Shown: positions 1 through 64,000 of the stretch, one piece after another
Position numbering within the stretch: the first letter of the stretch is position 1
Layout: the number at the start of each line of letters is the position of its first letter
DNA from: Oenococcus kitaharae DSM 17330
GTDB taxonomy: Bacteria > Bacillota > Bacilli > Lactobacillales > Lactobacillaceae
Direction: 5' to 3'
NCBI RefSeq assembly: GCF_000241055.1
Contig: NZ_CM001398.1
Coordinates: 717,190-781,189, forward strand
DNA length: 64,000 nt
The notes under the pieces: generated by a model
Seen by the model: only the letters and a program-made list of their open reading frames with translations
Databases searched by the model: none
Told to the model about the DNA's origin: nothing
Program-made: the position numbers and the translations under genes

Positions 1-1889
1 ACTTATTGCGCCGCGGTGTCAGCGTTGAGGCCATTCATGATAAAAGCGGTATTGATTATTTCTTCTTGGACAAAATTGCGCATCTAGTCGAGATCGAAGA
101 AGCTTTAAAACAGCATCCTTTCGATCAGGATTATTTGAAAATGGCTAAGGAAAACGGTTTTCCGGACGCCGCCATCGCGCGTTACTGGCACAGCGACGAA
201 CAAAAAATCCGTGCTTTTCGAGAACAGCAGCACCTATTGCCTACTTATAAAATGGTCGATACCGCAGCCGGCGAGTTCGTTTCTAAAACGCCTTATTATT
301 ATTCGACCTATGAACGCGAAAACGAATCCAAATCTATCGGGCCTAAAAGCGTACTTGTCTTGGGTTCCGGGCCGATTCGTATCGGACAAGGCGTGGAATT
401 TGATTACGCGACGGTTCATTCTGTCAAAGCGATTCAAAAAGCTGGCTACAAGGCAATTGTCATCAACTCAAATCCTGAGACTGTTTCGACAGATTTTTCT
501 ATCTCTGACAAGCTGTATTTTGAACCGATCACACTAGAAGATGTTTTGAATATTGTGGATCTGGAAAAGCCGCTCGGTGTGATTGTCCAATTCGGTGGCC
601 AGACTGCAATTAATTTAGCAGCACCTTTGCAGGCAGCTGGCGTTAGGATCTTGGGGACAGCTGTTTCCGATATTAATCGTGCTGAAGACCGTGAGGATTT
701 TGGCGAGGTTATTCAACAATTACAGTTGCCTCAGCCGGTCGGGGAAACGGCCAGTTCAGTTGAGGAAGCCTTGGCTGCTGCTGAACAAGTTGGTTATCCG
801 ATTTTGATCAGGCCTTCTTATGTCTTAGGCGGACGTGCGATGGAAATCGTGGCTAACGCCGATGAACTGGCTAAATATATGCATCGTGCCGTAAAAGTTT
901 CCCACGACCATCCGGTGTTGATTGATTCCTATCTGACTGGTAAAGAAGCTGAAGTCGATGTGATTAGTGACGGCCAGACCGTTGTAATTCCGGGGATTAT
1001 GGAACACATTGAGCGGGCTGGTGTTCATTCTGGTGATTCCATGTCTGTTTACCCGCCACAATATCTCAGCCAAAATGTCCAAGACCAAATCGTCAAAGCC
1101 TCGATTGAAATAGCTAAGTCTCTAAAAACAGTCGGATTGATGAACGTCCAATTTGTGATTCATGATGAAAAAGCCTATATTATCGAAGCCAATCCGCGCG
1201 CGTCACGTACGGTGCCTTTTATCTCCAAAGTGACTCAGATCCCGCTGGCATAGTTAGCCACGAGTGTGATTTTGGGTGCTTCGTTGAAAAAATTAGGTTT
1301 CCATGAAGGCCTGGCAGAAAAAAGTCATCTTGTCCATGTCAAAGCACCGATTTTCTCATTTTCCAAACTGCCAAAAGTCGACTCGTCACTGGGACCGGAA
1401 ATGAAGTCGACTGGTGAAGTGATGGGAACTGACCGTACGTTGTCAAAAGCCCTCTATAAAGCATTCGTTGCCTCTGGTTTCCACCTGCCTAGTCATGGTA
1501 ATGTGCTCTTCACGATTGCCGACCGCGACAAAAAAGAGGCTTTGTCCTTGGCGGAACGCTTTAGTCGTCTTGGCTATATGCTGTGGGCAACAGCTGGCAC
1601 GGCTGCTTATCTGAGAAGCCATCAGCTGCGTGTCAAAGAATTGGGTAAAATTTCCGATCAAGCCGATAATCCGGTGGCAGCTATGCGCAGCGGCCAATTG
1701 CAGTTAGTCGTCAATACTTTGGAGACAGATGAATTGCTGGAACCGGATGGCCGTCAAATTCGCTCGGCCGCGATTGAAAACGCCGTCCCTTTGTTCACGT
1801 CGCTGGATACGGTCGCAGCCTTCTTGCAGGTTTTGGAAAGCCGCTCCTTTGAAGTGGACGCGATCGAAGAAAGGCAGCTGCAGCTATGA
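1..1889 (+). pseudogene. carB: Carbamoyl-phosphate synthase large subunit, 3' part, interrupted by an in-frame TAG
   Basis: The gene enters from upstream of the window at about residue 440 of a usual ~1060-residue CarB. The reading frame covers the oligomerisation region, the second ATP-grasp domain and the C-terminal MGS-like allosteric domain, ending in ATGA overlap with pyrF. At 1251-1253 the frame carries TAG between ...PLA and LATSVILG. Homologues usually have Gln or Lys at this spot, so a single CAG-to-TAG transition explains it. The frame stays open on both sides to 1889, with no other lesion. CarB makes carbamoyl phosphate for pyrimidine and arginine synthesis. A product ending at the amber would lack the end of the second ATP-grasp domain and the regulatory domain. 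It is either a real nonsense mutation, a sequencing error, or a suppressed codon; the sequence alone cannot decide. Confidence 0.9.
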
Positions 1890-2584
1890 CAGGCACGACT
1901 GATAAATTATTTATCGCTTTGGATTTCACGGATGGCAGCCAGGCTTTGGCTTTTTTGAAACCTTTCGAAGATCAGGATATCCGGCCGGCTGTCAAAGTGG
2001 GTATGGCCTTGTTTTACGCGACTGGTGCCGATTTTATTCACGAACTGAGACAAGCTGGCTATCCTGTTTTCCTGGATTTGAAACTTTTCGATATCCCGAA
2101 TACGGTCGCAGCCAGCATGGCCTCAATTAACAAGATGAATGTCCAATATCTGACCTTGCATGCTTTGGGCGGTGAAAAAATGCTGGCAGCTGCGGTCCAA
2201 GAAAAAGCTGATGGCTTAAAACTGCTGGCGGTGACGCAGTTGACTTCCTTCTCGGAAATACAGATGCAGCAGACGCAAATGACGGCAGCCTCTGTCGAAC
2301 AATCAGTTCAGCATTTAGCTAGGATTGCTGAAAGGGTGGGGATGTCCGGCACGATTTCATCGCCATTGGAAGCAGATCTGATCCGACAAGCCACTAAGCC
2401 GGGATTTTTGAAAGTCACGCCAGGAATTCGTTTGCCTGATAGCAGAACAGACGATCAAAGCCGGATTGCCACACCATCTAAAGCCAAACTGCTTGGTGCT
2501 GATGCTCTGGTAGTCGGGCGTCCGATTATCCAGGCTACAGACCCTGTATCTGTTTATAAAAAAATAATGGAGGATTTTACATGA
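1886..2584 (+). CDS. pyrF: Orotidine 5'-phosphate decarboxylase
   Basis: Protein of 232 residues, the normal length for the class I OMP decarboxylase TIM barrel. It converts OMP to UMP, the last step of de novo UMP synthesis. The catalytic DxKxxDI pattern is present near residue 60 (DLKLFDIPNT), and the phosphate-binding GRPI element is near the C terminus. The ATG lies in ATGA overlap with the end of carB, and its own TGA overlaps the pyrE start in the same way. The carB-pyrF-pyrE stretch is therefore translationally coupled, and a nonsense codon in carB could reduce downstream expression only partly because translation can restart at these junctions. Confidence 0.96.
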   Translation: MTGTTDKLFIALDFTDGSQALAFLKPFEDQDIRPAVKVGMALFYATGADFIHELRQAGYPVFLDLKLFDIPNTVAASMASINKMNVQYLTLHALGGEKMLAAAVQEKADGLKLLAVTQLTSFSEIQMQQTQMTAASVEQSVQHLARIAERVGMSGTISSPLEADLIRQATKPGFLKVTPGIRLPDSRTDDQSRIATPSKAKLLGADALVVGRPIIQATDPVSVYKKIMEDFT

Positions 2585-3216
2585 CGCACAACTATTCAAA
2601 AGAAGTGGCCGAGGATTTGCTGGCTATTCAGGCTGTTAAATTTGCGCCCGAAGATCCTTTCACTTGGGCTTCCGGCATTGTCAGCCCAATTTATACAGAC
2701 AATCGGCTGACAATCGCGTTTCCAAAAGTACGCGACTTAATCGCAGCTGGTCTAGCTGAATTGGCCGCTGAGCGTTTTCCCGAAGCTGATATTATCGGCG
2801 GCGTGGCAACGGCTGGTATCCCGCATGCGGCTTTGGTTGCTGACTGTTTGGCCAAACCAATGATTTATGTCCGCGCCAAGCCTAAAGATCACGGTCGCGG
2901 CAAACAGGTCGAAGGCGCCGATGTTGCTAACAAAAACGTCTTATTAATCGATGATTTATTCTCGACTGGCGGATCGGTGTTGGGAGCGGCAACAGCCGTT
3001 CAAGCGGCTGGGGGCCGCGTTGTCGGCCTGCTGGCGATTTTCTCCTATGAATTGCAGGCACTTTCGGAGAATTTTGCGGCGGCCGGGCTTACATACGCTG
3101 CTTTGACCAATTACACGCAGCTGGCCCAGGCAGCTGTTGCGCGTGGTGATCTTGAGGCATCGCAAATTGAGACTTTAAAAGAGTGGCATCAAGATCCAAA
3201 ACACTGGCGGAAATAG
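2581..3216 (+). CDS. pyrE: Orotate phosphoribosyltransferase
   Basis: Protein of 211 residues. It joins orotate to PRPP to give OMP. The PRPP-binding loop VLLIDDLFSTGGS is near residue 120, and the Lys-rich flexible loop (RAKPKDHGRGKQVEG) lies just before it. Start codon overlaps the pyrF stop by four bases. It is followed after 12 nt by pyrD, which has a good ribosome site (ggagag). Confidence 0.96.
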   Translation: MTHNYSKEVAEDLLAIQAVKFAPEDPFTWASGIVSPIYTDNRLTIAFPKVRDLIAAGLAELAAERFPEADIIGGVATAGIPHAALVADCLAKPMIYVRAKPKDHGRGKQVEGADVANKNVLLIDDLFSTGGSVLGAATAVQAAGGRVVGLLAIFSYELQALSENFAAAGLTYAALTNYTQLAQAAVARGDLEASQIETLKEWHQDPKHWRK

Positions 3217-3228
3217 GAGAGAAAACAC

Positions 3229-4176
3229 ATGAATTATTCAACAACAATTGCAAACGAACATTTTGATCATTTACTGTTAAACGCCGGTGGCATTTTTTGT
3301 GAAAGCGTTGACCAGCTGGAAAAAATTCAGCATGCTCCAGGTGCTGGTGCTGTCATGACCAAATCGGCCACAGCTGAAAAACGGGCCGGGAACCCCAACC
3401 CACGCTACTTTACATATCCCGATCATCACAACACGATCAACGCCATGGGCCTGCCCAATCTAGGGATTGATTATTATTTGGACTACGTGCTGCATCATCA
3501 GCTGACACTGCCGACGATTCTGTCGGTCGTTGGCCTTTCCGAAGAAGAGATTCTGGCCAATTTGAAAAAGATTCAAGCTAGCGGCTACGATGGCCTGATT
3601 GAATTAAATCTTTCCTGCCCAAACGTGCCCGGAAAGCCGCAGATTGCCTATGATTTTGACACGACTGATCATCTGCTGGATCGTATTTACAGCTTTTTTA
3701 CGGGGCATTTAGGTGTGAAACTGCCGCCATATTTTGATATGGCGCACTTTGACCGTATCGCAAAAATCCTGAATCAATATCCATTAGCATATGTCAATGC
3801 TGTTAACTCAGTCGGAAACGGTTTGGTGATTGACCCTGAGACTGATCGTGTTGTTCTCATGGCAAAAGGCGGATTCGGCGGACTGGGTGGTGCTCAGATT
3901 AAGGCGACGGCCCTAGCAAATGTCCGCGCACTTCGTCTGCGTTTGAAGCCGGAAATTAAGATCATCGGGACTGGCGGTGTGACGACCGGGCGCGATGTTT
4001 ATGACCATCTTTTGTGCGGTGCTGATCTGGTCTCGGTCGGATCACAATTGGCCATCGAAGGGCCAAGTATTTTTCAGCGTTTGGAAGACGAATTAGAAGC
4101 TATTTTTGCGGAGAAACATATCGAGAGTCTGGATCAAGTCCGTGGCAAATTGAAGCGTTTGGACGAAGCAGAATAA
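3229..4176 (+). CDS. pyrD: Dihydroorotate dehydrogenase, class 1A type
   Basis: Protein of 315 residues, cytosolic FMN enzyme oxidising dihydroorotate to orotate. The catalytic cysteine is in ELNLSCPNVPGKPQ (around residue 130). That context, with PxxxYDF after it, is typical of the fumarate-dependent class 1A enzymes of lactic acid bacteria rather than the NAD-linked PyrDB/PyrK pair; no pyrK is adjacent. The start follows a ggagagaaaacac ribosome site. The N-terminal FMN region reads LNAGGIFCES, somewhat divergent from the usual NA(S/A)G form. Confidence 0.93.
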   Translation: MNYSTTIANEHFDHLLLNAGGIFCESVDQLEKIQHAPGAGAVMTKSATAEKRAGNPNPRYFTYPDHHNTINAMGLPNLGIDYYLDYVLHHQLTLPTILSVVGLSEEEILANLKKIQASGYDGLIELNLSCPNVPGKPQIAYDFDTTDHLLDRIYSFFTGHLGVKLPPYFDMAHFDRIAKILNQYPLAYVNAVNSVGNGLVIDPETDRVVLMAKGGFGGLGGAQIKATALANVRALRLRLKPEIKIIGTGGVTTGRDVYDHLLCGADLVSVGSQLAIEGPSIFQRLEDELEAIFAEKHIESLDQVRGKLKRLDEAE

Positions 4177-4196
4177 TAAAAGGGGATAGCAGAGTG

Positions 4197-5456
4197 ATGG
4201 AAAAGACAGTTACTTCTAGTGCAAGTGGAAACGTGATTCAACCTGAGAAAGTCGGTGCTTATCAAAGACAGACTTTATGGTCATCGGTGATTGGCTATGC
4301 CATGGACGGCCTGGATATGATGCTGTTAGCATTTGTCCTGCCATTAATTATTGGCGATTTTCATTTAACGACCGCTGCGGCTGGCGGCATTTCAACCATT
4401 ACGATGTTCGGTGTCGTGATTGGCGGCATTACATTTGGCATATTGGCAGATCGTTTTGGCCGCGTAAAAGTTTTTACCTGGACCATTTTAATTTTTTCGC
4501 TTTTCACCGGCCTATCAGCGCTGGCACCTTCTGATCAGATTTTTGTCGGTATGCGTTTTCTGGCCGGACTGGGTCTGGGAGGTGAATTTGGTATCGGTAT
4601 GACATTGGTTTCAGAAAGCTGGCCAACGAAATTACGCACGAAAGCTACTTCTTGGGTCGCCCTGGGTTACCAAGGCGGCACATTGTTAGCTACCTTGCTA
4701 GCAAGCTATGTGGCTGGCCATTTTGGCTGGCGGGGTGTCTTTGCGATCGGGATTCTACCGGCCTTATTAGCTTGGTGGACTCGCCGAAATCTAGAAGAAC
4801 CTGCCATGTGGATTGAAAACAGGCGTATGACTCATAAGGGTTTTTCGATAAAACCTTTGTTTGCAAACAGAAAAATAACTTTAACAACAATTGGATTGAT
4901 TATTTTAACTTCTGTTCAGAATCTAGGTTATTTTGGCATTATGAACTGGATGCCGACAATGCTGGCTACCCAACGTCACGCGACGATCAGCGGGACGATC
5001 TTTTGGACCTTGTCGACTTTAAGCGGTATGGTCATCGGGATTGTCGTCTTTGCTTGGGCAGCCGATAAATTCGGACGCAAACCGGCTTTTATCACTTTCC
5101 AGATTTCTGCGGCGATTATTGTTTGGATTTATTTCCAAATCAGCAGCCCGCTATTGCTTGTAGCATTAGGATCGGTTTTAGGATTTTTCGTGAATGGCAT
5201 GATGGGCGGCTATGGTGCCTTGCTGTCCGAACATTATCCGACAGCCGTACGCTCGACTGCGGAAAACTTGATCTTTAACCTGGGCCGTTTTATCGGCGGC
5301 TTTAGCCCGCTCTTCATTGGCCTGCTAGCTCTGCATGGTTCTCTGTCGGCAGCTTTAGGCATGATTTCAGGCATTTATGTTTTAGCGGCTTTAGCCATGC
5401 TCTTTTTAATTCCTGAAACAAAAGGTGAAGACTTGGAAACGATTGAAGCAAATTAG
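4197..5456 (+). CDS. MFS transporter of the metabolite:H+ symporter type
   Basis: Protein of about 419 residues with 12 predicted membrane segments. It resembles the AAHS/sugar-porter branch of the MFS: a GYAMDGLDMM motif opens helix 1, ADRFGRVKV is the classic loop 2-3 motif, and ADKFGRKPA repeats it in the second half. The substrate cannot be read from sequence. It sits 18 nt after pyrD in the same orientation and ends in a terminator, so it is probably in the pyr operon. A role in uptake of orotate or another pyrimidine precursor is an inference from position only. GTG at 4194 is an alternative start; ATG 4197 has better spacing from agggga. Confidence 0.85.
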   Translation: MEKTVTSSASGNVIQPEKVGAYQRQTLWSSVIGYAMDGLDMMLLAFVLPLIIGDFHLTTAAAGGISTITMFGVVIGGITFGILADRFGRVKVFTWTILIFSLFTGLSALAPSDQIFVGMRFLAGLGLGGEFGIGMTLVSESWPTKLRTKATSWVALGYQGGTLLATLLASYVAGHFGWRGVFAIGILPALLAWWTRRNLEEPAMWIENRRMTHKGFSIKPLFANRKITLTTIGLIILTSVQNLGYFGIMNWMPTMLATQRHATISGTIFWTLSTLSGMVIGIVVFAWAADKFGRKPAFITFQISAAIIVWIYFQISSPLLLVALGSVLGFFVNGMMGGYGALLSEHYPTAVRSTAENLIFNLGRFIGGFSPLFIGLLALHGSLSAALGMISGIYVLAALAMLFLIPETKGEDLETIEAN

Positions 5457-5480
5457 TCACAATTCCAAAGTTCACGTAAG

Positions 5481-5516
5481 AAAAACACGCATTTGTATAT
5501 CATGCGTGTTTTTTTG
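5481..5516 (+). terminator. Rho-independent terminator of the pyr operon
   Basis: A 12-bp perfect stem (arms 5481-5492 and 5502-5513) with a 9-nt loop is followed by a T run. Confidence 0.9.
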
Positions 5517-5531
5517 TTGCTTGTAATGTCA

Positions 5532-5543
5532 TGACAATTGTCA
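5532..5543. promoter_or_regulatory. Palindrome upstream of the ABC exporter operon
   Basis: TGACAATTGTCA is a perfect 12-bp palindrome about 60 bp before the ABC permease start. A possible -10 (tatgat, 5563-5568) follows at promoter-like distance from ttgtca, so a repressor bound here would cover the -35 region. The cognate protein is unknown. Confidence 0.45.
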
Positions 5544-5600
5544 CTATGAATGAACTTTTTCCTATGATAGGCTTTTGATTAAAGTTTTCAAGGAGGCAAT

Positions 5601-6359
5601 ATGCGTAAATTCAAAGCACTCTACCACGTCATTTTTCTCGATACACTGGATAATAAATTTGTCTTTGTTTTCAATTTGTTGATGCCGACAGCTTTTTATT
5701 TGTCTAACAATTTTTCTTTGATATTGCACCCATCTCCAAATATTGCCAGACAAATTCTGTCGAGTAATGCTATTGGCTTATTTTGGGCCTACATCATTTT
5801 CGTCACGATGCTGAATATGGTCATTTTTCAGACACTGGCGGATCGAGAATCAGGTTTTTACAAGGAATACTATTTTATTGTTGGATCAAAATGGCAAATC
5901 TTTGTCACGAATTTTCTTGTTCAGCAAACGATCCTATTAATTGAGATAGCACTTTTTGATTTAATCGTCATGGTTTCGCTGCGTGTTTGGAATACTGCAC
6001 TATTTGCTGCCGGCCTGATCACGACGCTGGTCTTTGCTATTCCTGTGACTCTAGTCTGCTGCCTGTTTTTAACTTTGAAAATCAAAATCAAGTCTATTTC
6101 AATCATTGAAACACTGTTTATTACGGCCATGTTTATCTTGGGAACAATGCCTGCTAGCAATGGCTGGGAAGACTTGTTAATGACCTTTGATCCTGTTTAT
6201 TATTTATCCAAGGGCTCATCCTTTTCTCTGAATATATTAACAGGGAACGTCAATCTAACAGCCTTACTGCAGCTGGCGATTGCGACACTTGCTTATGTGC
6301 TTGTTGGTGCCTATAGCTTGTCGCGTTTTGATGTGAAACCCATTTTAAGGAGGGCCTAA
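5601..6359 (+). CDS. ABC-2 type exporter permease, unrecognised subfamily
   Basis: Protein of 252 residues with about six hydrophobic segments, the usual layout of an ABC-2 export permease. The start has a strong site (aaggagg, 5590-5596). The gene is followed after only 2 nt by its ATPase partner. The N terminus is cytoplasmic with a short amphipathic start (MRKFKALYHVIFLD). Neighbours suggest a small two-gene exporter of the kind that removes peptides, drugs or lipids. The substrate cannot be stated. Confidence 0.8.
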   Translation: MRKFKALYHVIFLDTLDNKFVFVFNLLMPTAFYLSNNFSLILHPSPNIARQILSSNAIGLFWAYIIFVTMLNMVIFQTLADRESGFYKEYYFIVGSKWQIFVTNFLVQQTILLIEIALFDLIVMVSLRVWNTALFAAGLITTLVFAIPVTLVCCLFLTLKIKIKSISIIETLFITAMFILGTMPASNGWEDLLMTFDPVYYLSKGSSFSLNILTGNVNLTALLQLAIATLAYVLVGAYSLSRFDVKPILRRA

Positions 6360-6361
6360 TC

Positions 6362-7057
6362 ATGATACAGATCAAAAATCTGACTTTCTCATATGGCCAC
6401 CAAATTATTTTAAAAAATTTAAACATCACTTTTTCAGCCACTAAACTCAATATGCTGATCGGACCCAACGGTGCTGGCAAGACGACTTTGTTAGATATTA
6501 TTGCCGGTTTATATGATCGGGAAAAACCGCACCTGGACAAGACACACATTCCTAGTCACAATCAGATTGCCTACAGCTTGCAAAACCCAATTTATTTTCC
6601 CACGCTGACTGTCCAGCAGACCTTAAACATGTATCAGGAAATTGATCATGCGGGTGGTCAAACAGCCAGTATGGTCATGCAGCAGATCCAACAGAGAGTC
6701 TTCAAAAAAAACGAGGACACAAAGGTAGGCCAATTATCTGGCGGAGAACGCAAACTCTTATTAACCTGTGGGACTTGTCTATTAAAACGAGACCTGTATC
6801 TCTTTGACGAACCACTCAGCGGTGTTGATCCGGTAAATTGTAAATACATTATGCAGTTAATTGCTTCACTGGTCACAGAACAAAAGAAGCAGGTTATTTT
6901 CACGAATCATCAGTTCAATGCGTTAAGCGCACTGCCGATTCAAGTGATTGGCCTCAACCATGGTACTTGCGTACTGAATGCTGACTATGCGGATTTCATA
7001 AACACAAGCGAGAATCAAAGTGCAAATGAGGCTTTTCAAAAGATGCTGCTGTCCTAA
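6362..7057 (+). CDS. ABC transporter ATP-binding protein
   Basis: Protein of 231 residues. Walker A is GPNGAGKT (about residue 35), the signature is LSGGERK, and Walker B with switch is LYLFDEPLSGVD, followed by the H-loop TNHQF. It energises the permease encoded just upstream, with which it forms a two-gene exporter. The ribosome site aaggagg overlaps the end of the permease gene. Confidence 0.93.
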   Translation: MIQIKNLTFSYGHQIILKNLNITFSATKLNMLIGPNGAGKTTLLDIIAGLYDREKPHLDKTHIPSHNQIAYSLQNPIYFPTLTVQQTLNMYQEIDHAGGQTASMVMQQIQQRVFKKNEDTKVGQLSGGERKLLLTCGTCLLKRDLYLFDEPLSGVDPVNCKYIMQLIASLVTEQKKQVIFTNHQFNALSALPIQVIGLNHGTCVLNADYADFINTSENQSANEAFQKMLLS

Positions 7058-7074
7058 AAAATACCTTTTATTTC

Positions 7075-7134
7075 TTGACGAAAAATAGTTGCTCTTATAT
7101 AGTTAACAAAAGTAATTAGTTTTGCTAACTATAT
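7075..7134 (+). promoter_or_regulatory. Promoter with overlapping inverted-repeat operator of the MarR gene
   Basis: TTGACG (7075-7080), 17 nt, then TATAGT (7098-7103) forms a good sigma-70 promoter. A 15-bp inverted repeat with one mismatch (arms 7097-7111 and 7120-7134, ATATAGTTAaCAAAA type) covers the -10 box and transcription start. Its size and place fit an autorepressing MarR dimer. The downstream arm abuts the aaagga ribosome site. Confidence 0.75.
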
Positions 7135-7147
7135 AAAGGAGCGTCCC

Positions 7148-7567
7148 ATGGAAACAATTAGTCAAACCTTTTCTGAACTATACGATAAAATCTTAATTCG
7201 CTATGAAAACAGCAGCGAGCGCAGTCGGCAAGTACCAGATCTCTCAGCAAGCGATGAACAATACATTAATTTTTTGTATGAACTCGATCAGCCGACTTTG
7301 ACAAGTTTTGCCGAAAAATCTCAGATATCAAAACCAGCCGCCACAAGAATTATTCAACGTTTTTTGAAAAAAGGGTATTTAAGCAAACAGCCTTCATCTC
7401 AAGACAAAAGGGTTTCTTATCTGCATTTAAGCCAGCAGTTACGAGCTTATTGCCAAAATAGTTATCACTTATTTGACCAGGTATTTCTCCAGACAATTTC
7501 AGTCTTGTCACCAGCTGAACGGACCCAGTTAGCATATTTAATGGATAAGGTTAATCAGCAGCTATGA
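7148..7567 (+). CDS. MarR-family transcriptional regulator
   Basis: Protein of 139 residues with the winged-helix layout of MarR. The recognition helix is in SFAEKSQISKPAATRIIQRFLKKGYL and the wing in QDKRVSYLHLS. It overlaps the next gene by four bases (ATGA), so regulator and efflux protein are made together. The inverted repeat over its own promoter is the likely operator. The ligand is unknown; a metal or toxic compound handled by the partner protein is a reasonable guess. Confidence 0.88.
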   Translation: METISQTFSELYDKILIRYENSSERSRQVPDLSASDEQYINFLYELDQPTLTSFAEKSQISKPAATRIIQRFLKKGYLSKQPSSQDKRVSYLHLSQQLRAYCQNSYHLFDQVFLQTISVLSPAERTQLAYLMDKVNQQL

Positions 7568-8469
7568 CAGCTAAGAAGATTGAACAAACATCATTATTAG
7601 TTGGCATCTTGGTGAATTTGCTTATGTCCTGTGCAGGCATCCTCGTCTATCGCACGACACATATTGAAGCCTTATTTGTTGATGCCTATTTTTCCATGAT
7701 TACTTTTTTCTCGGCGATTGTTTCTTTGATAGTGTCCAAGCTCAGCAGTCATCGCAATAAAATGTTTCCCGGCGGTTTCTTTGTTTTAGAGCCCTTATAT
7801 TCATTATTTCAATCGGTGCTGACTGTGGTCTTATTATCCATGTCTCTTGTGACTGTCGGCATCAAAACTTATGCCTACTTTGCGCATGGCGAGGGCAGCG
7901 TCTTGGATATCGGCCCGGTCTTGCCTTACGAAATGGTCATGATTCTGCTGTCCTGGGGCCTTTCCTATTTTTACAAAAAACAGAACCAGAAAATTCACAA
8001 TTTAAGCACCATGCTTTTTGCTGAAACGCAGGGGACTTTTGTCGACGGCATGATGTCTTTGGGAATCGGCGCGGCCGCTTTCATTTTGTTTTTCATTCAG
8101 CCAAATTCTGCTTTAGGTTTTTTACGCTACACGGGTGATTTTTTCATCACCTTGTTGCTCGTCATGCTGACAATTAAGATGCCTTTAAAGGTGATTAAAA
8201 GTGCTTTTGGCGAAATATCCGGCAAATTATTACTGAATCCAGAAATACGCGGCTGGATTGATGGTTGTTTAAAGAAACATCCTTTACAAGACGTTAAGGT
8301 GCAAAAATATCTTGTCTATAAAGTCGGTATGTCGGTTAAAATTTACGTTTTTTTGGATGCTGGAAAGGCATTTATTGACAGCGGCCAATTATCCCAAAGC
8401 AAAGCCGCTATTTTAAAAGAACTCTCCAAGAGATTAGAGTTTGTTCATTTGGCCTTTTGCTTAAGCTGA
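7564..8469 (+). CDS. Cation diffusion facilitator-like membrane protein
   Basis: Protein of 301 residues with six predicted membrane helices and a C-terminal cytosolic domain, the CDF layout. Helix 2 carries LFVDAYFSMITFFSAIVSL, matching the CDF pattern in which an Asp-containing helix lines the metal site, and helix 5 has ETQGTFVDGMMS in the place of the usual HxxxD pair. Because the helix-2 His is absent, metal specificity is uncertain. It is translationally coupled to the MarR gene and ends at a terminator. Confidence 0.7.
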   Translation: MTAKKIEQTSLLVGILVNLLMSCAGILVYRTTHIEALFVDAYFSMITFFSAIVSLIVSKLSSHRNKMFPGGFFVLEPLYSLFQSVLTVVLLSMSLVTVGIKTYAYFAHGEGSVLDIGPVLPYEMVMILLSWGLSYFYKKQNQKIHNLSTMLFAETQGTFVDGMMSLGIGAAAFILFFIQPNSALGFLRYTGDFFITLLLVMLTIKMPLKVIKSAFGEISGKLLLNPEIRGWIDGCLKKHPLQDVKVQKYLVYKVGMSVKIYVFLDAGKAFIDSGQLSQSKAAILKELSKRLEFVHLAFCLS

Positions 8470-8534
8470 AAAAACACATTTGTTATCTGATGGCCTTGGT
8501 CAAAAACAAGAATAAAAACTGAACAGCCGATATT

Positions 8535-8571
8535 AAACCAGTTTTGCGGGTAGCTGCTGAACTGGTTTTTA
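8535..8571 (+). terminator. Terminator after the MarR/CDF operon
   Basis: The 9-bp arms AAACCAGTT (8535-8543) and AACTGGTTT (8560-8568) are followed by a T run. Confidence 0.85.
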
Positions 8572-8692
8572 TTATGACTTCATTTTAAATAATTGGAAAA
8601 TACATAACTGATTAGAGAAGTTTTTTATTTATAAATGATTTAATTGTAACGATATGTTAAGGTAATGGAATGTAAAAAAGGGGACGCTACTA

Positions 8693-8857
8693 ATGATGTT
8701 ACTTATTTTGGCACTAATCTGTTTGGCCACTGCATTAGTTGCGACAGTTGTCCGAATCAAGAACCAAAGGTTTGATACATTGAGCAAATTCTCACTCGCA
8801 GGAACCGTGATCTTGCTTATATGGGCGGCATTTTCGTGGTGGAACCTATCACATTAG
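8693..8857 (+). CDS. Small membrane protein, 54 residues
   Basis: The frame from ATG 8693 (a second ATG follows at 8696) encodes 54 residues with two hydrophobic stretches. The first is residues 2-20, then a basic hinge (RIKNQRF), then a second segment ending in WAAFSWWNLSH. The ribosome site aaaagggg lies 8 nt upstream. It has its own intergenic space after a terminator and precedes another small membrane protein gene. No family was recognised. Confidence 0.65.
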   Translation: MMLLILALICLATALVATVVRIKNQRFDTLSKFSLAGTVILLIWAAFSWWNLSH

Positions 8858-8906
8858 CCGAGATTTGGCTTTTGTCTGTAAAGCTGTTAGGCTGTTAAGA
8901 AATACG

Positions 8907-9140
8907 ATGGAAAATTCTAATAAAGAAACAAGTTCAAGCAGTTTTGATTATGCAAGACCAAGCAAGTCGGCCGAAGAAATTTTGGCTGAACGTTCTCAGA
9001 CGGCTCGACGCCGCATGGCCTACGACAATAATAAAAAACAGCATAAAAGCCGTTTTGATTATTTGACGATTACAATGGCCGTCTTGATGGCTGTTGCCAC
9101 AATTGTGGCCGTGCTGGTTGGCCTGATTGCTATTTTATAA
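8907..9140 (+). CDS. Small tail-anchored membrane protein, 77 residues
   Basis: ATG 8907 gives 77 residues: a charged, Ser-rich cytosolic part followed by one hydrophobic helix of about 22 residues at the very C terminus. The cytosolic part contains two similar SxFDY elements (SSFDYAR and SRFDYLT) separated by an Arg-rich linker (TARRRMAYD). An upstream TTG at 8865 would add 14 residues. No clear SD precedes either start. The gene follows the 54-residue membrane protein by 49 nt and ends in a terminator. Function is unknown. Confidence 0.6.
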   Translation: MENSNKETSSSSFDYARPSKSAEEILAERSQTARRRMAYDNNKKQHKSRFDYLTITMAVLMAVATIVAVLVGLIAIL

Positions 9141-9160
9141 TAACGTCGAACGTGAATAAG

Positions 9161-9187
9161 CCGGAGGCCGCATGGCTTTCGGTTTTT
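9161..9187 (+). terminator. Terminator after the small membrane protein
   Basis: A nine-pair stem including G-U pairs (9161-9169 with 9174-9182) has a 4-nt loop and is followed by TTTTT. Confidence 0.75.
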
Positions 9188-9306
9188 GTTTGGCTGATTT
9201 AACCTGCGACATTTCTTGTCACAATTAGGATCGCTTTTATAGGATAATGAAGAGAGCTGGTCTCTAAAATGAGCAACAAGACAAGCATAAGCATAACGGA
9301 TTATAC

Positions 9307-10569
9307 ATGTCAGACTCTTTTCAGCAAAAGCTATCTTGGCGGAGCAACTTTTACTTAATTTTTATCGGGCAATTTGTCTCTGGGCTCACCACAATGATTG
9401 TCCAGTATGCCTTCATGTGGTACATCACAGCTGTTTTAAAATCAGCAACGGCGCTTTCTATGTCGACGCTGGTGATGTTTTTGCCATGGATTTTTCTGGC
9501 ACCCTTTGCCGGCGTCGTGATTGACCGCTGGTCACGCAAAGTGATTATGATCAGCATGGACTTGATGGCAGCGCTGGTAGCGATTATTATTTCAATTACG
9601 ATTGGTCAGTTTGCCGGTAATGCTTTATTAACTTTATTGCTGATTGCGATTTTTGTACGAGCTGTGACTCAGGTTTTCCAGCAACCAACCTTAAATACAA
9701 TCGTGCCGGTCATTGTGCCGACAGAACAATTAACGAAAATAAACGGTCAGATTCAAACCTTGCAATCATTAACAATGGTGATTGCGCCGGGTATTTCGGC
9801 AGTGCTGTTTGGATTGATGTCCATTCAGTGGATTATTCTGCTGGATGTGATCGGTGCTATCTTTGGTTCAGCAACGATTCTGTTAGCGCGAGTTCCCAAG
9901 CCGACTGCACAAGAAGAACAAGTTTCATTCTTCAAGAATTTTGGCCTGGGGCTAGCTGCTTTAGCACAACATCGTGGCATCTTTCAATACAGCCTATTGT
10001 CATTAGTCGCAATTACGCTGATTATGCCTGGCGCAAGTCTTTATCCATTAATGACGACACAGCATTTTAATGGCACGATCGGGCAAGCCGGCATCGTAGA
10101 AACGGTCTGGTCTGTCGGCAGTCTGCTAGGTGGTCTTTATATCAGTATTCGCGGTGCTGGCAAAAATCGTTTTTACGCTATTTTTCTTGGCTTGTTGCTA
10201 CTGGGCTTATCCTTTACTGTTTTCGCTTTTCTCCCGGGAACCCCTGTAGGATTTTGGATTTTTGCCAGCTTGAATATTATTGCTGGTTTTGCTTTAGCCT
10301 TTATGAATTCGCCTTTCATTGCCATTGTTCAAGAACAAATCCCAGCCGAGACGATGGGCCGTGTCATGAGTGTCCTAGCTGCCTTAACAAATATTGGTGC
10401 GCCGGTCGGCTTGATGTTTGCCGGCCCATTAGCCGATAATTTTGGTATCACACGTTTATTCCTGCTGGCTGGCGTCGGTACGCTGCTTGTGACACTGGCC
10501 GCCGTGATTCTGCCGGCAGTTCGCAAGATTGATGAAAAAACAGATAATAAAAAAACGGCTCTTGATTAA
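9307..10569 (+). CDS. MFS efflux transporter, DHA3 (macrolide-efflux-like) type
   Basis: Protein of 420 residues with 12 predicted membrane helices. The pattern FAGVVIDRWSRKVIM in loop 2-3 and the overall layout match the DHA3 branch, which includes MefA-like pumps. The C terminus is short and polar. The start lies after a weak site (aacgga). The stop codon is in the loop of a terminator shared with the convergent dehydrogenase gene. The natural substrate cannot be inferred; annotation as a drug pump rests on family only. Confidence 0.85.
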   Translation: MSDSFQQKLSWRSNFYLIFIGQFVSGLTTMIVQYAFMWYITAVLKSATALSMSTLVMFLPWIFLAPFAGVVIDRWSRKVIMISMDLMAALVAIIISITIGQFAGNALLTLLLIAIFVRAVTQVFQQPTLNTIVPVIVPTEQLTKINGQIQTLQSLTMVIAPGISAVLFGLMSIQWIILLDVIGAIFGSATILLARVPKPTAQEEQVSFFKNFGLGLAALAQHRGIFQYSLLSLVAITLIMPGASLYPLMTTQHFNGTIGQAGIVETVWSVGSLLGGLYISIRGAGKNRFYAIFLGLLLLGLSFTVFAFLPGTPVGFWIFASLNIIAGFALAFMNSPFIAIVQEQIPAETMGRVMSVLAALTNIGAPVGLMFAGPLADNFGITRLFLLAGVGTLLVTLAAVILPAVRKIDEKTDNKKTALD

Positions 10570-10581
10570 AAACCGTTTTTT
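10550..10581. terminator. Bidirectional terminator between convergent genes
   Basis: AAAAAACGG (10550-10558) pairs with CCGTTTTTT (10573-10581). The stop codon of the MFS gene is in the loop. The A and T tracts let it act on both strands. Confidence 0.85.
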
Positions 10582-10589
10582 ATTTAGGC

Positions 10590-11459
10590 TCAAGCCCACT
10601 GCGACCATAATTTGACGATGGCTTGTGTGCCTAAATCGCCCAAACCTTTTTCTTCGGCCAATTTAGCGTAACTACGCTCGGCCAGAGCTGTTGCGGGCAA
10701 GTCCAAGTTCATTTTTTTAGCTTCGTCCAAGGCAATCCGCAGGTCTTTTAAAATGTGTTTGGCATAAAAACCAGGCTTGAAATCACCAGCCAAAATTCTC
10801 GGCGCGTAAGCTTCCATGGACCAATTATCTGCGCCTCCGGCTGACAGTGTATCCAAAGTCTCTTGCAAATCCAGCCCGGCCGTTTTGGCATAAGTCAGCC
10901 ACTCGGCCAGGCCCAGCATGGTCGAAGCAATCATGATCTGATTGGCCATTTTAGCGTGCTGACCTTTGCCGGCTTCACCAAAGTAGTTCGCTTTTTTGGA
11001 AACGATTTGTAATAAGGGTAGTGCTTTGTCATAAGCTGCTCGATCACCACCAACCATCGTTGTTAGCTTGCCGTCCCGCGCGCCGATATCACCGCCGGAA
11101 ACGGGCGCATCTAAGACGCCGATCTTTTTTTCTTTACCGGTCGCCGCAATTTTTGCAGCTAGCGTTGGTGTTGAAGTAGTCATATCAATGAGAATCTGTC
11201 CGGCCTTGGCTTGCTTAAAAATACCCTGATCCCCAAAATAGGTCTCTTCGACATCTTTCGGGTAGCCAACCATCGTAAAGACGACATCTTGTCCGATAGT
11301 TGCTTCCGCGGCTGAATCTGCCCAGACTGCGCCTTGATCTAAGACTTTTTGTGCATGTGCCTTTGTGCGATTAAAGACGGTCACAGTCTGACCAGCCCTT
11401 AAAAAATTATTGATAATGCCGGTGCCCATGACACCGGTTCCGATAAAAGCAATTTTCAT
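10590..11459 (-). CDS. 3-hydroxyisobutyrate dehydrogenase / tartronate semialdehyde reductase family
   Basis: Protein of 289 residues. The N-terminal Rossmann motif is FIGTGVMGTGI. The family substrate motif is DAPVSGGDIGARDGKL, and the catalytic Lys is in GKGQHAKMANQ (the G-x3-K-x2-N-x-N region). These features place it in the beta-hydroxyacid dehydrogenase family, which reduces or oxidises short hydroxyacids with NAD(P). The exact substrate is not determinable. The start is set by aggaggcaaac. It is divergent from the tryptophan importer and shares the intergenic region. Confidence 0.88.
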   Translation of the reverse strand: MKIAFIGTGVMGTGIINNFLRAGQTVTVFNRTKAHAQKVLDQGAVWADSAAEATIGQDVVFTMVGYPKDVEETYFGDQGIFKQAKAGQILIDMTTSTPTLAAKIAATGKEKKIGVLDAPVSGGDIGARDGKLTTMVGGDRAAYDKALPLLQIVSKKANYFGEAGKGQHAKMANQIMIASTMLGLAEWLTYAKTAGLDLQETLDTLSAGGADNWSMEAYAPRILAGDFKPGFYAKHILKDLRIALDEAKKMNLDLPATALAERSYAKLAEEKGLGDLGTQAIVKLWSQWA

Positions 11460-11471
11460 GTTTGCCTCCTG

Positions 11472-11535
11472 TTCACAAAATAAGTTTAAAACAGTTTTGT
11501 GACAACGTTGTTTTTTCGGCCAAACAGTGTATGAT
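11472..11535 (+). promoter_or_regulatory. Promoter region of the trpXYZ leader with inverted repeats
   Basis: TCACAAAA (11473-11480) and TTTTGTGA (11495-11502) form a perfect 8-bp inverted repeat with a 14-nt spacer. ACAACGTTGT (11502-11511) is a second perfect palindrome. A promoter TTGTTT (11508-11513), 16 nt, TATGAT (11530-11535) reads toward the leader peptide. An alternative -10 (taacat, 11540-11545) would put the transcript start on the peptide ATG. The first repeat may be an operator serving both divergent genes. Confidence 0.5.
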
Positions 11536-11549
11536 AAATAACATCAGTT

Positions 11550-11597
11550 ATGAAAATAGTCTTTAAGAACAATTCAGCATGGTGGTGGCTCGGTTAA
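11550..11597 (+). CDS. Tryptophan leader peptide of the trpXYZ attenuator
   Basis: The frame from ATG 11550 encodes MKIVFKNNSAWWWLG and then TAA (11595-11597). Three consecutive TGG codons occupy 11580-11588. Trp is the rarest residue, so a WWW run just ahead of mutually exclusive hairpins and a tryptophan-type transporter is the classic sign of a ribosome-stalling leader. The stop codon immediately precedes attenuator region 2 (11598-11603). A ribosome at the stop would hide region 2, while one stalled at Trp would leave it free. No SD is visible; the presumed transcript start is 0-8 nt before ATG. Confidence 0.85.
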   Translation: MKIVFKNNSAWWWLG

Positions 11598-11651
11598 GCG
11601 GGCTGCTTTTGTGTGATTTGTTCACTGAGGCCCGCCAATAGCGGGCTTTTT
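11598..11651 (+). promoter_or_regulatory. Transcription attenuator of trpXYZ (antiterminator/terminator pair)
   Basis: Region 2 GCGGGC (11598-11603) and region 4 GCGGGC (11641-11646) are identical, and both can pair with region 3 GCCCGC (11630-11635). Pairing 3:4 gives a six-pair terminator with a 5-nt loop and T run. Pairing 2:3 removes it; a small GTGA/TCAC hairpin (11613-11616 with 11622-11625) sits inside the antiterminator loop. The leader peptide ends one base before region 2, so ribosome position can select the fold: termination when Trp is ample, readthrough when Trp-tRNA is short. Confidence 0.8.
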
Positions 11652-11688
11652 CTTTTGTTCTCGTATCTTTAGATGAACAATTGGCCGG

Positions 11689-11710
11689 ACCCGCTCACTT
11701 GCGGGTTTTT
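11689..11710 (+). terminator. Second terminator in the trpXYZ leader
   Basis: ACCCGC (11689-11694) pairs with GCGGGT (11701-11706) around a 6-nt loop, followed by TTTT C TTTT. It lies 21 nt before the trpX ribosome site. Its 5' arm can also pair with regions 2 and 4 of the first attenuator. A TTGTTC/GAACAA hairpin (11655-11660 with 11675-11680) lies between the two terminators. Confidence 0.75.
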
Positions 11711-11743
11711 CTTTTGCTGATTGAATGATAAGGGAGAATGAAG

Positions 11744-12769
11744 ATGAAGAAAATTTATGGATTGATAGCAGTTGTGGTGGCTGTTTTGGCCTTTGCTTTT
11801 TATCGAGCATCTACGCCAAGCAAACCAAATGCAGCTAATAAGGCAAAACAGGTAGCCGGACCTAAAACGGTCAAGGTAGGCATTCTGCAGTTAGTGACAC
11901 ACCCAGCTTTGGACCAAATCCACCTCGGTGTCGTGGCCGGCCTGCGTTCACAAGGATACCGCGTCGGCAAGAATTTGAAGATTGATTACCAAAACGCGCA
12001 GGCTGATCAAGCAAATCTGCAGACGATGGCTTCAAAATTTGCCAATGAGAATGAAGATTTGATGGTTGGTATTGCAACACCAGCAGCTCAGTCATTGGCT
12101 AAAGCAGCTGCAGGCAAAACACCAGTTATCTTAGCCGGCATTACAGACCCGGTCGGCGGCGGTTTGATTAAATCTAATCAGCGTCCAGGTGCCAACATCA
12201 CAGGTACTTCTGGCGAATCACCGTTAAAATCGCATTTGAATCTGATTAAACAGATTGTACCCAAAGCCAAGACTTTAGGGATTATCTACACAACTTCTGA
12301 TCACGGCGGCACTTATAATGCTTTGAAGATGCAAAAGCTTGCTCAGCAAGCTGGTTATACAGTTAAGATGTACACGATTTCAACAACTAATGACATGCAG
12401 ACGATTGCCGGCCAAATGGTATCGCAAGTTGATGCTGTTTACGCACCACAGGATAACGGCGTCGCCAGTGCTATGAAGACACTTGTTAATGTGGCTAATG
12501 CCGCTAAAGTCCCAGTCTTTCCAGCCGCTGATACGATGGTTCATGACGGTGGGCTAGCAACATTAGCTGTCAGCCAATTCCAGTTAGGCAAAGTTTCCGG
12601 AATCATGGCTGCTAATGTTTTAAAGGGCAGAAAGCCAGCTAATTATCCGATTGAATTTATTCGCAAGGGCATCATGTCTGTGAACACGACTGAAGCAAAA
12701 CTGCTCGGTATCACATTGCCGGCATCAGTCTTAAAACAGGCCAAGGACAAAGGAGAAATTTTTAAATGA
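11744..12769 (+). CDS. trpX: ABC importer substrate-binding protein, TrpX type
   Basis: Protein of 341 residues. A single N-terminal hydrophobic segment (GLIAVVVAVLAFAF) without a lipobox Cys suggests membrane anchoring by an uncleaved or poorly cleaved signal. The rest is the ABC_sub_bind (PF04392) fold with VGILQLVTHPALDQIHLG at the mature start and ITDPVGGG in the middle. The TrpXYZ family has been linked to tryptophan uptake in Firmicutes by comparative genomics; the WWW leader peptide here supports that substrate independently. ATG 11744 is preferred over ATG 11738 because agggag ends only 1 nt before the latter. Confidence 0.85.
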   Translation: MKKIYGLIAVVVAVLAFAFYRASTPSKPNAANKAKQVAGPKTVKVGILQLVTHPALDQIHLGVVAGLRSQGYRVGKNLKIDYQNAQADQANLQTMASKFANENEDLMVGIATPAAQSLAKAAAGKTPVILAGITDPVGGGLIKSNQRPGANITGTSGESPLKSHLNLIKQIVPKAKTLGIIYTTSDHGGTYNALKMQKLAQQAGYTVKMYTISTTNDMQTIAGQMVSQVDAVYAPQDNGVASAMKTLVNVANAAKVPVFPAADTMVHDGGLATLAVSQFQLGKVSGIMAANVLKGRKPANYPIEFIRKGIMSVNTTEAKLLGITLPASVLKQAKDKGEIFK

Positions 12770-13662
12770 ATTTGACTGTTTCTACGATCGGGCAAGGCCT
12801 GCTCTGGTCGATTCTAGGTATCGCTTTGTTTTTAACTTTTAGAATTCTCAATTTCCCCGACATGACTGTCGAGGGTACTTTTCCTCTGGGAGCCGCAACA
12901 GCTGTTAGTCTGATCACACATGGTGTTGATCCATTTATTGCCAGCCTTGCGGCTTTTGTGACCGGTATGCTAGCCGGCGCAATTACTGCCTTCTTATATA
13001 CAAAAGGCAGAATTCCGATTTTACTAGCCGGTATTCTGGTCATGACGGCCTGCTTATCTGTGAATCTGCGTATCATGGGCTCAGCTAATATTTCTTTGAT
13101 TGGCCGGCAAACGATTTTCTCATCCCTTTCGCAGATGCCGCGCTATTTTGATGTGATTACGGTCGGCCTTGTCTCGGTTACCATTGTGACATTGTTGTTA
13201 ATCTATTTTTTGCAAAGTGATCTGGGACAAGCCTTCATTGTTACAGGCGACAATCCGACAATGGCGCGTTCGATCGGGATTAATACTGATCGAATGACGA
13301 TTTTAGGATTGATGGTTTCAAATGGTTTGGTCGCTCTCGGCGGTGCGGTTATCGCACAAAACAACGGCTATGCCGATATCAATATGGGTATCGGGATCAT
13401 CGTTGTAGCCTTGGCTTCCATCATTATCGGTGAAGTGGTCTTTGGCAATTTGACAATGAATCAGCGTCTGGTTGCGATTACTTTAGGTTCAATTATTTAT
13501 CGTTTTGTCCTGCTGATCGTCCTGCAGCTGGGTTTTTCGACAAACGATCTGAATTTACTGTCGTCGATTCTGTTAGCTATCTGCCTGATGCTGCCGCGTC
13601 TGAGCCATTTGCTTCATTTTGACAATTTAATTAAGCGAGGAGTTTCAAACAGCCATGACTAA
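12766..13662 (+). CDS. trpY: ABC importer permease, TrpY type
   Basis: Protein of 298 residues with about eight to nine membrane helices, of the COG4120 permease family found beside ABC_sub_bind proteins. It overlaps the end of trpX by four bases and follows aaaggagaaat. The conserved loop TGDNPTMARSIGINTDRM, which contacts the ATPase in related branched-chain-type permeases, is near residue 160. It should form the membrane channel for tryptophan with the TrpZ ATPase. Confidence 0.88.
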   Translation: MNLTVSTIGQGLLWSILGIALFLTFRILNFPDMTVEGTFPLGAATAVSLITHGVDPFIASLAAFVTGMLAGAITAFLYTKGRIPILLAGILVMTACLSVNLRIMGSANISLIGRQTIFSSLSQMPRYFDVITVGLVSVTIVTLLLIYFLQSDLGQAFIVTGDNPTMARSIGINTDRMTILGLMVSNGLVALGGAVIAQNNGYADINMGIGIIVVALASIIIGEVVFGNLTMNQRLVAITLGSIIYRFVLLIVLQLGFSTNDLNLLSSILLAICLMLPRLSHLLHFDNLIKRGVSNSHD

Positions 13663-14431
13663 TACGAATGCAATTTTGTCTTTAAAAAATGTCACAGTCA
13701 AGGTTCGTTCCGATAACGGCAGTGAGACAGAAATTTTGAAAAATTTCAATTTGGATGTGGCTGATGGTGATTTTATTACAGTCCTTGGTGCCAACGGTGC
13801 CGGGAAATCAACTTTCTTCAATGTGATTGCTGGTACTTTACCGGCTGATAGCGGCCAGATTTTTCATGCCGGCCAGGATATTACGTCTGTGTCAGCTGAG
13901 AAACGGACAGCTTTTCTCAGCCGCGTCTTTCAAGATCCGAAGATGGGAACCAGTCCGCGTATGACCGTCGCTGAAAATTTACTACTGGCTGCTAAGCGAG
14001 GTGAAAAACGCCGTTTACTGCCGCGTCACTTGAATTCAAAAATGGCAGATTTTGAACGTATCACAGCTGCAATGGGCAATAAACTAGATCAGCGTTTAAA
14101 TACAGCGACTGAAAATTTATCTGGTGGTCAGCGTCAAGCCTTGAGTTTTCTCATGGCGACCTACAAAAAGCCGGATATTTTACTATTAGATGAGCACACG
14201 GCTGCCTTGGATCCAAAGACCAGTGCCGAACTAATGCAGAAAACGGCCCAGCGGGTCAACGAGGATCATCTGACCTGCCTCATGATTACGCACCGCATGG
14301 ACGATGCTTTAAAATACGGCAACCGTCTGATTGTGATTGATAATGGTGCCGTTTCACATGATTTTAATCGTGATGAAAAGGCTGCTTTGACAAAAGATAA
14401 ACTCTTCTCGTTTTTCGATGCAGAGGCCTAA
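13655..14431 (+). CDS. trpZ: ABC importer ATP-binding protein, TrpZ type
   Basis: Protein of 258 residues. Walker A is GANGAGKST, the signature is LSGGQRQAL, Walker B is ILLLDEHTAALDPK (note EHT where most ABC proteins have EPT), and the H-loop is MITHRMDDA. It overlaps trpY by 8 nt with its own gcgaggag site. It powers the TrpXY complex. It is the last gene of the attenuated operon; no strong terminator was found before the next gene. Confidence 0.9.
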   Translation: MTNTNAILSLKNVTVKVRSDNGSETEILKNFNLDVADGDFITVLGANGAGKSTFFNVIAGTLPADSGQIFHAGQDITSVSAEKRTAFLSRVFQDPKMGTSPRMTVAENLLLAAKRGEKRRLLPRHLNSKMADFERITAAMGNKLDQRLNTATENLSGGQRQALSFLMATYKKPDILLLDEHTAALDPKTSAELMQKTAQRVNEDHLTCLMITHRMDDALKYGNRLIVIDNGAVSHDFNRDEKAALTKDKLFSFFDAEA

Positions 14432-14505
14432 AGCGGCTGACCGACCGATTTATGACGCGATTAAGATAAAATAAAGATAGAAGCAATGTGAGGAGGAGTC
14501 CGAAA

Positions 14506-15069
14506 ATGTGCGGTCGGTATACTTTTCAATCTGATTTTTCGCCAGAAATCAGCCAAATCACACGGTTGGCTCAGGCTAACGGCTATGAAATCAAGACCGG
14601 CGAAGTTTTTCCAGGAGATACAACGGCTGTAGTCATTGCCGATCAAGGGAAAATTAAAGTTGTGGGAATGGCCTGGGGTTTTCCAATTTTCGGCAACAAA
14701 CGACTTTTGATTAATGCGCGTTCAGAGACTCTGCTAGAGAAACGGACTTTTTCTGAAAGCTTTAAAAAACGGCGCTGTGTTTATCCAACGACAGGATTCT
14801 TTGAATGGAACTTAGACAAGGAAAAGGTCTGGTTCAATTATGCGGACCATCATGAGGCACTTTATATTGCCGGATGTTACAACTTTTTTGATGGTCAAGC
14901 ACGAAGTGTTTTGTTTACAACTGAACCCAATCAATCAGTCGCGCCAGTCCATAATCGCATGCCCTTGATTTTAAAGAAAACACAAATTGCCGCCTGGCTC
15001 TCGGATTTTAATGCGGCTAGCGAGATGATTGCGAATCCAATGCCCGAACTTTTTTCTAAAAAAGTATAA
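14506..15069 (+). CDS. SOS response-associated peptidase family protein (SRAP, YedK/HMCES type)
   Basis: Protein of 187 residues starting MCGRYTF. Cys2 becomes N-terminal after Met removal and in this family forms a covalent thiazolidine with abasic sites in single-stranded DNA, shielding them. Further family residues are visible: NARSET, TTGFFEW (Glu) and PVHNRMPLIL (His). ATG 14506 is certain because Cys2 must follow Met; aggaggag is 8 nt upstream. It stands alone after the trp transporter and needs no SOS box to be recognised; none was identified. Confidence 0.93.
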   Translation: MCGRYTFQSDFSPEISQITRLAQANGYEIKTGEVFPGDTTAVVIADQGKIKVVGMAWGFPIFGNKRLLINARSETLLEKRTFSESFKKRRCVYPTTGFFEWNLDKEKVWFNYADHHEALYIAGCYNFFDGQARSVLFTTEPNQSVAPVHNRMPLILKKTQIAAWLSDFNAASEMIANPMPELFSKKV

Positions 15070-15176
15070 TTTTGTACGTATATTTGACCACATTCACGTA
15101 AATTACAGCAATAACTTTCTTTTATCAATGAAAAAACTTAAAATAAAGTTATTCTCTTTTCTTGGAAGGATATCGC

Positions 15177-15830
15177 ATGAGAAAATATGTGAGCGAGTTT
15201 CTAGGCACCTTTTTATTGGTTTTCATTGGCACGAGCTCAGTTGTGATTGCTCGCGGCAGTGTTTTGACGATCGCACTGGCTTTTGGATTGGCGGTCACAA
15301 TTTCTGCCTATGCTTTTGGCGGTATTTCCGGCGGCCACTTCAATCCAGCCGTGACGACTGCGATGTGGTTGAATAAGCGCATTGGTTTGGCTGATGCAAT
15401 TGGCTACATTGTGTCTCAGATTATCGCGGCCTGCTTAGCTTCTTGGCTTGTCCAACTGTTTGCCAAAGGACTAGGCCAAGCTGCCAATCAATTGGGTCAG
15501 ACAGATTTTCCGAAAATTTCTGTCGGGCTGGCATTCACAGTTGAAACGTTAGCCACTTTCCTGTTCTTGACAATTATTCTTAACGTCACTAGCAAAGAAC
15601 ACGGCAATAGCGATTTTGCCGGCTTAATTATTGGCCTTGCTTTGGCTTTAATGATTGTGTTTTCCTTAAATCTGACTGGCGGGTCATTGAACCCGGCACG
15701 TTCGATTGGACCGGCACTTTTCGCTGGTGGTTCGGCCTTATCGCACTTGTGGCTTTACGTTGTCGCACCAGAAGTTGGTGCGATCATCGCAGCATACGTG
15801 TCAAAGTTTTTGCTTCAAAGCGAAGATTAA
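15177..15830 (+). CDS. Aquaporin / MIP family channel
   Basis: Protein of 217 residues with six membrane helices and the two half-helix motifs GGHFNPAVT and GGSLNPARS. The small size and FGGISGGHFNPAV context look more like a water channel (AqpZ-like) than the longer glycerol facilitators, though solute choice cannot be proved. ATG 15177 is chosen because ggaagga lies 7 nt upstream; an upstream in-frame TTG at 15162 precedes that site and is unlikely. Confidence 0.9.
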   Translation: MRKYVSEFLGTFLLVFIGTSSVVIARGSVLTIALAFGLAVTISAYAFGGISGGHFNPAVTTAMWLNKRIGLADAIGYIVSQIIAACLASWLVQLFAKGLGQAANQLGQTDFPKISVGLAFTVETLATFLFLTIILNVTSKEHGNSDFAGLIIGLALALMIVFSLNLTGGSLNPARSIGPALFAGGSALSHLWLYVVAPEVGAIIAAYVSKFLLQSED

Positions 15831-15858
15831 AAAAAGAACCCAGAGAGGTTCGCTTTTT
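15822..15858. terminator. Possible bidirectional terminator between aquaporin and small stress-type gene
   Basis: Two overlapping hairpins are possible: GAACC/GGTTC (15836-15840 with 15847-15851) flanked by A and T tracts, or AGCGAA/TTCGCT spanning it. Convergent genes end on either side. Confidence 0.5.
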
Positions 15859-16061
15859 TATGATTTATTTTTTTTGAAAGGATCTCTTTGATCGTGATGA
15901 TCCTGATACCATTTCTCAGCTTGTTCAGTCGCGATTGCAATAGCCCTTTGATCGCTATAGCCTTTCTCTTTTAAAGCATTAGCAATGTCGACAGCTTTAT
16001 CACGAGCGACTTTTTTCAAATTCTTCATTGAGGTTGGATACTCTTTCTCACTCCAGGGCAT
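15858..16061 (-). CDS. Small hydrophilic protein resembling the YdaT N-terminal part
   Basis: Protein of 67 residues: MPWSEKEYPTSMKNL, then an amphipathic Lys-rich helix, then DQRAIAIATEQAEKW. This pattern (PW..xxYP.SMKNL ... AIxIA...A.xW) is shared with small general-stress proteins of Firmicutes such as YdaT, though here the C-terminal DUF2188-like extension is missing. Upstream aatcggagg is a good ribosome site. Function unknown; a stress role is inferred only from resemblance. Confidence 0.6.
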   Translation of the reverse strand: MPWSEKEYPTSMKNLKKVARDKAVDIANALKEKGYSDQRAIAIATEQAEKWYQDHHDQRDPFKKNKS

Positions 16062-16145
16062 TAGATTTCCTCCGATTATTTAAAGTTCAACCTATAGATA
16101 ATGATAGCAAGGCAACTTTAAAAGAAGGTAAAAGTTTGGCAATCA

Positions 16146-16175
16146 AAAAAAGACGGCACATAGTCGCCTTTTAAT
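16146..16175 (-). terminator. Probable terminator of pepF
   Basis: On the minus strand an imperfect AAAAGGCGAC / GCCGTCTTTT hairpin with a T tract follows the pepF stop. Confidence 0.5.
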
Positions 16176-16177
16176 TT

Positions 16178-17986
16178 CTAAATATTAAGATTTTCAGTCA
16201 AATCCAAGAACTCATCGACATCTTTTTTAATCAGATCAGCGCCAGCCTGCCAGAAATCAGGTTGAGTCAGATCAACACCGAGATGTTTTTTCGCTAATTC
16301 TTCAGAACTCATGTTGGCCGTGTCGCGCAGCAAGGCGATATAAGCAGTCTCGAAATCCTGCTGTTTTTGTGCCCAAGCGAAGATACCTAAGCTGAACAAA
16401 TAGCCGAAGGTATATGGGAAGTTGTAGAAGGGCACATCGTCAATGTAAAAATGCAGCTTGGAGGTCCAAAAATGGGGATGAACACCTTGATCAGATAAGG
16501 CACCGGCAAAGGCCTCTTTTTGTGCTGCGACCATGAGCTGATTCAGCTGTGCAGGCGTCAAGACACCTTTTTGGCGTTCTTTATAAAAATTGCTTTCAAA
16601 GATGAAACGGGCGCGAATGTTCATAAACATAGCTGTTGCATTGGACATTTTGGCATCCAACAGAGTAATTTTTTCAGCGTCTGATTGTGCTGCTTCAACA
16701 TTAGCCGTATTGATAATCGTTTCAGCAAAAGTCGAAGCCGTCTCAGCTACGTTCATGGCATAATTTTGGCGCCACTGCGGCAGATCATACAGATTATGCG
16801 AGTGAAAGGCATGGCCCAATTCATGTGCAATGGTTGCGGCATCGTTGACTGATCCAGTGAAGGTCAGGAAAATACGGTCTTCTTTTAAAGCGGGAATCGA
16901 TTCGTCCCAGCCGCCAGGCTGCTTGCCAGGACGGTCTTCGGATTCAATCCATTGATTTTCAAAGGCATGTTTGGCAAAAGCGCCCATTTTTGGCGAGTAT
17001 TTGGAAAAATTATCGATAATAAAATTGGCAGCTTGATCGTAAGTCAAGGTCCGCGGCTGATAACCAGGAACCTGCACGGGAGCTGTCTGATCCTGCCAGG
17101 AGATCTGGTCAGAATCCAATCCCAACAGTTTGGCTTTGCGAGCAAAGAATTTGACCAGCATACCTTCGTTTTTAGCGACTGTATCCCACATAGCTGTCAA
17201 AGAGGCTTTGGAAAGGCGGTTTAATTCCAAAGGTTTTTCCAGAAAATCAGAAATACCGTGGGCTTTGTAGTCAGTCAGACGGGCACCAGCTAAATGATTC
17301 AGTGTGTCAGCGGACAGGTTTTCAGCTTTTCCCCACATTTTTTCATAGTTTTTCATCAAGTCGGCACGTGCATCTTTGTCTTTGATGCCATCTAACAGAT
17401 TTAAGGCTTGGCCGGCAGAGACTTCCTGAATTTTGCCATCTGCATCTGTATAGCTTGTCTTTAACCCTGCAGAGATCGTGTCATAATGTGCTGACCAGGC
17501 GTGCAGTGCGTCGACCTGAAATTCGTTGATCAGTTTTTCCGTCTGATCGTCAAGCAGTTTGGCAGCTTTTTCTCTGCTCTCATTTAAAATAAAGACAATC
17601 GGCTTGGCTTTGTCATCGGCTAAAAGTTCTTTAAAACGCGCATCAGACAAGGCAGCTAAAAATTTGCCCCACTTTTGTTCTTGTACTGTGTAGTCAATCT
17701 CAATTTTTGATAAACGGTCGAACTTAGGGCCGATTTCACTTTTACCGTAATTGACTGAACTCCAAGCATTCAAGTAAAAACCAATTGTATGCAGTTTACC
17801 TTCAGCTGTCTGCAGGGAATCAGCAGCAGCCAAAATGGCCTGATTGCTGGATGTTTCGGACAAAGCAGCTAATTCTGCTGCTAGGGACGGATTTTCGCCT
17901 TCAGCCGCTTGAAAGGCTGATTCGAGTTCCTTAGAATCCAGCCCTGGGAACACGCGATCAATGTTCCAATTTTGTGAGTACGTCAT
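16178..17986 (-). CDS. pepF: Oligoendopeptidase F, M3 family
   Basis: Protein of 602 residues, the normal size for PepF. The zinc-binding HExxH motif is HELGHAFHSH near residue 387, with the third ligand region (ETASTFAET) about 25 residues downstream. It is a cytosolic metallopeptidase cutting peptides of roughly 7-17 residues. The gene stands alone with aaggagaaaaa before ATG and a likely terminator after it. Confidence 0.95.
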   Translation of the reverse strand: MTYSQNWNIDRVFPGLDSKELESAFQAAEGENPSLAAELAALSETSSNQAILAAADSLQTAEGKLHTIGFYLNAWSSVNYGKSEIGPKFDRLSKIEIDYTVQEQKWGKFLAALSDARFKELLADDKAKPIVFILNESREKAAKLLDDQTEKLINEFQVDALHAWSAHYDTISAGLKTSYTDADGKIQEVSAGQALNLLDGIKDKDARADLMKNYEKMWGKAENLSADTLNHLAGARLTDYKAHGISDFLEKPLELNRLSKASLTAMWDTVAKNEGMLVKFFARKAKLLGLDSDQISWQDQTAPVQVPGYQPRTLTYDQAANFIIDNFSKYSPKMGAFAKHAFENQWIESEDRPGKQPGGWDESIPALKEDRIFLTFTGSVNDAATIAHELGHAFHSHNLYDLPQWRQNYAMNVAETASTFAETIINTANVEAAQSDAEKITLLDAKMSNATAMFMNIRARFIFESNFYKERQKGVLTPAQLNQLMVAAQKEAFAGALSDQGVHPHFWTSKLHFYIDDVPFYNFPYTFGYLFSLGIFAWAQKQQDFETAYIALLRDTANMSSEELAKKHLGVDLTQPDFWQAGADLIKKDVDEFLDLTENLNI

Positions 17987-18039
17987 TTTTTCTCCTTATA
18001 ATATGAAACTATTATAGCTTTCCTTGGCCTGATGACAAT

Positions 18040-19344
18040 TTATTTTAATGTTCGATGGCGCGCAGCCGGAATTTTAAGCTGCAGCCGGTATTTAGCCACA
18101 GTTCGACGAGAAATTGGCATATTTTCTTTGACTAATATGGCAGTCAGTTCGCTGTCCGAATAGGGTGATTTAGGATCCTCTTGTGCGATTAGTTTCAGCA
18201 GCCGGGTTTGAATTTCTTGATCGGAGTGTGTTTCAAAAAATGACCGGCGTGTAAAGAAATCTCTTAATGGAAAAATCCCGAAATCGGTTTGGAGGGCTTT
18301 TAAACGAATCGTGCGGCTGATTGTGGATTCGCTTTTATGTAACTGCCAGGCGACTTCCCGCATCAATAAAGGTGCAATCGGATGATCATCTTGCGTGAAA
18401 AAGGCCAGCTGTTTATCAGCTAGTACCTGCCCAACAGCTAAAAGCGTCTGCTGTCTTTGATCGAGGCTAGCTGTCAGCCAGTCATATTGCTGGCGCTGAG
18501 TTTTAAGATAACTGTCTAAATCAGTGTCTTTATTTGGCGAAGTTTGCAAACGATTGAAGTAGCTTTCGTTGAACTTTAATTCTGGTTGATTAACTTTGAG
18601 AATTTCGACGACTGGATGGTCAGCTACCAGATGGATAGCAATATCCGGAATCAGCAGTACTTCGGTTCGCGGCTGATTGAAAAAAGCGCCCGGTGCAGGT
18701 GATAAACGCTGCAGGTAATGTAATGCCTCAGATATCTGAGCGGTGCTGCTATGATGCCTGTCGGCTAATAACTGCAAATCCTGATTTTTTAATAAATCAG
18801 GCTCATCCTGCATGAGTACAGCGGCTAGTTTCGGTGCTCGGGGATCGCGTTGAATTTGCAGATCCATTGCTTGGCTGAGTGATTGTGCACCGATACCAGA
18901 CGGGTCTAACTGCTGAAGCAGTGTTAAGGCATCCATGGCTTGGACTTTGGAAATGGCCAGTTCTCGTTGGATATCAGATAGTGAAAGTGGCAATATACCA
19001 TTCTCATCAAGCTGAAAAACAAGCGCAATCACCCAATCTCTCAAAGGTGCATCGCGCATAGTTAAATTAATTTGATCAAGCAGGTAGTTATCTAAAGATT
19101 GATCTCGATCTGCTTGTGCTTCGATCCAGCTATTGTTGTCAGCAGAAACAAGCCCATCCAGAGAATTTTGATACCAAGCGGGTAGTTTGACATCTAAAAA
19201 GGGATTATTATTGCTGGCATCATTAAGAAAGCTGGTTAGTTCTTGATTGGTCAGCTGAAGCATTTGAATGGATTGCTGCAGCTGCTGCGTCATTGTGAAT
19301 CCTTGGCGCTGCTGCGGCCGCTGGGATAAATTCTGCTGTCTCAC
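18040..19344 (-). CDS. rpoN: RNA polymerase sigma-54 factor
   Basis: Protein of 434 residues. The Gln-rich region I (TMTQQLQQSIQMLQLTNQEL) that contacts activators is at residues 18-37, and the C-terminal RpoN box reads ISRRTVAKYR, with an HTH before it (LHKSESTISRTIRLK). It directs polymerase to -24/-12 promoters and needs an AAA+ activator. Such an activator and such a promoter are both in the next 4 kb. The start is GTG 19344; upstream aagagag is a moderate ribosome site. Confidence 0.95.
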   Translation of the reverse strand: MRQQNLSQRPQQRQGFTMTQQLQQSIQMLQLTNQELTSFLNDASNNNPFLDVKLPAWYQNSLDGLVSADNNSWIEAQADRDQSLDNYLLDQINLTMRDAPLRDWVIALVFQLDENGILPLSLSDIQRELAISKVQAMDALTLLQQLDPSGIGAQSLSQAMDLQIQRDPRAPKLAAVLMQDEPDLLKNQDLQLLADRHHSSTAQISEALHYLQRLSPAPGAFFNQPRTEVLLIPDIAIHLVADHPVVEILKVNQPELKFNESYFNRLQTSPNKDTDLDSYLKTQRQQYDWLTASLDQRQQTLLAVGQVLADKQLAFFTQDDHPIAPLLMREVAWQLHKSESTISRTIRLKALQTDFGIFPLRDFFTRRSFFETHSDQEIQTRLLKLIAQEDPKSPYSDSELTAILVKENMPISRRTVAKYRLQLKIPAARHRTLK

Positions 19345-19488
19345 TGAAAACTCTCTTCTCTATCACTCAATGATAGAACTACGCATATAAACTATATAAC
19401 ACAATTTGCTCCTATATGGTTCACATGCCTCCATCGGGAAAAAAGATGGCCTTGTATTTAGACGATCCGTATGGATCCTTTGATCATT

Positions 19489-19707
19489 TTAATGGTTCCT
19501 TGGCCTGTGTGCCCTTAAAGAATGGTGCCAGATCATATGGGCCAGCAGGATGACGACAAACAAAATGAACCAGATGCTTAAAGACGCAGCTTGATTAGCC
19601 GCGTTATTAGCGGCAGCTGCACCATCAGTTTTGCGCAACCATAAAAATAAGGCACCGATCACAAAAATAAGTGACCAAATCCCGGAACTGATTTTCCAAA
19701 CTTTCAT
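19489..19707 (-). CDS. Small membrane protein, DUF3923-like
   Basis: ATG 19707 gives 72 residues and is preferred because atggaggcagc is directly upstream. Two hydrophobic helices flank a polar Ala/Asn loop (RKTDGAAAANNAANQAAS), ending in a His/Arg-rich tail. The order MKxWKI... helix ... LRKxDG ... helix resembles the uncharacterised DUF3923 family; this match is from memory of the pattern and is not certain. It lies between rpoN and the levR operon and is transcribed toward rpoN. Confidence 0.6.
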   Translation of the reverse strand: MKVWKISSGIWSLIFVIGALFLWLRKTDGAAAANNAANQAASLSIWFILFVVILLAHMIWHHSLRAHRPRNH

Positions 19708-19871
19708 GCTGCCTCCATCTATGATAATATTTTGCTCCCAGCTCAAAACGGCTGTTTCATTCAATTATACATACGTGTTTTAAAACAGGTTTACGACAAT
19801 TTTGTTTTCACACACAATTTAGAGGAAAATGGATATGTGAGGGAATTTGTTTTAAGTTAAGGAGACAGCCG

Positions 19872-20270
19872 ATGGGCTTATTTATTAAAGAAGCATTATT
19901 CAAAACATATATGCAGCAAGTAGATCCTAAATTGGTGTATGAACCAGGCCATGCCGTGATTTCTGTGAATATTGTGAATTTAAATCCAGTCACAAATTGC
20001 GTCTATATCGGTGATGATTTTTTCTTTGCAGCTCGCTACAATGACGCTTTCGATGCATTTTCAAACGGTTTTGTGCTTACAAAACATCAGATTGCCAGTA
20101 TCACTCTCAAAAGCAAAGCACTGGCGGATCAATTAATCATCGAAACAACCGAAGAGGACCCGCATAGTCATCAGCCGTTAACCTTAAAAATGAGCCTGCC
20201 GAAAATAAATCAAACATCTTGGCACGTAAAGAATTTAAAACTGCTGCGGCAGCGTTTGGCCAAAGCCTAA
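19872..20270 (+). CDS. Unrecognised 132-residue cytosolic protein upstream of levR
   Basis: No signal peptide or membrane segment. The composition is mixed alpha/beta: VYEPGHAVISVNIVNLNPVTNCVYIGDDFFFAARY in the first half and short strand-like repeats (IASITLKSKALADQLIIET) in the second. The start follows aaggagacagccg. It ends 16 nt before levR and is probably co-transcribed with it. Function unknown; the position suggests a link to the sigma-54/PTS system. Confidence 0.65.
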   Translation: MGLFIKEALFKTYMQQVDPKLVYEPGHAVISVNIVNLNPVTNCVYIGDDFFFAARYNDAFDAFSNGFVLTKHQIASITLKSKALADQLIIETTEEDPHSHQPLTLKMSLPKINQTSWHVKNLKLLRQRLAKA

Positions 20271-20286
20271 TTCTTTGGAGGGTCTT

Positions 20287-23112
20287 ATGAAACGAATCGA
20301 TAAGATCGAGAGAAGCCTGAATGACAGCTGGGTCCAGCAGACGATTGATCAAGCAAAAAAACGACCCGGCAGCACAGCTGAAGAATTAGCTGCTCAGACA
20401 CAAGTGAGCCGTGCGAATTGTTCTTTAGAATTAAATAAACTCGTGAGGCTCAAAAAAGCGGTGAAAATCAAGAGTTTTCCGGTACGTTTTCTGCCTATAT
20501 CCTGGGTGCGGGAAAAATTCGGTATCTCAGATTTGGCTTATTATGAATTTACAGATTTACAGCAGCTGGAATCGAGCTTAACTGCTAAAGCAGCAGCTGG
20601 CGTACCAGCTAATGTATCTGCACAAAAAATCGCTATTGACCTCCATGGCGACCCATTTGCACAGGTCATCGGTGCCCAAGGGAGTTTGAAAAATGCCATT
20701 TCTCAAGCTAAAGCCGCCGCTTCCTATCCGCCGCACGGCCTGCATATGCTGCTGGTCGGACAGACAGGTTCCGGGAAAACCTTCTTTGCGAGGAAAATTT
20801 ACGATTTTGCCAAAGCCCGCGGCTTATTAAGTGCAGACGCGCCGATGATGGCTTTTAACTGTGCTGATTATTATAACAACCCTCAGTTGCTGATGTCTCA
20901 GCTTTTCGGTTACGTGAAAGGTGCTTATACAGGTGCTGACAAAGATACGCCTGGCCTAGTTGAACAAGCCGATCATGGCATCTTGCTGTTGGATGAAATT
21001 CATCGCCTGCCTCCTGAAGGACGGGAAATGCTGTTTTATTTCATTGATAACGGCCACTTCAGCCGCTTGGGCGAAAGCAGCAAGGATCGTACGGCCAATG
21101 TCTTAATTATTGGTGCCACAACCGAGGATCCGGCTTCCGCACTCTTAAGTACTTTTCTGCATCGGATTCCCATGACGATTCGTATTCCTTCTTTGGCCGA
21201 ACGGACTTTATCCGAAAAGGTTTCTTTAGCCAAGTATTTGTTTCAACAAGAAGCGCAAAGAATCAAAAAACAGCTGGTAGTAGCCATTGATGTCTTGACG
21301 GCTTTGATTACAGCCAACAATTACGGTAATGTTGGCCAACTAAAATCTCAGATTCAGCTGGTTTGTGCGCAAGCTTTTTTAAACAGTTTGAATACAACGG
21401 ATAGGGTCTTAGTTAAAGTTAATGATCTGCCTGAAGAAATTCGCCAAGAATGGCTATCAAGCAGTTCTAATCTGAAAAAATCCAAGGAATTGCTGTCGCT
21501 CGTCGATACAAATACGGTTTTTAATGTCGACGGTTCGGCTGATCAGCCTGAGAATAGCGAAGGCAATATCTATAGCGAAATTGAAAACAAAGTCGGTTTG
21601 TTAAAGTCACACGGCGTTTCAGACGACGAAATTCACCAATATATCATGACTGATCTGCATTTGCACATCAAAAATTTCTTTGATCAAGGACGTGTCGAAC
21701 AGAATTTAGCAAAATTTGTCTCGCCGGAATTACTGGATTTCACTCATGAGCTGAAAAAATTGGCCGAAGAAAAACTGCATACGCAGCTGGATCAGCGTTT
21801 TATCTATTATATGGGCATGCATATTGACGCTTTTTTCAAACGCGGCCTTAAAACAGACTTGCTGCTGGAACCGGAAATCCAAGAGATTAAAAAGAGCCAT
21901 GCCAAAGAGTATCAAGTGGCCAAGTTGTTTGCTATGAGAATTAAAAGTAGTTTTGACGTTTACCTGCCGGATATTGAAGTTATTTACCTCACCATGCTGC
22001 TGGCATCAATTGAGACACTGTCTGTTGACCACAAGGTCGGTGTACTAGTAGTTTCTCACGGTAATAGTACGGCTTCTTCGATGGTGCAGGTAGCCAATGA
22101 ATTGTTCGGCGGCCATTATGCACAAGCGCTGGACATGCCGCTTAATTTGTCGCCGGAAGATATTTTTCGCAAGATGACTGCGATCGTACCTCGTTTGGAT
22201 CAAGGCAAGGGCGTGCTGCTGCTCGTTGATATGGGTTCTTTAGCGATGTTAGAACAGCGTTTAACAGCCGAAACAGGCGTCTCAATTAAAACGATCACAA
22301 ATGTCACAACTTCGATTGTGCTGGATGTGATTCGCAAGGTGAATTATTTGAATATGGATCTTGGCTCGATTTATAATTCTGTCCGCGAAGATTTTCGCGA
22401 ATTGGTGATGCAGGGCGATCTGCCCAATGAAACTGCCGCACAAAAAGTGATTCTGGCTATTTGCACAACAGGCAGCGGGACTGCCAAAAAAATCCAGGAC
22501 ATATTGGAACAAATTATTCACAGCAATACAAAGGAAGCAATCAGCGTTAAGACGGTTTCGGCTTTAAAAATGACGGAACAGATTGCTAAAATCGTACTTG
22601 ATTACGAGGTGATTGCAGCTGTTGGGACAAAACGGCCAAGCCTGCCGGTACCTTACGTGTCGTTAGAGGAACTCATTGGTGGAAATGGCGAGGATGTGTT
22701 GAAGGCTGTCTTGCGCCATGAACCAACTTTGCCTCAGCAGCAGCCTTCGTCTGACAAGACGATTGTGGCTTATGACTTATGCGAAGATATTTTAAAAGCA
22801 CATTTGGTCTACTTGAATCCTTATTTAATTAATCAATTGCTGAATAATTGGATTGATCAGGTCCAGCAGCGTTTGAATCACCGTTTTTCCAATAGCCTGA
22901 TTATCAAAAGTATTGTTCATACGGCTTTTGCTTTTGAGCGTTCATTGCGTCAAGACAATTTGACTTTCACGGAACCGACCACCCCTGCCTTGGCGCGTGC
23001 GGAAAAATTTATTAGCCAGTCGCTGACTTTCTTGATGAAGGGGAAAGTGTTTCAAAGTTGTTTTAAATTCCGGCCAACTTGTTTCAAAAAAATCGTAAAT
23101 CGTTCCAAATGA
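20287..23112 (+). CDS. levR: LevR-type sigma-54-dependent PTS-regulated activator
   Basis: Protein of 941 residues. Domains in order: N-terminal HTH (about 18-55); AAA+ sigma-54 activation domain with Walker A GQTGSGKT (~157), GAYTGA loop (~212) contacting sigma-54, and Walker B ILLLDE (~233); PRD1 (~440-540); mannose-type EIIA-like domain with His in VVSHGNS (~590); EIIB-like domain (ICTTGSGTA, ~720); PRD2 (~840-900). PTS phosphorylation of the PRD/EIIA histidines should set activity according to sugar flux. ATG 20287 follows ggaggg. The last ~25 codons are rich in Phe, Lys and Cys and overlap repeated TGTTTYAAA boxes that look like the activator's own binding sites. Confidence 0.94.
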   Translation: MKRIDKIERSLNDSWVQQTIDQAKKRPGSTAEELAAQTQVSRANCSLELNKLVRLKKAVKIKSFPVRFLPISWVREKFGISDLAYYEFTDLQQLESSLTAKAAAGVPANVSAQKIAIDLHGDPFAQVIGAQGSLKNAISQAKAAASYPPHGLHMLLVGQTGSGKTFFARKIYDFAKARGLLSADAPMMAFNCADYYNNPQLLMSQLFGYVKGAYTGADKDTPGLVEQADHGILLLDEIHRLPPEGREMLFYFIDNGHFSRLGESSKDRTANVLIIGATTEDPASALLSTFLHRIPMTIRIPSLAERTLSEKVSLAKYLFQQEAQRIKKQLVVAIDVLTALITANNYGNVGQLKSQIQLVCAQAFLNSLNTTDRVLVKVNDLPEEIRQEWLSSSSNLKKSKELLSLVDTNTVFNVDGSADQPENSEGNIYSEIENKVGLLKSHGVSDDEIHQYIMTDLHLHIKNFFDQGRVEQNLAKFVSPELLDFTHELKKLAEEKLHTQLDQRFIYYMGMHIDAFFKRGLKTDLLLEPEIQEIKKSHAKEYQVAKLFAMRIKSSFDVYLPDIEVIYLTMLLASIETLSVDHKVGVLVVSHGNSTASSMVQVANELFGGHYAQALDMPLNLSPEDIFRKMTAIVPRLDQGKGVLLLVDMGSLAMLEQRLTAETGVSIKTITNVTTSIVLDVIRKVNYLNMDLGSIYNSVREDFRELVMQGDLPNETAAQKVILAICTTGSGTAKKIQDILEQIIHSNTKEAISVKTVSALKMTEQIAKIVLDYEVIAAVGTKRPSLPVPYVSLEELIGGNGEDVLKAVLRHEPTLPQQQPSSDKTIVAYDLCEDILKAHLVYLNPYLINQLLNNWIDQVQQRLNHRFSNSLIIKSIVHTAFAFERSLRQDNLTFTEPTTPALARAEKFISQSLTFLMKGKVFQSCFKFRPTCFKKIVNRSK

Positions 23113-23195
23113 TCATCAGTTGTTTTAAAACACCTCTGTTCTTCTTTTTTTAAGGATGACAGAGGTATTTTTTTCGTCTTTTTTTGTTTAAAACA
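23048..23195 (+). promoter_or_regulatory. Upstream activating sequences for the sigma-54 PTS promoter
   Basis: Five copies of TGTTTYAAA or its relatives: 23048-23056, 23059-23067, 23080-23088, 23121-23132 (TGTTTTAAAACA, fully symmetric) and 23185-23195 (TGTTTAAAACA). All lie within 155 bp upstream of the -24/-12 promoter, and the first three are inside the 3' end of levR. LevR-type activators bind such sites. Confidence 0.65.
23132..23175 (+). terminator. Terminator after levR
   Basis: ACCTCTGT (23132-23139) pairs with ACAGAGGT (23159-23166); a run of T follows. It separates levR from the PTS operon and lies inside the activator-binding region. Confidence 0.8.
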
Positions 23196-23198
23196 AGT

Positions 23199-23216
23199 CT
23201 GGCACGCTGTTTGCAT
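23199..23216 (+). promoter_or_regulatory. Sigma-54 promoter (-24/-12) of the mannose-family PTS
   Basis: TGGCAC (23200-23205), 5 nt, TTGCAT (23211-23216) fits the TGGCAC-N5-TTGCW consensus exactly. The expected start is about 23227, 14 nt before the EIIA ATG. rpoN and its activator gene lie just upstream. Confidence 0.93.
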
Positions 23217-23240
23217 GTAGATAAGTGAGGAGGAATAAGA

Positions 23241-23678
23241 ATGGTAACAATAATTCTGAGTGGTCACGGACAAGCAGCACCTGGTCTGCTAAGTGCTTTT
23301 GAGATGATTTTCGGTCACAGTGACCAGATTCATGTTGTGACATTTTCAAAGGGTGAGGGTGTTGATGATTTAAAAGCACATTATCAAACGGTCTTAGGCA
23401 CATTAGCGCCAGGCAGCGAGGTTTTGTTTCTTGTCGATCTTTTTGGCGGCAGCCCCTACAACGCAGCGACGCAACTGGTCTATGGTCATACGGAGCGCGA
23501 TATTGTAGCTGGAGTTAATCTGCCAATGCTGCTGGAGGCAGGTTCAATGCTGGCTGGATCACTGTCAGCTATCGTATCGCATCTGAAGGAAATTGCACCT
23601 GGAACTGTACGCGTCTTTAGTGACGAGATTAAAAGTGTGAACACGACAGCTAGCGACGAAGGAGGGGATACATTATGA
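23241..23678 (+). CDS. PTS mannose/fructose/sorbose family EIIA
   Basis: Protein of 145 residues. The phosphorylated His is in LSGHGQAAPG (residue 9), the usual place in the mannose-family EIIA. It accepts phosphate from HPr and passes it to EIIB. EIIA and EIIB are separate proteins here, as in LevD/LevE, not fused as in ManX. It is the first gene of the sigma-54-driven operon, with aggaggaataag before ATG, and overlaps the EIIB gene by four bases. Confidence 0.93.
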   Translation: MVTIILSGHGQAAPGLLSAFEMIFGHSDQIHVVTFSKGEGVDDLKAHYQTVLGTLAPGSEVLFLVDLFGGSPYNAATQLVYGHTERDIVAGVNLPMLLEAGSMLAGSLSAIVSHLKEIAPGTVRVFSDEIKSVNTTASDEGGDTL

Positions 23679-24160
23679 AAATAACAGTGACAAGAATTGA
23701 CGACCGTTATATCCACGGCCAGGTTTTGACCAAGTGGATCAAGTTGCTGCCGGCAGACCGTATTATCGTCGTTAGTAAAGAAGTTGCTGATGATCCGATG
23801 CGTAAAACACTGGTTTTGTCTGTGGCGCCGTCTAATGTGAAAGCCAGTGCAGTCAGCCCGGAAAAAATGGGGCGGGTGTTTCAAAACCCTAAATATGAAG
23901 ATACAACAGCCATGCTGATTTTTGGTAATCCGACAGAATTGCTGGAGGCAGTTAACGCTGGCGTTGAAGTTAAAAAAGTGAATGTTGGCGGTATGCGTTT
24001 TGCGCCGGACAAAATCCACGTGACAGAGTCAGTCAGTGTGACACCAGAGGATGTTAAGGCCTTTCGTGCACTGGCCGATAAAGGGATCAGTCTGGATCTG
24101 CAGCAGCTGCCGGGGGATGCCAGCAAAGACTTCATGAAAATCCTCGACGATAAATCATAA
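23675..24160 (+). CDS. PTS mannose/fructose/sorbose family EIIB
   Basis: Protein of 161 residues. The active His is in RIDDRYIHGQVLTKW (residue 14-15), the hallmark of the EIIB of this family. It carries phosphate from EIIA to the incoming sugar. ATGA overlap with EIIA and aaggagataacgg before the EIIC gene show a tightly coupled operon. Confidence 0.94.
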   Translation: MKITVTRIDDRYIHGQVLTKWIKLLPADRIIVVSKEVADDPMRKTLVLSVAPSNVKASAVSPEKMGRVFQNPKYEDTTAMLIFGNPTELLEAVNAGVEVKKVNVGGMRFAPDKIHVTESVSVTPEDVKAFRALADKGISLDLQQLPGDASKDFMKILDDKS

Positions 24161-24175
24161 AGGAGATAACGGAAA

Positions 24176-25003
24176 GTGAATATTATACAGGGTATTTTAG
24201 TTTTGTTAGTGGCCGGCATTGCTGGCGTCGGTTCCGTTTTGGATGAAGGACAGACGCATCGGCCGCTTGTTGCCTGCACGCTGGTGGGTTTGATTTTGGG
24301 CAACTTGAACATGGGCATCATTTTGGGCGGTACTTTGGAAATGATGGCCTTAGGCTGGATGAATGTCGGCCTGGCTATGGCACCGGATACCGCCTTGGCC
24401 TCAATTGTGTCAACGCTGCTGGTTATCAACACACACGCCAACATTGGTGAGGGTATTGCGATTGCTGTGCCGCTGGCTGCAGCCGGTCAGGCATTAACGA
24501 TCTTTGTTCGGACGATTGTGGTTTTCTTTGTTCATAAAGGTGATGATTTTGCCAAGAAGGGCAATTACCGCGCAATTGAATGGATGCATGTAATTTCCAT
24601 GGGTCTGCAGGCATTGCGCGTGATGGTGCCGACAGCTATTGTCATGATGATTAGTACGAGTGCTGTTGAGGCGGGATTAAAAGCAATTCCAACTGTTATC
24701 ACAGGTGGTTTGCAGATTGCCGGCGGTATCATCGTGGTTGTCGGATATGCGATGGTGATCAACATGATGGATGTGCCGCATTTGAAGCCTTTCTTCTATT
24801 TAGGATTCTTGTTTGCTGCATTTACGAACTTCAACCTAGTTGGTTTTGGCGGCTTGGGTTTGATCTTTGCTCTGCTTTACATCCAGCTGAAGTACAACAA
24901 CAATAATGGAAACAATCATCATAGCAGCGGTACTAGTGAGAAACTGGCAACGGCTTCTGCTTCAAACGGCGATGATGATTTAGATGACGATTTGGATGAT
25001 TGA
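24176..25003 (+). CDS. PTS mannose/fructose/sorbose family EIIC with acidic low-complexity tail
   Basis: Protein of 275 residues starting at GTG. The membrane part (residues 1-238) has the family motif NIIQGILVLLVAGIAGVGSVLDE at the N terminus and GGTLEMMALGWMNVGLAMAPD. The C-terminal ~37 residues are unusual: an Asn/His stretch (YNNNNGNNHHSSG), a Ser/Ala linker and an Asp-rich end (DDDLDDDLDD). EIIC forms the sugar channel with EIID. Confidence 0.93.
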   Translation: MNIIQGILVLLVAGIAGVGSVLDEGQTHRPLVACTLVGLILGNLNMGIILGGTLEMMALGWMNVGLAMAPDTALASIVSTLLVINTHANIGEGIAIAVPLAAAGQALTIFVRTIVVFFVHKGDDFAKKGNYRAIEWMHVISMGLQALRVMVPTAIVMMISTSAVEAGLKAIPTVITGGLQIAGGIIVVVGYAMVINMMDVPHLKPFFYLGFLFAAFTNFNLVGFGGLGLIFALLYIQLKYNNNNGNNHHSSGTSEKLATASASNGDDDLDDDLDD

Positions 25004-25014
25004 GAGGAGACATA

Positions 25015-25848
25015 ATGGATAATGCAATAGCAAATACAGACACAAAAAAGACTTTAACCAAAAGCGATCTGCGCCACATGTACGTACGTTCCTGGTTTCT
25101 GCTTGGTTCATTTAACTTTGAGCGTGCGCAGAACATGGGCTACTGCTTTGTTATGATTCCGGCTATCAAGCGCTTTTATGCACCGGGCAAAGAGCGTAAT
25201 GAGGCTTTGGAACGGCACATGGAGTGGTTTAACACACATCCTTGGCTGACAGCACCTATCTTTGGTGTTACATCAGCCATGGAAGAGGAAAAAGCTAATG
25301 GCGGCAAGGTTGACGGCACTGCGATTGCCGCCATGAAAATCGGGCTCATGGGCCCGCTGGCTGGTGTTGGTGATCCACTGCTTTGGGGAACGGCAAGGCC
25401 AGTGCTGGCAGCTTTAGGTGCTGGTATTGCTAAAACAGGCAGTATCTTAGGGCCGCTTTTGTTCTTTGTTTTAATCAACGCCATTCGTCTTTCTATCAAG
25501 TGGTATCTGCTCAAGTACGGATATCAAAAAGGCAGTGAGATTATCAGCGATATGGCTGGCGATCGCATCAAGAAGCTGACTGAAGGCGCCTCTATCATGG
25601 GATTATTCGTCATGGGTGCTTTGGTCTCCAAGTGGACGACGATTAATATTCCTATTGTTGCAACAAGGATTAGCGGCAAAACGCAAACGATACAAAATAT
25701 ATTGGATACGGTTCTGCCGGGCGCGTTGGCGCTGGTATTAACACTGTTTGTTTCTTGGCTGCTGAAAAAAGGCGTCAGTCCTTTGACAATTATCTTTGGT
25801 ATTTTCGCTTTAGGTATTATCGGCAAGTGGTTAGGATTTCTTGGTTAA
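25015..25848 (+). CDS. PTS mannose/fructose/sorbose family EIID
   Basis: Protein of 277 residues, a membrane partner of EIIC found only in this PTS family. Visible family features: SWFLLGSFNFERAQNMGYCFVMIPA near the N terminus and GLMGPLAGVGDPLLWGTARP in the middle. ATG 25015 is chosen because gaggagacata precedes it. It ends the operon at a strong terminator. Substrate may be mannose, fructose, sorbose or another hexose; the LevR-type control favours a fructose/mannose system. Confidence 0.93.
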   Translation: MDNAIANTDTKKTLTKSDLRHMYVRSWFLLGSFNFERAQNMGYCFVMIPAIKRFYAPGKERNEALERHMEWFNTHPWLTAPIFGVTSAMEEEKANGGKVDGTAIAAMKIGLMGPLAGVGDPLLWGTARPVLAALGAGIAKTGSILGPLLFFVLINAIRLSIKWYLLKYGYQKGSEIISDMAGDRIKKLTEGASIMGLFVMGALVSKWTTINIPIVATRISGKTQTIQNILDTVLPGALALVLTLFVSWLLKKGVSPLTIIFGIFALGIIGKWLGFLG

Positions 25849-25862
25849 ATCGTTGTTTGTAC

Positions 25863-25893
25863 AAATCTGCTCTGAAAGGAGCAGATTTTTTTT
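25863..25893 (+). terminator. Terminator of the PTS operon
   Basis: AAATCTGCTC (25863-25872) and GAGCAGATTT (25879-25888) form a 10-bp stem with a 6-nt loop, then a T run. Confidence 0.9.
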
Positions 25894-25933
25894 GGCTGCT
25901 TTTCGTTTTGATCATAGCAGCGGCTGTTGTAAG

Positions 25934-27175
25934 ATGAAGGAAACCTTGGCAGCCTTGTTGACACAATTGGAACACTGGCAGAACGCGATGAACAAAGTTT
26001 CTTTCTTTGCAGCTTTTTATGCAGCTTTGAAAAAAATGCTGCCTTTTGTCGTTGTGACGGTTTTTTTCCACCTGTTTGTGTCTATTTTCTTGACACAACC
26101 GGGCTTTTTTCTGACCGTATTTAATATCAAACTACCGGCTTTTTTACAAGCTCCGGCAATCGAATTATCTCAATTGGACTTTTACTTGACGCGTCTGCTG
26201 CTGCCTTTGTTTGCTTTTTTCTATGCTGAGCATTTAATGGAGCCCCTTGACCATGACAACCGCCATGATTTAATTCCTCTGGTTAATTTTATTGTGACTT
26301 TTTTGTTGTTCAGCAACGATTTTCTTTTTCAAGCTTCCGGCCAAAATCTGCTTGTTGTGGCAGCAGTCACTTTTGTGCTCACGCGCTGTATGCAGCTATT
26401 GATTCGGCATCCGAATACGTTTAATCGGCAATTATTGATCATGTTTTGTCTCTTATGCCTGGTTTCGGCAGCCTTAGCGGCGGCATATCTTTTAAAAAAT
26501 CACCAATTTGCCCAGATGGTTAATCTGGGACAGTGGTTTAATGACCGTTTTGTCTACTTGCTGTCAACAAATTTTGCTGGTGTTCTCCTGCTGGCCATCA
26601 CGGCGAGTCTTTTCTTGTGGCTGGGATTACCGGTACCACTGGCTTTAACACGTAACACTTTTTCTCTTCCGGCAGCGATTGGTAATTTGAACGCTTCTTT
26701 GGACAATAAAGTTTCAACCGTGCCAAACGTCTTAAGCCTGCACACGCTTTATGATGCTTTTGCAGTTTTTGGCGGCGTTTCGATGAGTCTCGCCTTAATT
26801 CTGCTTTTATTGTTGAAGGGGCGCGCGCAATCCAAAAAAATGGCTAAGATTGCTCTGTTGCCCAGCCTTTTTAATAGCAATCAGATTCTGGCCTTCGCAC
26901 TGCCGATTTTTTTCAATCCTTTGCTGCTGCTGCCTGCTGTATTGGCACCTTTAGCAGCTGTATCGATCTCAGCAATTGCCTTAAAAATGAATTTGGTTAA
27001 TCCTGCTGTTTATCAGCTTCCTCAGCGAACACCGAGTCTGTTCGTGGCTTTTTTATCATCAGGTGCTGATTGGCGAAATCTGCTGCTGGTTGTTATCAAT
27101 TTAGCAGTGGGGATGCTGATCTATTTTCCTTTTGTGAATCGCTGGTTAGAAAGGGATCGCGATGAAAAAGATTAA
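25934..27175 (+). CDS. EIIC-like membrane protein of the lactose/cellobiose PTS superfamily, unaccompanied
   Basis: About 413 residues from ATG 25934, with ten or so membrane segments. The C-terminal part (LPSLFNSNQILAFALPIFFNPLLLLPAVLAPLAAV) matches the conserved end of cellobiose/lactose EIIC, where the usual NxxEPxxFGxP motif appears here as NSNQILAFALP, without its Glu. No EIIA or EIIB of this class is nearby. Loss of the Glu-containing motif and the lack of partners suggest a transporter-derived protein with changed function, or one served by distant EIIA/EIIB. No clear SD was found. It overlaps the next gene by 14 nt. Confidence 0.65.
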   Translation: MKETLAALLTQLEHWQNAMNKVSFFAAFYAALKKMLPFVVVTVFFHLFVSIFLTQPGFFLTVFNIKLPAFLQAPAIELSQLDFYLTRLLLPLFAFFYAEHLMEPLDHDNRHDLIPLVNFIVTFLLFSNDFLFQASGQNLLVVAAVTFVLTRCMQLLIRHPNTFNRQLLIMFCLLCLVSAALAAAYLLKNHQFAQMVNLGQWFNDRFVYLLSTNFAGVLLLAITASLFLWLGLPVPLALTRNTFSLPAAIGNLNASLDNKVSTVPNVLSLHTLYDAFAVFGGVSMSLALILLLLLKGRAQSKKMAKIALLPSLFNSNQILAFALPIFFNPLLLLPAVLAPLAAVSISAIALKMNLVNPAVYQLPQRTPSLFVAFLSSGADWRNLLLVVINLAVGMLIYFPFVNRWLERDRDEKD

Positions 27176-28019
27176 AAATGTGTCTGCTGGATTATTTCTG
27201 CTGCTTTTCTCACTGGCATCGTTGTTCGTCGGCCGCAATTGGGTGCGGCAGAGTATTCAAAACCAGGCAGTTGTCTATAATTCTAGATTGAATCCTACGA
27301 TTATGATTCCTGGCTCGGCTGCCAGCAATACGCGTTTTAATAACTTGATTCTAATTCTGAACAGCAAAAGTACGCCGCACTCTTTATTGCGCGTCAGAGT
27401 CAATACGAATAACACAATTACTTATTCCGGCCGTATCAAAGCTAATGACCAGCAGCCTTATATTGTGATTGGTTTTCAAAATAACAGCGATGGTTATGAG
27501 ACGATTAAGCGTCAGGCACGTTGGCTGAATTTAGCCATGCAGGCTTTGCAGAAACGTTATCATTTCAATCATTTTAATGCCTTTGGTCACTCCAATGGTG
27601 GATTAGATTGGACAATTTACTTAGAAAATTACTTTAACAGCAAAAAAAATACGGTTGGTACTTTGATGACTGTTGGTTCGCCCTACAATTTTTCTGAAAG
27701 TTCGCCCAATGATCGGACACAGTTGCTAACCGATTTGATAAAAAGGCGTCATCATCTACCGCCTTCTCTTGTTGTATATTCGATTGCCGGCACTGAGACC
27801 TACAAAGATGATGGGATTGTGCCGATCGAGAGTGTCCTTGCCGGCCGCTATATTTTTCAAAACGTTGTTCATTCTTATACGCAAATTACGGTTTCTGGCG
27901 CTGATTCTCAACATTCTGACCTACCCACTAATCCACAAATCATTGAATTAATTCAAAGACGTATCCTTGATTTTCCAATTTCCCCATTGCCGAATACGAA
28001 TAATGGTGGGACCAACTAA
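27162..28019 (+). CDS. Secreted or membrane-anchored alpha/beta hydrolase, DUF915 type
   Basis: Protein of 285 residues with an N-terminal signal or anchor (AGLFLLLFSLASLFVG) and no lipobox. The nucleophile elbow is FGHSNGGLD (Ser near residue 145). A later Asp (DDGIVPIES) and the final His (QHSDL) complete a plausible triad. These features match the DUF915 cell-surface hydrolases of lactobacilli, which act on esters but have no settled substrate. It overlaps the EIIC-like gene, implying coupled expression. Confidence 0.83.
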   Translation: MKKIKNVSAGLFLLLFSLASLFVGRNWVRQSIQNQAVVYNSRLNPTIMIPGSAASNTRFNNLILILNSKSTPHSLLRVRVNTNNTITYSGRIKANDQQPYIVIGFQNNSDGYETIKRQARWLNLAMQALQKRYHFNHFNAFGHSNGGLDWTIYLENYFNSKKNTVGTLMTVGSPYNFSESSPNDRTQLLTDLIKRRHHLPPSLVVYSIAGTETYKDDGIVPIESVLAGRYIFQNVVHSYTQITVSGADSQHSDLPTNPQIIELIQRRILDFPISPLPNTNNGGTN

Positions 28020-28029
28020 ACTTATTTTT

Positions 28030-28068
28030 TGTTACAAATTTGCAATAGAGATGCAATTAATGTAACAT
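28030..28068 (+). promoter_or_regulatory. dlt promoter with two nested inverted repeats
   Basis: TTGCAA (28040-28045), 17 nt, TAACAT (28063-28068) is the promoter. TGTTACA (28030-28036) and TGTAACA (28061-28067) form a perfect outer inverted repeat. TTGCA (28040-28044) and TGCAA (28052-28056) form an inner one. Together they are almost symmetric and cover both promoter elements. Confidence 0.65.
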
Positions 28069-28095
28069 GATTTGAGATTACGAAAAGGAGAAGGC

Positions 28096-28242
28096 GTGAA
28101 GATTTTGTTTGATTTTTTCCATCGTCCAGCCGTTCAATTTTTGTTAGAAACAGTATTTTATTTTGTCGTGCTGGTCATTTTGCTTTATTTATATGGATAT
28201 ACCGGTATTAACGATGGCGGATTTATCTATAACGAGTTTTAA
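28096..28242 (+). CDS. dltX: DltX, D-alanylation small membrane protein
   Basis: GTG 28096 opens a 48-residue frame with one membrane helix (residues 14-34) and the family's conserved C-terminal end GGFIYNEF. Firmicute dlt operons carry this small protein just before dltA; it is needed for D-alanine transfer at the membrane. The ribosome site aaaggagaaggc is strong. It lies directly after the dlt promoter and 3-9 nt before dltA, so it is the true first gene of the operon. Confidence 0.93.
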   Translation: MKILFDFFHRPAVQFLLETVFYFVVLVILLYLYGYTGINDGGFIYNEF

Positions 28243-28251
28243 CAGGTGATT

Positions 28252-29778
28252 ATGATTAAAAATATTTTAGAAACAATCAATGCACAAGCCGCTATCCATC
28301 CCGATTCACCGGCATATGATTATTTGGGCAGACATAACAGTTATCGCGACCTCAAAGAATATTCTGATTCTTTGGCTGCTTATATCGATTGTCAGCCAAT
28401 CAAAACAAATGCACCGATCATGATTTTTGGTGGTCAGGAATTTTCGATGATTGCGAGTTTTTTGGCTGCTGCTAAATCTGGTCACGCTTATATCCCTGTC
28501 GATGTAAACTCGCCTAGCGAGCGGCTAACGGCGATTTTAACCATTGCTGATCCCGCTCTTGTGATTGCCTGTGATGCGTTGCCGATAAAAATTTCAGACC
28601 GGCCGGTGATTCAAGCTGATCAGCTGGCAAATATTTTTTTGCAGCAGACTGCCTACAAGATGACTCATGCCGTCACTGGTGATGATACCTTCTACATCAT
28701 TTTTACATCTGGTACAACGGGTCAACCCAAGGGCGTACAGATCAGCAGCAGCAACATTTTAAGTTTTGCCAATTGGCAACTAGGTTCTGATTTTAATCTT
28801 CCTGAACATGCTTCCACGTTAGCCCAAGCACCTTTCTCTTTTGATTTATCTGTCATGGACTGGATTCCGGCATTGTTAGCCGGCGGGCAGCTGCGGGCTT
28901 TGCCAAAAGAAGTTGCTGATAATTTCAAAAAACTCTTTGAGATTCTGCCGCAGTATGATTTGCAGGTTTTTGTTTCGACGCCTTCTTTTGCAGAAGTCTG
29001 TCTGATAAATCCGGATTTCGATCAAGTTCATTTACCTCAACTGAGTCATTTTCTTTTCTGCGGTGAGGAGCTGACTAAAAAGACTGCCGACAAGCTGCAA
29101 GGACGTTTTCCTGGCGCTAAAATTTTTAACACATACGGGCCGACTGAGGCTACTGTAGCTGTTTCGGGAGTTCAAATAACTCAGCAGCTTGTAAATCAAT
29201 TCGATCGTCTGCCTGTGGGCTATGTCAAATCTGATACGCAAGTCACGATTTTTGATGAGCAAGGGAAACCCGTACCTCGTGGCCAATCTGGGGAGATCAT
29301 TATTTACGGCCCAAGTGTTTCAAAGGGCTATCTGAACAATCCACAAAAGACTGCAGCAGCCTTTTTCCATTATCAAGGGCAGCGGGCTTATCGTACCGGA
29401 GACTTAGGCAGTTTGGATGCACGCGGTCTGCTGCATTATGAGGGCCGTAAAGATTTTCAGATCAAACTGCACGGCTATCGGATCGAGCTTGAGGAAGTGA
29501 ACCATGGTTTAAGTCAAAGTGATTTGGTCAAACAAGCCGTGGCTATTCCACGATACGATTCGGATCATAAAGTTGCCCAATTACTGGCATGGGTCGTGCC
29601 CAAAGATAATCAGTTTGCCAAGGATGCTGATTTAACAAAAGCGCTTAAAGAAGATTTGAAAGAACGGATGATGTCCTATATGATTCCCAGCCGTTTTGTT
29701 TACAAAGACAGTTTGCCGATTTCAGCCAACGGAAAAATTGACATCAAAAAAGCCATCGCTGAGGTCAATAATGTTTGA
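28252..29778 (+). CDS. dltA: D-alanine--D-alanyl carrier protein ligase
   Basis: Protein of 508 residues, adenylate-forming enzyme that activates D-Ala and loads it on DltC. Motifs: P-loop TSGTTGQPKG (A3), NTYGPTE (A5), YRTGDLG (A7) and the C-terminal Lys in SANGKIDIKK (A10). ATG 28252 is chosen over GTG 28246, since aggtgat fits as the SD for it. Its stop overlaps the dltB start (ATGTTTGA). Confidence 0.95.
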   Translation: MIKNILETINAQAAIHPDSPAYDYLGRHNSYRDLKEYSDSLAAYIDCQPIKTNAPIMIFGGQEFSMIASFLAAAKSGHAYIPVDVNSPSERLTAILTIADPALVIACDALPIKISDRPVIQADQLANIFLQQTAYKMTHAVTGDDTFYIIFTSGTTGQPKGVQISSSNILSFANWQLGSDFNLPEHASTLAQAPFSFDLSVMDWIPALLAGGQLRALPKEVADNFKKLFEILPQYDLQVFVSTPSFAEVCLINPDFDQVHLPQLSHFLFCGEELTKKTADKLQGRFPGAKIFNTYGPTEATVAVSGVQITQQLVNQFDRLPVGYVKSDTQVTIFDEQGKPVPRGQSGEIIIYGPSVSKGYLNNPQKTAAAFFHYQGQRAYRTGDLGSLDARGLLHYEGRKDFQIKLHGYRIELEEVNHGLSQSDLVKQAVAIPRYDSDHKVAQLLAWVVPKDNQFAKDADLTKALKEDLKERMMSYMIPSRFVYKDSLPISANGKIDIKKAIAEVNNV

Positions 29779-31000
29779 TTTTTTCGGAAATCAACTGCCT
29801 AATTTACAGCCCTATGCGGATCCGACTTACTTTATTTACCTGCTGATAGCCATACTGCCTTTAGCCATCGGTTTATATTTCGGCCGGCGTTTTAAGATTT
29901 ATGAAGCCATCTTTTCGTTAGTTTTCATTGTTTTGATGTTTACAGACGACAAGCTGGGCCAGGGATTAGCTCTAATCGGCTATATTATCTGGCAGCTGCT
30001 GGCCGTATGGCTGTATCATATCTACCGGAATCGCCAAAATAAGGCCTGGGTTTTCTATCTAGCCGTGTTCGCCTCCATTCTGCCCTTGATCATTGTGAAA
30101 ATGACGCCAGCCATCGATGAAGGCGCCAAATCGATCATTGGTTTTCTTGGTATTTCTTATCTGACCTTTCGTGCGGTCGGCGTGATTATGGAAATGTGGG
30201 ACGGTGTCCAAAAAGATTTCAAAGCTTGGCATTTTTTTAGATTCATGGTTTTTATGCCGACCTTGTCTTCGGGCCCGATTGATCGTTATCGGCGTTTTGA
30301 AAAAGATTATCAGCAGATTCCGGACCGGAATCATTATGTGGATTTGGTTGGCAAAGCTGTTAAATATCTGTTTATCGGTTTTTTGTATAAATTCGTATTG
30401 TCTTATATCTTCGGCAGCTTAATGCTTCCTAATGCTGAAAATATGGCTTTGGCGGCTGGCAAGGGGCCATCATTTGAACTTTTGTGGGTCATGTATATTT
30501 ATGGTTTTTACTTGTTCTTTGATTTTGCGGGCTACTCCTTATTCGCTGTCGCCGTTTCGTATTTAATGGGCATCGAAACACCAATGAACTTTAAGGCGCC
30601 TTTTAAGTCAAAAAACCTGAAAGAGTTCTGGGATCGTTGGCACATCAGCTTGAGTTTTTGGTTTCGAGATTACGTTTTCATGCGGATGGTCTTCGCCATG
30701 AAGAAAAAACGATTATTCAAAAAATCCACCACTTATTCAAGTGTGGCTTATGTCTTGAATATGCTGCTGATGGGTTTTTGGCATGGCATCACTTGGTACT
30801 ATATTGCCTATGGCCTATTTCATGGCTTGGGTCTAATGATTAACGATGCCTGGCTGCGTTATAAGCGCCGCCATCTAAAATGGCTGAAGTCTAATTGGTT
30901 GACACAAGGCATTGCGATTATCTTTACTTTTCACGTGGTGATGTTCAGTTTCTTGTTGTTCTCGGGATTCTTGAATGTTTTATGGTTTATCAAAAAATAG
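29771..31000 (+). CDS. dltB: DltB, MBOAT family D-alanyl transfer protein
   Basis: Protein of 409 residues with about 11 membrane segments. The MBOAT catalytic His is in LLMGFWHGITWYY (near residue 336), and the family element KEFWDRWHISLSFWFRDYVF precedes it. DltB moves D-alanine from DltC across the membrane toward lipoteichoic acid. The ATG lies inside the end of dltA, with gaggtc upstream. Confidence 0.95.
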   Translation: MFDFFGNQLPNLQPYADPTYFIYLLIAILPLAIGLYFGRRFKIYEAIFSLVFIVLMFTDDKLGQGLALIGYIIWQLLAVWLYHIYRNRQNKAWVFYLAVFASILPLIIVKMTPAIDEGAKSIIGFLGISYLTFRAVGVIMEMWDGVQKDFKAWHFFRFMVFMPTLSSGPIDRYRRFEKDYQQIPDRNHYVDLVGKAVKYLFIGFLYKFVLSYIFGSLMLPNAENMALAAGKGPSFELLWVMYIYGFYLFFDFAGYSLFAVAVSYLMGIETPMNFKAPFKSKNLKEFWDRWHISLSFWFRDYVFMRMVFAMKKKRLFKKSTTYSSVAYVLNMLLMGFWHGITWYYIAYGLFHGLGLMINDAWLRYKRRHLKWLKSNWLTQGIAIIFTFHVVMFSFLLFSGFLNVLWFIKK

Positions 31001-31010
31001 AGGTGTAAAA

Positions 31011-31244
31011 ATGGAAAAAGAAGTTCTAGAAATTTTGAAAAATATTGCTGGTGAAGATTTGTCTGACCAGCGTGATGAGAATTTTTTTGAAAATGGTCTC
31101 ATAGATTCAATGGCGACTGTTGATTTGATTTTAGCTTTGCAGGAAAAGTTCTCGATCAATGTACCAGTCTCTGAATTCGATCGCAGCCAATGGGATACGC
31201 CCAATAAAGTGATTGCGCAGGTCAAGGAGCTGATGAATCACTAA
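31011..31244 (+). CDS. dltC: D-alanyl carrier protein
   Basis: Protein of 77 residues, an acyl-carrier fold. The phosphopantetheine Ser is in NGLIDSMATVDLIL (near residue 35). It receives D-Ala from DltA and hands it to DltB. ATG 31011 follows agaggtg. Its stop overlaps the dltD start by one base (taATG). Confidence 0.95.
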   Translation: MEKEVLEILKNIAGEDLSDQRDENFFENGLIDSMATVDLILALQEKFSINVPVSEFDRSQWDTPNKVIAQVKELMNH

Positions 31245-32533
31245 TGGGGAAAAAGCTCTGGAGAATTTTTGGACCCGTACTGCTGGCTGTCGCGATTCTG
31301 CTTGTTTTGTTATTTGCGCCTTTTAATTATTCTCACTTTTCATCCAAAGATGAACAGCGGGCGGCAGTTGCTTTGAATTCTGTCGTTTTTAAGAATCAGC
31401 AGTTAAAAAAACAAGCGTTATCGGATCAGCATATGCGTTACATTCCTTTTTTCGGGTCTTCTGAATGGGAACGTATGGATGCCTTCCATCCTTCAGTGCT
31501 AGCGGTTAAATATCAACGCAGTTACCGGCCGTTTTTATTAGGCCGGCGGGGAACACAGTCACTGACACAATATTTTGGCATGCAGACCATTTTGCCACAA
31601 TTACAAAATAAGCAGGCTGTTTTTGTTATTTCGCCGCAGTGGTTTGATCATGTTGGAGCTGAACCTGCAGCTTTTGACTTTTATTTTTCCAATCTGCAAG
31701 GTGCTGATTGGCTATGCCGTGCAAAGAATACAGCTGTCGATCGATATGCAGCTCGTCGTTTCCTTACGTTGCAGGGCAAAGGCCGCAAAGATGATTTAGC
31801 CGCTATGTATCGGCGGATTGCCCAAGGAAAAGCCTTGACCCCTTTTCAAAAATGGGAAATCCGAACTCGAAAAAATGTTTTAGAACATGAAGATGAGCTA
31901 TTCAGTAATTTTCATATCAATGATAATTATGACCGGCGAATTTTAAAGCAAAGCCAATACCTGCCAAAGAAATTTTCTTATGGTCGCCTAAGCCGCATAG
32001 CAGGCCGTATGGCAGCTAGGGGGAGCAGCAACAACGCATTTGGTATTTCTAATCGTTTCTATCGCAGCAAAATTCGGCCGATTGGCGTGCGGCGTTTGCG
32101 CGGCGTTCAAAGGAGAGCCAGTTATTTGCGATCCCCGGAGTATGGTGATTTGCAGTTGCTGCTGACTCAATTTGCTCAGTCCAATATCAATGTCATGATT
32201 GTAATACCACCTGTTAATCATAAATGGGCTGCCTATACAGGCTTAAAAGAAGCGCGTTATCAGCGTGCTGTGCGTAAAATCAAATATCAACTACATCAGC
32301 AATCTTTCAACCAGGTATTGGATTTGTCCAAAGATGGTAATCAGCCCTATTTTATGGAAGATACGATTCACCTAGGCTGGCGCGGCTGGCTGGCTTTTGA
32401 TAAGGGTGTATATCCTTTTCTCACCAAAAAGCAGAAGCAGCCTCACTATCGGATTAATAATCGTTTCCTATCCAAAAAATGGCAGCAGCTGCGTTTTACA
32501 GAATCAGATGCACGCAAGCTGATTAAAAAATAA
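31244..32533 (+). CDS. dltD: DltD, D-alanine transfer protein
   Basis: Protein of 429 residues with one N-terminal membrane anchor (VLLAVAILLVLLF) and an extracellular SGNH-like domain. The Ser nucleophile region is FFGSSEWERMD (near residue 70), and the Asp/His end reads FMEDTIHLGWRGWLAFD. DltD completes D-Ala transfer to lipoteichoic acid. It is rich in Arg and Gln. It is the last dlt gene, ending in a terminator. Confidence 0.94.
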   Translation: MGKKLWRIFGPVLLAVAILLVLLFAPFNYSHFSSKDEQRAAVALNSVVFKNQQLKKQALSDQHMRYIPFFGSSEWERMDAFHPSVLAVKYQRSYRPFLLGRRGTQSLTQYFGMQTILPQLQNKQAVFVISPQWFDHVGAEPAAFDFYFSNLQGADWLCRAKNTAVDRYAARRFLTLQGKGRKDDLAAMYRRIAQGKALTPFQKWEIRTRKNVLEHEDELFSNFHINDNYDRRILKQSQYLPKKFSYGRLSRIAGRMAARGSSNNAFGISNRFYRSKIRPIGVRRLRGVQRRASYLRSPEYGDLQLLLTQFAQSNINVMIVIPPVNHKWAAYTGLKEARYQRAVRKIKYQLHQQSFNQVLDLSKDGNQPYFMEDTIHLGWRGWLAFDKGVYPFLTKKQKQPHYRINNRFLSKKWQQLRFTESDARKLIKK

Positions 32534-32545
32534 ATTTGGACAAAC

Positions 32546-32577
32546 AAAAAGCCGCTGCTCATCACAGTGGCTTTTTT
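32546..32577. terminator. Bidirectional terminator between dltD and hsp18
   Basis: AAAAAGCCgCTG (32546-32557) pairs with CAGtGGCTTTTTT (32565-32577). Convergent genes end on both sides. Confidence 0.8.
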
Positions 32578-32581
32578 GGAT

Positions 32582-33028
32582 TTACTGAATTTCAATATGA
32601 TGTGCTTGATTCTCATCAGACTTTGGTAAAACAAGCTTCAAGATGCCATCTTCATACTTAGCGCTGATCTTGCTTTCATCAACACCAGGGAGATAGTAGC
32701 TGCGAGAATAACTGCCAGAGCGGCGCTCACTGGCAACGAGATGATTTTTCTTATCTCTTTGCTCCGAATCACGATTCAGCGTGCCCGATACGGACAGATT
32801 ATTGTTAGCGTAATCTATTTTAATATCCTTTTTGTCTAATCCGGGCAGTTCAATCTGTAAAGCGTAAGCTTTGTCATCCTCGGAAATATCGGTCCGCATC
32901 AAAGGATTACTCCGACGCATACCGTTCCAAAACTCATCACGCGGGCCAAAGAAATTATTCATCAAATTTCCCATCATATCGCCGACGTCCATCAGTCCAT
33001 CATTCCTATCAATTAAATCATTTGCCAT
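32582..33028 (-). CDS. hsp18: Small heat-shock protein, Hsp18/Lo18 type
   Basis: Protein of 148 residues. The alpha-crystallin domain runs from TDISEDDKAY to about residue 138 with the characteristic YEDGILKLVLPK ending, followed by a short C-terminal tail (HHIEIQ). The N-terminal DRNDGLMDV and ERRSGSYSRSYYLPGV segments are closely like Oenococcus oeni Lo18, a stress chaperone that also protects membranes. ATG 33028 is preferred to the TTG two codons earlier, because aggaggt is 7 nt upstream. Two CtsR boxes lie upstream. Confidence 0.92.
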   Translation of the reverse strand: MANDLIDRNDGLMDVGDMMGNLMNNFFGPRDEFWNGMRRSNPLMRTDISEDDKAYALQIELPGLDKKDIKIDYANNNLSVSGTLNRDSEQRDKKNHLVASERRSGSYSRSYYLPGVDESKISAKYEDGILKLVLPKSDENQAHHIEIQ

Positions 33029-33087
33029 ATTCAATACCTCCTATTGCTAAGTGATATATCATATCTATCGCTTACACCTATTATAAT

Positions 33088-33122
33088 AGTCAGTATTGGT
33101 CAGAAAGTCAATAAAGGTCAAA
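33088..33122 (-). promoter_or_regulatory. Two tandem CtsR boxes upstream of hsp18
   Basis: On the plus strand, AGTCAGT-N3-GGTCAGA (33088-33104) and AGTCAAT-N3-GGTCAAA (33106-33122) follow the CtsR direct-repeat pattern RGTCAAA-N3-RGTCAAA. CtsR control of hsp18 is established in O. oeni. Confidence 0.85.
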
Positions 33123-33194
33123 CAAAAAAATTAAAAAATACTTTACCAGCCTACATAAATCGAGCAAAAATCTGTACGATGCTAAAATTGGCTT

Positions 33195-36100
33195 ATGACC
33201 TTAAAGATTATCCGAGCCTTTGCTGATAGTGATTTTCGCTCCGAGTTATTGGCTCGTATACATAAAAAATATCAGGCGGATCCGCAGGCACGTTTTTTCT
33301 ATGTGGTACCCAATCATATTAAATTTTCGTCAGAGGTCGGTGTTTTAAAAGATTTTGGGACTCTGTTGGGTGCTAAAACTCAAGATAACCAGGCCTTTTC
33401 ACGCTTGCAGGTTTACTCTTTCTCACGCCTGGCTTGGGCCTTGACCAAACAAGAAGAGGGGAAAACGGCGCTGACTGATTTATCAATCGCCATTCTAGTT
33501 GGACAAGTCTTGCGGGATCTGCCCTTAGCACAATTGGGAATTTTTGCGCGTTCTGCCCGTTTGCCAGGGTTTGTGGCCAATGTTGCCGCACAGCTGCAGG
33601 AAATTTGGGATTCCGGATTGACTGCCGCTGAGTTAGGGGTAACACATAGCGGCCAAGATCGTTTAGCTGACAAAATTCATTTTCTGGCGATTATTGAAGC
33701 ACAAGTTCTGCCTTTACTGGCAGACTTTGAGCTGCCTGAGGATAAGCTGAAAAATTTTGCTGAAGATTTGGCAGATTTAGACTTATCGCACGCAAATTTC
33801 TATTTTGAAGGTTTTTCTAATTTTACCAATACTGAGATGTCTGTTTTACAAGCAATTATTGCCTTGGATAGACAAGGCAGTGATTCTGAAGTGACGGTCG
33901 CTTTGATCGGCGATAGTGCGAGTGATCGTTTTGGGGATGGCAATCTCTTTTTTAAGACGAACCGCTTGATTAGAGAAAATTTTCCTGATGCCCAGATCGA
34001 ACGGATTCATCGCGATCGAAATTTATCTATGTCGCAGCAGAATTTTGAAAAGAGCTGGCGTGAATTAGAAACGCAGGGTTTTGCCCAAGAAAAACGCCCA
34101 TTGCCTCAGATGTCGATCAGGACCGTCAGCAGCCAGGAAAACGAAGCGGCTTTTGTTGCCCGCTCGATTCGCCGCAAATTGGTCGACGATCCAACTTTGC
34201 GGGCACGTGACATTTTGGTGATTGCTCAGCGTTTGGACAATTACAAAGATATTCTGCCGCACTTTTTCCAGCGCTATGATCTGCCTTATTTCTTGGACAG
34301 TGATACCCGCATGTCTGATCATCCTTTAGCTTCTGTTTTAGAAAGTTTGTTGACACCAAGTGCAGAATTCGATTACGAACGGGTTATGCGGATTTTAAAA
34401 AGCGGCCTATTCCAATGGGAATCCGAAACGAATTTTCAAGAGTCTTTTGATTATCTGGAAAACTTTGTTCTGGCAGCTAACCCTAAAGAGGCTCTTTGGC
34501 GTAATGGTGATTTTCAGTATGTCGCGGTCAGTGATGAACAGGATGTGGCCAAAAGCGATCCACAAGACCAGCGAATCAACCAAATGGTTAATCAGATGCG
34601 TGTCTATATTGTGCAGCTGCTGGATAGTTTTAAGGACCGTTTTGCCAAAGTGACTACTTATGAGCAGGCGGTCAGGGCCTTAATGGCTTGGCTGCTGGAT
34701 TTTAAAGTCGATCAGGTCTTTATTGCACAAGCCAATCGCGGCGATGACCGAGGCGTTCAGGCTTGGAAAATGCTGATAAACAGCCTGGAACAGATCGATC
34801 ATTTGATTGCCGACAAGGAATTTGTTGGCCAGGATTTTTTGCAGATGTTAAAAGATGGTTTTGCGGCGGCCACGTTTTCAGGCATTCCGGCCAGTCTGGA
34901 TCAGATTACAATTTCAGAAAGCGGGATTGTTCAGCGGCAGGATTATCGTTTACTGTACTTTATTGGTGCGACTTCAGACAGCCTGCCGGCGCAGATTGAT
35001 TCTAAAAGCCTATTGGATGACTCTGATCGTCAGCAATTAATCAGTGATTTTGCTGAAGCCAAAAAGGATTATTTTTTGCAGGACACAAGTCGTCAGCAAA
35101 TGGCTGCCGAGAATCTGCGTTTTTATTCGACCGTCTTATCCGCCACAGAATCAGTTGTCTTCAGTTATCCAAAATTTAGAAGCGATGGCAAAAAAAATGA
35201 GCTTTCGCCATATTTGTCCCGCCTGTCATTGCCGGAAGTCTCGGACTTGCACGAAGTCAAAGTGCCGGATCTGCCTGAAAAGAAGGCGGATCTCGTTAAT
35301 TATTTGGGCAATGCCAATAGCTCGGTTACTGCCGTCAGTCGTAGTGCAAAAGCATATGGGACTGCTTTTATTGACGGCTTATATTCGTTAATTTCCTTGC
35401 GAAACGGCAACTTTAAGAAAGTTTTGGCTGCTAGTCATTATGAAAATCAAGTCGTGACTTTGAGAAAAGATCTGGTCGATAAGCTTTTTGGCAAAGATTT
35501 GCGTTTATCAATTTCTCAAATCGAACGCTATTTCAGTAATCCTTATGAATATTTTCTGCAGTATGGCCTGCGTTTGAAAAAACGGAGCCAATTTACCCTG
35601 GATCCTGCGCTTTCAGGCAGTTACTATCATGCGATTTTTGAAAAAGTCGTTGATAGGATGATCGAAAAAAAAGTCGCATTTCGCGATTTAAGCAATCAAG
35701 AACTGGATGAAAGCAGTCGTCAGGCTGCTGAGAGCCTGCTGCAGCAAGAAGATTTTCAGATTCTGGATTCAGATGACCATTTCCAGGCTGTTGCTAAAAG
35801 CCTCACACAGGATGTTGCATTGACTTTCCGTCTGATGCGGCTGTCCAATGCCTTTAACCAATCACGCCCTATCCGCACTGAGGCAGCTTTTGGCCGCTTG
35901 GATCAGGATAACAAGCAGGCGCCTTTGATTGGTCTGGATTTCACTTTGGAAAACGGCAACCGCTTATATCTTCGCGGGAAAGTCGACCGCATTGATAGCC
36001 AGGATCAGAATCATGATTTTGCGACAATTATTGATTACAAGTCCAATGGCAAACAATTTAATTTTCGCGATGCTTATGTTGGCAGTGAGCTGCAGTTGTT

Positions 36101-36665
36101 GACTTATTGGATGGATCTTTTAAAAAATACACAGCAGCTGGGATTTCGCCAGTTGGGCGGGGCTGTTTTCGCCCAGATTAAAAATCAGCCGGCCACAATC
36201 GCAGATATGCTGTCCAAGGGTGTGCCGCTGGACCAGGTCTTTGGCCAAAATGCACAGTTTCAGCGGCCGGATTTCCAATTCCGTGGTCTTTTACTGGACG
36301 ATTCAGCCTATTTGGATAATTTGCAGCATCTGGAAGCTGGCGAGAAGGCCGATTTTTATCATTTTTCGTTAACAAAAAATGAACAGCATGCTGTTAGCGA
36401 TGATGTCTTATCTAAAGAAGATCTGCAATTATTGATGAAACATGACCAGGATAAACTGGTCCAAGCCGGCAATGCCATTAGTCAAGGGCGTTTTCCTTTG
36501 TATCCTTTGCGGGAGGGCGACCAGAGATCTGCACTGACTTATTCCGATTATAAGGAAGTTATGAATTTCGATCGTTCTTTTGGCGATCGTTATCATGATT
36601 TGAATGTTTATCCCAATAACAGAAAAGGCATTTTGGCCTTATTGAAAAAGGAGCAGGAAAAATGA
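33195..36665 (+). CDS. addB: ATP-dependent nuclease subunit B (RexB-type AddB)
   Basis: Protein of 1156 residues, the size of lactobacillal RexB. The C-terminal RecB-like nuclease has DRIDSQ...ATIIDYKSNGK with catalytic Asp and Lys (near residue 950). With AddA it forms the Chi-regulated helicase-nuclease for double-strand break repair. The N-terminal helicase-like half lacks a clear Walker A, as in RexB. There is no SD: TAAAAT ends 6 nt before ATG, suggesting a leaderless message. Its stop overlaps the addA start by four bases. Confidence 0.92.
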   Translation: MTLKIIRAFADSDFRSELLARIHKKYQADPQARFFYVVPNHIKFSSEVGVLKDFGTLLGAKTQDNQAFSRLQVYSFSRLAWALTKQEEGKTALTDLSIAILVGQVLRDLPLAQLGIFARSARLPGFVANVAAQLQEIWDSGLTAAELGVTHSGQDRLADKIHFLAIIEAQVLPLLADFELPEDKLKNFAEDLADLDLSHANFYFEGFSNFTNTEMSVLQAIIALDRQGSDSEVTVALIGDSASDRFGDGNLFFKTNRLIRENFPDAQIERIHRDRNLSMSQQNFEKSWRELETQGFAQEKRPLPQMSIRTVSSQENEAAFVARSIRRKLVDDPTLRARDILVIAQRLDNYKDILPHFFQRYDLPYFLDSDTRMSDHPLASVLESLLTPSAEFDYERVMRILKSGLFQWESETNFQESFDYLENFVLAANPKEALWRNGDFQYVAVSDEQDVAKSDPQDQRINQMVNQMRVYIVQLLDSFKDRFAKVTTYEQAVRALMAWLLDFKVDQVFIAQANRGDDRGVQAWKMLINSLEQIDHLIADKEFVGQDFLQMLKDGFAAATFSGIPASLDQITISESGIVQRQDYRLLYFIGATSDSLPAQIDSKSLLDDSDRQQLISDFAEAKKDYFLQDTSRQQMAAENLRFYSTVLSATESVVFSYPKFRSDGKKNELSPYLSRLSLPEVSDLHEVKVPDLPEKKADLVNYLGNANSSVTAVSRSAKAYGTAFIDGLYSLISLRNGNFKKVLAASHYENQVVTLRKDLVDKLFGKDLRLSISQIERYFSNPYEYFLQYGLRLKKRSQFTLDPALSGSYYHAIFEKVVDRMIEKKVAFRDLSNQELDESSRQAAESLLQQEDFQILDSDDHFQAVAKSLTQDVALTFRLMRLSNAFNQSRPIRTEAAFGRLDQDNKQAPLIGLDFTLENGNRLYLRGKVDRIDSQDQNHDFATIIDYKSNGKQFNFRDAYVGSELQLLTYWMDLLKNTQQLGFRQLGGAVFAQIKNQPATIADMLSKGVPLDQVFGQNAQFQRPDFQFRGLLLDDSAYLDNLQHLEAGEKADFYHFSLTKNEQHAVSDDVLSKEDLQLLMKHDQDKLVQAGNAISQGRFPLYPLREGDQRSALTYSDYKEVMNFDRSFGDRYHDLNVYPNNRKGILALLKKEQEK

Positions 36666-39600
36666 ACTATTCTGAAAACCAAAAAGCTGTTATTTTTCAT
36701 GCTCCTGATGAAAATCTGCTGGTTGCTGCTTCGGCTGGTTCTGGCAAGACAACTGTTTTAATTGAACATGTCTACCAGCAGCTGTTGGCAGGCCAGGATA
36801 TTGATCGTTTTCTGATTTCGACTTTTACAGATGCCGCAGCTTCGGAAATGAAAAGTCGTCTGGAAAAACGCATTCGTCAAGGGATCGGAGAGACTAGCGC
36901 AAAGGCCGATAAAAAACATTTACAGGCGCAGCTGCTATCGTTGAATAGTGCGGCAATCGGGACTTTAGACGCTTTTTCATTAAAAATTATCGAACGATAT
37001 TATGCGGCAATCGGCTTGGACCCGCGCTATCGCATTTTGGCTGATCAGACCGAAAAAGATTTGCTGATTCAAGAAGTGATTGATAATACTTTTAATTCGT
37101 CATATAAAGACAGCCGTTTTCTGGAACTGCTCGCGAATTTTTCTTCAGCCAGCCGAGATCAGGATTTGAAAAAACTGGTCATTAGATTGAATTCGATGGC
37201 CGAAGCGCGTGCAGAAGCCGATGAGTGGCTGGATTCGCTCGGCCGCCATTATCGCTTGGGAAATAGTTTGACTGCTGGCGATTTTTGGCAGCGCTTATTA
37301 GCGCCCCAATTATCCGATAAGGTTGTTGAAGCTTATTACCAGATCGTCTCAGCCAAAGAGAAGATTGAAAAATTGCAGGATTATGGCAGTTACGAACCTT
37401 ATTTGACTGATGTTGCCGCCATGATGCAGGGACTGATTAACAGTTTTAAAAGTAATGACTGGCAGCAGATACGCAATTATTATGATCAGCATCCTTGGCC
37501 GAAATCCGCTCGCAAAAAGGGCAATACACCTGGTGAAGCTGAGTATTTCAAACAATTCGTCGATAAGCAGATCAAGGCTGCTCGGGATTCGTATCGCTCA
37601 ATTGCCACGGATTTCCTGCTTCTTAACGAAAAACAATGGCTGCTGATTAGCCAAAATGCCGATAAAATTGTCACAGAATTAGTTGAGCTGACAAAACTAT
37701 TTCGGAAACATTTTGCTGCTAAAAAACGCGATCTATCGCTGCTGGATTTTTCAGATGGCGAGCAGTTTGCCTATCAGATTCTCAAAGTTCCCAGTATTCG
37801 TGAAGAAGTTCAAAGCAGTTATCATGAAGTGCTTGTCGATGAATACCAAGATATTAATGATTTGCAGGAAAGTATTCTCACGAGTGTGGCAAACAGCCAC
37901 AATATGTTTATGGTTGGCGACTTAAAACAGAGTATTTACGGTTTTCGTCAAGCTGACCCGAAGAAGTTTACGGAAAAATATCGTGCCTATGGTCGGCATC
38001 AAGGCGGTCGTCTGATCGAATTAGCTGATAATTATCGTTCAGAAAAAAATGTCACGCAGTTTTCGAATTCCGTTTTTGATCAATTAATGGACCAGAAATT
38101 AGGCGGAATTGATTACAAAGGGGATGTCCAATTAAAGGCGGCCAATAAAGATTATCCGGCTGACTTGAAGAAAGTGGCTGAAATATCGATCGTGATCGAT
38201 GACGGCCAACAGACAGAGGCGGATTTTGGCAAGACTGATGCCGAACTGGAATTGATTGCGGCTAAAATTCAGGATTTAGTTGGCCACGAGCAGCTTTTTG
38301 ACCGCGACTCAAAAAGCATGCGGCCAGTTCAATTTAAAGATATTACCATTCTTGGGCGCTCGCATGCTTGGGAAAACGAGCTGCAGGCTGTTTTTGCCAA
38401 ACACAATATTCCAGTGAATGTCGCGGCTGGTAATTTTCTGCAGGAATTTGAAATTTCTGTGATTTTAAGTTTCTTAAAAATTATTGACAACCCGCATCAG
38501 GATATTCCTTTGGCAGCTGTTTTGCGGTCACCGATTTATGGCTTGGACGAAAATAAATTGGCCGAGATTCGCACAGTGGATTTAAAACACGATTATTTTA
38601 CAGCCGTGAAAACGTATGCTGAAACCGGCGCCGACGCTGATTTAAAAGATTTACTGGTCAACTTTCTCCAGCAGCTGAATCGTTATCGGGAAATCGCGGC
38701 TGATAACCGGATTGTTGATTTGATTTGGCAGATTTACGATGACACGAATTGGCCAGAATATGTTTCGGCGATGGTCGGCGGAACACAACGTTTAGCCAAC
38801 TTGCACGCTTTATACGAATACGCTCAGCAATTATCAGACAATCGTTTTGTTGGTTTATTCAGTTTTATTCGCTATGTCGAACAGCTGATGAACGCGACTG
38901 AAGATTTTTCCCAAGCGCCGGCGGATATGGGCGAACAAGCTGTCTCAGTTATGACAATTCATGCAGCCAAAGGTTTGGAATTTCCAATCGTCTTTCTGCT
39001 GAATCTCGACAAAAAAATTGATGCACGCGATACACAAGGTGTGATGGTAGCGGATTTTGACGAAGGTGTCGGGATTGATCTGGTTGACCCTGTTTCACGC
39101 GTGAAAATTCCAACCTTGCAAAAAATGGTTGTTGCAGAAAAGATCAAAGAGAAAAACTGGGCTGAAGAGATGCGGCTCTTGTACGTTGCTTTAACGCGTG
39201 CCGAACAGCGCCTGTATCTAATTGGTGCTAGCGGATCGCAGACTGATTTAGCTTTATCTTGGGAGACACCTGTTTCAAAAGACCCGGCCGTGCTGGCTGT
39301 GCAGGATCGATTGCGTGCGACGAGCTATCAGCAGTGGATTGGTATGGCTTTAGCTAAGACTGGCCGGATTGATTTGACGGATTTGGTCAAACAAGCTGAT
39401 CAATCCGACTTGGTATTTTCAATCAAACTGGTCGACTATAGCCAAATTATAGACATGGCTGCACAAGAAACGGAAAACGATACGGCCGCAGTGACGGCTT
39501 CAGATATTAAATCCGACCCGGAAATTAATTTATCACGGGCAGAAAAAATTCTCGATTACCGATATCCCTTTCAGACGGAAAGTAATCTGGCGGCCTATCA

Positions 39601-40240
39601 TAACGTCAGTGAATTAAAACGTGTTTTTGAGGATCCAGACGCTTTGCTTTTGCCGGAAATGGATGATCAACCAGCTGCAGAAATCACGGAATTGCCTAAG
39701 CCGGATTTCGCCCAGTCCAGCCAGGGAACACATATTAGTTCGACAGATAAAGGGACTGCCACGCATTTAATCTTGGAAAAAATTGACTGGCATAAAGAAC
39801 TGACCACAGATTACCTAACGAATTTAATTCATCAGACTATTAGCGATTCGGACCTGGCCCAAGCGATTGAATTAGACAAGCTGGAATGGCTGATACATTC
39901 TGAGTTAGGCAGGCAGATTCAAGCGCATGTTGACAGTCTCAGACGTGAGGAAACGTTTGCCATGCTCCTGCCGGCCGAAAAACTCTATCAGGGTATCAGT
40001 AGCGGCGATCAAGTCTTAGTTCACGGTATTATTGACGGCTATTTTATTGACGGTGATGATGTTATCTTGTTTGACTACAAGACGGATCGTTTGACGAAAA
40101 ATTATATGGCTGATTTGTCGGCGCGTTATGCCGGGCAGCTGAATATTTATGCAACTGCTTTGGCAAGCATGTATCCAGGCAAAAAGGTGGCTGATCGCGT
40201 GATAGCAGGCTTAGAAGGCGAGAAACTGATTCACTTATAA
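36662..40240 (+). CDS. addA: ATP-dependent helicase/nuclease subunit A (RexA/AddA)
   Basis: Protein of 1192 residues. UvrD-type helicase: Walker A ASAGSGKTT (residues ~20-30), Walker B VLVDEYQDIN (~395), motif III DLKQSIYGFRQAD, motif V TIHAAKGLEFP (~765), motif VI LYVALTRAEQRL. The C-terminal nuclease has HGIIDGYFIDGDDVILFDYKTDR (catalytic Asp and Lys). It is the motor and one nuclease of the AddAB repair complex. Coupled to addB by ATGA overlap. Confidence 0.96.
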   Translation: MNYSENQKAVIFHAPDENLLVAASAGSGKTTVLIEHVYQQLLAGQDIDRFLISTFTDAAASEMKSRLEKRIRQGIGETSAKADKKHLQAQLLSLNSAAIGTLDAFSLKIIERYYAAIGLDPRYRILADQTEKDLLIQEVIDNTFNSSYKDSRFLELLANFSSASRDQDLKKLVIRLNSMAEARAEADEWLDSLGRHYRLGNSLTAGDFWQRLLAPQLSDKVVEAYYQIVSAKEKIEKLQDYGSYEPYLTDVAAMMQGLINSFKSNDWQQIRNYYDQHPWPKSARKKGNTPGEAEYFKQFVDKQIKAARDSYRSIATDFLLLNEKQWLLISQNADKIVTELVELTKLFRKHFAAKKRDLSLLDFSDGEQFAYQILKVPSIREEVQSSYHEVLVDEYQDINDLQESILTSVANSHNMFMVGDLKQSIYGFRQADPKKFTEKYRAYGRHQGGRLIELADNYRSEKNVTQFSNSVFDQLMDQKLGGIDYKGDVQLKAANKDYPADLKKVAEISIVIDDGQQTEADFGKTDAELELIAAKIQDLVGHEQLFDRDSKSMRPVQFKDITILGRSHAWENELQAVFAKHNIPVNVAAGNFLQEFEISVILSFLKIIDNPHQDIPLAAVLRSPIYGLDENKLAEIRTVDLKHDYFTAVKTYAETGADADLKDLLVNFLQQLNRYREIAADNRIVDLIWQIYDDTNWPEYVSAMVGGTQRLANLHALYEYAQQLSDNRFVGLFSFIRYVEQLMNATEDFSQAPADMGEQAVSVMTIHAAKGLEFPIVFLLNLDKKIDARDTQGVMVADFDEGVGIDLVDPVSRVKIPTLQKMVVAEKIKEKNWAEEMRLLYVALTRAEQRLYLIGASGSQTDLALSWETPVSKDPAVLAVQDRLRATSYQQWIGMALAKTGRIDLTDLVKQADQSDLVFSIKLVDYSQIIDMAAQETENDTAAVTASDIKSDPEINLSRAEKILDYRYPFQTESNLAAYHNVSELKRVFEDPDALLLPEMDDQPAAEITELPKPDFAQSSQGTHISSTDKGTATHLILEKIDWHKELTTDYLTNLIHQTISDSDLAQAIELDKLEWLIHSELGRQIQAHVDSLRREETFAMLLPAEKLYQGISSGDQVLVHGIIDGYFIDGDDVILFDYKTDRLTKNYMADLSARYAGQLNIYATALASMYPGKKVADRVIAGLEGEKLIHL

Positions 40241-40270
40241 ACAACTATTTTTAATTTATTGTTTTTTCCC

Positions 40271-40298
40271 TTGACTTTATGATCAAAACGGTTAAAAA
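40271..40298 (+). promoter_or_regulatory. Promoter of the trpB leader
   Basis: TTGACT (40271-40276), 16 nt, TAAAAA (40293-40298). The expected start near 40305 leaves a short 5' end before the aaagg site of the leader peptide. Confidence 0.6.
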
Positions 40299-40327
40299 TG
40301 AACACATCTTTTAAGAAAGGAAATCTG

Positions 40328-40378
40328 ATGATGGCAATTACTTTGAATCGTTGGCAAAACTGGCGTAGCAGAAAGTAA
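40328..40378 (+). CDS. Tryptophan leader peptide of the trpB attenuator
   Basis: ATG 40328 (then ATG 40331) encodes MMAITLNRWQNWRSRK and TAA (40376-40378). Two TGG codons lie at 40352 and 40361 in a 16-residue peptide. aagaaagg (40313-40320) is a correctly spaced SD, so translation is well supported. It is followed by alternative hairpins and a strong terminator, then trpB. The layout and Trp-codon density mirror trpL leaders of other bacteria. Confidence 0.82.
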   Translation: MMAITLNRWQNWRSRK

Positions 40379-40387
40379 GTTTACTCT

Positions 40388-40498
40388 AAGCGTAGACTTG
40401 CTTTGATTTGTATTGAAGAGAGTCTATGCCGTCACGATTTCCTTTTGAATCGAATTCAGCCGCATAGCTAAGATGAATCAATCGCTATGCGGCTTTTT
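40388..40498 (+). promoter_or_regulatory. Transcription attenuator of trpB
   Basis: Four segments are visible. Region 1 GCGTAGACT (40390-40398) pairs with region 2 AGTCTATGC (40421-40429), nine pairs including one G-U. Region 2 CTATGC (40424-40429) can instead pair with GCATAG of region 3 (40462-40467). Region 3 AGCCGCATAGC (40458-40468) and region 4 GCTATGCGGCT (40484-40494) form an 11-bp terminator followed by TTTTT. A GCGTAG copy (40363-40368) overlaps the second Trp codon and could act as an alternative region 1. A competing ACTCT/AGAGT pairing (40383-40387 with 40419-40423) abuts region 2. How ribosome position chooses the fold is not settled. Confidence 0.8.
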
Positions 40499-40557
40499 GT
40501 ATCTAAATGGTCGTCCGTCTAGACTCCGTAAAAATAAAAATAATGAGGAATTAGACA

Positions 40558-41766
40558 ATGACAGAAGAAAATACAGCAGCACAAGTAAAAAGAACCGGCT
40601 ATTTTGGTGATTACGGCGGACAATATGTCCCTGAAGCCGTCAAAACAGCTTTGAATAAATTGGAAAAGGTTTATCTGCAATATAAAGATGATTCAGAATT
40701 CCGCACAGAGTTGGCTGGATATTTAAAGGACTATTCCGGCAGGGAAACGTCGCTCTATTACGCCGAATCACTGACCAAATATTTGGGCGGCGCAAAAGTC
40801 TACTTAAAACGCGAGGATTTAAACCATTTGGGTGCCCACAAGTTAAATAATGTTTTGGGACAAATTTTATTAGCACGGCGCATGGGCAAAAAGAGGGTCG
40901 TGGCCGAAACAGGGGCTGGCCAGCATGGTGTCGCTACAGCCGCGGCAGCTGCTAAATTTGGTATGTCCTGTGATATTTTTATGGGTGCCATGGATATGCA
41001 GCGGCAAAAATTGAATGTTTTCCGCATGGAAATGATGGGCGCAACGGTTCATTCTGTTTCAGCCGGTACAGCCACCTTAAAAAACGCAGTTGATGCAGCC
41101 TTAGGCTACTACGCTCAGCACCTAGACGATACTTTTTACGTCTTAGGTTCAGCAGTCGGCCCGCACCCTTATCCGACGATTGTCAAAGACTTCCAGAGTG
41201 TCATCAGCAAAGAAGCTCGTCGCCAGATTCTTGAAAAAGAAGGCCGCCTGCCCGATGCGATTATTGCCTGCATTGGCGGCGGATCAAATGCCATTGGTGC
41301 CTTTGCAGAATTTATTCCTGACAAAAATGTGCGTTTGATTGGTGCTGAGGCAGCCGGCAAAGGTGTTGATACGCCAGAAAACGCTGCCACGATGACTAAC
41401 GGCCGCCCTGGCATTGCTGATGGTATGTTTTCCTATCTTTTACAAGATGCACAAGGCGGCGTGCTGCCAGCTTATTCAATTTCTGCAGGTCTTGATTATC
41501 CAGGCGTTGGTCCTGAACATTCATTTTTGAAAGATACGCATCGCGCTGAATACTACGCAATCACGGATAAAGAAGCCGTTGACGCATTTCTATTGCTGTC
41601 GAAGCTGGAAGGCATTATTCCGGCCCTTGAGAGTTCACACGCTGTGGCCCAAGCTGTCAAGATGGTGCCAAAAATGTCTAAAGACCAGATTGTGATTATT
41701 AATCTGTCGGGACGAGGCGATAAAGATGTTGAACAAGTTGCCCACTATATCGGCCGGGACTTGTGA
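40558..41766 (+). CDS. trpB: Tryptophan synthase beta chain, no trpA alongside
   Basis: Protein of 402 residues, PLP enzyme joining indole and serine to give Trp. PLP-Lys is in [10 protein letters not shown] (near residue 90), the catalytic Glu in [11 protein letters not shown] (~112), the phosphate loop is GGGSNAIG (~240), and GRGDKD is at the end. [10 protein letters not shown] differs at two positions from the common NHxGAHKxNN forms but retains Lys. No other trp biosynthesis gene is adjacent, so the enzyme may use indole or depend on distant genes. It follows a Trp-codon leader and terminator. aatgagga is the SD. Confidence 0.95.
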
Positions 41767-41831
41767 AAAAAGGATTATGGCTGCTGAATGATTGAAATTA
41801 AACCCTAGGTTCAATACAATAATCATATACG

Positions 41832-41876
41832 GTAAGCGCTTACTTATTTTGCAAGTATTATGTAAGCGATGCTTTA
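41832..41876 (+). promoter_or_regulatory. LacI-family operator pair before the alpha-galactosidase gene
   Basis: GTAAGCGCTTAC (41832-41843) is a perfect palindrome with the CG centre of LacI/CcpA-class operators. TGTAAGCGATGCTTTA (41861-41876) has AAGC/GCTT arms and partly matches a cre site. The likely promoter lies between and over them. No LacI gene is in the window. Confidence 0.65.
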
Positions 41877-41897
41877 AATGATTATAAGGGGTAATTC

Positions 41898-44123
41898 ATG
41901 TCAATTAGTGTCAATCAGCAAGCAAAAGTGTTTCATCTGCAGACAGCTCACAGCAGCTATATTTTTCATGTGATGGCAAACGGTGATTTAGGCCAATTAT
42001 ACTTTGGCCGCAAAATCCATGTTAAAGATCACTATGACAATCTGGCCAAACGCGAGCGGCGCGAAGCGATGGTTGCCTGGGGAAAGGACTTTGATGATTT
42101 TCAGCCCGATAATTTGAAGACCGAATATGCTGCTTTTGGCCGCGGCGATTTTAGAGATCCCGCTTATCAGATTGCAGCAGAGAACGGCAGCCGAATCAGT
42201 GAATTGGCATATGCCGGCTATCATATCGAAGACGGTAAGGCACGTTTGTCCGAACTGCCTTCAGCATTTAGCCAACCATCTGAAGGTGTGCAGACGTTGA
42301 CGATTGATCTTGCTGACCCATTGACTGGTTTGCAAGCCAGCCTGCATTACAGTGTCTTTGAACAGGAAGATGTGATCGTCCGAAGCACGACTTTTAGTAA
42401 TTTAAGTGACAACAAAATTATTTTAAGGCGGGCTATGAGTGCACAATTGGATCTGCCGGACAGCCGTTTCCAGATGATTAGTTTTGCCGGTTCTTGGGCG
42501 CGAGAAAGACAAGAAGTCAAAAATGCTCTAAAGCCCGGTATCCAGAGTGTCGGCAGCCTGCGAACCGCTTCGAGCCATCAGGAAAATCCTTTTATCATGC
42601 TGGCACGGCCAGAAACTAGCGAAGATACAGGCGACGTCTTTGCCTTTAATCTAATTTATTCTGGTAATTTTCTTGATCAGGTCGAAGTGAATCATTATGA
42701 TCTGACACGTGTTTTAATTGGCATTCACCCTGAAGAGTTTGCTTGGACGCTTGATCCCAACGAGAGTTTTCAAACACCTGAAGCCGTCTTGAGCTTTTCT
42801 AAGCAGGGTTTTAACCAATTGAGCCAGCAGCTGACGAATTTTTATGCCAATCATTTAGTCAATCCGCGTTTTGCCAAACAGCCGCGGCCGATTTTAGTCA
42901 ACAATTGGGAAGCGACTTACTTTGATTTTAATGAAGATAAATTATTGGCAATCGCCAAGAAAGCTGCTGAATTAGGCATTGAGCTTTTCGTCCTGGATGA
43001 CGGCTGGTTTGGCCATCGCGATGACGACCACACGTCTTTGGGTGATTGGTTCGTCGACAAAAAGAAACTGCCTCAAGGCTTGCCTCATCTAGCTGACGCT
43101 GTGCACGGGCTGGGTCTGAAATTCGGTCTCTGGTTTGAACCAGAAATGATTTCCATGGCCAGTGAGCTTTACAAAAAGCATCCAGACTGGCTAATCGTTT
43201 CGCCAAAACGTCAGCCAATCGCTGGCCGCAATCAGTATGTTCTCGATTTTACGCGTAATGAAATTGTTGACACTGTTTTCCAAATGATGGCGCAGCGCAT
43301 TGAAGAATCGCATCTGGATTATGTGAAATGGGACATGAATCGCTACATTACTGATATGTTCGGCAGCCAATTACCAGCTGACCGGCAATTAGAAATGGCA
43401 CATCGTTACATCTTGGGTGTTTATCATCTATACCAGCGTCTGATTGATCGTTTCCCAGATGTCTTATTTGAATCCTGTGCTTCGGGCGGTGGCCGCTTTG
43501 ATTTGGGCATGATGTATTACGCACCGCAGGCTTGGACCAGTGACAACACCGATGCACTTTCACGGATCCAAATCCAATATGGGACTTCTTATGGTTATGC
43601 ACCGTCGATGATGGGGGCCCACGTTTCTGACGTACCTAATTATCAGACTGGTCGCATCACGCCGCTATCGACACGGGGACGCGTTGCCTATTTCGGTGAT
43701 TTGGGTTACGAACTGGACATCACAAAGCTGTCCGAAAAAGAACAGCAGGAAATTAAAAAACAGGTTGCTTTTTACAAACGGCATCGGCAGCTTTTCCAAT
43801 TCGGTACTTTTTATCGCTTACAGAGTCCTTTTGCCGGCGATAAAAATGTCGCCAGCTGGGAAGTTGTCAATGCTGACCGGACACTAGCAATTGCGGCGAG
43901 ATACCAGTTTCTCAATCGGCCTAATCCAGCCTATCTGCGCCTGTATTTTATGGGCTTATCGCCAGATCGCCTATATCGCATCAATGGCAGTGAGGAAACA
44001 TTTTTCGGTGACGAACTGGAAGACGCCGGTTACGCCGTTGATCAGATTTTAGACATTAATCAGCCAATGACTGCTTCAGCAGATTTCAGTGCCCATCTAT
44101 TCATTGCACAAGCTGTCGAGTAA
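41898..44123 (+). CDS. aga: Alpha-galactosidase, glycoside hydrolase family 36
   Basis: Protein of 741 residues, a normal GH36 length. It removes terminal alpha-1,6-galactose from melibiose, raffinose and stachyose. Motifs: FVLDDGWFGHRDDD (~365), nucleophile Asp in VKWDMNR (~478), acid/base Asp in WTSDNTDALSRI (~548), and FESCASGGGRFDLG. No signal peptide, so it acts on sugar brought into the cell. It is alone, without an adjacent transporter, behind LacI-type operators, and ends at a terminator. Confidence 0.93.
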   Translation: MSISVNQQAKVFHLQTAHSSYIFHVMANGDLGQLYFGRKIHVKDHYDNLAKRERREAMVAWGKDFDDFQPDNLKTEYAAFGRGDFRDPAYQIAAENGSRISELAYAGYHIEDGKARLSELPSAFSQPSEGVQTLTIDLADPLTGLQASLHYSVFEQEDVIVRSTTFSNLSDNKIILRRAMSAQLDLPDSRFQMISFAGSWARERQEVKNALKPGIQSVGSLRTASSHQENPFIMLARPETSEDTGDVFAFNLIYSGNFLDQVEVNHYDLTRVLIGIHPEEFAWTLDPNESFQTPEAVLSFSKQGFNQLSQQLTNFYANHLVNPRFAKQPRPILVNNWEATYFDFNEDKLLAIAKKAAELGIELFVLDDGWFGHRDDDHTSLGDWFVDKKKLPQGLPHLADAVHGLGLKFGLWFEPEMISMASELYKKHPDWLIVSPKRQPIAGRNQYVLDFTRNEIVDTVFQMMAQRIEESHLDYVKWDMNRYITDMFGSQLPADRQLEMAHRYILGVYHLYQRLIDRFPDVLFESCASGGGRFDLGMMYYAPQAWTSDNTDALSRIQIQYGTSYGYAPSMMGAHVSDVPNYQTGRITPLSTRGRVAYFGDLGYELDITKLSEKEQQEIKKQVAFYKRHRQLFQFGTFYRLQSPFAGDKNVASWEVVNADRTLAIAARYQFLNRPNPAYLRLYFMGLSPDRLYRINGSEETFFGDELEDAGYAVDQILDINQPMTASADFSAHLFIAQAVE

Positions 44124-44155
44124 AAACCTCAACGATTATTTTCGTTGAGGTTTTT
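44122..44155 (+). terminator. Terminator of the alpha-galactosidase gene
   Basis: AAAAACCTCAACG (44122-44134) and CGTTGAGGTTTTT (44143-44155) form a 13-bp stem with an 8-nt loop; the stop codon is at its foot. Confidence 0.9.
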
Positions 44156-44184
44156 ACTATATATAATGAGAACAAGGAGCCCTT

Positions 44185-44340
44185 ATGACGATAATCATTG
44201 TTCTGGCACTGTTGCTGATTGCGGTTGTTTTGTTGCTCGTTTTTGCAAGAAGGTCATACAGAGAAGCTCGACAGGCTGGCAAAAATCCGATTATTGCAGC
44301 TTTTTCGGCCATATGGGATTTACTTTTAGAGCGTCTTTAA
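44185..44340 (+). CDS. Small membrane protein, 51 residues
   Basis: ATG 44185 follows aaggagccctt and encodes 51 residues: one long hydrophobic helix (residues 2-20), a basic turn (ARRSYREARQAGKN), then an amphipathic helix ending in WDLLLERL. TATAAT lies 18 nt before the start codon. The TAA overlaps by two bases the stop of the convergent MFS gene. No family recognised. Confidence 0.65.
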   Translation: MTIIIVLALLLIAVVLLLVFARRSYREARQAGKNPIIAAFSAIWDLLLERL

Positions 44341-45740
44341 GCGGTTTGCCTGCTAGTCTTGTCCTTGCCTTTGATTTGAAAGGCGACGATTAGAATCAGA
44401 ACAGCCAGTACAAAAGCGAAAATAAAGGCAAAGCGCGAAGCAGACATGAATCTGGCTGCTGTGTTTTGCAGCGGATGCAGTGTCCCGCCGAAGACCAGCA
44501 GGCTATTTGTAATTGAAGTTGATAAAGCACCCATAATCTGCTGACAGGTATTCATAATTGTGCTGCCGTCACTGGAATGTGCGGCTGACAGGCTTCTCAG
44601 TGAATAACTTTGAGCCGGCGGAAACAGCATGGCCGAGCCTGACAGCAGCATACTTTGGGCAGAGATAATATAAGGAATGCCGCTTTTTAAATTGATGATC
44701 GACATCATAATCAAGCCGGCGATAAAAATCACAGTACCTGTCAAGACGAGATATCGAGCACCGAAACGGTCAGATAGACGGCCGGCGATCACGGAAATCA
44801 CGGCGTTTAACACACCGGCTGGTAGTAAAATCCAGCCCGTCGTATTTGCTTTCTGGCCTAAACCGTTTTGCAGCATTTGCGGCAATAAGTACATGGCGGC
44901 CAGCACAATACCGAAGTTAAAAATAACAATCAAAGTGCCATTGCGATAGCGCGAATTGGTTAGTATTTTGAAATTCAAGATGGGACGGTTGATACGCAAT
45001 TGCCGATGGATATAAATAAACAAAATCAATAGGGATAGCAAAATCAGAATGATCACGATCGGAGAGGCGATGCCTAAGTTGCTGATAAGGCCGACCGAAC
45101 TGACCAGCAAGCCGAAACCAAGCATAGACAAGATAACCGACAGCCAATCAACTCTTGGATGTGTCTGTTCGATCACATTAGGCATCGTGAAAATCGTCAA
45201 GAGCAGTGATAATAGCAGAAAAGGCAAAAAGAGCCAAAAAATCCAGCGCCAAGACAAAGAATCAATAATAATTCCTGATAAAGTCGGGCCGATGACTGGT
45301 GCAAAACCCATAACGACACCAATCACACCCATGACGCTGCCGAATTTATTGCTGGGAAAAATAATCGTGGCAATTGTGAACATAAGGGGAATGAAGAGAC
45401 CGGTAGCGATTCCTTGGATGGTTCGGCCGATCAATAAGACGGTAAAACTGTTTGCGCAGGCCGCAATCACCGATCCTAGAGCGAAAATAAAAATCGCAAA
45501 AATAATAATATCTTTGGTCTTAAACCAGTGTGAAATTAGAGTCGATAGTGGTAACGCTAAACCGATCATCAGCATATAAGCGATGACCAGCCACTGTATC
45601 GCTGCTGACGAGACCGAAAAAGTCTCGCGCAAGACGGGCAGCGCGATGTTAAGCGAAGTCTCGGAAAATAATCCGAGAAAATTAACGACTAAAATACCTA
45701 AAATGACCACAAAGGGCCGACGAACTTGTTTATTTGCCAT
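44337..45740 (-). CDS. MFS drug-efflux transporter, DHA2 (EmrB/QacA) type
   Basis: Protein of 467 residues with about 14 membrane segments. The N-terminal pattern LGLFSETSLNIALPVL and GRTIQGIATGLFIPLMF (helix 4-5 motif), together with PVIGPTLSGIIIDSLSWRWIF (motif C), are typical DHA2 features. It is co-directional with the MarR gene 22 nt upstream and very likely repressed by it. ggagcaaaaa is the ribosome site. Substrate unknown. Confidence 0.9.
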   Translation of the reverse strand: MANKQVRRPFVVILGILVVNFLGLFSETSLNIALPVLRETFSVSSAAIQWLVIAYMLMIGLALPLSTLISHWFKTKDIIIFAIFIFALGSVIAACANSFTVLLIGRTIQGIATGLFIPLMFTIATIIFPSNKFGSVMGVIGVVMGFAPVIGPTLSGIIIDSLSWRWIFWLFLPFLLLSLLLTIFTMPNVIEQTHPRVDWLSVILSMLGFGLLVSSVGLISNLGIASPIVIILILLSLLILFIYIHRQLRINRPILNFKILTNSRYRNGTLIVIFNFGIVLAAMYLLPQMLQNGLGQKANTTGWILLPAGVLNAVISVIAGRLSDRFGARYLVLTGTVIFIAGLIMMSIINLKSGIPYIISAQSMLLSGSAMLFPPAQSYSLRSLSAAHSSDGSTIMNTCQQIMGALSTSITNSLLVFGGTLHPLQNTAARFMSASRFAFIFAFVLAVLILIVAFQIKGKDKTSRQTA

Positions 45741-45762
45741 TTTTTGCTCCTGAAAGATAGAT

Positions 45763-46182
45763 TTATGATTGATCGCTGATTTTATTTAATAAATCAGCGA
45801 GCTCCTGCTTTTGCTGGTCATTGAGCCGATTTAAAATTGTCCGGCCGGCCTGGCTGCCGTTTATCTGCAATTCATGACACAGCTGGCGGCCTTTTTCTGT
45901 CAGATAAACTTGTTTGACACGCTTATCTGCGCTTGAAATACCTGTCTGAAGCAAAGATTTGCTTTTTAGGCGCTCAATCATTCGGCATGCAGCCTGATGA
46001 CTGATTTTGAGATAATTTTTTAGATCAACAATATCCGCATCCGGATGTGCACGAAAGTAAAACAAAGTCTCTGATTGGTTGGACGTCAACTGATGCTTTT
46101 TGAGGTCGACGCTGCGCCAAGCAATCAGCTGATGACCCAGTTTTAAAATTTGGCGTTCAAGTGTAAAGTCCTGGTCTGACAA
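45763..46182 (-). CDS. MarR-family repressor of the adjacent MFS pump
   Basis: Protein of 139 residues starting at TTG after a strong ggaggt. Winged HTH: NYLKISHQAACRMIERLKSKSLLQTGISSADKRVKQVYLT. It is transcribed with the DHA2 pump. A perfect 10-bp inverted repeat lies at its own promoter, fitting autorepression lifted by a toxic ligand. Confidence 0.9.
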   Translation of the reverse strand: MSDQDFTLERQILKLGHQLIAWRSVDLKKHQLTSNQSETLFYFRAHPDADIVDLKNYLKISHQAACRMIERLKSKSLLQTGISSADKRVKQVYLTEKGRQLCHELQINGSQAGRTILNRLNDQQKQELADLLNKISDQS

Positions 46183-46200
46183 AGGAACCTCCGTTCAAGA

Positions 46201-46222
46201 ATTATACAACAGGTTGTATAAT
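46201..46222 (-). promoter_or_regulatory. MarR operator over the MarR/MFS promoter
   Basis: ATTATACAAC (46201-46210), 2 nt, GTTGTATAAT (46213-46222): perfect arms. On the minus strand the repeat holds the -10 TATAAT, with TTCTCA 17 nt upstream of it. Confidence 0.85.
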
Positions 46223-46305
46223 TTGAGAAACAGTTCGCAGTCAGAACCAACCAGCTTCACGTTTGATACTGCACAATCCAGATGAATTTTCGTTACTATT
46301 TAACT

Positions 46306-46974
46306 ATGAGTAAACTTGTTTTAATTCGTCATGGCCAATCAACCGCTAATCGTGATAATGTCTTTACGGGTTGGTCGGATGCACCTTTGACTGATAAAGG
46401 CATTGCCCAAGCGCATATTGCCGGGCGTGAGTTAGCAGAATCGGACACTCAATTTGATATCGTCCTCACTTCAGTCCTGCAGCGCGCAATCGTTACCAGC
46501 TACATTGTGATGGACGAAATTCATCAGCCTTGGCTGCCGATTATAAAAAGCTGGCGTTTAAATGAACGCCATTATGGCGCTTTGAAAGGCTTAAACAAGG
46601 CTAAGACTGCCAAAAAATATGGCGACCAGCAGGTTCGTGAATGGCGCCGCAGCTATACCTTGATGCCGCCGCTTTTACAGCATCCTGATCAGGACCGCCG
46701 TTATCGGGCATCGGCCGTGATCGAACCTTTGGGCGAATCAGCTGAGATGTCTTGGCAACGTGTCAAACCTTTTTGGGAGGACCAAATCGCGGCAAACTTA
46801 AGGGCATCGAAAAATGTTTTGCTGGTCGCTCACGGCTCTTCCATTCGCGTTCTTTTAAAATTCTTGGATCGGGTTAATGATGCGGATTTTATGAATGTCG
46901 AAGTTGGAAACGGTGAGCCGATTGTCTATGATTTTGATAATCAATTGCACATTCTCTCTAAGACCAATCTGTAA
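46306..46974 (+). CDS. gpmA: 2,3-bisphosphoglycerate-dependent phosphoglycerate mutase
   Basis: Protein of 222 residues. The phospho-His is in LVLIRHGQSTANRDNVFTGW; further motifs are LNERHYGALKGLNK and the second His in LLVAHGSSIR. It interconverts 3- and 2-phosphoglycerate in glycolysis. ATG 46306 gives the standard MSKLVLIRHG start; an ATG at 46282 would add an odd extension. No SD: TACTAT ends 6 nt before ATG, suggesting a leaderless message. Confidence 0.93.
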   Translation: MSKLVLIRHGQSTANRDNVFTGWSDAPLTDKGIAQAHIAGRELAESDTQFDIVLTSVLQRAIVTSYIVMDEIHQPWLPIIKSWRLNERHYGALKGLNKAKTAKKYGDQQVREWRRSYTLMPPLLQHPDQDRRYRASAVIEPLGESAEMSWQRVKPFWEDQIAANLRASKNVLLVAHGSSIRVLLKFLDRVNDADFMNVEVGNGEPIVYDFDNQLHILSKTNL

Positions 46975-47105
46975 AATTAGTACCGAAAATGCCCACAGAC
47001 ATTGTTTTGCAGATACAGCTTTCGATTGATTAAAGTTCAAGTCCCTATATTTTAATTTATTTTCATGCAATACTAGGCAGTATAAAATGAATTGAGGAGG
47101 TAATT

Positions 47106-47384
47106 ATGGATGATCAAACATTAATGAAGAAAGCGCTGCTGTCGACGGCCTTGCATTTTTCTTATAAAAATCTGAATCTGCCTGTCTGGATTTCGGCCAT
47201 CAATGGTGAATTTATTTCTGCAGCCGAATCTTACGACGCCGATGTGACGGATGTCCAATTGTATTTCACAGGATCTAAAAGCGGCGATAATTACCACGCA
47301 TCGGGTTCCTTTGAATTTGCAGGCGGTACTCAGACGGCTGATCTTGATATTCCGCTTAGTGATGGCCAGGCTGAGGCTGAATAA
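47106..47384 (+). CDS. Unrecognised 92-residue acidic protein
   Basis: Starts after gaggaggtaatt. No signal or membrane helix. It has alternating polar strands with aromatic residues (ADVTDVQLYFTGSKSGDNYHASGSFEFAGG), ending in acidic DGQAEAE, so it is probably a small beta-rich cytosolic protein. The stop codon directly abuts the GTG of the tag gene, so the two are co-translated. Function unknown. Confidence 0.7.
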   Translation: MDDQTLMKKALLSTALHFSYKNLNLPVWISAINGEFISAAESYDADVTDVQLYFTGSKSGDNYHASGSFEFAGGTQTADLDIPLSDGQAEAE

Positions 47385-47996
47385 GTGACGGTTTTATCGA
47401 CACAATCTTTAAAAGCCGATGATGGCAAACGGCGTTGTCAATGGCTGACAAACTATAAAGTTTGGGACGATATGACTGTTTATCATGATAATGAGTGGGG
47501 CCGTCCTAGCCATAATTACCGTTATTTATTCGAGCTGCTTTGTTTGGAGACTTATCAGGCTGGTTTGAGCTGGGAAATTGTTTTGAAAAAACGCGCTGCA
47601 TTTCAACGTGCTTTTTTTAATTTTGATATTCAAAAGGTCGCCGAATTAACCTCAATCGATTCTTTGATGGCTGACAGCGGCCTGATTCGCAACCGCCTAA
47701 AACTACAGGCGACAATTAACAATGCGCGTGCCGTTTTAAACACGCAGAAGCAGTATGGCTCTTTTGATAACTATCTTTGGCATTTTACCGATGGTCAGAT
47801 AATTGACCACCACATTACCGATCCTGTCCAGATTCCGGCACAAAATGATTTATCGCAGTTGGTAGCCAAACAGATGAAAAAAGATGCCTTCAAGTTTACC
47901 GGCCCGGTGACAATATACTCTTATCTGCAAGGCGCCGGCGTTATCAATGATCATGAAGCTGTTTGTGCTTTCAACCCGAATCGGCAATTAGACTAA
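47385..47996 (+). CDS. tag: DNA-3-methyladenine glycosylase I
   Basis: Protein of 203 residues. Tag family features: RCQWLTN near the N terminus (Cys zinc ligand), YHDNEWGRPSHNYRYLFELLCLETYQAGLSWEIVLKKR with the catalytic Glu region, and the C-terminal DHEAVCAF (zinc His and Cys). It excises 3-methyladenine from alkylated DNA. GTG start immediately follows the previous stop; about 12 residues precede the usual family start, so MxRCxW-type starts further in are possible. Confidence 0.92.
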   Translation: MTVLSTQSLKADDGKRRCQWLTNYKVWDDMTVYHDNEWGRPSHNYRYLFELLCLETYQAGLSWEIVLKKRAAFQRAFFNFDIQKVAELTSIDSLMADSGLIRNRLKLQATINNARAVLNTQKQYGSFDNYLWHFTDGQIIDHHITDPVQIPAQNDLSQLVAKQMKKDAFKFTGPVTIYSYLQGAGVINDHEAVCAFNPNRQLD

Positions 47997-48134
47997 TTAT
48001 CATTTTTCTATTCAAAAATTAAAATATTGTCAAATATCCGTTTGCTGCAGTGAATTTTTGTTCTAATTGTGCGTAACAGCCCTTTCGTCCTTTGGACCGT
48101 CAAGTGACAAAAAATATGAAAGCAGGTCATATAT

Positions 48135-49169
48135 ATGGATGATTTTATCCAATTTTTAAAACGGAAGAATGTCAAGCTCTATCTGACACTAGCACTTTTA
48201 ATTCTTGTGATTTACTTTTTACGTGCTTTCATGGGGATTGTTCTATTGACAACAATTTTCGCTTATTTAGCCATTAAATCCAGCTTGTATTTTAAAAAAC
48301 GCTTTCAAGTTCCTTATCTGCTTGCCGTGGTGTCCTTGTACATATTGATCTTGGGATTATTGGCGGCAGCTATTTCTTACGCTGCGCCTTTGCTAGTCGA
48401 CCAGCTTAAGGTCATTCCACAAATGGTTTCCAAAGCGATCATTAACCACCCGCTTTTAAATCGCAGTATTAACCGATTAGTGAATCGCTTCATTCATAGT
48501 AGCGAGATGGTGTCCAATAGCCGGAACGTCGTGGTAACGGGTTTTCGTGAAGCCGGCCATGTCGGCCGCGGATTGACACATTTTGTGCTGGCTGTTTTTC
48601 TTAGCTTTGTTTACAGCATTTCCCGCCCACGGATTCTTTCATTCGGCAAAGAATTTTTGAAATCGCCTTATCACGAATTTTTCGGAAATGTGCATTTTCT
48701 GGCACGCAAATTTGTGTTGATCTTAGGCAAAATTATCGAAACGCAGCTGCTGATCTGTACGATTAATACTTTTTTAATGACTATCGGTCTTTTCTTTTTG
48801 AGAATGCCTGACTTGCTCCTGCTGGCAATTATCGTCTTTCTTCTTGGCCTGATACCCGTTGCAGGCGTTTTAATTTCTGTCATTCCACTGACAGTGATTG
48901 CTTTTGCTTCTGGCGGCCTTATTCGTGTTGCCGAAGTGATTGTGCTGGTTATCGTGATTCACATGTTCGAATCATATTTTCTGCATCCACGCCTTATGGC
49001 CGACCGGACGGATTTACCTGTCTTCATTGCTTTTATTACCTTAATCGTGATGAGCAAGCTAATTGGTGATTGGGGACTGATTGTGGGATTACCGATTGTC
49101 TCCTTTTTCTTGGATATTTTTGGTATTCACAGCTCTGAAAAAAGCCGCAAGCCGAAAAATAATGGTTGA
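48135..49169 (+). CDS. AI-2E family transporter
   Basis: Protein of 344 residues with about eight membrane helices and the family's conserved segment FLLGLIPVAGVLISVIPLTVIAF, followed by ESYFLHPRLMADRTDLPVF near the C terminus. Members export diverse small molecules or ions; autoinducer-2 export is known for only a few, so no substrate is claimed. agcagg lies upstream. It ends next to the convergent acetyltransferase gene. Confidence 0.88.
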   Translation: MDDFIQFLKRKNVKLYLTLALLILVIYFLRAFMGIVLLTTIFAYLAIKSSLYFKKRFQVPYLLAVVSLYILILGLLAAAISYAAPLLVDQLKVIPQMVSKAIINHPLLNRSINRLVNRFIHSSEMVSNSRNVVVTGFREAGHVGRGLTHFVLAVFLSFVYSISRPRILSFGKEFLKSPYHEFFGNVHFLARKFVLILGKIIETQLLICTINTFLMTIGLFFLRMPDLLLLAIIVFLLGLIPVAGVLISVIPLTVIAFASGGLIRVAEVIVLVIVIHMFESYFLHPRLMADRTDLPVFIAFITLIVMSKLIGDWGLIVGLPIVSFFLDIFGIHSSEKSRKPKNNG

Positions 49170-49174
49170 GTATT

Positions 49175-49465
49175 TTATGCTTTAAAAGTAAGTTTGGCGT
49201 ATTCGGGATTTTTTAAAAATGCTGCTTTAGCATAGGGACAAACAGGCTTGACGCGTTTTCCTGCAGCAGCAGCATCGCTTACTGCCTGTTTGAGTATTCT
49301 GCTCGCTAAGCCGTGCCCGCGATAGTCGGGATCTACTCGAATACTGTCGATACTGATCGCATTCTTTCCAGCGATTTCGCTGTATAACAGCTCGGCTATT
49401 GTTTTGCCATCCGAATTTTCAATGAAATAGCGGCCATGTTCCTGCTTAATTGCATTTTCTGTCAT
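49175..49465 (-). CDS. GNAT-type small N-acetyltransferase (PF14542 type)
   Basis: Protein of 96 residues, a short single-domain GNAT. The acetyl-CoA loop is DPDYRGHGLASRIL, and the family ending VKPVCPYAKAAFLKNPEY is clear. The substrate is unknown. No SD: on the minus strand TAAAAT ends 6 nt before ATG, again the leaderless arrangement. Confidence 0.88.
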   Translation of the reverse strand: MTENAIKQEHGRYFIENSDGKTIAELLYSEIAGKNAISIDSIRVDPDYRGHGLASRILKQAVSDAAAAGKRVKPVCPYAKAAFLKNPEYAKLTFKA

Positions 49466-49573
49466 AAGTCTATTTTACAAAGCTTCGATGGCTTTTATAA
49501 TGGGGTTGTAGCTATTAATTTTGGGAACAAATAAAAAATCTCCAATCAGATTTATCGCAATAGGGAGAGCAAT

Positions 49574-49756
49574 ATGAACATGAAATTTGTCAAACGCGGT
49601 CATTATACGGCTGAGGAGTTACGGGATATTCATTCTGGTACGGCTCAGCAAATGGACTACTTGAACAAACACATCGAGAGCATGGAACAAACCTACGAGC
49701 GGCATATGCCTAGTGGTGATCATATGCTGGATGAGTATTCAGAAAACAGCAAGTAA
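49574..49756 (+). CDS. Unrecognised 60-residue hydrophilic protein
   Basis: Starts after agggagagcaat (ATG 49574, second ATG 49580). Predicted all-helical, charged, with no membrane segment: YTAEELRDIHSGTAQQMDYLNKHIESMEQTYERH. It has its own terminator directly after the stop. Function unknown. Confidence 0.7.
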   Translation: MNMKFVKRGHYTAEELRDIHSGTAQQMDYLNKHIESMEQTYERHMPSGDHMLDEYSENSK

Positions 49757-49759
49757 ATT

Positions 49760-49785
49760 AACCGAAGACAGCTTCGGTTTTTATT
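49760..49785 (+). terminator. Terminator before dut
   Basis: AACCGAAG (49760-49767) and CTTCGGTT (49772-49779) form an 8-bp stem with a 4-nt loop, then T-rich sequence. Confidence 0.85.
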
Positions 49786-49829
49786 TTGGCCTTTTTTAAA
49801 TAATCAGCTGATTCCGTATAATGAGTTAT

Positions 49830-50282
49830 ATGACAAAAGAACGCGGATTTGAAATTGTTACAAAATACGAGCAGGCAGGTATTCAATTACCAAAAAGAGC
49901 CACTGCTCATGCCGCTGGCTATGATATCCAAGCAGCTGCTGATATGCTGATCCCGGCAGACGGCACAATCAAATTGGTTCCAACCGGTTTGAAGGCTTAT
50001 ATGCAGACGAACGAAGTCCTGTATTTGATCAATCGTTCTTCAGGACCGTATAAGCGCGGCCTGGTGCTGCCTAATTCAGTCGGTGTGATTGATGCTGACT
50101 ACTATAATAATGAAAAAAATGAGGGCGAGATCTTTGTGCAGATACAGTCAATCTCTGGCCAAAATGTTCAGATTAAAAAAGGCGACCGGATCGTGCAGGC
50201 AATCTTCATGCCCTTTTTGACTGTGGACGATGATCGTGCAGCCGGCCTCCGTCAAGGCGGATTTGGTTCGACAGGGGAGTAA
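49830..50282 (+). CDS. dut: dUTP diphosphatase
   Basis: About 150 residues. Trimeric dUTPase motifs in order: AAGYDIQA (I), [11 protein letters not shown] (II), [17 protein letters not shown] (III, catalytic Asp), GDRIVQAIF (IV) and RQGGFGSTG (V). It removes dUTP and supplies dUMP. ATG 49830 is preferred to ATG 49821, because TATAAT (49817-49822) is a clear -10 box ending 7 nt before it; that box overlaps the earlier ATG. The message would then be leaderless. It is followed directly by radA. Confidence 0.92.
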
Positions 50283-50284
50283 AG

Positions 50285-51691
50285 TTGGCAAAACAAAAAA
50301 CACAATTTGTCTGTTCTAACTGTGGATATACGAGTGCCGGTTATTTAGGACGCTGCCCGAATTGTGGTCAGTGGAATACGTTAGTCGAAGAAAAAATTGT
50401 GCCGGATACCGTTGTTAACCGCAAGGCTAGAATCAGTCTTGATGGCCGCGTGGCCAAGCCGCAACGTATATCGGAAATTTCCGGCAACGAAACACCGCGT
50501 GTTCAGACCGGCATGCAGGAATTAAATCGTGTCCTAGGCGGTGGTATTGTACCGGGCAGCCTGGTTCTAATCGGTGGGGATCCTGGCATTGGCAAATCTA
50601 CCTTGATGCTGCAGGTATCCGGCCAGCTGACCGAGACCGGTGGCAGTGTTCTCTATGTTTCTGGTGAAGAATCGGCCAACCAGATTAAACTGCGAGCTGA
50701 TCGGCTGGGTGTTGGTTCTGACGATTTTGTTGTCTATCCGGAGACAGATATGCAGCAGATCGAATCTGTGATTCAGCAGATGGAGCCTGATTTTTTGGTG
50801 ATTGACTCTGTTCAAACAATGCAGGAACCCGATTTGCAGTCTCCAATCGGATCTGTTGCCCAAGTTCGTGAAGTGACGGCTGATCTGATGCAGATTGCCA
50901 AGACGAACGGAATTACGATTTTTATTGTTGGCCATGTGACAAAAGACGGTGCAATTGCCGGGCCGAAGATTTTGGAACATATGGTGGATACGGTTCTTTA
51001 TTTTGAAGGGGATGCCAATTACAAATACCGTATTTTAAGAACGGTCAAGAATCGTTTTGGGTCAACCAACGAATTAGGTATTTTTGAGATGCGTGATCGC
51101 GGCCTGCGCGAAGTATCTAATCCTTCAGAAATTTTTCTAGAAGAACGCTTGGCCGGCGCGACAGGGTCCTCAATCACGGCCAGTATGGAAGGCACGCGAC
51201 CGATTTTAGTTGAAGTACAAGCTTTGGTCGCGCCGACTGTCTTTGGTAATGCACAGCGTGTCACGACTGGTGTTGATCGTAATCGTGTCGCTCAAATCCT
51301 GGCTGTTTTGGAAAAACACGCTAATCTGCTGCTGCAGAACCAAGATGCCCACGTGCGGATTACAGGCGGCGTCAAAATTGATGAACCGGCGGCTGATTTG
51401 GCAATTGCACTAGCCGTGGCGAGTTCTTATCATGAAAAAGCGACCAGCCCTTCGGATGTCTTTTTAGGTGAAGTCGGCTTGGGTGGTGAAGTCCGCTCGA
51501 TTTCATTGATTGAAGATCGTCTCAAAGAGACAGCCAAGCTGGGTTTTAAGCGTGCGATTATTTCCAAAAATAATCTTCCGGGAACGATTCTGCCTGAGGG
51601 TCTGCAAGTGATTGGTGTCGCGACGCTGGAAGAAGCGCTGAAAATCGGGCTGGGCTTGCAGCGTTATACGAGGCAGGACAATTTGAACTGA
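50285..51691 (+). CDS. radA: DNA repair protein RadA
   Basis: Protein of 468 residues, TTG start 2 nt after the dut stop with ggggag upstream. Domains: C4 zinc finger [21 protein letters not shown] (residues ~8-30), RecA-like ATPase with Walker [11 protein letters not shown] (~95), the RadA KNRFGST motif (~255) and a C-terminal Lon-like domain. It promotes branch migration in recombination repair. Confidence 0.96.
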
Positions 51692-51717
51692 TTTATAATA
51701 GCTTTGCGAGGTAATTT

Positions 51718-52389
51718 ATGGCAGTTTTTTCTGATATCAAAGGAATGACTTTTGATTTGGATGGCGTCATCACAGATACGGCCAGTTTTCACGAGAAGGC
51801 TTGGCACCAGACAGCTAATGAAGTTGGTACTGTTTGGACACAAGCTTTGGCTGATCAGCTTAAGGGTCTATCGAGAATGGATTCTTTGGCTTTAATCTTA
51901 AAAGCTGGTCATCATGAAGACGACTATACACAGGCCGAGAAAGTATCATTGGCTGAGAAAAAGAATCGTTACTATCAGCAACTGATTACAAAATTAACCG
52001 CCGATGATTTGCTGCCGGGCATTGGGGCTTTTTTAAATGAATTGAGGTCGGCCGGATACCGAATGAGTATTGCCAGTGCTTCTAAAAATGCAGTCACTAT
52101 TCTCAAACAACTGCAGATCACGGATTATTTTCAAGGCATTGTCGATCCAGCTAGTCTTAGTGCCGGCAAACCCGATCCGGAGATTTTTATCAAGGCTGGA
52201 GAATTGCTTGCGCTTCCGCCAATGGCTCTGATTGGGTTGGAGGATGCGGCCGCTGGTGTCCAGTCGATTAAAGCGGCTGGTCAAACGGCTTTAGGCATTG
52301 GTTTAGCAGCTAAAAAAGCTGAACCGGACTTATATTTTGACCGAACTCAAGACATTACTTTGGCAGCCATTCATGACAAAATGAATTGA
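51718..52389 (+). CDS. pgmB: Beta-phosphoglucomutase
   Basis: Protein of 223 residues, HAD superfamily. The nucleophile/acid pair is in TFDLDGVITDTASFHEKAW, motif II in SIASASKNA, and the metal-binding end in GLEDAAAGVQSIKAAG. It converts beta-glucose 1-phosphate to glucose 6-phosphate, usually after a maltose, trehalose or kojibiose phosphorylase. No such phosphorylase gene is adjacent. gcgaggtaattt precedes ATG. Confidence 0.9.
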   Translation: MAVFSDIKGMTFDLDGVITDTASFHEKAWHQTANEVGTVWTQALADQLKGLSRMDSLALILKAGHHEDDYTQAEKVSLAEKKNRYYQQLITKLTADDLLPGIGAFLNELRSAGYRMSIASASKNAVTILKQLQITDYFQGIVDPASLSAGKPDPEIFIKAGELLALPPMALIGLEDAAAGVQSIKAAGQTALGIGLAAKKAEPDLYFDRTQDITLAAIHDKMN

Positions 52390-52396
52390 TTGCATT

Positions 52397-52423
52397 AAAA
52401 GCGCCAAAGACAGGCGTTTTTTT
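52397..52423 (+). terminator. Terminator after pgmB
   Basis: AAAAGCGCC and GGCGTTTTTTT around a 7-nt loop (stem core 52402-52405 with 52413-52416), followed by T7. Confidence 0.75.
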
Positions 52424-52438
52424 ACTATCATAAAACAT

Positions 52439-53020
52439 ATGAATAAAATAATTCTCGCAAGCAAAAACGCTGGTAAGACAGAAGAAATTCAATCTTTGCT
52501 GGGAGATCAATTTCAAATTGTTGATCTCAACCATTTGAACAAAGTTCCTGAAATTAATGAAACTGGTCGCAGTTTCAAAGAAAATGCTCAAATCAAAGCA
52601 CGTGCTGTAGCTCAAGCCTATCCGAATAATTTTGTCATGGCTGAAGATACGGGCTTGGTCATTGATGCTTTGGATGGCCGACCGGGTATCTACTCGGCCC
52701 GTTATGCTGGTGATCACGATGACAAAGCTAATATTCAAAAAGTGCTGACCGAATTAGAAGGCGTCCCAGCAGAAAAACGCACAGCTCATTTTACAACCGT
52801 GATCGTTTTAATCGGCTTGGCAAAAGAAATTGTTGCCCAAGGTCACAGTCAAGGCCTGATCTTAGATCATGAAGAAGGCAAAGATGGTTTTGGTTACGAT
52901 CCGATTTTCTTCTCGACAGAGTTGCACAAGACTTTCGGCCAGGCCACGACAGCAGAAAAGAACACAGTTTCTCATCGCGCCAGAGCCTTAAAAGATTTAA
53001 TTTCGCAAATTACAGCTTGA
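52439..53020 (+). CDS. rdgB: Non-canonical purine NTP pyrophosphatase (RdgB/HAM1)
   Basis: Protein of 193 residues. It hydrolyses ITP, dITP and XTP to keep them out of nucleic acids. Motifs: ASKNAGKTEEI (phosphate loop), SFKENAQIKAR, AEDTGLVIDALDGRPGIYSARYAG and the C-terminal SHRARAL. No SD is present; TATCAT ends 7 nt before ATG, the leaderless pattern. gltX follows after 22 nt. Confidence 0.94.
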   Translation: MNKIILASKNAGKTEEIQSLLGDQFQIVDLNHLNKVPEINETGRSFKENAQIKARAVAQAYPNNFVMAEDTGLVIDALDGRPGIYSARYAGDHDDKANIQKVLTELEGVPAEKRTAHFTTVIVLIGLAKEIVAQGHSQGLILDHEEGKDGFGYDPIFFSTELHKTFGQATTAEKNTVSHRARALKDLISQITA

Positions 53021-53042
53021 TCGCGTAAACTATACTATTGTT

Positions 53043-54536
53043 ATGACTGAAAAAATTCGTGTTAGATACGCTCCTAGTCCGACGGGGCACTTACATATTG
53101 GTAATGCTCGGACAGCGATTTTTAATTGGCTTTTTGCACGCCATTATCAAGGGCAATTTGTTATTCGTATTGAGGATACTGACTTAGCCCGCAATGTGGC
53201 CGGCGGAGAGAAAAGCCAGCTGGATAATCTGAAATGGTTAGGCGTTGATTGGGACGAAGGGCCGGACAAACCAAATCCGGAATATGCGCCTTATCGGCAG
53301 ACCGAACGCGCTAAATTAGGCATTTATGACCGTTACATCCAGGAACTTTTGGATCAAGGCAAAGCCTATAAATCCTATAAGACTGAAGAGACTTTAAAGG
53401 CTGAACGAGAAGCACAAGCCGCTGCTCATCAGGCACCACATTATGTCTATGAATATGCAGGCATGGACGCTGACCAGATTAAAGCTGCTCAGGTAAAAGA
53501 TGAAGCCGCCGGCTTAAAAGCCGTTGTCCGTTTTCGCGTGCCTGAAGATCACGACTACCAGTGGCAGGACATTGTTAAGGGCAAAGTCAAAATCAATTCC
53601 AAAGAGATCGGCGGCGATTGGGTTATTCAAAAAGCCGATGGCATGCCGACTTATAATTTTGCCGTTGTGATTGATGATCATTTGATGGAAATTACCCATG
53701 TTCTGCGCGGCGATGACCATGTCAGCAATACGCCTAAACAGCTGATGGTTTATGATGCTTTAGGCTGGCAAGCACCTAAGTTCGGTCACATGGCACTGAT
53801 TATTAAAGCCGAGACGGGTAAAAAACTGTCCAAACGTGATGAAGATACGCTGCAGTTTATTGAACAATATCGTGAACTGGGTTATCTGCCGGAAGCCATG
53901 TTCAACTTCATCGGCCTGCTAGGTTGGTCGCCGGTTGGTGAAAATGAAATCTTCACACGCGAACAGTTTAAGGACATGTTTGACGAGACACGTTTTACAA
54001 AAGCCAATGCTAAATTTGATGCCAAAAAACTGGCTTGGGTCAATAACCAGTGGATGCGGGCTGAAAAAGACCGTGTCATGCCGCAATTGATCGCTGAATT
54101 GGTCAAAGCTGGATTGATCAGCCAACAAGAAGCGGATCAACAAGCCGATCATTTGGCCAAGATTATTGAAATTGCCGGCGTTGATGGGATTAAAGCCACG
54201 AGTGAAATTGCGCCTTTGGCCACTTATCCATTTTTCAAATTACACGGAATTTCAGACGAAGATAAAGCTGCCTGGCTGGATACCGAAGCAGGTAAACAAG
54301 TGACGTCCGCTTTTGCAAAGGCTGCTGCTGCATTAACCACTGGTGACTTCACAGCTGAAAATCTCATGAAACTAATTCGTCAATTACAAACTGACCTGGC
54401 GATTAAGGGCCGTCCCTTGTGGAATCCGATTCGCTTGATCACGACACACGAAGTGCAAGGACCGAATCTGCCGGAAATTCTGGCTGTGATGGGCCGGGAT
54501 TGGACCTTGAAAAACATTCAGGAAACATTGGTCTAA
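53043..54536 (+). CDS. gltX: Glutamyl-tRNA synthetase
   Basis: Protein of 497 residues, class I synthetase. HIGH motif is SPTGHLHIGNART (~12), and the KMSKS equivalent is GKKLSKRDED (~260). It charges tRNA-Glu, and in lactic acid bacteria usually also tRNA-Gln for the amidotransferase route. No SD; TATACT (53031-53036) ends 6 nt before ATG, suggesting a leaderless start in addition to possible readthrough from rdgB. Confidence 0.96.
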   Translation: MTEKIRVRYAPSPTGHLHIGNARTAIFNWLFARHYQGQFVIRIEDTDLARNVAGGEKSQLDNLKWLGVDWDEGPDKPNPEYAPYRQTERAKLGIYDRYIQELLDQGKAYKSYKTEETLKAEREAQAAAHQAPHYVYEYAGMDADQIKAAQVKDEAAGLKAVVRFRVPEDHDYQWQDIVKGKVKINSKEIGGDWVIQKADGMPTYNFAVVIDDHLMEITHVLRGDDHVSNTPKQLMVYDALGWQAPKFGHMALIIKAETGKKLSKRDEDTLQFIEQYRELGYLPEAMFNFIGLLGWSPVGENEIFTREQFKDMFDETRFTKANAKFDAKKLAWVNNQWMRAEKDRVMPQLIAELVKAGLISQQEADQQADHLAKIIEIAGVDGIKATSEIAPLATYPFFKLHGISDEDKAAWLDTEAGKQVTSAFAKAAAALTTGDFTAENLMKLIRQLQTDLAIKGRPLWNPIRLITTHEVQGPNLPEILAVMGRDWTLKNIQETLV

Positions 54537-54615
54537 TTCATACCCTAAGGCAATATAATCCGATCTTGCAACTGTTCGTAATGGCTTACTTTATAATAGT
54601 TAAGAAGGAGGAATT

Positions 54616-55434
54616 ATGCCAAAGTATTTTTACCGCACGATTGATGATTTAAACAATTTAATTAAGGAAAATTTGGCCAGACTGCAGTCTTATAATTTTG
54701 ATTTGATTGTCGGTTTACCAAGACGAGGCATGATTCCGGCCACTTTGATTGGTTTGTTTTTAAATAAACCGGTTGTCAGCTTTAACGAACTAAATGCCAA
54801 TATGGCTAGTGAAAAAATTGGTTATCGTTTGCAGGAAGAATCAGCCAAATTTCCGAAATCCTACAGCAATATCCTGTTAGTTGACGATTCGACCGACGAG
54901 GGTACCGTCTTTGAACAGGCCGCGGCTAAACTAGATGACGCGACAGCTAAAAAAGTGACGACTTTATCTGTCTATGCGACGGAAAAAGGCGGCCATCGTG
55001 TCGATCTTCACTTGGAAACATTAGAAGAACCCAAACTTTACGAGTGGAATATCCTGCACAAAAAAGCCGCTTTAGCCGATGCCGCGATGCGTTTTGAAGG
55101 AATTATTGCGACAAATGCCTTGACTGGCGAATGGATTCCGGTCACTTTGCCCAGTTATCCGATCAAAGTCATCTATTCTGGATTGCGGGAAAAGCACCGC
55201 GACAAGCTGGAAAGCTTTTTGAACCGCCATGGTGTTCATTTTGATGAATTGAAGATGGAGATTGTTTCATCCCGTCAACTAAAGCAAATCGTCGCTGATG
55301 AAAAAATTGATTTGGTTTACGAAAACGATATGTTTATCACGCGTGATTTGGCTGACACAGTGGCCGTATACAACGTTGCCGGCAATTTCTTGGATAACGC
55401 CAATACCACTGATGAATTGAGTTATGACGATTAA
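54616..55434 (+). CDS. Phosphoribosyltransferase-fold protein with unassigned C-terminal half
   Basis: Protein of 272 residues. The N-terminal half (1-130) is a type I PRTase: LIVGLPRRGMIPATLIGLFL and the PRPP loop ILLVDDSTDEGTVFEQA (~95). The C-terminal half (KVIYSGLREKHRDKLESFLNRHGVHFDEL...DLVYENDMFITRDLADTVAVYNVA) looks like a separate alpha/beta domain, possibly HAD-like, which would suit a nucleotide-recycling enzyme. Neither substrate nor pairing is known. aagaaggaggaatt is a strong ribosome site. Confidence 0.75.
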   Translation: MPKYFYRTIDDLNNLIKENLARLQSYNFDLIVGLPRRGMIPATLIGLFLNKPVVSFNELNANMASEKIGYRLQEESAKFPKSYSNILLVDDSTDEGTVFEQAAAKLDDATAKKVTTLSVYATEKGGHRVDLHLETLEEPKLYEWNILHKKAALADAAMRFEGIIATNALTGEWIPVTLPSYPIKVIYSGLREKHRDKLESFLNRHGVHFDELKMEIVSSRQLKQIVADEKIDLVYENDMFITRDLADTVAVYNVAGNFLDNANTTDELSYDD

Positions 55435-55462
55435 AGCGGACTAGTTGACTAGGTAGGATGCG

Positions 55463-56023
55463 ATGAATAAAGCCGAGTGGATAGAAGAATTCAAAAAAAT
55501 CAACGGTCGCGATCCCAGGCCTAGCGAGTTTCGCGAAGCTTTGAATCGTCAGGAGTTCAGCCTTGATGATAGTGGCGCTGATCAACCTTTGCCTGCTGTT
55601 GGCGAAGATGAGAGTCAATTAAGCCGCAAAGAAAAACGCCGTTTGGAAAAAGCGGCGCGTGGCAAGAACCGGCACAATGGCATTAATGCCTTAATCTTAT
55701 CAATGCTAAGCCTACTGTTTACGCTGTCGCCAATTCTGATTGTGCTCAATCCCCGTGTAATTTTAAACGCGGGCAGCGTCAGCAGCAATGATAATACCGG
55801 GTCATTTGTGGCCGCTTTATTCTTCTTTGGCGTGCTGCTTTTGCTGCTATCATTACTGTTTGCGATCATGAGCCTCTTTGAGAGCCCCAGGCAGATGGCT
55901 ATTATTGCTTTTGTGTTTTCTCTGATCAACGCTTTTTATGTGTATACAGTTGTAAACTTTACACAGTTTTCTGCCATGGACTTTCAAAAGGTCGTTAGCA
56001 TTTTCCAAAATATTTTCCGTTAA
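55463..56023 (+). CDS. Membrane protein with cytosolic N-terminal region, 186 residues
   Basis: Residues 1-70 are charged and cytosolic, starting MNKAEWIEEFKKINGRDPRPSEFREAL, a helical motif seen at the N terminus of several lactobacillal membrane proteins, and ending in a basic KEKRRLEKAARGK stretch. Three hydrophobic helices follow, with a short extracellular loop (NPRVILNAGSVSSNDNTGS). No catalytic motif recognised. It follows the PRTase gene by 28 nt with its own ggatgcg site. Confidence 0.7.
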   Translation: MNKAEWIEEFKKINGRDPRPSEFREALNRQEFSLDDSGADQPLPAVGEDESQLSRKEKRRLEKAARGKNRHNGINALILSMLSLLFTLSPILIVLNPRVILNAGSVSSNDNTGSFVAALFFFGVLLLLLSLLFAIMSLFESPRQMAIIAFVFSLINAFYVYTVVNFTQFSAMDFQKVVSIFQNIFR

Positions 56024-56035
56024 ATTGAACGAAAT

Positions 56036-56077
56036 TGAAAAAGGATATCTTTAACAACGATTAAGGGTATCTTTTTT
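56036..56077 (+). terminator. Terminator after the 186-residue membrane protein
   Basis: AAAAAGGATATC and GGTATCTTTTTT pair with two G-U positions around a 15- to 16-nt loop. Confidence 0.65.
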
Positions 56078-56130
56078 GTTATTCTTAAATTGCTATTGGT
56101 GGTTCATACTGTCGCTGGAAAGGGCAAAAT

Positions 56131-56524
56131 ATGGCAGCAGATGCAATTCAATCAATTCGTTCATATTTTCAAACGTGGGTTGATCGAGATTTTTTAAATA
56201 TTGACTGTCTCTTTGACTGGGATATTTATTATCGTGAATGTTACGGTGCATGTTATAGAAATTTAGATGAACTTCATTTATGGATCGAAAGTCAGCTAAA
56301 AAAACAAGTAGTGTTAGACTGGCACATTCACGATGTCTATGAGGATGGCCATTATTTTTTTTGTCACATGGACTTTTCGAGCAAAAGAGAAGGAAACATA
56401 TGTTTTTGATGGTTTGTCCAAAATAAAATTTAACAGTCAAAATAAAATTTCGGAGATTATTGAATATGAGACAAAACATGACGTATTTTATCCCTTTAAA
56501 AAGAGTTCCTATGGTCGACAATGA
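56131..56524 (+). pseudogene. NTF2-like (SnoaL-fold) protein, single +1 frameshift
   Basis: The first frame (56131-56409) encodes 92 residues (YYRECYGACYRNLDELHLWIE... FFCHMDF) and then runs into nonsense. The +1-shifted frame continues the family sequence (RAKEKETYVFDGLSKIKFN ... HDVFYPFKKSSYGRQ) to 56524. Joining them at the T4 run in gacttttcgagc (about 56371-56378) gives a 129-residue NTF2-family protein, as found in many lactic acid bacteria. One inserted T explains it. It may be real inactivation or a homopolymer error. The TGA at 56522-56524 overlaps the next short frame. Confidence 0.8.
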
Positions 56525-56592
56525 TGACGATAGCAAAAAAAGAAGTTGAAAATCTGAATCAATTAATTAAGCAGAATGGCAGTAAGAACTGA
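56521..56592 (+). CDS. Possible 23-residue coupled ORF
   Basis: ATG 56521 overlaps the NTF2-like stop (ATGA), and its TGA (56590-56592) overlaps the ATG of the next membrane protein. It encodes a hydrophilic helix (AKKEVENLNQLIKQNGSKN). The double overlap suggests a translation relay; whether the peptide itself matters is unknown. Confidence 0.4.
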   Translation: MMTIAKKEVENLNQLIKQNGSKN

Positions 56593-56801
56593 TGAAAAAA
56601 ATTATTTACAAAAAAATTCTTGGCCAAGCCATGATTATGTGGCTGTTGCAGATTTTATTTGCAAGCTTTGTGGCAATCTATAGGCTCAATGTTTTTAAAA
56701 TGTCTATCGATTTTGCTTTTACCGTGGGAACTGTGTTGATCATCGCTTACGCATTAAGCGTAGCTGGATATCTCGGTTATCGCAGAAACACTGCTAAATG
56801 A
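56592..56801 (+). CDS. Small two-helix membrane protein, 69 residues
   Basis: Two hydrophobic helices (GQAMIMWLLQILFASFVAIY and FTVGTVLIIAYALSVAGYLGY) between Lys-rich ends. The start overlaps the stop of the 23-residue frame (TGATG). A strong terminator lies 120 nt downstream. It belongs to the set of small membrane proteins in this island; no family recognised. Confidence 0.65.
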   Translation: MKKIIYKKILGQAMIMWLLQILFASFVAIYRLNVFKMSIDFAFTVGTVLIIAYALSVAGYLGYRRNTAK

Positions 56802-56922
56802 TGAATGATGGATAATACGCGTTGCCTATACCAAAGAAAATCACTTTTTAAAGTAGAAAGAAAAGTTATAAAACTTGTCCGGATTGCCGAACATATGAAC
56901 TTATATTTTAATTTTAAGCAAG

Positions 56923-56956
56923 AAAAACCTATCTAGTTGGAACTAGATAGGTTTTT
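56923..56956. terminator. Strong bidirectional terminator
   Basis: AAAAACCTATCTAGTT (56923-56938) and its exact complement (56941-56956) form one of the longest perfect stems in the window; A and T tracts flank it. It closes the plus-strand operon and the degenerate minus-strand gene. Confidence 0.92.
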
Positions 56957-56963
56957 CTGGTCT

Positions 56964-57112
56964 TTAGGACCGTTTAACTCTGCCAATGATAATCCAAATA
57001 ACCAGGAAAGCAATGATGTAGATAACAGACTTTGTTGAAAGGGTAAAAGCAGAGCGCTAAAGCTGAAAGCGCTGCTAAGAAGCCACTAAGGCCTTTTTTA
57101 TTTTGATGTCAT
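56964..57112 (-). pseudogene. Degenerate small membrane protein gene
   Basis: On the minus strand, ATG 57112 follows aaaggaaag but meets TAA after four codons. A shifted frame then reads KKGLSGFLAALSALALCFYPF, and a further shift gives SVIYIIAFLVIWIIIGRVKRS ending at 56964. Two frameshifts would join them into a two-helix protein of about 48 residues. Its remains fill most of the 380-bp gap between flanking genes. Confidence 0.4.
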
Positions 57113-57182
57113 GACGATACTTTCCTTTCGTTTTCACTGAATTTTATAAAAGTCTATGCTGTTTGCTACGTGCTGACTTGGT

Positions 57183-57503
57183 TCAATATTTTCTTGTCAA
57201 AACTAGGCCATCTGGCTTTCCGCTGATGTCATATGCTCTGAGAATCTGCAGCAGGACATCAGCGGATAGCAGGCGAATAACTCGATAAGCTTGCAGCAAG
57301 GGGATGCCGGCCTCAGTGAGGACTCGGCGTAGTTGATGATCAAGACTGATATTGGCTGAAGGGGAATCATTGATTTTTCCAATGTTGCCGGCTTTGACTT
57401 TTGTTAAACAACTCAGCTTTTTAGCTAGAGGGCCAGTCACTTGAATCTCTGTTTCTTTGTTGTTGATCTGCAATTGTAAAATTTGTTTGTCTTGTCTGAT
57501 CAA
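57183..57503 (-). CDS. Unrecognised 106-residue protein
   Basis: Hydrophilic with a helical C-terminal half (LRRVLTEAGIPLLQAYRVIRLLSADVLLQILRAYD). The N-terminal 40 residues alternate like strands (ILQLQINNKETEIQVTGPLAKKL). No membrane segment. On the minus strand it lies downstream of the small membrane protein cluster; aggagctgatt is a moderate ribosome site. Function unknown. Confidence 0.6.
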   Translation of the reverse strand: MIRQDKQILQLQINNKETEIQVTGPLAKKLSCLTKVKAGNIGKINDSPSANISLDHQLRRVLTEAGIPLLQAYRVIRLLSADVLLQILRAYDISGKPDGLVLTRKY

Positions 57504-57554
57504 TAATCAGCTCCTATGACTAAGGAATTATCTAGATCATTCTTCTGTCAGTTT

Positions 57555-57839
57555 TCATTTAGGATTAGTGTTACTGGCAAGTGCTCGTTTTTTAGCCTGG
57601 TGTTTTCGATAAGAATATTCGACCCAGCCCCAAAAGAAAAAGAAGATAAAAGTGCTGGGCATGTCTAAGATACTTCGTTTGACATAAGTAGCAACTTGAT
57701 AACCGTGGCCGGCTACAAGGTCGATGATGCCGCGCAGACCAAAAGAGATCACTAAGTCAAAAATCAGGAAAAAGAGGACATAGCCTAAAGTTGTCTTGAT
57801 CAGTTTTTTCAAATTTGCGTTTCCTCTTTTCTTAGACAA
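57555..57839 (-). CDS. Small membrane protein, 94 residues
   Basis: Two hydrophobic helices (TTLGYVLFFLIFDLVISFGLRG and ILDMPSTFIFFFFWGWVEYSY) between basic ends (MSKKRGNANLKK, RKHQAKKRALASN). It lies 13 nt after the 67-residue membrane protein and is probably in one transcript with it. Could be an immunity or accessory protein of the island; no family recognised. Confidence 0.65.
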   Translation of the reverse strand: MSKKRGNANLKKLIKTTLGYVLFFLIFDLVISFGLRGIIDLVAGHGYQVATYVKRSILDMPSTFIFFFFWGWVEYSYRKHQAKKRALASNTNPK

Positions 57840-57852
57840 GTTGTATCAAGGA

Positions 57853-58056
57853 TTACTTCTCTTGATGATCTTTATTATCTAGATGTTCAGCTGTATAGCC
57901 CGCAAGGAAAGCCGCAATCAAGACAACGATGATTTGTGTGATGAACAACCAAGTACCCTTTAAGAACGTGTTGAGGAAAAATTCATTGATGCAGCCAGCA
58001 ATTAAGACACTGATTCCAGCTGCTAAAGCCGCTGCTTGTGCATTTTTGTTTTTCAT
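57853..58056 (-). CDS. Small membrane protein, 67 residues
   Basis: ATG 58056 is chosen because aggagg is 7 nt upstream; ATG 58062 is only 1 nt from it. Two helices (AAALAAGISVLIAGCINEFFL and LFITQIIVVLIAAFLAGYTAE) with a charged tail (HLDNKDHQEK). Second gene of a possible operon after the 126-residue membrane protein. Confidence 0.65.
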   Translation of the reverse strand: MKNKNAQAAALAAGISVLIAGCINEFFLNTFLKGTWLFITQIIVVLIAAFLAGYTAEHLDNKDHQEK

Positions 58057-58200
58057 TCGCATTCCTCCTTATTTTGGCGAAGAGATGATAATCGGTGACC
58101 AATTTTTTTGAATAGACTATCTGGAGAAGGTTAACCAAGAATCTTACTAGTGGATATATTTACCCATAAATTCCACCATGGTCAATGCCATTTGCTAACA

Positions 58201-58581
58201 TCACGATACCGCCTTTGCCCTTCTAACGAAGGCCACAATCAAATTCAGTATGATCCAGATCACCAAGACAGCAGCATAACTAAGAAGAGTCAAAGCCCAA
58301 TGATCAATATGAAAAATGGCCAAGGCTTCTGTAGGCAGATAGAGACACAAGAAGATAATCAGGCCTGCTTTTGTCTTGCCTAAACGCTGGAAACTATGGT
58401 CCAGTCTCATAAACAATAGAGGAAAAGCAATCGTAAAACTAACAAAAGCAGAATTGAGTGAAACAGTTGATTGCCCTTGAATCAAAAAGACAGTTAAGCC
58501 TATTAATAGCCAGACGAACAAGGCTGTTTGACAGACCATTTTCACGTATTGAACTGGCTGAAATTTGCTTGTTGTTTCCAT
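58201..58581 (-). CDS. Four-helix membrane protein, 126 residues
   Basis: Four hydrophobic segments with short loops (TALFVWLLIGLTVFLI; FVSFTIAFPLLF; GLIIFLCLYLPTEALAIF; LTLLSYAAVLVIWIILNLIVAFV). The promoter region is a near copy of the one before the secreted 134-residue protein, so the two are probably controlled together. A aaggtg ribosome site precedes ATG. Function unknown; immunity or export helper are possible. Confidence 0.7.
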   Translation of the reverse strand: METTSKFQPVQYVKMVCQTALFVWLLIGLTVFLIQGQSTVSLNSAFVSFTIAFPLLFMRLDHSFQRLGKTKAGLIIFLCLYLPTEALAIFHIDHWALTLLSYAAVLVIWIILNLIVAFVRRAKAVS

Positions 58582-58630
58582 GATGGCACCTTAGTAGGTT
58601 CGTTACTCTGACCTGATTAGGCTTTCCCTT

Positions 58631-58706
58631 CTTAGAATTAAGTTCAGATTAGCACTTTCAATATGCGTTTAAGCAAAACTAGCTAAATGAGCGAATTAGC
58701 AACTCT
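58631..58706 (-). promoter_or_regulatory. Operator/promoter repeat, copy B
   Basis: Near copy of 59836-59911. Shared blocks include cttagaattaagttcaga (58631-58648), aatatgc, and gcgaattagcaactct (58691-58706). The palindrome is AACTAGCT-N5-AGCGAATT (58677-58697), weaker than in copy A. On the minus strand, a -10 like TATTGA follows TTTAGC at promoter spacing. It reads toward the 126-residue membrane protein. Confidence 0.7.
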
Positions 58707-58734
58707 GTTCGTCACTTATTTTACGAACAGCGTT

Positions 58735-58908
58735 TTATTTTTTATTTTGACGATCCAGATGGCTACCCCAAAAACCAACTAACACGCCAAGCACGATCAA
58801 TACATAGCCGGCTAAGTCATGATAGGGAAGCTTAAGACGATTACTAACCCATAAGATGACTAACAGAATGATCACTGAGATTGTGCGAAAGCAAAAACCT
58901 TTTTTCAT
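58735..58908 (-). CDS. Small two-helix membrane protein, 57 residues
   Basis: Minus-strand ATG 58908 encodes 57 residues: MKKGF start, a helix (RTISVIILLVILWV), a polar loop (SNRLKLPYHD), a second helix (YVLIVLGVLVGFWG) and a charged end (DRQNKK). aaggatgatagg lies upstream. It stands between the terminator of the secreted-protein operon and promoter copy B. Family unknown. Confidence 0.65.
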   Translation of the reverse strand: MKKGFCFRTISVIILLVILWVSNRLKLPYHDLAGYVLIVLGVLVGFWGSHLDRQNKK

Positions 58909-58970
58909 ATCCTATCATCCTTCAATGAAATTACCTCTGTTATCCTCTCTGAATTCTGATTTGGTACAGA

Positions 58971-58994
58971 AAAACCCATCTTTAGATGGGTTTT
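58971..58994. terminator. Terminator of the secreted-protein operon
   Basis: AAAACCCATC (58971-58980) and GATGGGTTTT (58985-58994), 4-nt loop; usable on both strands. Confidence 0.88.
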
Positions 58995-59013
58995 AATAGA
59001 TGAAACCTTAATA

Positions 59014-59409
59014 TTAGTAGCGGTCTAGGAAGAACAAGTTCCTAAACCAGTGTTTAAAATTTGCTTTGAACCAGGCTGGGCTGGGCATAAAGATCATGAT
59101 CGATAGATAAAAAGACAAATAGAGTAAGAGCCCTGTCATAAATTGGCCGACCGGCTGGATTTGTAAGAAGGAGATTGGCAATAAGACCAAAGCGACAACA
59201 TCCGAGATGATCGTCCACAGTAAGCGACGAGACGGGTTATAACTGTTGTACAAGAAATAAAAACGTGCCACAGCCCATAAGGTAAGTAGGATAAAAGCGA
59301 TACTAGCCAGATTGGTTGGTCTCAGTATTTTCGGCCCGCTGATCATGGTGAGCAAAAACAAGACTAAAGCCAGCCATTTACCTATAATTGTTACTTTTGA
59401 TAAAGTCAT
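59014..59409 (-). CDS. Four-helix membrane protein, 131 residues, partner of the secreted protein
   Basis: Four hydrophobic segments, an Arg-rich loop (NPSRRLLW) and a basic aromatic C-terminal end (FKHWFRNLFFLDRY). It lies 3 nt after the secreted-protein gene, so the two are co-translated. An immunity or processing role for its partner is suggested by position only. Confidence 0.7.
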   Translation of the reverse strand: MTLSKVTIIGKWLALVLFLLTMISGPKILRPTNLASIAFILLTLWAVARFYFLYNSYNPSRRLLWTIISDVVALVLLPISFLQIQPVGQFMTGLLLYLSFYLSIMIFMPSPAWFKANFKHWFRNLFFLDRY

Positions 59410-59412
59410 TTT

Positions 59413-59817
59413 CTACCTCACTACGTGTATACCATAGAATTTATGTGTTTTGTAATTGAAAGATAACTCTACATATTTATAGTTTACTTGAGAAACATTA
59501 TAACCAATTGCACCAATAATAAAACTTAGAGCAGGTGCGGCCTCACCTGATGCAAGCCCAACAATTGTGCCACCGATATAAAATAGCTGATCCACTTGGC
59601 TTTTAGTCATTCTAATAGAAACGTAACCAGATGTTTTTTCTAGAACTTTGCCTACCGCGGCTCCTTGCCCAACATTCGGGCTCATATAAGGCTGATTATA
59701 AGTTGTGGCTATGTTGCTATTAATCGGACTAGCAGTGTCCGCAAAGGCTGCTAGTGGCGTGACTGCTGTCGACAGTGTTACTGCAACCAAGGCTGAAGCT
59801 AGAATTTTCTTCTTCAT
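59413..59817 (-). CDS. Sec-secreted 134-residue protein, bacteriocin-like features
   Basis: A clear signal peptide MKKKILASALVAVTLSTAV...PLAAFA with probable cleavage before DTASP. The mature ~108 residues contain a polar N-terminal part, a Gly/Ala-rich hydrophobic stretch (YIGGTIVGLASGEAAPALSF) near residues 80-105 and a Tyr-rich end (YKYVELSFNYKTHKFYG). No double-glycine leader, no Cys. A hydrophobic insertion segment in a small secreted protein next to membrane-protein partners resembles a pore-forming bacteriocin or toxin but matches no family I recognise. Expressed from operator copy A, downstream of rgg. Confidence 0.7.
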   Translation of the reverse strand: MKKKILASALVAVTLSTAVTPLAAFADTASPINSNIATTYNQPYMSPNVGQGAAVGKVLEKTSGYVSIRMTKSQVDQLFYIGGTIVGLASGEAAPALSFIIGAIGYNVSQVNYKYVELSFNYKTHKFYGIHVVR

Positions 59818-59835
59818 TTTTTAATTTTCTCCCTT

Positions 59836-59911
59836 TCTTAGAATTAAGTTCAGACTACTGCTTTTAATATGCATTCAAAAAAATTCGCTAAATAAGCGAA
59901 TTAGCAACTCT
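59836..59911 (-). promoter_or_regulatory. Operator/promoter repeat, copy A
   Basis: Holds a perfect inverted repeat AATTCGCT (59882-59889), 5 nt, AGCGAATT (59895-59902). On the minus strand, TTTAGC (59887-59892) and TATTAA (59864-59869), 17 nt apart, are the likely -35 and -10, so the palindrome covers the -35. About 75% of the segment is shared with copy B at 58631-58706. It reads toward the secreted-protein gene; rgg ends just upstream. Confidence 0.75.
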
Positions 59912-59939
59912 TTTCATTACCTTTTTTGCGAGTAAAGCT

Positions 59940-60821
59940 TCATTTGTTAGAGCTTAAGTATTTTTGAAGATAATCTTCATAGGAAGAAGCTAGGCGATCA
60001 GCGCCTAAGTCACGAAGCTGTTGGATCAAAATGCGATTCTTGTCACGACCTTTTTCGATGTCTAGCTCAAATAAGTTTTCTAGAAATTGGACTTTGAAAC
60101 GTACAAGCAGCAGAGGCTCATCTTTACCTAATAGGTGTTTGACCTTAGCGAGCATTGCTTTCGCCTCTTTTTGTTGGTTTTTTCTGAATAAAAGGTCAAC
60201 AATATTAGTCAAAGTAGTCAAAATATTGCTATGTAAAGGGCCTACCTGATCCTTATAAACGAGTTCTTTTGCGACCACTTCTATCATTTTAGTGGAAGCC
60301 AGGGGTGCTGTATTATTAAAAACTGATAAATTGAAGGCATCCCAATTTTGAAGCTGCATAAAATGGTCTTCTAATTGCTCAACGATTGTCTCTTTAAGAT
60401 GGAACCGCCCTTCTGATTCTTTAATTAATGCAGCAAGCGTTGTTAATTCGATCAGATTGAGCACATTACCATCGTGTCCAAAATCTTCTTGCAACTGCTT
60501 GGCGTTAGTTTCTATCGTACTTAAATCGTTAGCCTCGTAATCACGTCTGACTTCTCTTAGAAATTGCCCATACCGACCCCTGAGACTTAAATCAATTTCC
60601 TTTGTCGAAGAAACTTGTTCGTAAAAGGAATCTAAATCTACATTCATCCTTTTTAAGAGCCGGGCTAAATCCAAAAAGGTAAGATGATTTTTGCCCACTT
60701 CAAATTTGTTTAACGAGGAATAAGAGATGATTCCTTGAGCTAGTTCCTGTCCTGAAATGTGATTGCCTTTTCTAATTTCTCTGAACAGCTTGCCGGCTTT
60801 TTTAAAATCTTCCTCGTACAT
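59940..60821 (-). CDS. Rgg/GadR/MutR-family transcriptional regulator
   Basis: Protein of 293 residues, normal for Rgg. An HTH_3 domain fills residues 8-63 (LFREIRKGNHISGQELAQGIISYSSLNKFEVGKNHLTFLDLARLLKRM), followed by TPR-like helical repeats to the end. Rgg proteins bind short hydrophobic pheromones imported by Opp/Ami and switch bacteriocin, competence or surface genes. A 42-residue hydrophobic peptide gene is divergent 56 bp away, the standard rgg/shp layout. The downstream cluster with two operator repeats is the likely target. Confidence 0.87.
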   Translation of the reverse strand: MYEEDFKKAGKLFREIRKGNHISGQELAQGIISYSSLNKFEVGKNHLTFLDLARLLKRMNVDLDSFYEQVSSTKEIDLSLRGRYGQFLREVRRDYEANDLSTIETNAKQLQEDFGHDGNVLNLIELTTLAALIKESEGRFHLKETIVEQLEDHFMQLQNWDAFNLSVFNNTAPLASTKMIEVVAKELVYKDQVGPLHSNILTTLTNIVDLLFRKNQQKEAKAMLAKVKHLLGKDEPLLLVRFKVQFLENLFELDIEKGRDKNRILIQQLRDLGADRLASSYEDYLQKYLSSNK

Positions 60822-60877
60822 TTGGAATTATTATGACATATATCTGATAGTATGGTAAACAAAAAAGGGCTAATATC

Positions 60878-61006
60878 ATGAAAAAACTAATTCGAAATTT
60901 CCAATTATTATTTCTGACCATTTTGGGTGTATATATCATTATCGATCCAGATGGACAAGGAAGTGAATATATTAAAAATGCTTTTAATATCTTGATTATC
61001 AAGTAA
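60878..61006 (+). CDS. Short hydrophobic peptide, candidate Rgg pheromone precursor
   Basis: ATG 60878 encodes 42 residues: basic start MKKLIRN, hydrophobic middle (LLFLTILGVYIII), polar DPDGQGSEY and hydrophobic C-terminal end KNAFNILIIK. SHP pheromones are similar small precursors whose C-terminal ~8 residues are released and re-imported. It is divergent from the rgg gene with 56 bp between. It is longer than most SHPs and ends in Lys, not Gly, so the identity is not certain. aaaaaaggg is the ribosome site. Confidence 0.6.
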   Translation: MKKLIRNFQLLFLTILGVYIIIDPDGQGSEYIKNAFNILIIK

Positions 61007-61212
61007 AATTTTCGCACAAGCAGATGGGGTTCAAGTTAGATTTTCGGCCTGCCTGTCTTTTGCTTGTCTTCAAACAGAAAAGTGCTATATTATTAAGCTA
61101 ATGGCTGGATATACTCAAAGCATATAGATGGTCACATACGGTTAGCTGCTGGATACAGTTTTCAAAAGCGTGCGAAAGATTAAATCATTCAATCGAGAGA
61201 AAGGGCACAATC

Positions 61213-61506
61213 ATGAAAAAAGATAAGGGTTTGAGTAATGAAGACCACATCCTGCAGGAAATCAATCTGATTTTAACAACCGATATTCGTGATGACGAAC
61301 GATCACTTTTGGTTGATGGTCAGCATGCCTTGGAAAAGAAACAGTATTTTCCCAGAATTGTCAGTAGGCTGCAAGGTGGCCTGACACCTCTGGCTGTTAG
61401 CCGAAAAATGTCAGAGAGCGTCAAGGGACTTTATCTAGAACTGATGAAATTTAGTGATAAAGGCTTTGGTCATGGCATGTTTATGGTTTGGGGAAATTCT
61501 TTTTAA
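61213..61506 (+). CDS. Enterocin A-type bacteriocin immunity protein
   Basis: Protein of 97 residues, all-helical, cytosolic, fitting PF08951: ILQEINLILTTDIRDDERSLLVDGQHALEKKQYFPRIVSRLQGGLTPLAVSRKMSESVKGLYLELMKF. Such proteins protect producers from class IIa bacteriocins by binding the mannose PTS receptor complex. No pediocin-like bacteriocin gene was seen beside it, so it may serve as defence against rivals. Possible promoter TTGTCT/TATATT lies ~120 nt upstream. Confidence 0.85.
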   Translation: MKKDKGLSNEDHILQEINLILTTDIRDDERSLLVDGQHALEKKQYFPRIVSRLQGGLTPLAVSRKMSESVKGLYLELMKFSDKGFGHGMFMVWGNSF

Positions 61507-61681
61507 GTAACACGTGAATCTTAGCGGTCTCGCGCCTGCATTGGAGAAATGATTTTGATCATGCACAGGAAAAATGATTTCTAACTAAAAAGCGTTTAGT
61601 TGCCGCCGAACGCCATTCAAAATGAACCGGCAGTTGCTAGCTTAACGGTGTAACATTGCGTTTTTTCAAAAATAAACATAG

Positions 61682-62275
61682 TCACTCATGTTCTAAATAA
61701 ATCGGTAGAATAATCTCATCGATGAGCAGTTCTAGTGCGGCTTGATCGGTATTTTCTCTAACAAAGACGCGATAGCGCAGCCAATCAAAAGGAAGCAATT
61801 TCAGTGTTCTTGATAGATTTTGTTTGACGGGTTCTCCACGATTAGCTGCTCGTTGCAAAACACGGTCAATCGCATGAATATCAATGTCGGAATTTTCGCC
61901 GATGATCCCAGGAAGAGAATCGGTATACATATCGGGCTCGGTCAGAATTTCTCTGATCAGGCTTTTGCCAATGACATCCACACTAACCAAAAAACGCTTC
62001 ATCACTTGGAAAAGATCTTCGCGCAGATCGCTGCCGCTAAGGGTTACTTCATCCACTTTACCGTTGTTTTCCCGGCGAATTTGGTCTTGGAGTGCGGCTA
62101 AAGCCAGTTCAAAAGGTGTCTTCCAGCGACGATAAATAACCGGTTTGCTGGTTGCAGCCTGCTGAGCGACTCGCTCAAATGTTAAAGCCCGAAATCCATC
62201 TTCATTAATAATTTTTCGTGCGGTAATAAATATATCTTTTTCTAGTTCCTGCCCGCGTCGTCTTTTTTCAGCCAT
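61682..62275 (-). CDS. TetR-family repressor of the divergent MFS pump
   Basis: Protein of 197 residues. TetR HTH: FITARKIINEDGFRALTFERVAQQAATSKPVIYRRWKTPFEL. The ligand-binding C-terminal part is divergent. It faces the MFS gene across 108 bp containing two imperfect-palindrome operators, the usual self-and-pump control. Confidence 0.9.
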   Translation of the reverse strand: MAEKRRRGQELEKDIFITARKIINEDGFRALTFERVAQQAATSKPVIYRRWKTPFELALAALQDQIRRENNGKVDEVTLSGSDLREDLFQVMKRFLVSVDVIGKSLIREILTEPDMYTDSLPGIIGENSDIDIHAIDRVLQRAANRGEPVKQNLSRTLKLLPFDWLRYRVFVRENTDQAALELLIDEIILPIYLEHE

Positions 62276-62285
62276 AATTTTCCTA

Positions 62286-62366
62286 TTAAGAAACTTTAAG
62301 TATCTTATTGACTTTCCGTCCTAAGAGTAATATAACATTTCTTGTTAAGAAACTTTTAGTATCTTA
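62286..62366 (+). promoter_or_regulatory. MFS promoter flanked by two TetR operators
   Basis: TAAGAAACTT-T-AAGTATCTTA (62287-62307) and TAAGAAACTT-T-TAGTATCTTA (62346-62366) are near-identical imperfect palindromes 59 bp apart. Between them is TTGACT (62308-62313), 17 nt, TATAAC (62331-62336). The first site abuts -35 and the second covers the early transcript. Confidence 0.88.
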
Positions 62367-62383
62367 AACAAAAAGGAGACATC

Positions 62384-63865
62384 ATGCAGAAAAGAGAAAA
62401 TACCATTTCCAAATCCACGATGGTAACTGCTTGGATTTTGGTTTTGGGAGCGATTGCACCTTTATTAGATTCGACAATGGTGAATATCGCAATTCATAGC
62501 CTGGTTAAAAATTTGAACAGCTCAATTTCAACCATACAGTGGACTATTACAGGTTATGTGTTAGCGACAGGAATAGCTGTCCCTTTTTCCAGCTGGTTGT
62601 TAAACAAATTTGATGGCAAATTTGTTTTTGTATCCGGTGAAATACTATTTGTCCTGGGTTCTATTCTTTCAGCTTTAGCTGGCAACGCACAATTTTTAAT
62701 TGGCGCGCGCTTAGTGCAAGGATTTGCTGGCGGCATTATCATGCCTTTATTGACGACTTTACTGGTTCAAACGGCTGGTCAAAAAGTTATGGGGCAAATG
62801 ATGGCAACTGTTGGGCTGCCGATTATTCTAGGGCCTTTGGTGGGGCCGGTAATTGGCGGCGTCATTATTCGATATTTATCTTGGCAGTGGATTTTTTGGG
62901 TTAATGTCCCTGTAGCACTGATTGCGATCATTTTGATTCTGTTAAAAATGCCGAATTACCCGGCACAAAATAAATCGGCCAAAATGGATTTTGTCGGTAT
63001 ATTTTTCATTGCTGCAGCGACAACGAGTATTATTTATGCGATTGTGCGTGCAGCACGAGATGCCAGTTTCTTAAATCAAAGCACGCTCTGGTTCATGGGC
63101 TTGGGCCTGATTTTATTGCTTTTGTACTTAGCTTGGGCCTTTCGGCTCAAAGAAAAAGCTGTTTTGCCTCTCAGTTTATTTAAATATCGTTCGTTTAATG
63201 GATCGGTGCTTGGGTTATTAATTGCTGGCACTGTTTTAAATGGCGCTATGCTGGTATTACCTTTGTTTTTTCAAAACATCCGCGGTATGAGCGTGATGGC
63301 AGCCGGGCTGGCTCTGATTCCACAAGGCATTGGTATGCTGGTCTCTAGGACGCTCACTGGCAGATTAACGGATAAGATCGGAGCTAAGTATGTGGTTTTA
63401 GCGAGTCTGGTGGTCACTTTTGCCGGTACAATTCCTTTTTATTGGATTGATGGCCAAACGCCATATTGGCTGATCGCTTTTGTTCTTTTAATTAGAGGAA
63501 TCGGTGCTGGCGGTATCTTGATGCCTCTAATGGCTGACTCGTATACAGGTATGGAGGGCCGATTCATTCCGGCCGCTTCGATTGGTTCGCGTACCATTCA
63601 AAACATTGGCAGTGCCTTTGGATCGGCGATTGTCACGACCTTAATGACGGCTTACTCGCACACTCAGATAAAACAATTCAAAGTGAATTTAGCGAATGGC
63701 CACTTTCAAATGAAACCGTTAAAGATGCACCAATTTATTCTGCAGCACTTGGATTTGATCCAAGCACATTCCTTTCAGTATGCCTTTCTGTGCATTGCGA
63801 TCGCTGCTTTATTAATTGCTTTGCCATGTATTCTTTTAACCAACAGAATGAAGAGCGACAAATGA
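62384..63865 (+). CDS. MFS drug-efflux transporter, DHA2 (EmrB/QacA) type
   Basis: Protein of 493 residues with 14 membrane segments. LLDSTMVNIAIHSLVKNL in helix 1, GARLVQGFAGGIIMPLLTT and GPLVGPVIGGVIIRYLSWQWIF (motif C) are typical DHA2 features. aaaaggagacatc is the ribosome site. It is controlled by the divergent TetR protein. Substrate unknown. The gene ends at a hairpin with T run. Confidence 0.92.
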   Translation: MQKRENTISKSTMVTAWILVLGAIAPLLDSTMVNIAIHSLVKNLNSSISTIQWTITGYVLATGIAVPFSSWLLNKFDGKFVFVSGEILFVLGSILSALAGNAQFLIGARLVQGFAGGIIMPLLTTLLVQTAGQKVMGQMMATVGLPIILGPLVGPVIGGVIIRYLSWQWIFWVNVPVALIAIILILLKMPNYPAQNKSAKMDFVGIFFIAAATTSIIYAIVRAARDASFLNQSTLWFMGLGLILLLLYLAWAFRLKEKAVLPLSLFKYRSFNGSVLGLLIAGTVLNGAMLVLPLFFQNIRGMSVMAAGLALIPQGIGMLVSRTLTGRLTDKIGAKYVVLASLVVTFAGTIPFYWIDGQTPYWLIAFVLLIRGIGAGGILMPLMADSYTGMEGRFIPAASIGSRTIQNIGSAFGSAIVTTLMTAYSHTQIKQFKVNLANGHFQMKPLKMHQFILQHLDLIQAHSFQYAFLCIAIAALLIALPCILLTNRMKSDK

Positions 63866-63897
63866 ACGGCTTATGATGACCGTTAATGGAGTGATAA

Positions 63898-63921
63898 AAA
63901 AAGACCTCAAGCGGTCTTTTT
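63898..63921. terminator. Terminator after the DHA2 pump
   Basis: AAAAAGACC (63898-63906) and GGTCTTTTT (63913-63921), 6-nt loop; can serve the minus strand as well. Confidence 0.85.
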
Positions 63922-63958
63922 ATTATGATTCGTTAATTTTTGTTTAGTTGTTTGCTGC

Positions 63959-64000
63959 TTAATTTGGTGTCGCTTCTGAACTTTTCGAAGTTTTGCCTGT
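63959..64000 (-). CDS. Possible C-terminal end of a minus-strand gene
   Basis: A minus-strand frame enters from beyond the window and ends ...TGKTSKSSEATPN at a TAA (63959-63961), 38 nt from a bidirectional terminator. Only 13 residues are visible, so this is weak. Confidence 0.3.
   Translation of the reverse strand, partial: TGKTSKSSEATPN

Follow-up and report, generated by a model that had tools for sequence, protein, structure and literature searches.

The tryptophan importer operon trpXYZ in the analysed stretch of Oenococcus DNA (64 kb, hereafter the window) is preceded by a short open reading frame (ORF) with three consecutive Trp codons and by a chain of six pairing segments. From the sequence and from in silico folding, we interpret this leader with high confidence as the control element of trpXYZ, a transcription attenuator in which ribosomes sense the Trp-tRNA supply at the three Trp codons. 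Translation of the WWW peptide very probably sets whether transcription continues into the importer genes. Sequence and comparison establish the ORF, the pairing segments, the two terminators, their conservation, the absence of a T-box and the identity of trpX, while the role of the ribosome, the direction of the response and the coupling of terminator 2 are what we infer. The support for Trp attenuation is computational and comparative throughout. Ribosome-mediated attenuation is itself a known kind of control; distinctive in Oenococcus are the six chained segments, the tandem terminators and the lack of a Shine-Dalgarno sequence.

The leader ORF encodes MKIVFKNNSAWWWLG and is followed, on the base after its stop codon, by GCGGGC (11598-11603), then by GCCCGC (11630-11635) and a second GCGGGC (11641-11646) that runs into TTTTTC. 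This layout of three consecutive TGG codons, a stop and three complementary blocks, the last closing a terminator, had been described in the initial annotation; it is read directly from the sequence, and a terminator scan agrees with it. The motif TGGTGGTGG occurs once in 64 kb, against 0.17 occurrences expected, and the folding energy of the trpX leader is -69 kcal/mol (z = -5.3). No Shine-Dalgarno sequence stands ahead of the leader ATG in the Oenococcus trpX leaders, where initiation may be of the short-leader type; we assume that the ORF, which is conserved in frame across Oenococcus, is translated. The likely promoter, picked by eye, is a weak match that a consensus promoter scan did not list. 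Its -10 element lies 14 nt from the leader ATG, a spacing of 14-15 nt being found across the WWW leaders of the genus, and a TGTATRRT-like -10 is located at equal distance from the ATG in leaders L008 and L010. The gene behind the leader scores above the equivalog cut-off for TrpX, confirming its earlier identification as part of the importer, and its product is 97% identical to TrpX of O. kitaharae CRBO2176.

Table 1. Features of the trpX and trpB leaders and their genes in the window.
Feature	Position	Strand	Basis or remark
Likely promoter, TTGTTT (11508-11513), 16 nt, TATGAT (11530-11535)	11508..11535	+	By eye; weak match
Leader peptide ORF MKIVFKNNSAWWWLG	11550..11597	+	Direct reading; ATG 11550, stop TAA 11595-11597; orthologues MNDIQVNNQAWWWLV, MKQIRFNNQSWWWLV, MFKNTTTQSWWNS
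Three Trp codons (TGG TGG TGG), putative sensor	11580..11588	+	Direct reading; smallest terminator advantage when these codons occupy the A site
Segment 1, GGTGGCTCG	11584..11592	+	Overlaps Trp/Leu codons; partner 2
Segment 2, GCGGGCTGCT	11598..11607	+	Directly after stop codon; partner 1 or 3
Segment 3, GAGGCCCGC	11627..11635	+	Partner 2 (antiterminator) or 4 (terminator)
Segment 4, GCGGGCTTT	11641..11649	+	3:4 and T-run form terminator 1
Segment 5, GGACCCGC	11687..11694	+	Partner 4 or 6
Segment 6, GCGGGTTT	11701..11708	+	5:6 and T-run form terminator 2
trpX, tryptophan ABC transporter substrate-binding protein	11738..12769	+	NCBIfam NF041285 equivalog, 434 bits vs cut-off 390
trpY, permease	12766..13662	+	Pfam PF02653; operon position
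trpZ, ATPase	13655..14431	+	Pfam PF00005; operon position
Second leader peptide MMAITLNRWQNWRSRK	40328..40378	+	Shine-Dalgarno AAGAAAGGAAAT
RF04312 match, hairpin and terminator	40389..40504	+	56.8 bits, E 1.6e-7; just under gathering score 59
trpB, tryptophan synthase beta	40558..41766	+	TIGR00263, 619 bits

Scanning for terminators revealed three hairpins with T-runs within 300 bases, against 0.5 expected, located at 11584-11607 (1:2), 11627-11649 (3:4) and 11687-11708 (5:6). The six segments can adopt two alternative states, an off state of 1:2, 3:4 and 5:6 and an on state of 2:3 and 4:5. The antiterminator and the terminator with its T-run are mutually exclusive, as in an attenuator. Two of these elements were absent from the initial annotation: terminator 2, which ends ~30 bases upstream of trpX, and the 1:2 pairing, which uses the Trp/Leu codons, the Leu codon after WWW (GGCTCG) being part of segment 1.

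To place a ribosome in silico, each leader was folded after deletion of all bases as far as 12 nt from the A-site codon. In a codon-by-codon scan of five Oenococcus leaders, each had its smallest terminator advantage at Trp codons; in the window leader, the first, second and third Trp codons give 3.2, 3.1 and 1.8 kcal/mol, the stop codon gives 13.1 kcal/mol and the untranslated leader 9.6 kcal/mol. A ribosome parked at the stop makes 2:3 impossible in silico, and 3:4 is formed in 5/5 leaders. If the ribosome sits on the first Trp codon and segment 4 has yet to be transcribed, 2:3 has a probability of 0.82-1.0, compared with 0 at the stop. A ribosome on the stop codon is thus predicted to mask segment 2 and one on the sensor codons to leave it exposed, in line with the earlier suggestion that a ribosome at the stop hides this region and one stalled at Trp frees it. 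The untranslated leader is predicted by folding to terminate. Once segment 4 exists, terminator 1 prevails at equilibrium in the window leader even when the ribosome is stalled (P34 0.98); the mechanism therefore requires 2:3 to form before 3:4, as textbooks describe for E. coli trp, and the order of formation would be decisive. In leaders L008-L010, the 4:5 pairing is dominant at any ribosome position, and we put forward the coupling of terminator 2 to ribosome position as a proposal.

In the proposed mechanism, when Trp-tRNA is ample, a ribosome at the stop codon would cover segment 2, 3:4 would pair and transcription would end at terminator 1, with terminator 2 (5:6) as its backup. When Trp-tRNA is scarce, a ribosome stalled on TGG would leave segment 2 free to pair with segment 3, giving readthrough; segment 4, freed in turn, could hold segment 5 and disarm terminator 2. 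A leader without translation would form 1:2 and terminate.

The leader is present upstream of trpX in 6/6 Oenococcus genomes with trpX, with WWW in five and WW in the distant one, and the peptides of the genus are MKIVFKNNSAWWWLG, MNDIQVNNQAWWWLV, MKQIRFNNQSWWWLV or MFKNTTTQSWWNS. A seventh Oenococcus genome, 65% complete, gives no trpX match. The exact motif TGGTGGTGGCTCGNNTARRCGGGCTG, extending from the Trp codons through segment 2, is found once per genome in five near-complete Oenococcus genomes, with zero matches in the reversed control. In the distant leader (L011), the core GCGGGC/GCCCGC is replaced by TTACGGG/CCCGTAA in segments 2 to 5 together, and because these segments changed jointly, both alternative pairing sets are kept; segment 6 changed in part (TACGGAC). 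This covariation comes from few independent sequences, and the six segments were compared by hand, since a MAFFT alignment of five Oenococcus leaders misplaced L011. The expectation that peptide and pairing recur in relatives is borne out by each of the five further trpX-bearing Oenococcus genomes, in one of them with covarying sequence.

More widely, TrpX homologues are present in 371 of 400 Lactobacillaceae genomes, and 118 upstream regions were compared (6 from Oenococcus and 112 from other Lactobacillales, Streptococcus left out). A strict filter, requiring a Shine-Dalgarno sequence, 10-26 codons and a Trp motif near the end, is passed by 107 of the 112 non-Oenococcus regions, loci that share genera and are not independent, against a mean of 3.0 and a maximum of 6 in dinucleotide shuffles of all 118. 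Two further regions with a weaker Shine-Dalgarno sequence give 109/112 with a Trp-bearing leader peptide; the other three, one of them at a contig edge, lack one. Ribosome-dependent control of Trp transport had been presented as a notable departure in this group, a view that does not stand, with Trp leaders before trpX in almost all Lactobacillales examined. Widening the search to the phylum added few matches.

The usual leaders end at the C terminus in LNNAWWRR, LNSSWQSR or WQNWRR. Codons before Trp vary synonymously (Leu, for example, is TTG, TTA, CTG or CTT) and codons after Trp are almost invariant as nucleotides (CAA AGC CGG). This is the pattern expected of a leader whose first part acts as peptide and whose second part acts as RNA as well. 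In a wider folding scan, 62/111 leaders have their minimum near the Trp codon (-1 to +2 codons), against 26 if uniform, an effect weaker than that in Oenococcus. In Lactobacillaceae leaders such as L013 and L014, the main-hairpin loop GGCAAAC is by eye able to pair with the second terminator on its 3' arm; this pairing, a possible antiterminator for terminator 2, has apparent covariation in L053 and L051.

Many of these leaders adjoin RF04312, the trpB motif (SRC-39-1). Its authors, who placed it ahead of an uncharacterised ABC transporter and described covarying hairpins, rated it a strong riboswitch candidate but did not exclude an attenuator (PMC11109978). RF04312 matches 14/15 non-Streptococcus trpX upstream regions of one scanned set. 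The published model begins 3' of the leader ORF and so omits it, and a leader peptide lies just upstream in nearly every confident match inspected; three loci considered as members (L164, L192 and L193) look like chance matches. What RF04312 and the Oenococcus trpX leader have in common is a hairpin with a terminator, located ahead of trpB or of the same type of TrpX transporter, and a Trp leader just 5'. They differ in that RF04312 is filed as a riboswitch candidate with a model that lacks the leader ORF, and the Oenococcus trpX leader gives no match to its covariance model. Position, gene and peptide, rather than the RNA, suggest that the Oenococcus form descended from the common Lactobacillales form. 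At two loci (L152 and L156), a Trp leader with RF04312 has no frame of >70 aa within 1.5 kb downstream.

The window contains a second leader at 40328-40504, ahead of trpB, that the initial annotation did not mention and that is also found in O. kitaharae (L168); it comprises a leader peptide with a Shine-Dalgarno sequence and an RF04312 match just under the gathering score. The window trpB has no neighbouring trp genes, being preceded by a helicase/nuclease-like long ORF and followed by an alpha-galactosidase-like ORF. Two near-complete Oenococcus genomes give no trpB match, and the importer may therefore be the main Trp source there.

The sensor codons change with the gene. HHHH codons precede hisZ-hisG in the leader MIANNFVQVYFQFHHHHRFKGL of an RF04312-like RNA (L160), and one RF04312 match before a TrpX paralogue has an FYFSYFR leader. 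TrpX paralogues carry leaders ending in QLNN-[F/Y]-R (15/20 by the filter, against 0.15 in shuffles), which match RF02863 (Enterococcus sRNA 2410). All 30 RF02863 loci read (L194-L223) have F/Y leaders (..YYFSYFR or alike) before TrpX paralogues or aroE/aroF; RF02863 resembles the trpX loci in having a leader peptide but differs in its Phe/Tyr codons and in being filed by Rfam as a small RNA gene. The TrpX family cut-off of 390 provides a test independent of the leader codons: 12/12 scored binding proteins behind W leaders lie above it (434-476 bits) and 12/12 behind F/Y leaders lie under it (269-354 bits). Two TrpX paralogues in G032 (L185 and L186) have leaders of pure Tyr (YYYDYYG) and pure Phe (FFFDFFG), which suggests separate Tyr and Phe importers there. 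Outside the class, an RF04312-like RNA (L191) has a Phe-containing leader before a gene of the sodium:neurotransmitter symporter family.

RF04312 and RF02863 appear to be switches of one kind, in which the sensor amino acid is matched to the gene. We consider it likely that they form one modular attenuator superfamily of Lactobacillales and some other Firmicutes, in which Trp, Tyr, Phe or His codons are swapped per operon and L-N-x-x may assist stalling, the Oenococcus leader being a stripped-down six-segment form that lost its Shine-Dalgarno sequence. In the open-licence literature, we found no paper on a Trp leader peptide for trpXYZ in Lactobacillales and none explaining RF04312 or RF02863 as leader-peptide attenuators, and their reassignment appears to be new.

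The L-N-x-x residues before the sensor codons, kept in W and F/Y leaders despite synonymous changes, hint that the peptide itself matters, as it would in TnaC-type nascent-chain arrest, where peptide and free Trp stall the ribosome and the response need not follow Trp-tRNA charging. We regard this as very improbable: the sensor codons follow the amino acid of the regulated gene, Trp codons in series are typical of charging sensors, and induction by excess Trp has the wrong sense for an importer. A metabolite riboswitch, in which the conserved RNA of RF04312, the related motif, would bind Trp or some other ligand while the small ORF would be incidental, is very improbable. In favour of this reading, RF04312 was published as a strong candidate with covarying hairpins (PMC11109978) and matches many related leaders. 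Against it, nearly all these structures follow an ORF that has a Shine-Dalgarno sequence, the leader codons switch with the downstream gene from W to F/Y to H, the pre-Trp codons vary synonymously, and the authors of the motif themselves left an attenuator possible (PMC11109978).

Attenuation through translated Trp codons is to be set against the T-box, which controls the trpXYZ operon of S. suis by experiment (PMC9382623). Upstream regions of trpX from what we take to be Streptococcus match RF00230 in 5/5 cases read, four of them above the gathering score. The S. suis system and the Oenococcus leader share the operon and, in the mechanism proposed here, the response to uncharged tRNA-Trp and transcription termination, whereas the T-box works by direct tRNA-RNA binding without a leader peptide (PMC9382623). 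That uncharged tRNA-Trp binds the window leader directly, with TGG as specifier, is hardly credible: RF00230 has no match in the window, against ~14 T-box matches in the host genome, all outside it, which rules out a T-box at the trpX locus, and the T-box core sequence was not found upstream of trpX at the non-Streptococcus loci checked (15 in one set). With T-boxes only in Streptococcus and Trp leaders almost everywhere else among the regions examined, the T-box assignment is therefore not transferable to the rest of the order; the general statement that TrpXYZ operons in Firmicutes are under T-box control holds for the Streptococcus regions and fails for Oenococcus and 109/112 other regions. 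One locus whose genus is taken as Streptococcus (L151, G461) has a Trp leader and RF04312 before trpX, not a T-box. The two strong terminators in tandem could simply serve a transcript from upstream, the short ORF having arisen by chance, but this explanation is extremely unlikely, as the upstream gene (10590-11459) is on the opposite strand and peptide and pairings are conserved across Oenococcus.

Among 4227 Rfam families, the best for the trpX leader of the window is RF00513 (Trp_leader), at 22.6 bits under the gathering score of 41. The E. coli trpL attenuator that this family represents likewise has a short ORF, adjacent Trp codons, 1:2, 2:3 and 3:4 pairings and a 3:4 terminator. The Oenococcus leader differs from it in preceding an importer rather than biosynthesis genes, in its six segments and two terminators and in its lack of a Shine-Dalgarno sequence, with no sign of common descent between the two. 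Ribosome-mediated attenuators known in Firmicutes, those of ilv-leu in S. aureus and Listeria (PMC6123439) and of his genes (PMC2965389, PMC9413887), similarly combine a leader peptide bearing codons for the regulated amino acid with a terminator/antiterminator pair, but they respond to other amino acids and none acts on trpXYZ.

Three solutions to one task thus surround orthologous genes: Streptococcus has a T-box, most Lactobacillales have multi-hairpin attenuators and Oenococcus has a minimal six-segment chain. The attenuator reading would turn RF04312, an orphan riboswitch candidate for which >900 members are reported, and RF02863, classed as small RNA, into a directly testable class of leader-peptide switches, and the search for a ligand of RF04312 may be misdirected. 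The leader codons would also offer a cheap predictor of the aromatic amino acid carried by each TrpX-like importer.
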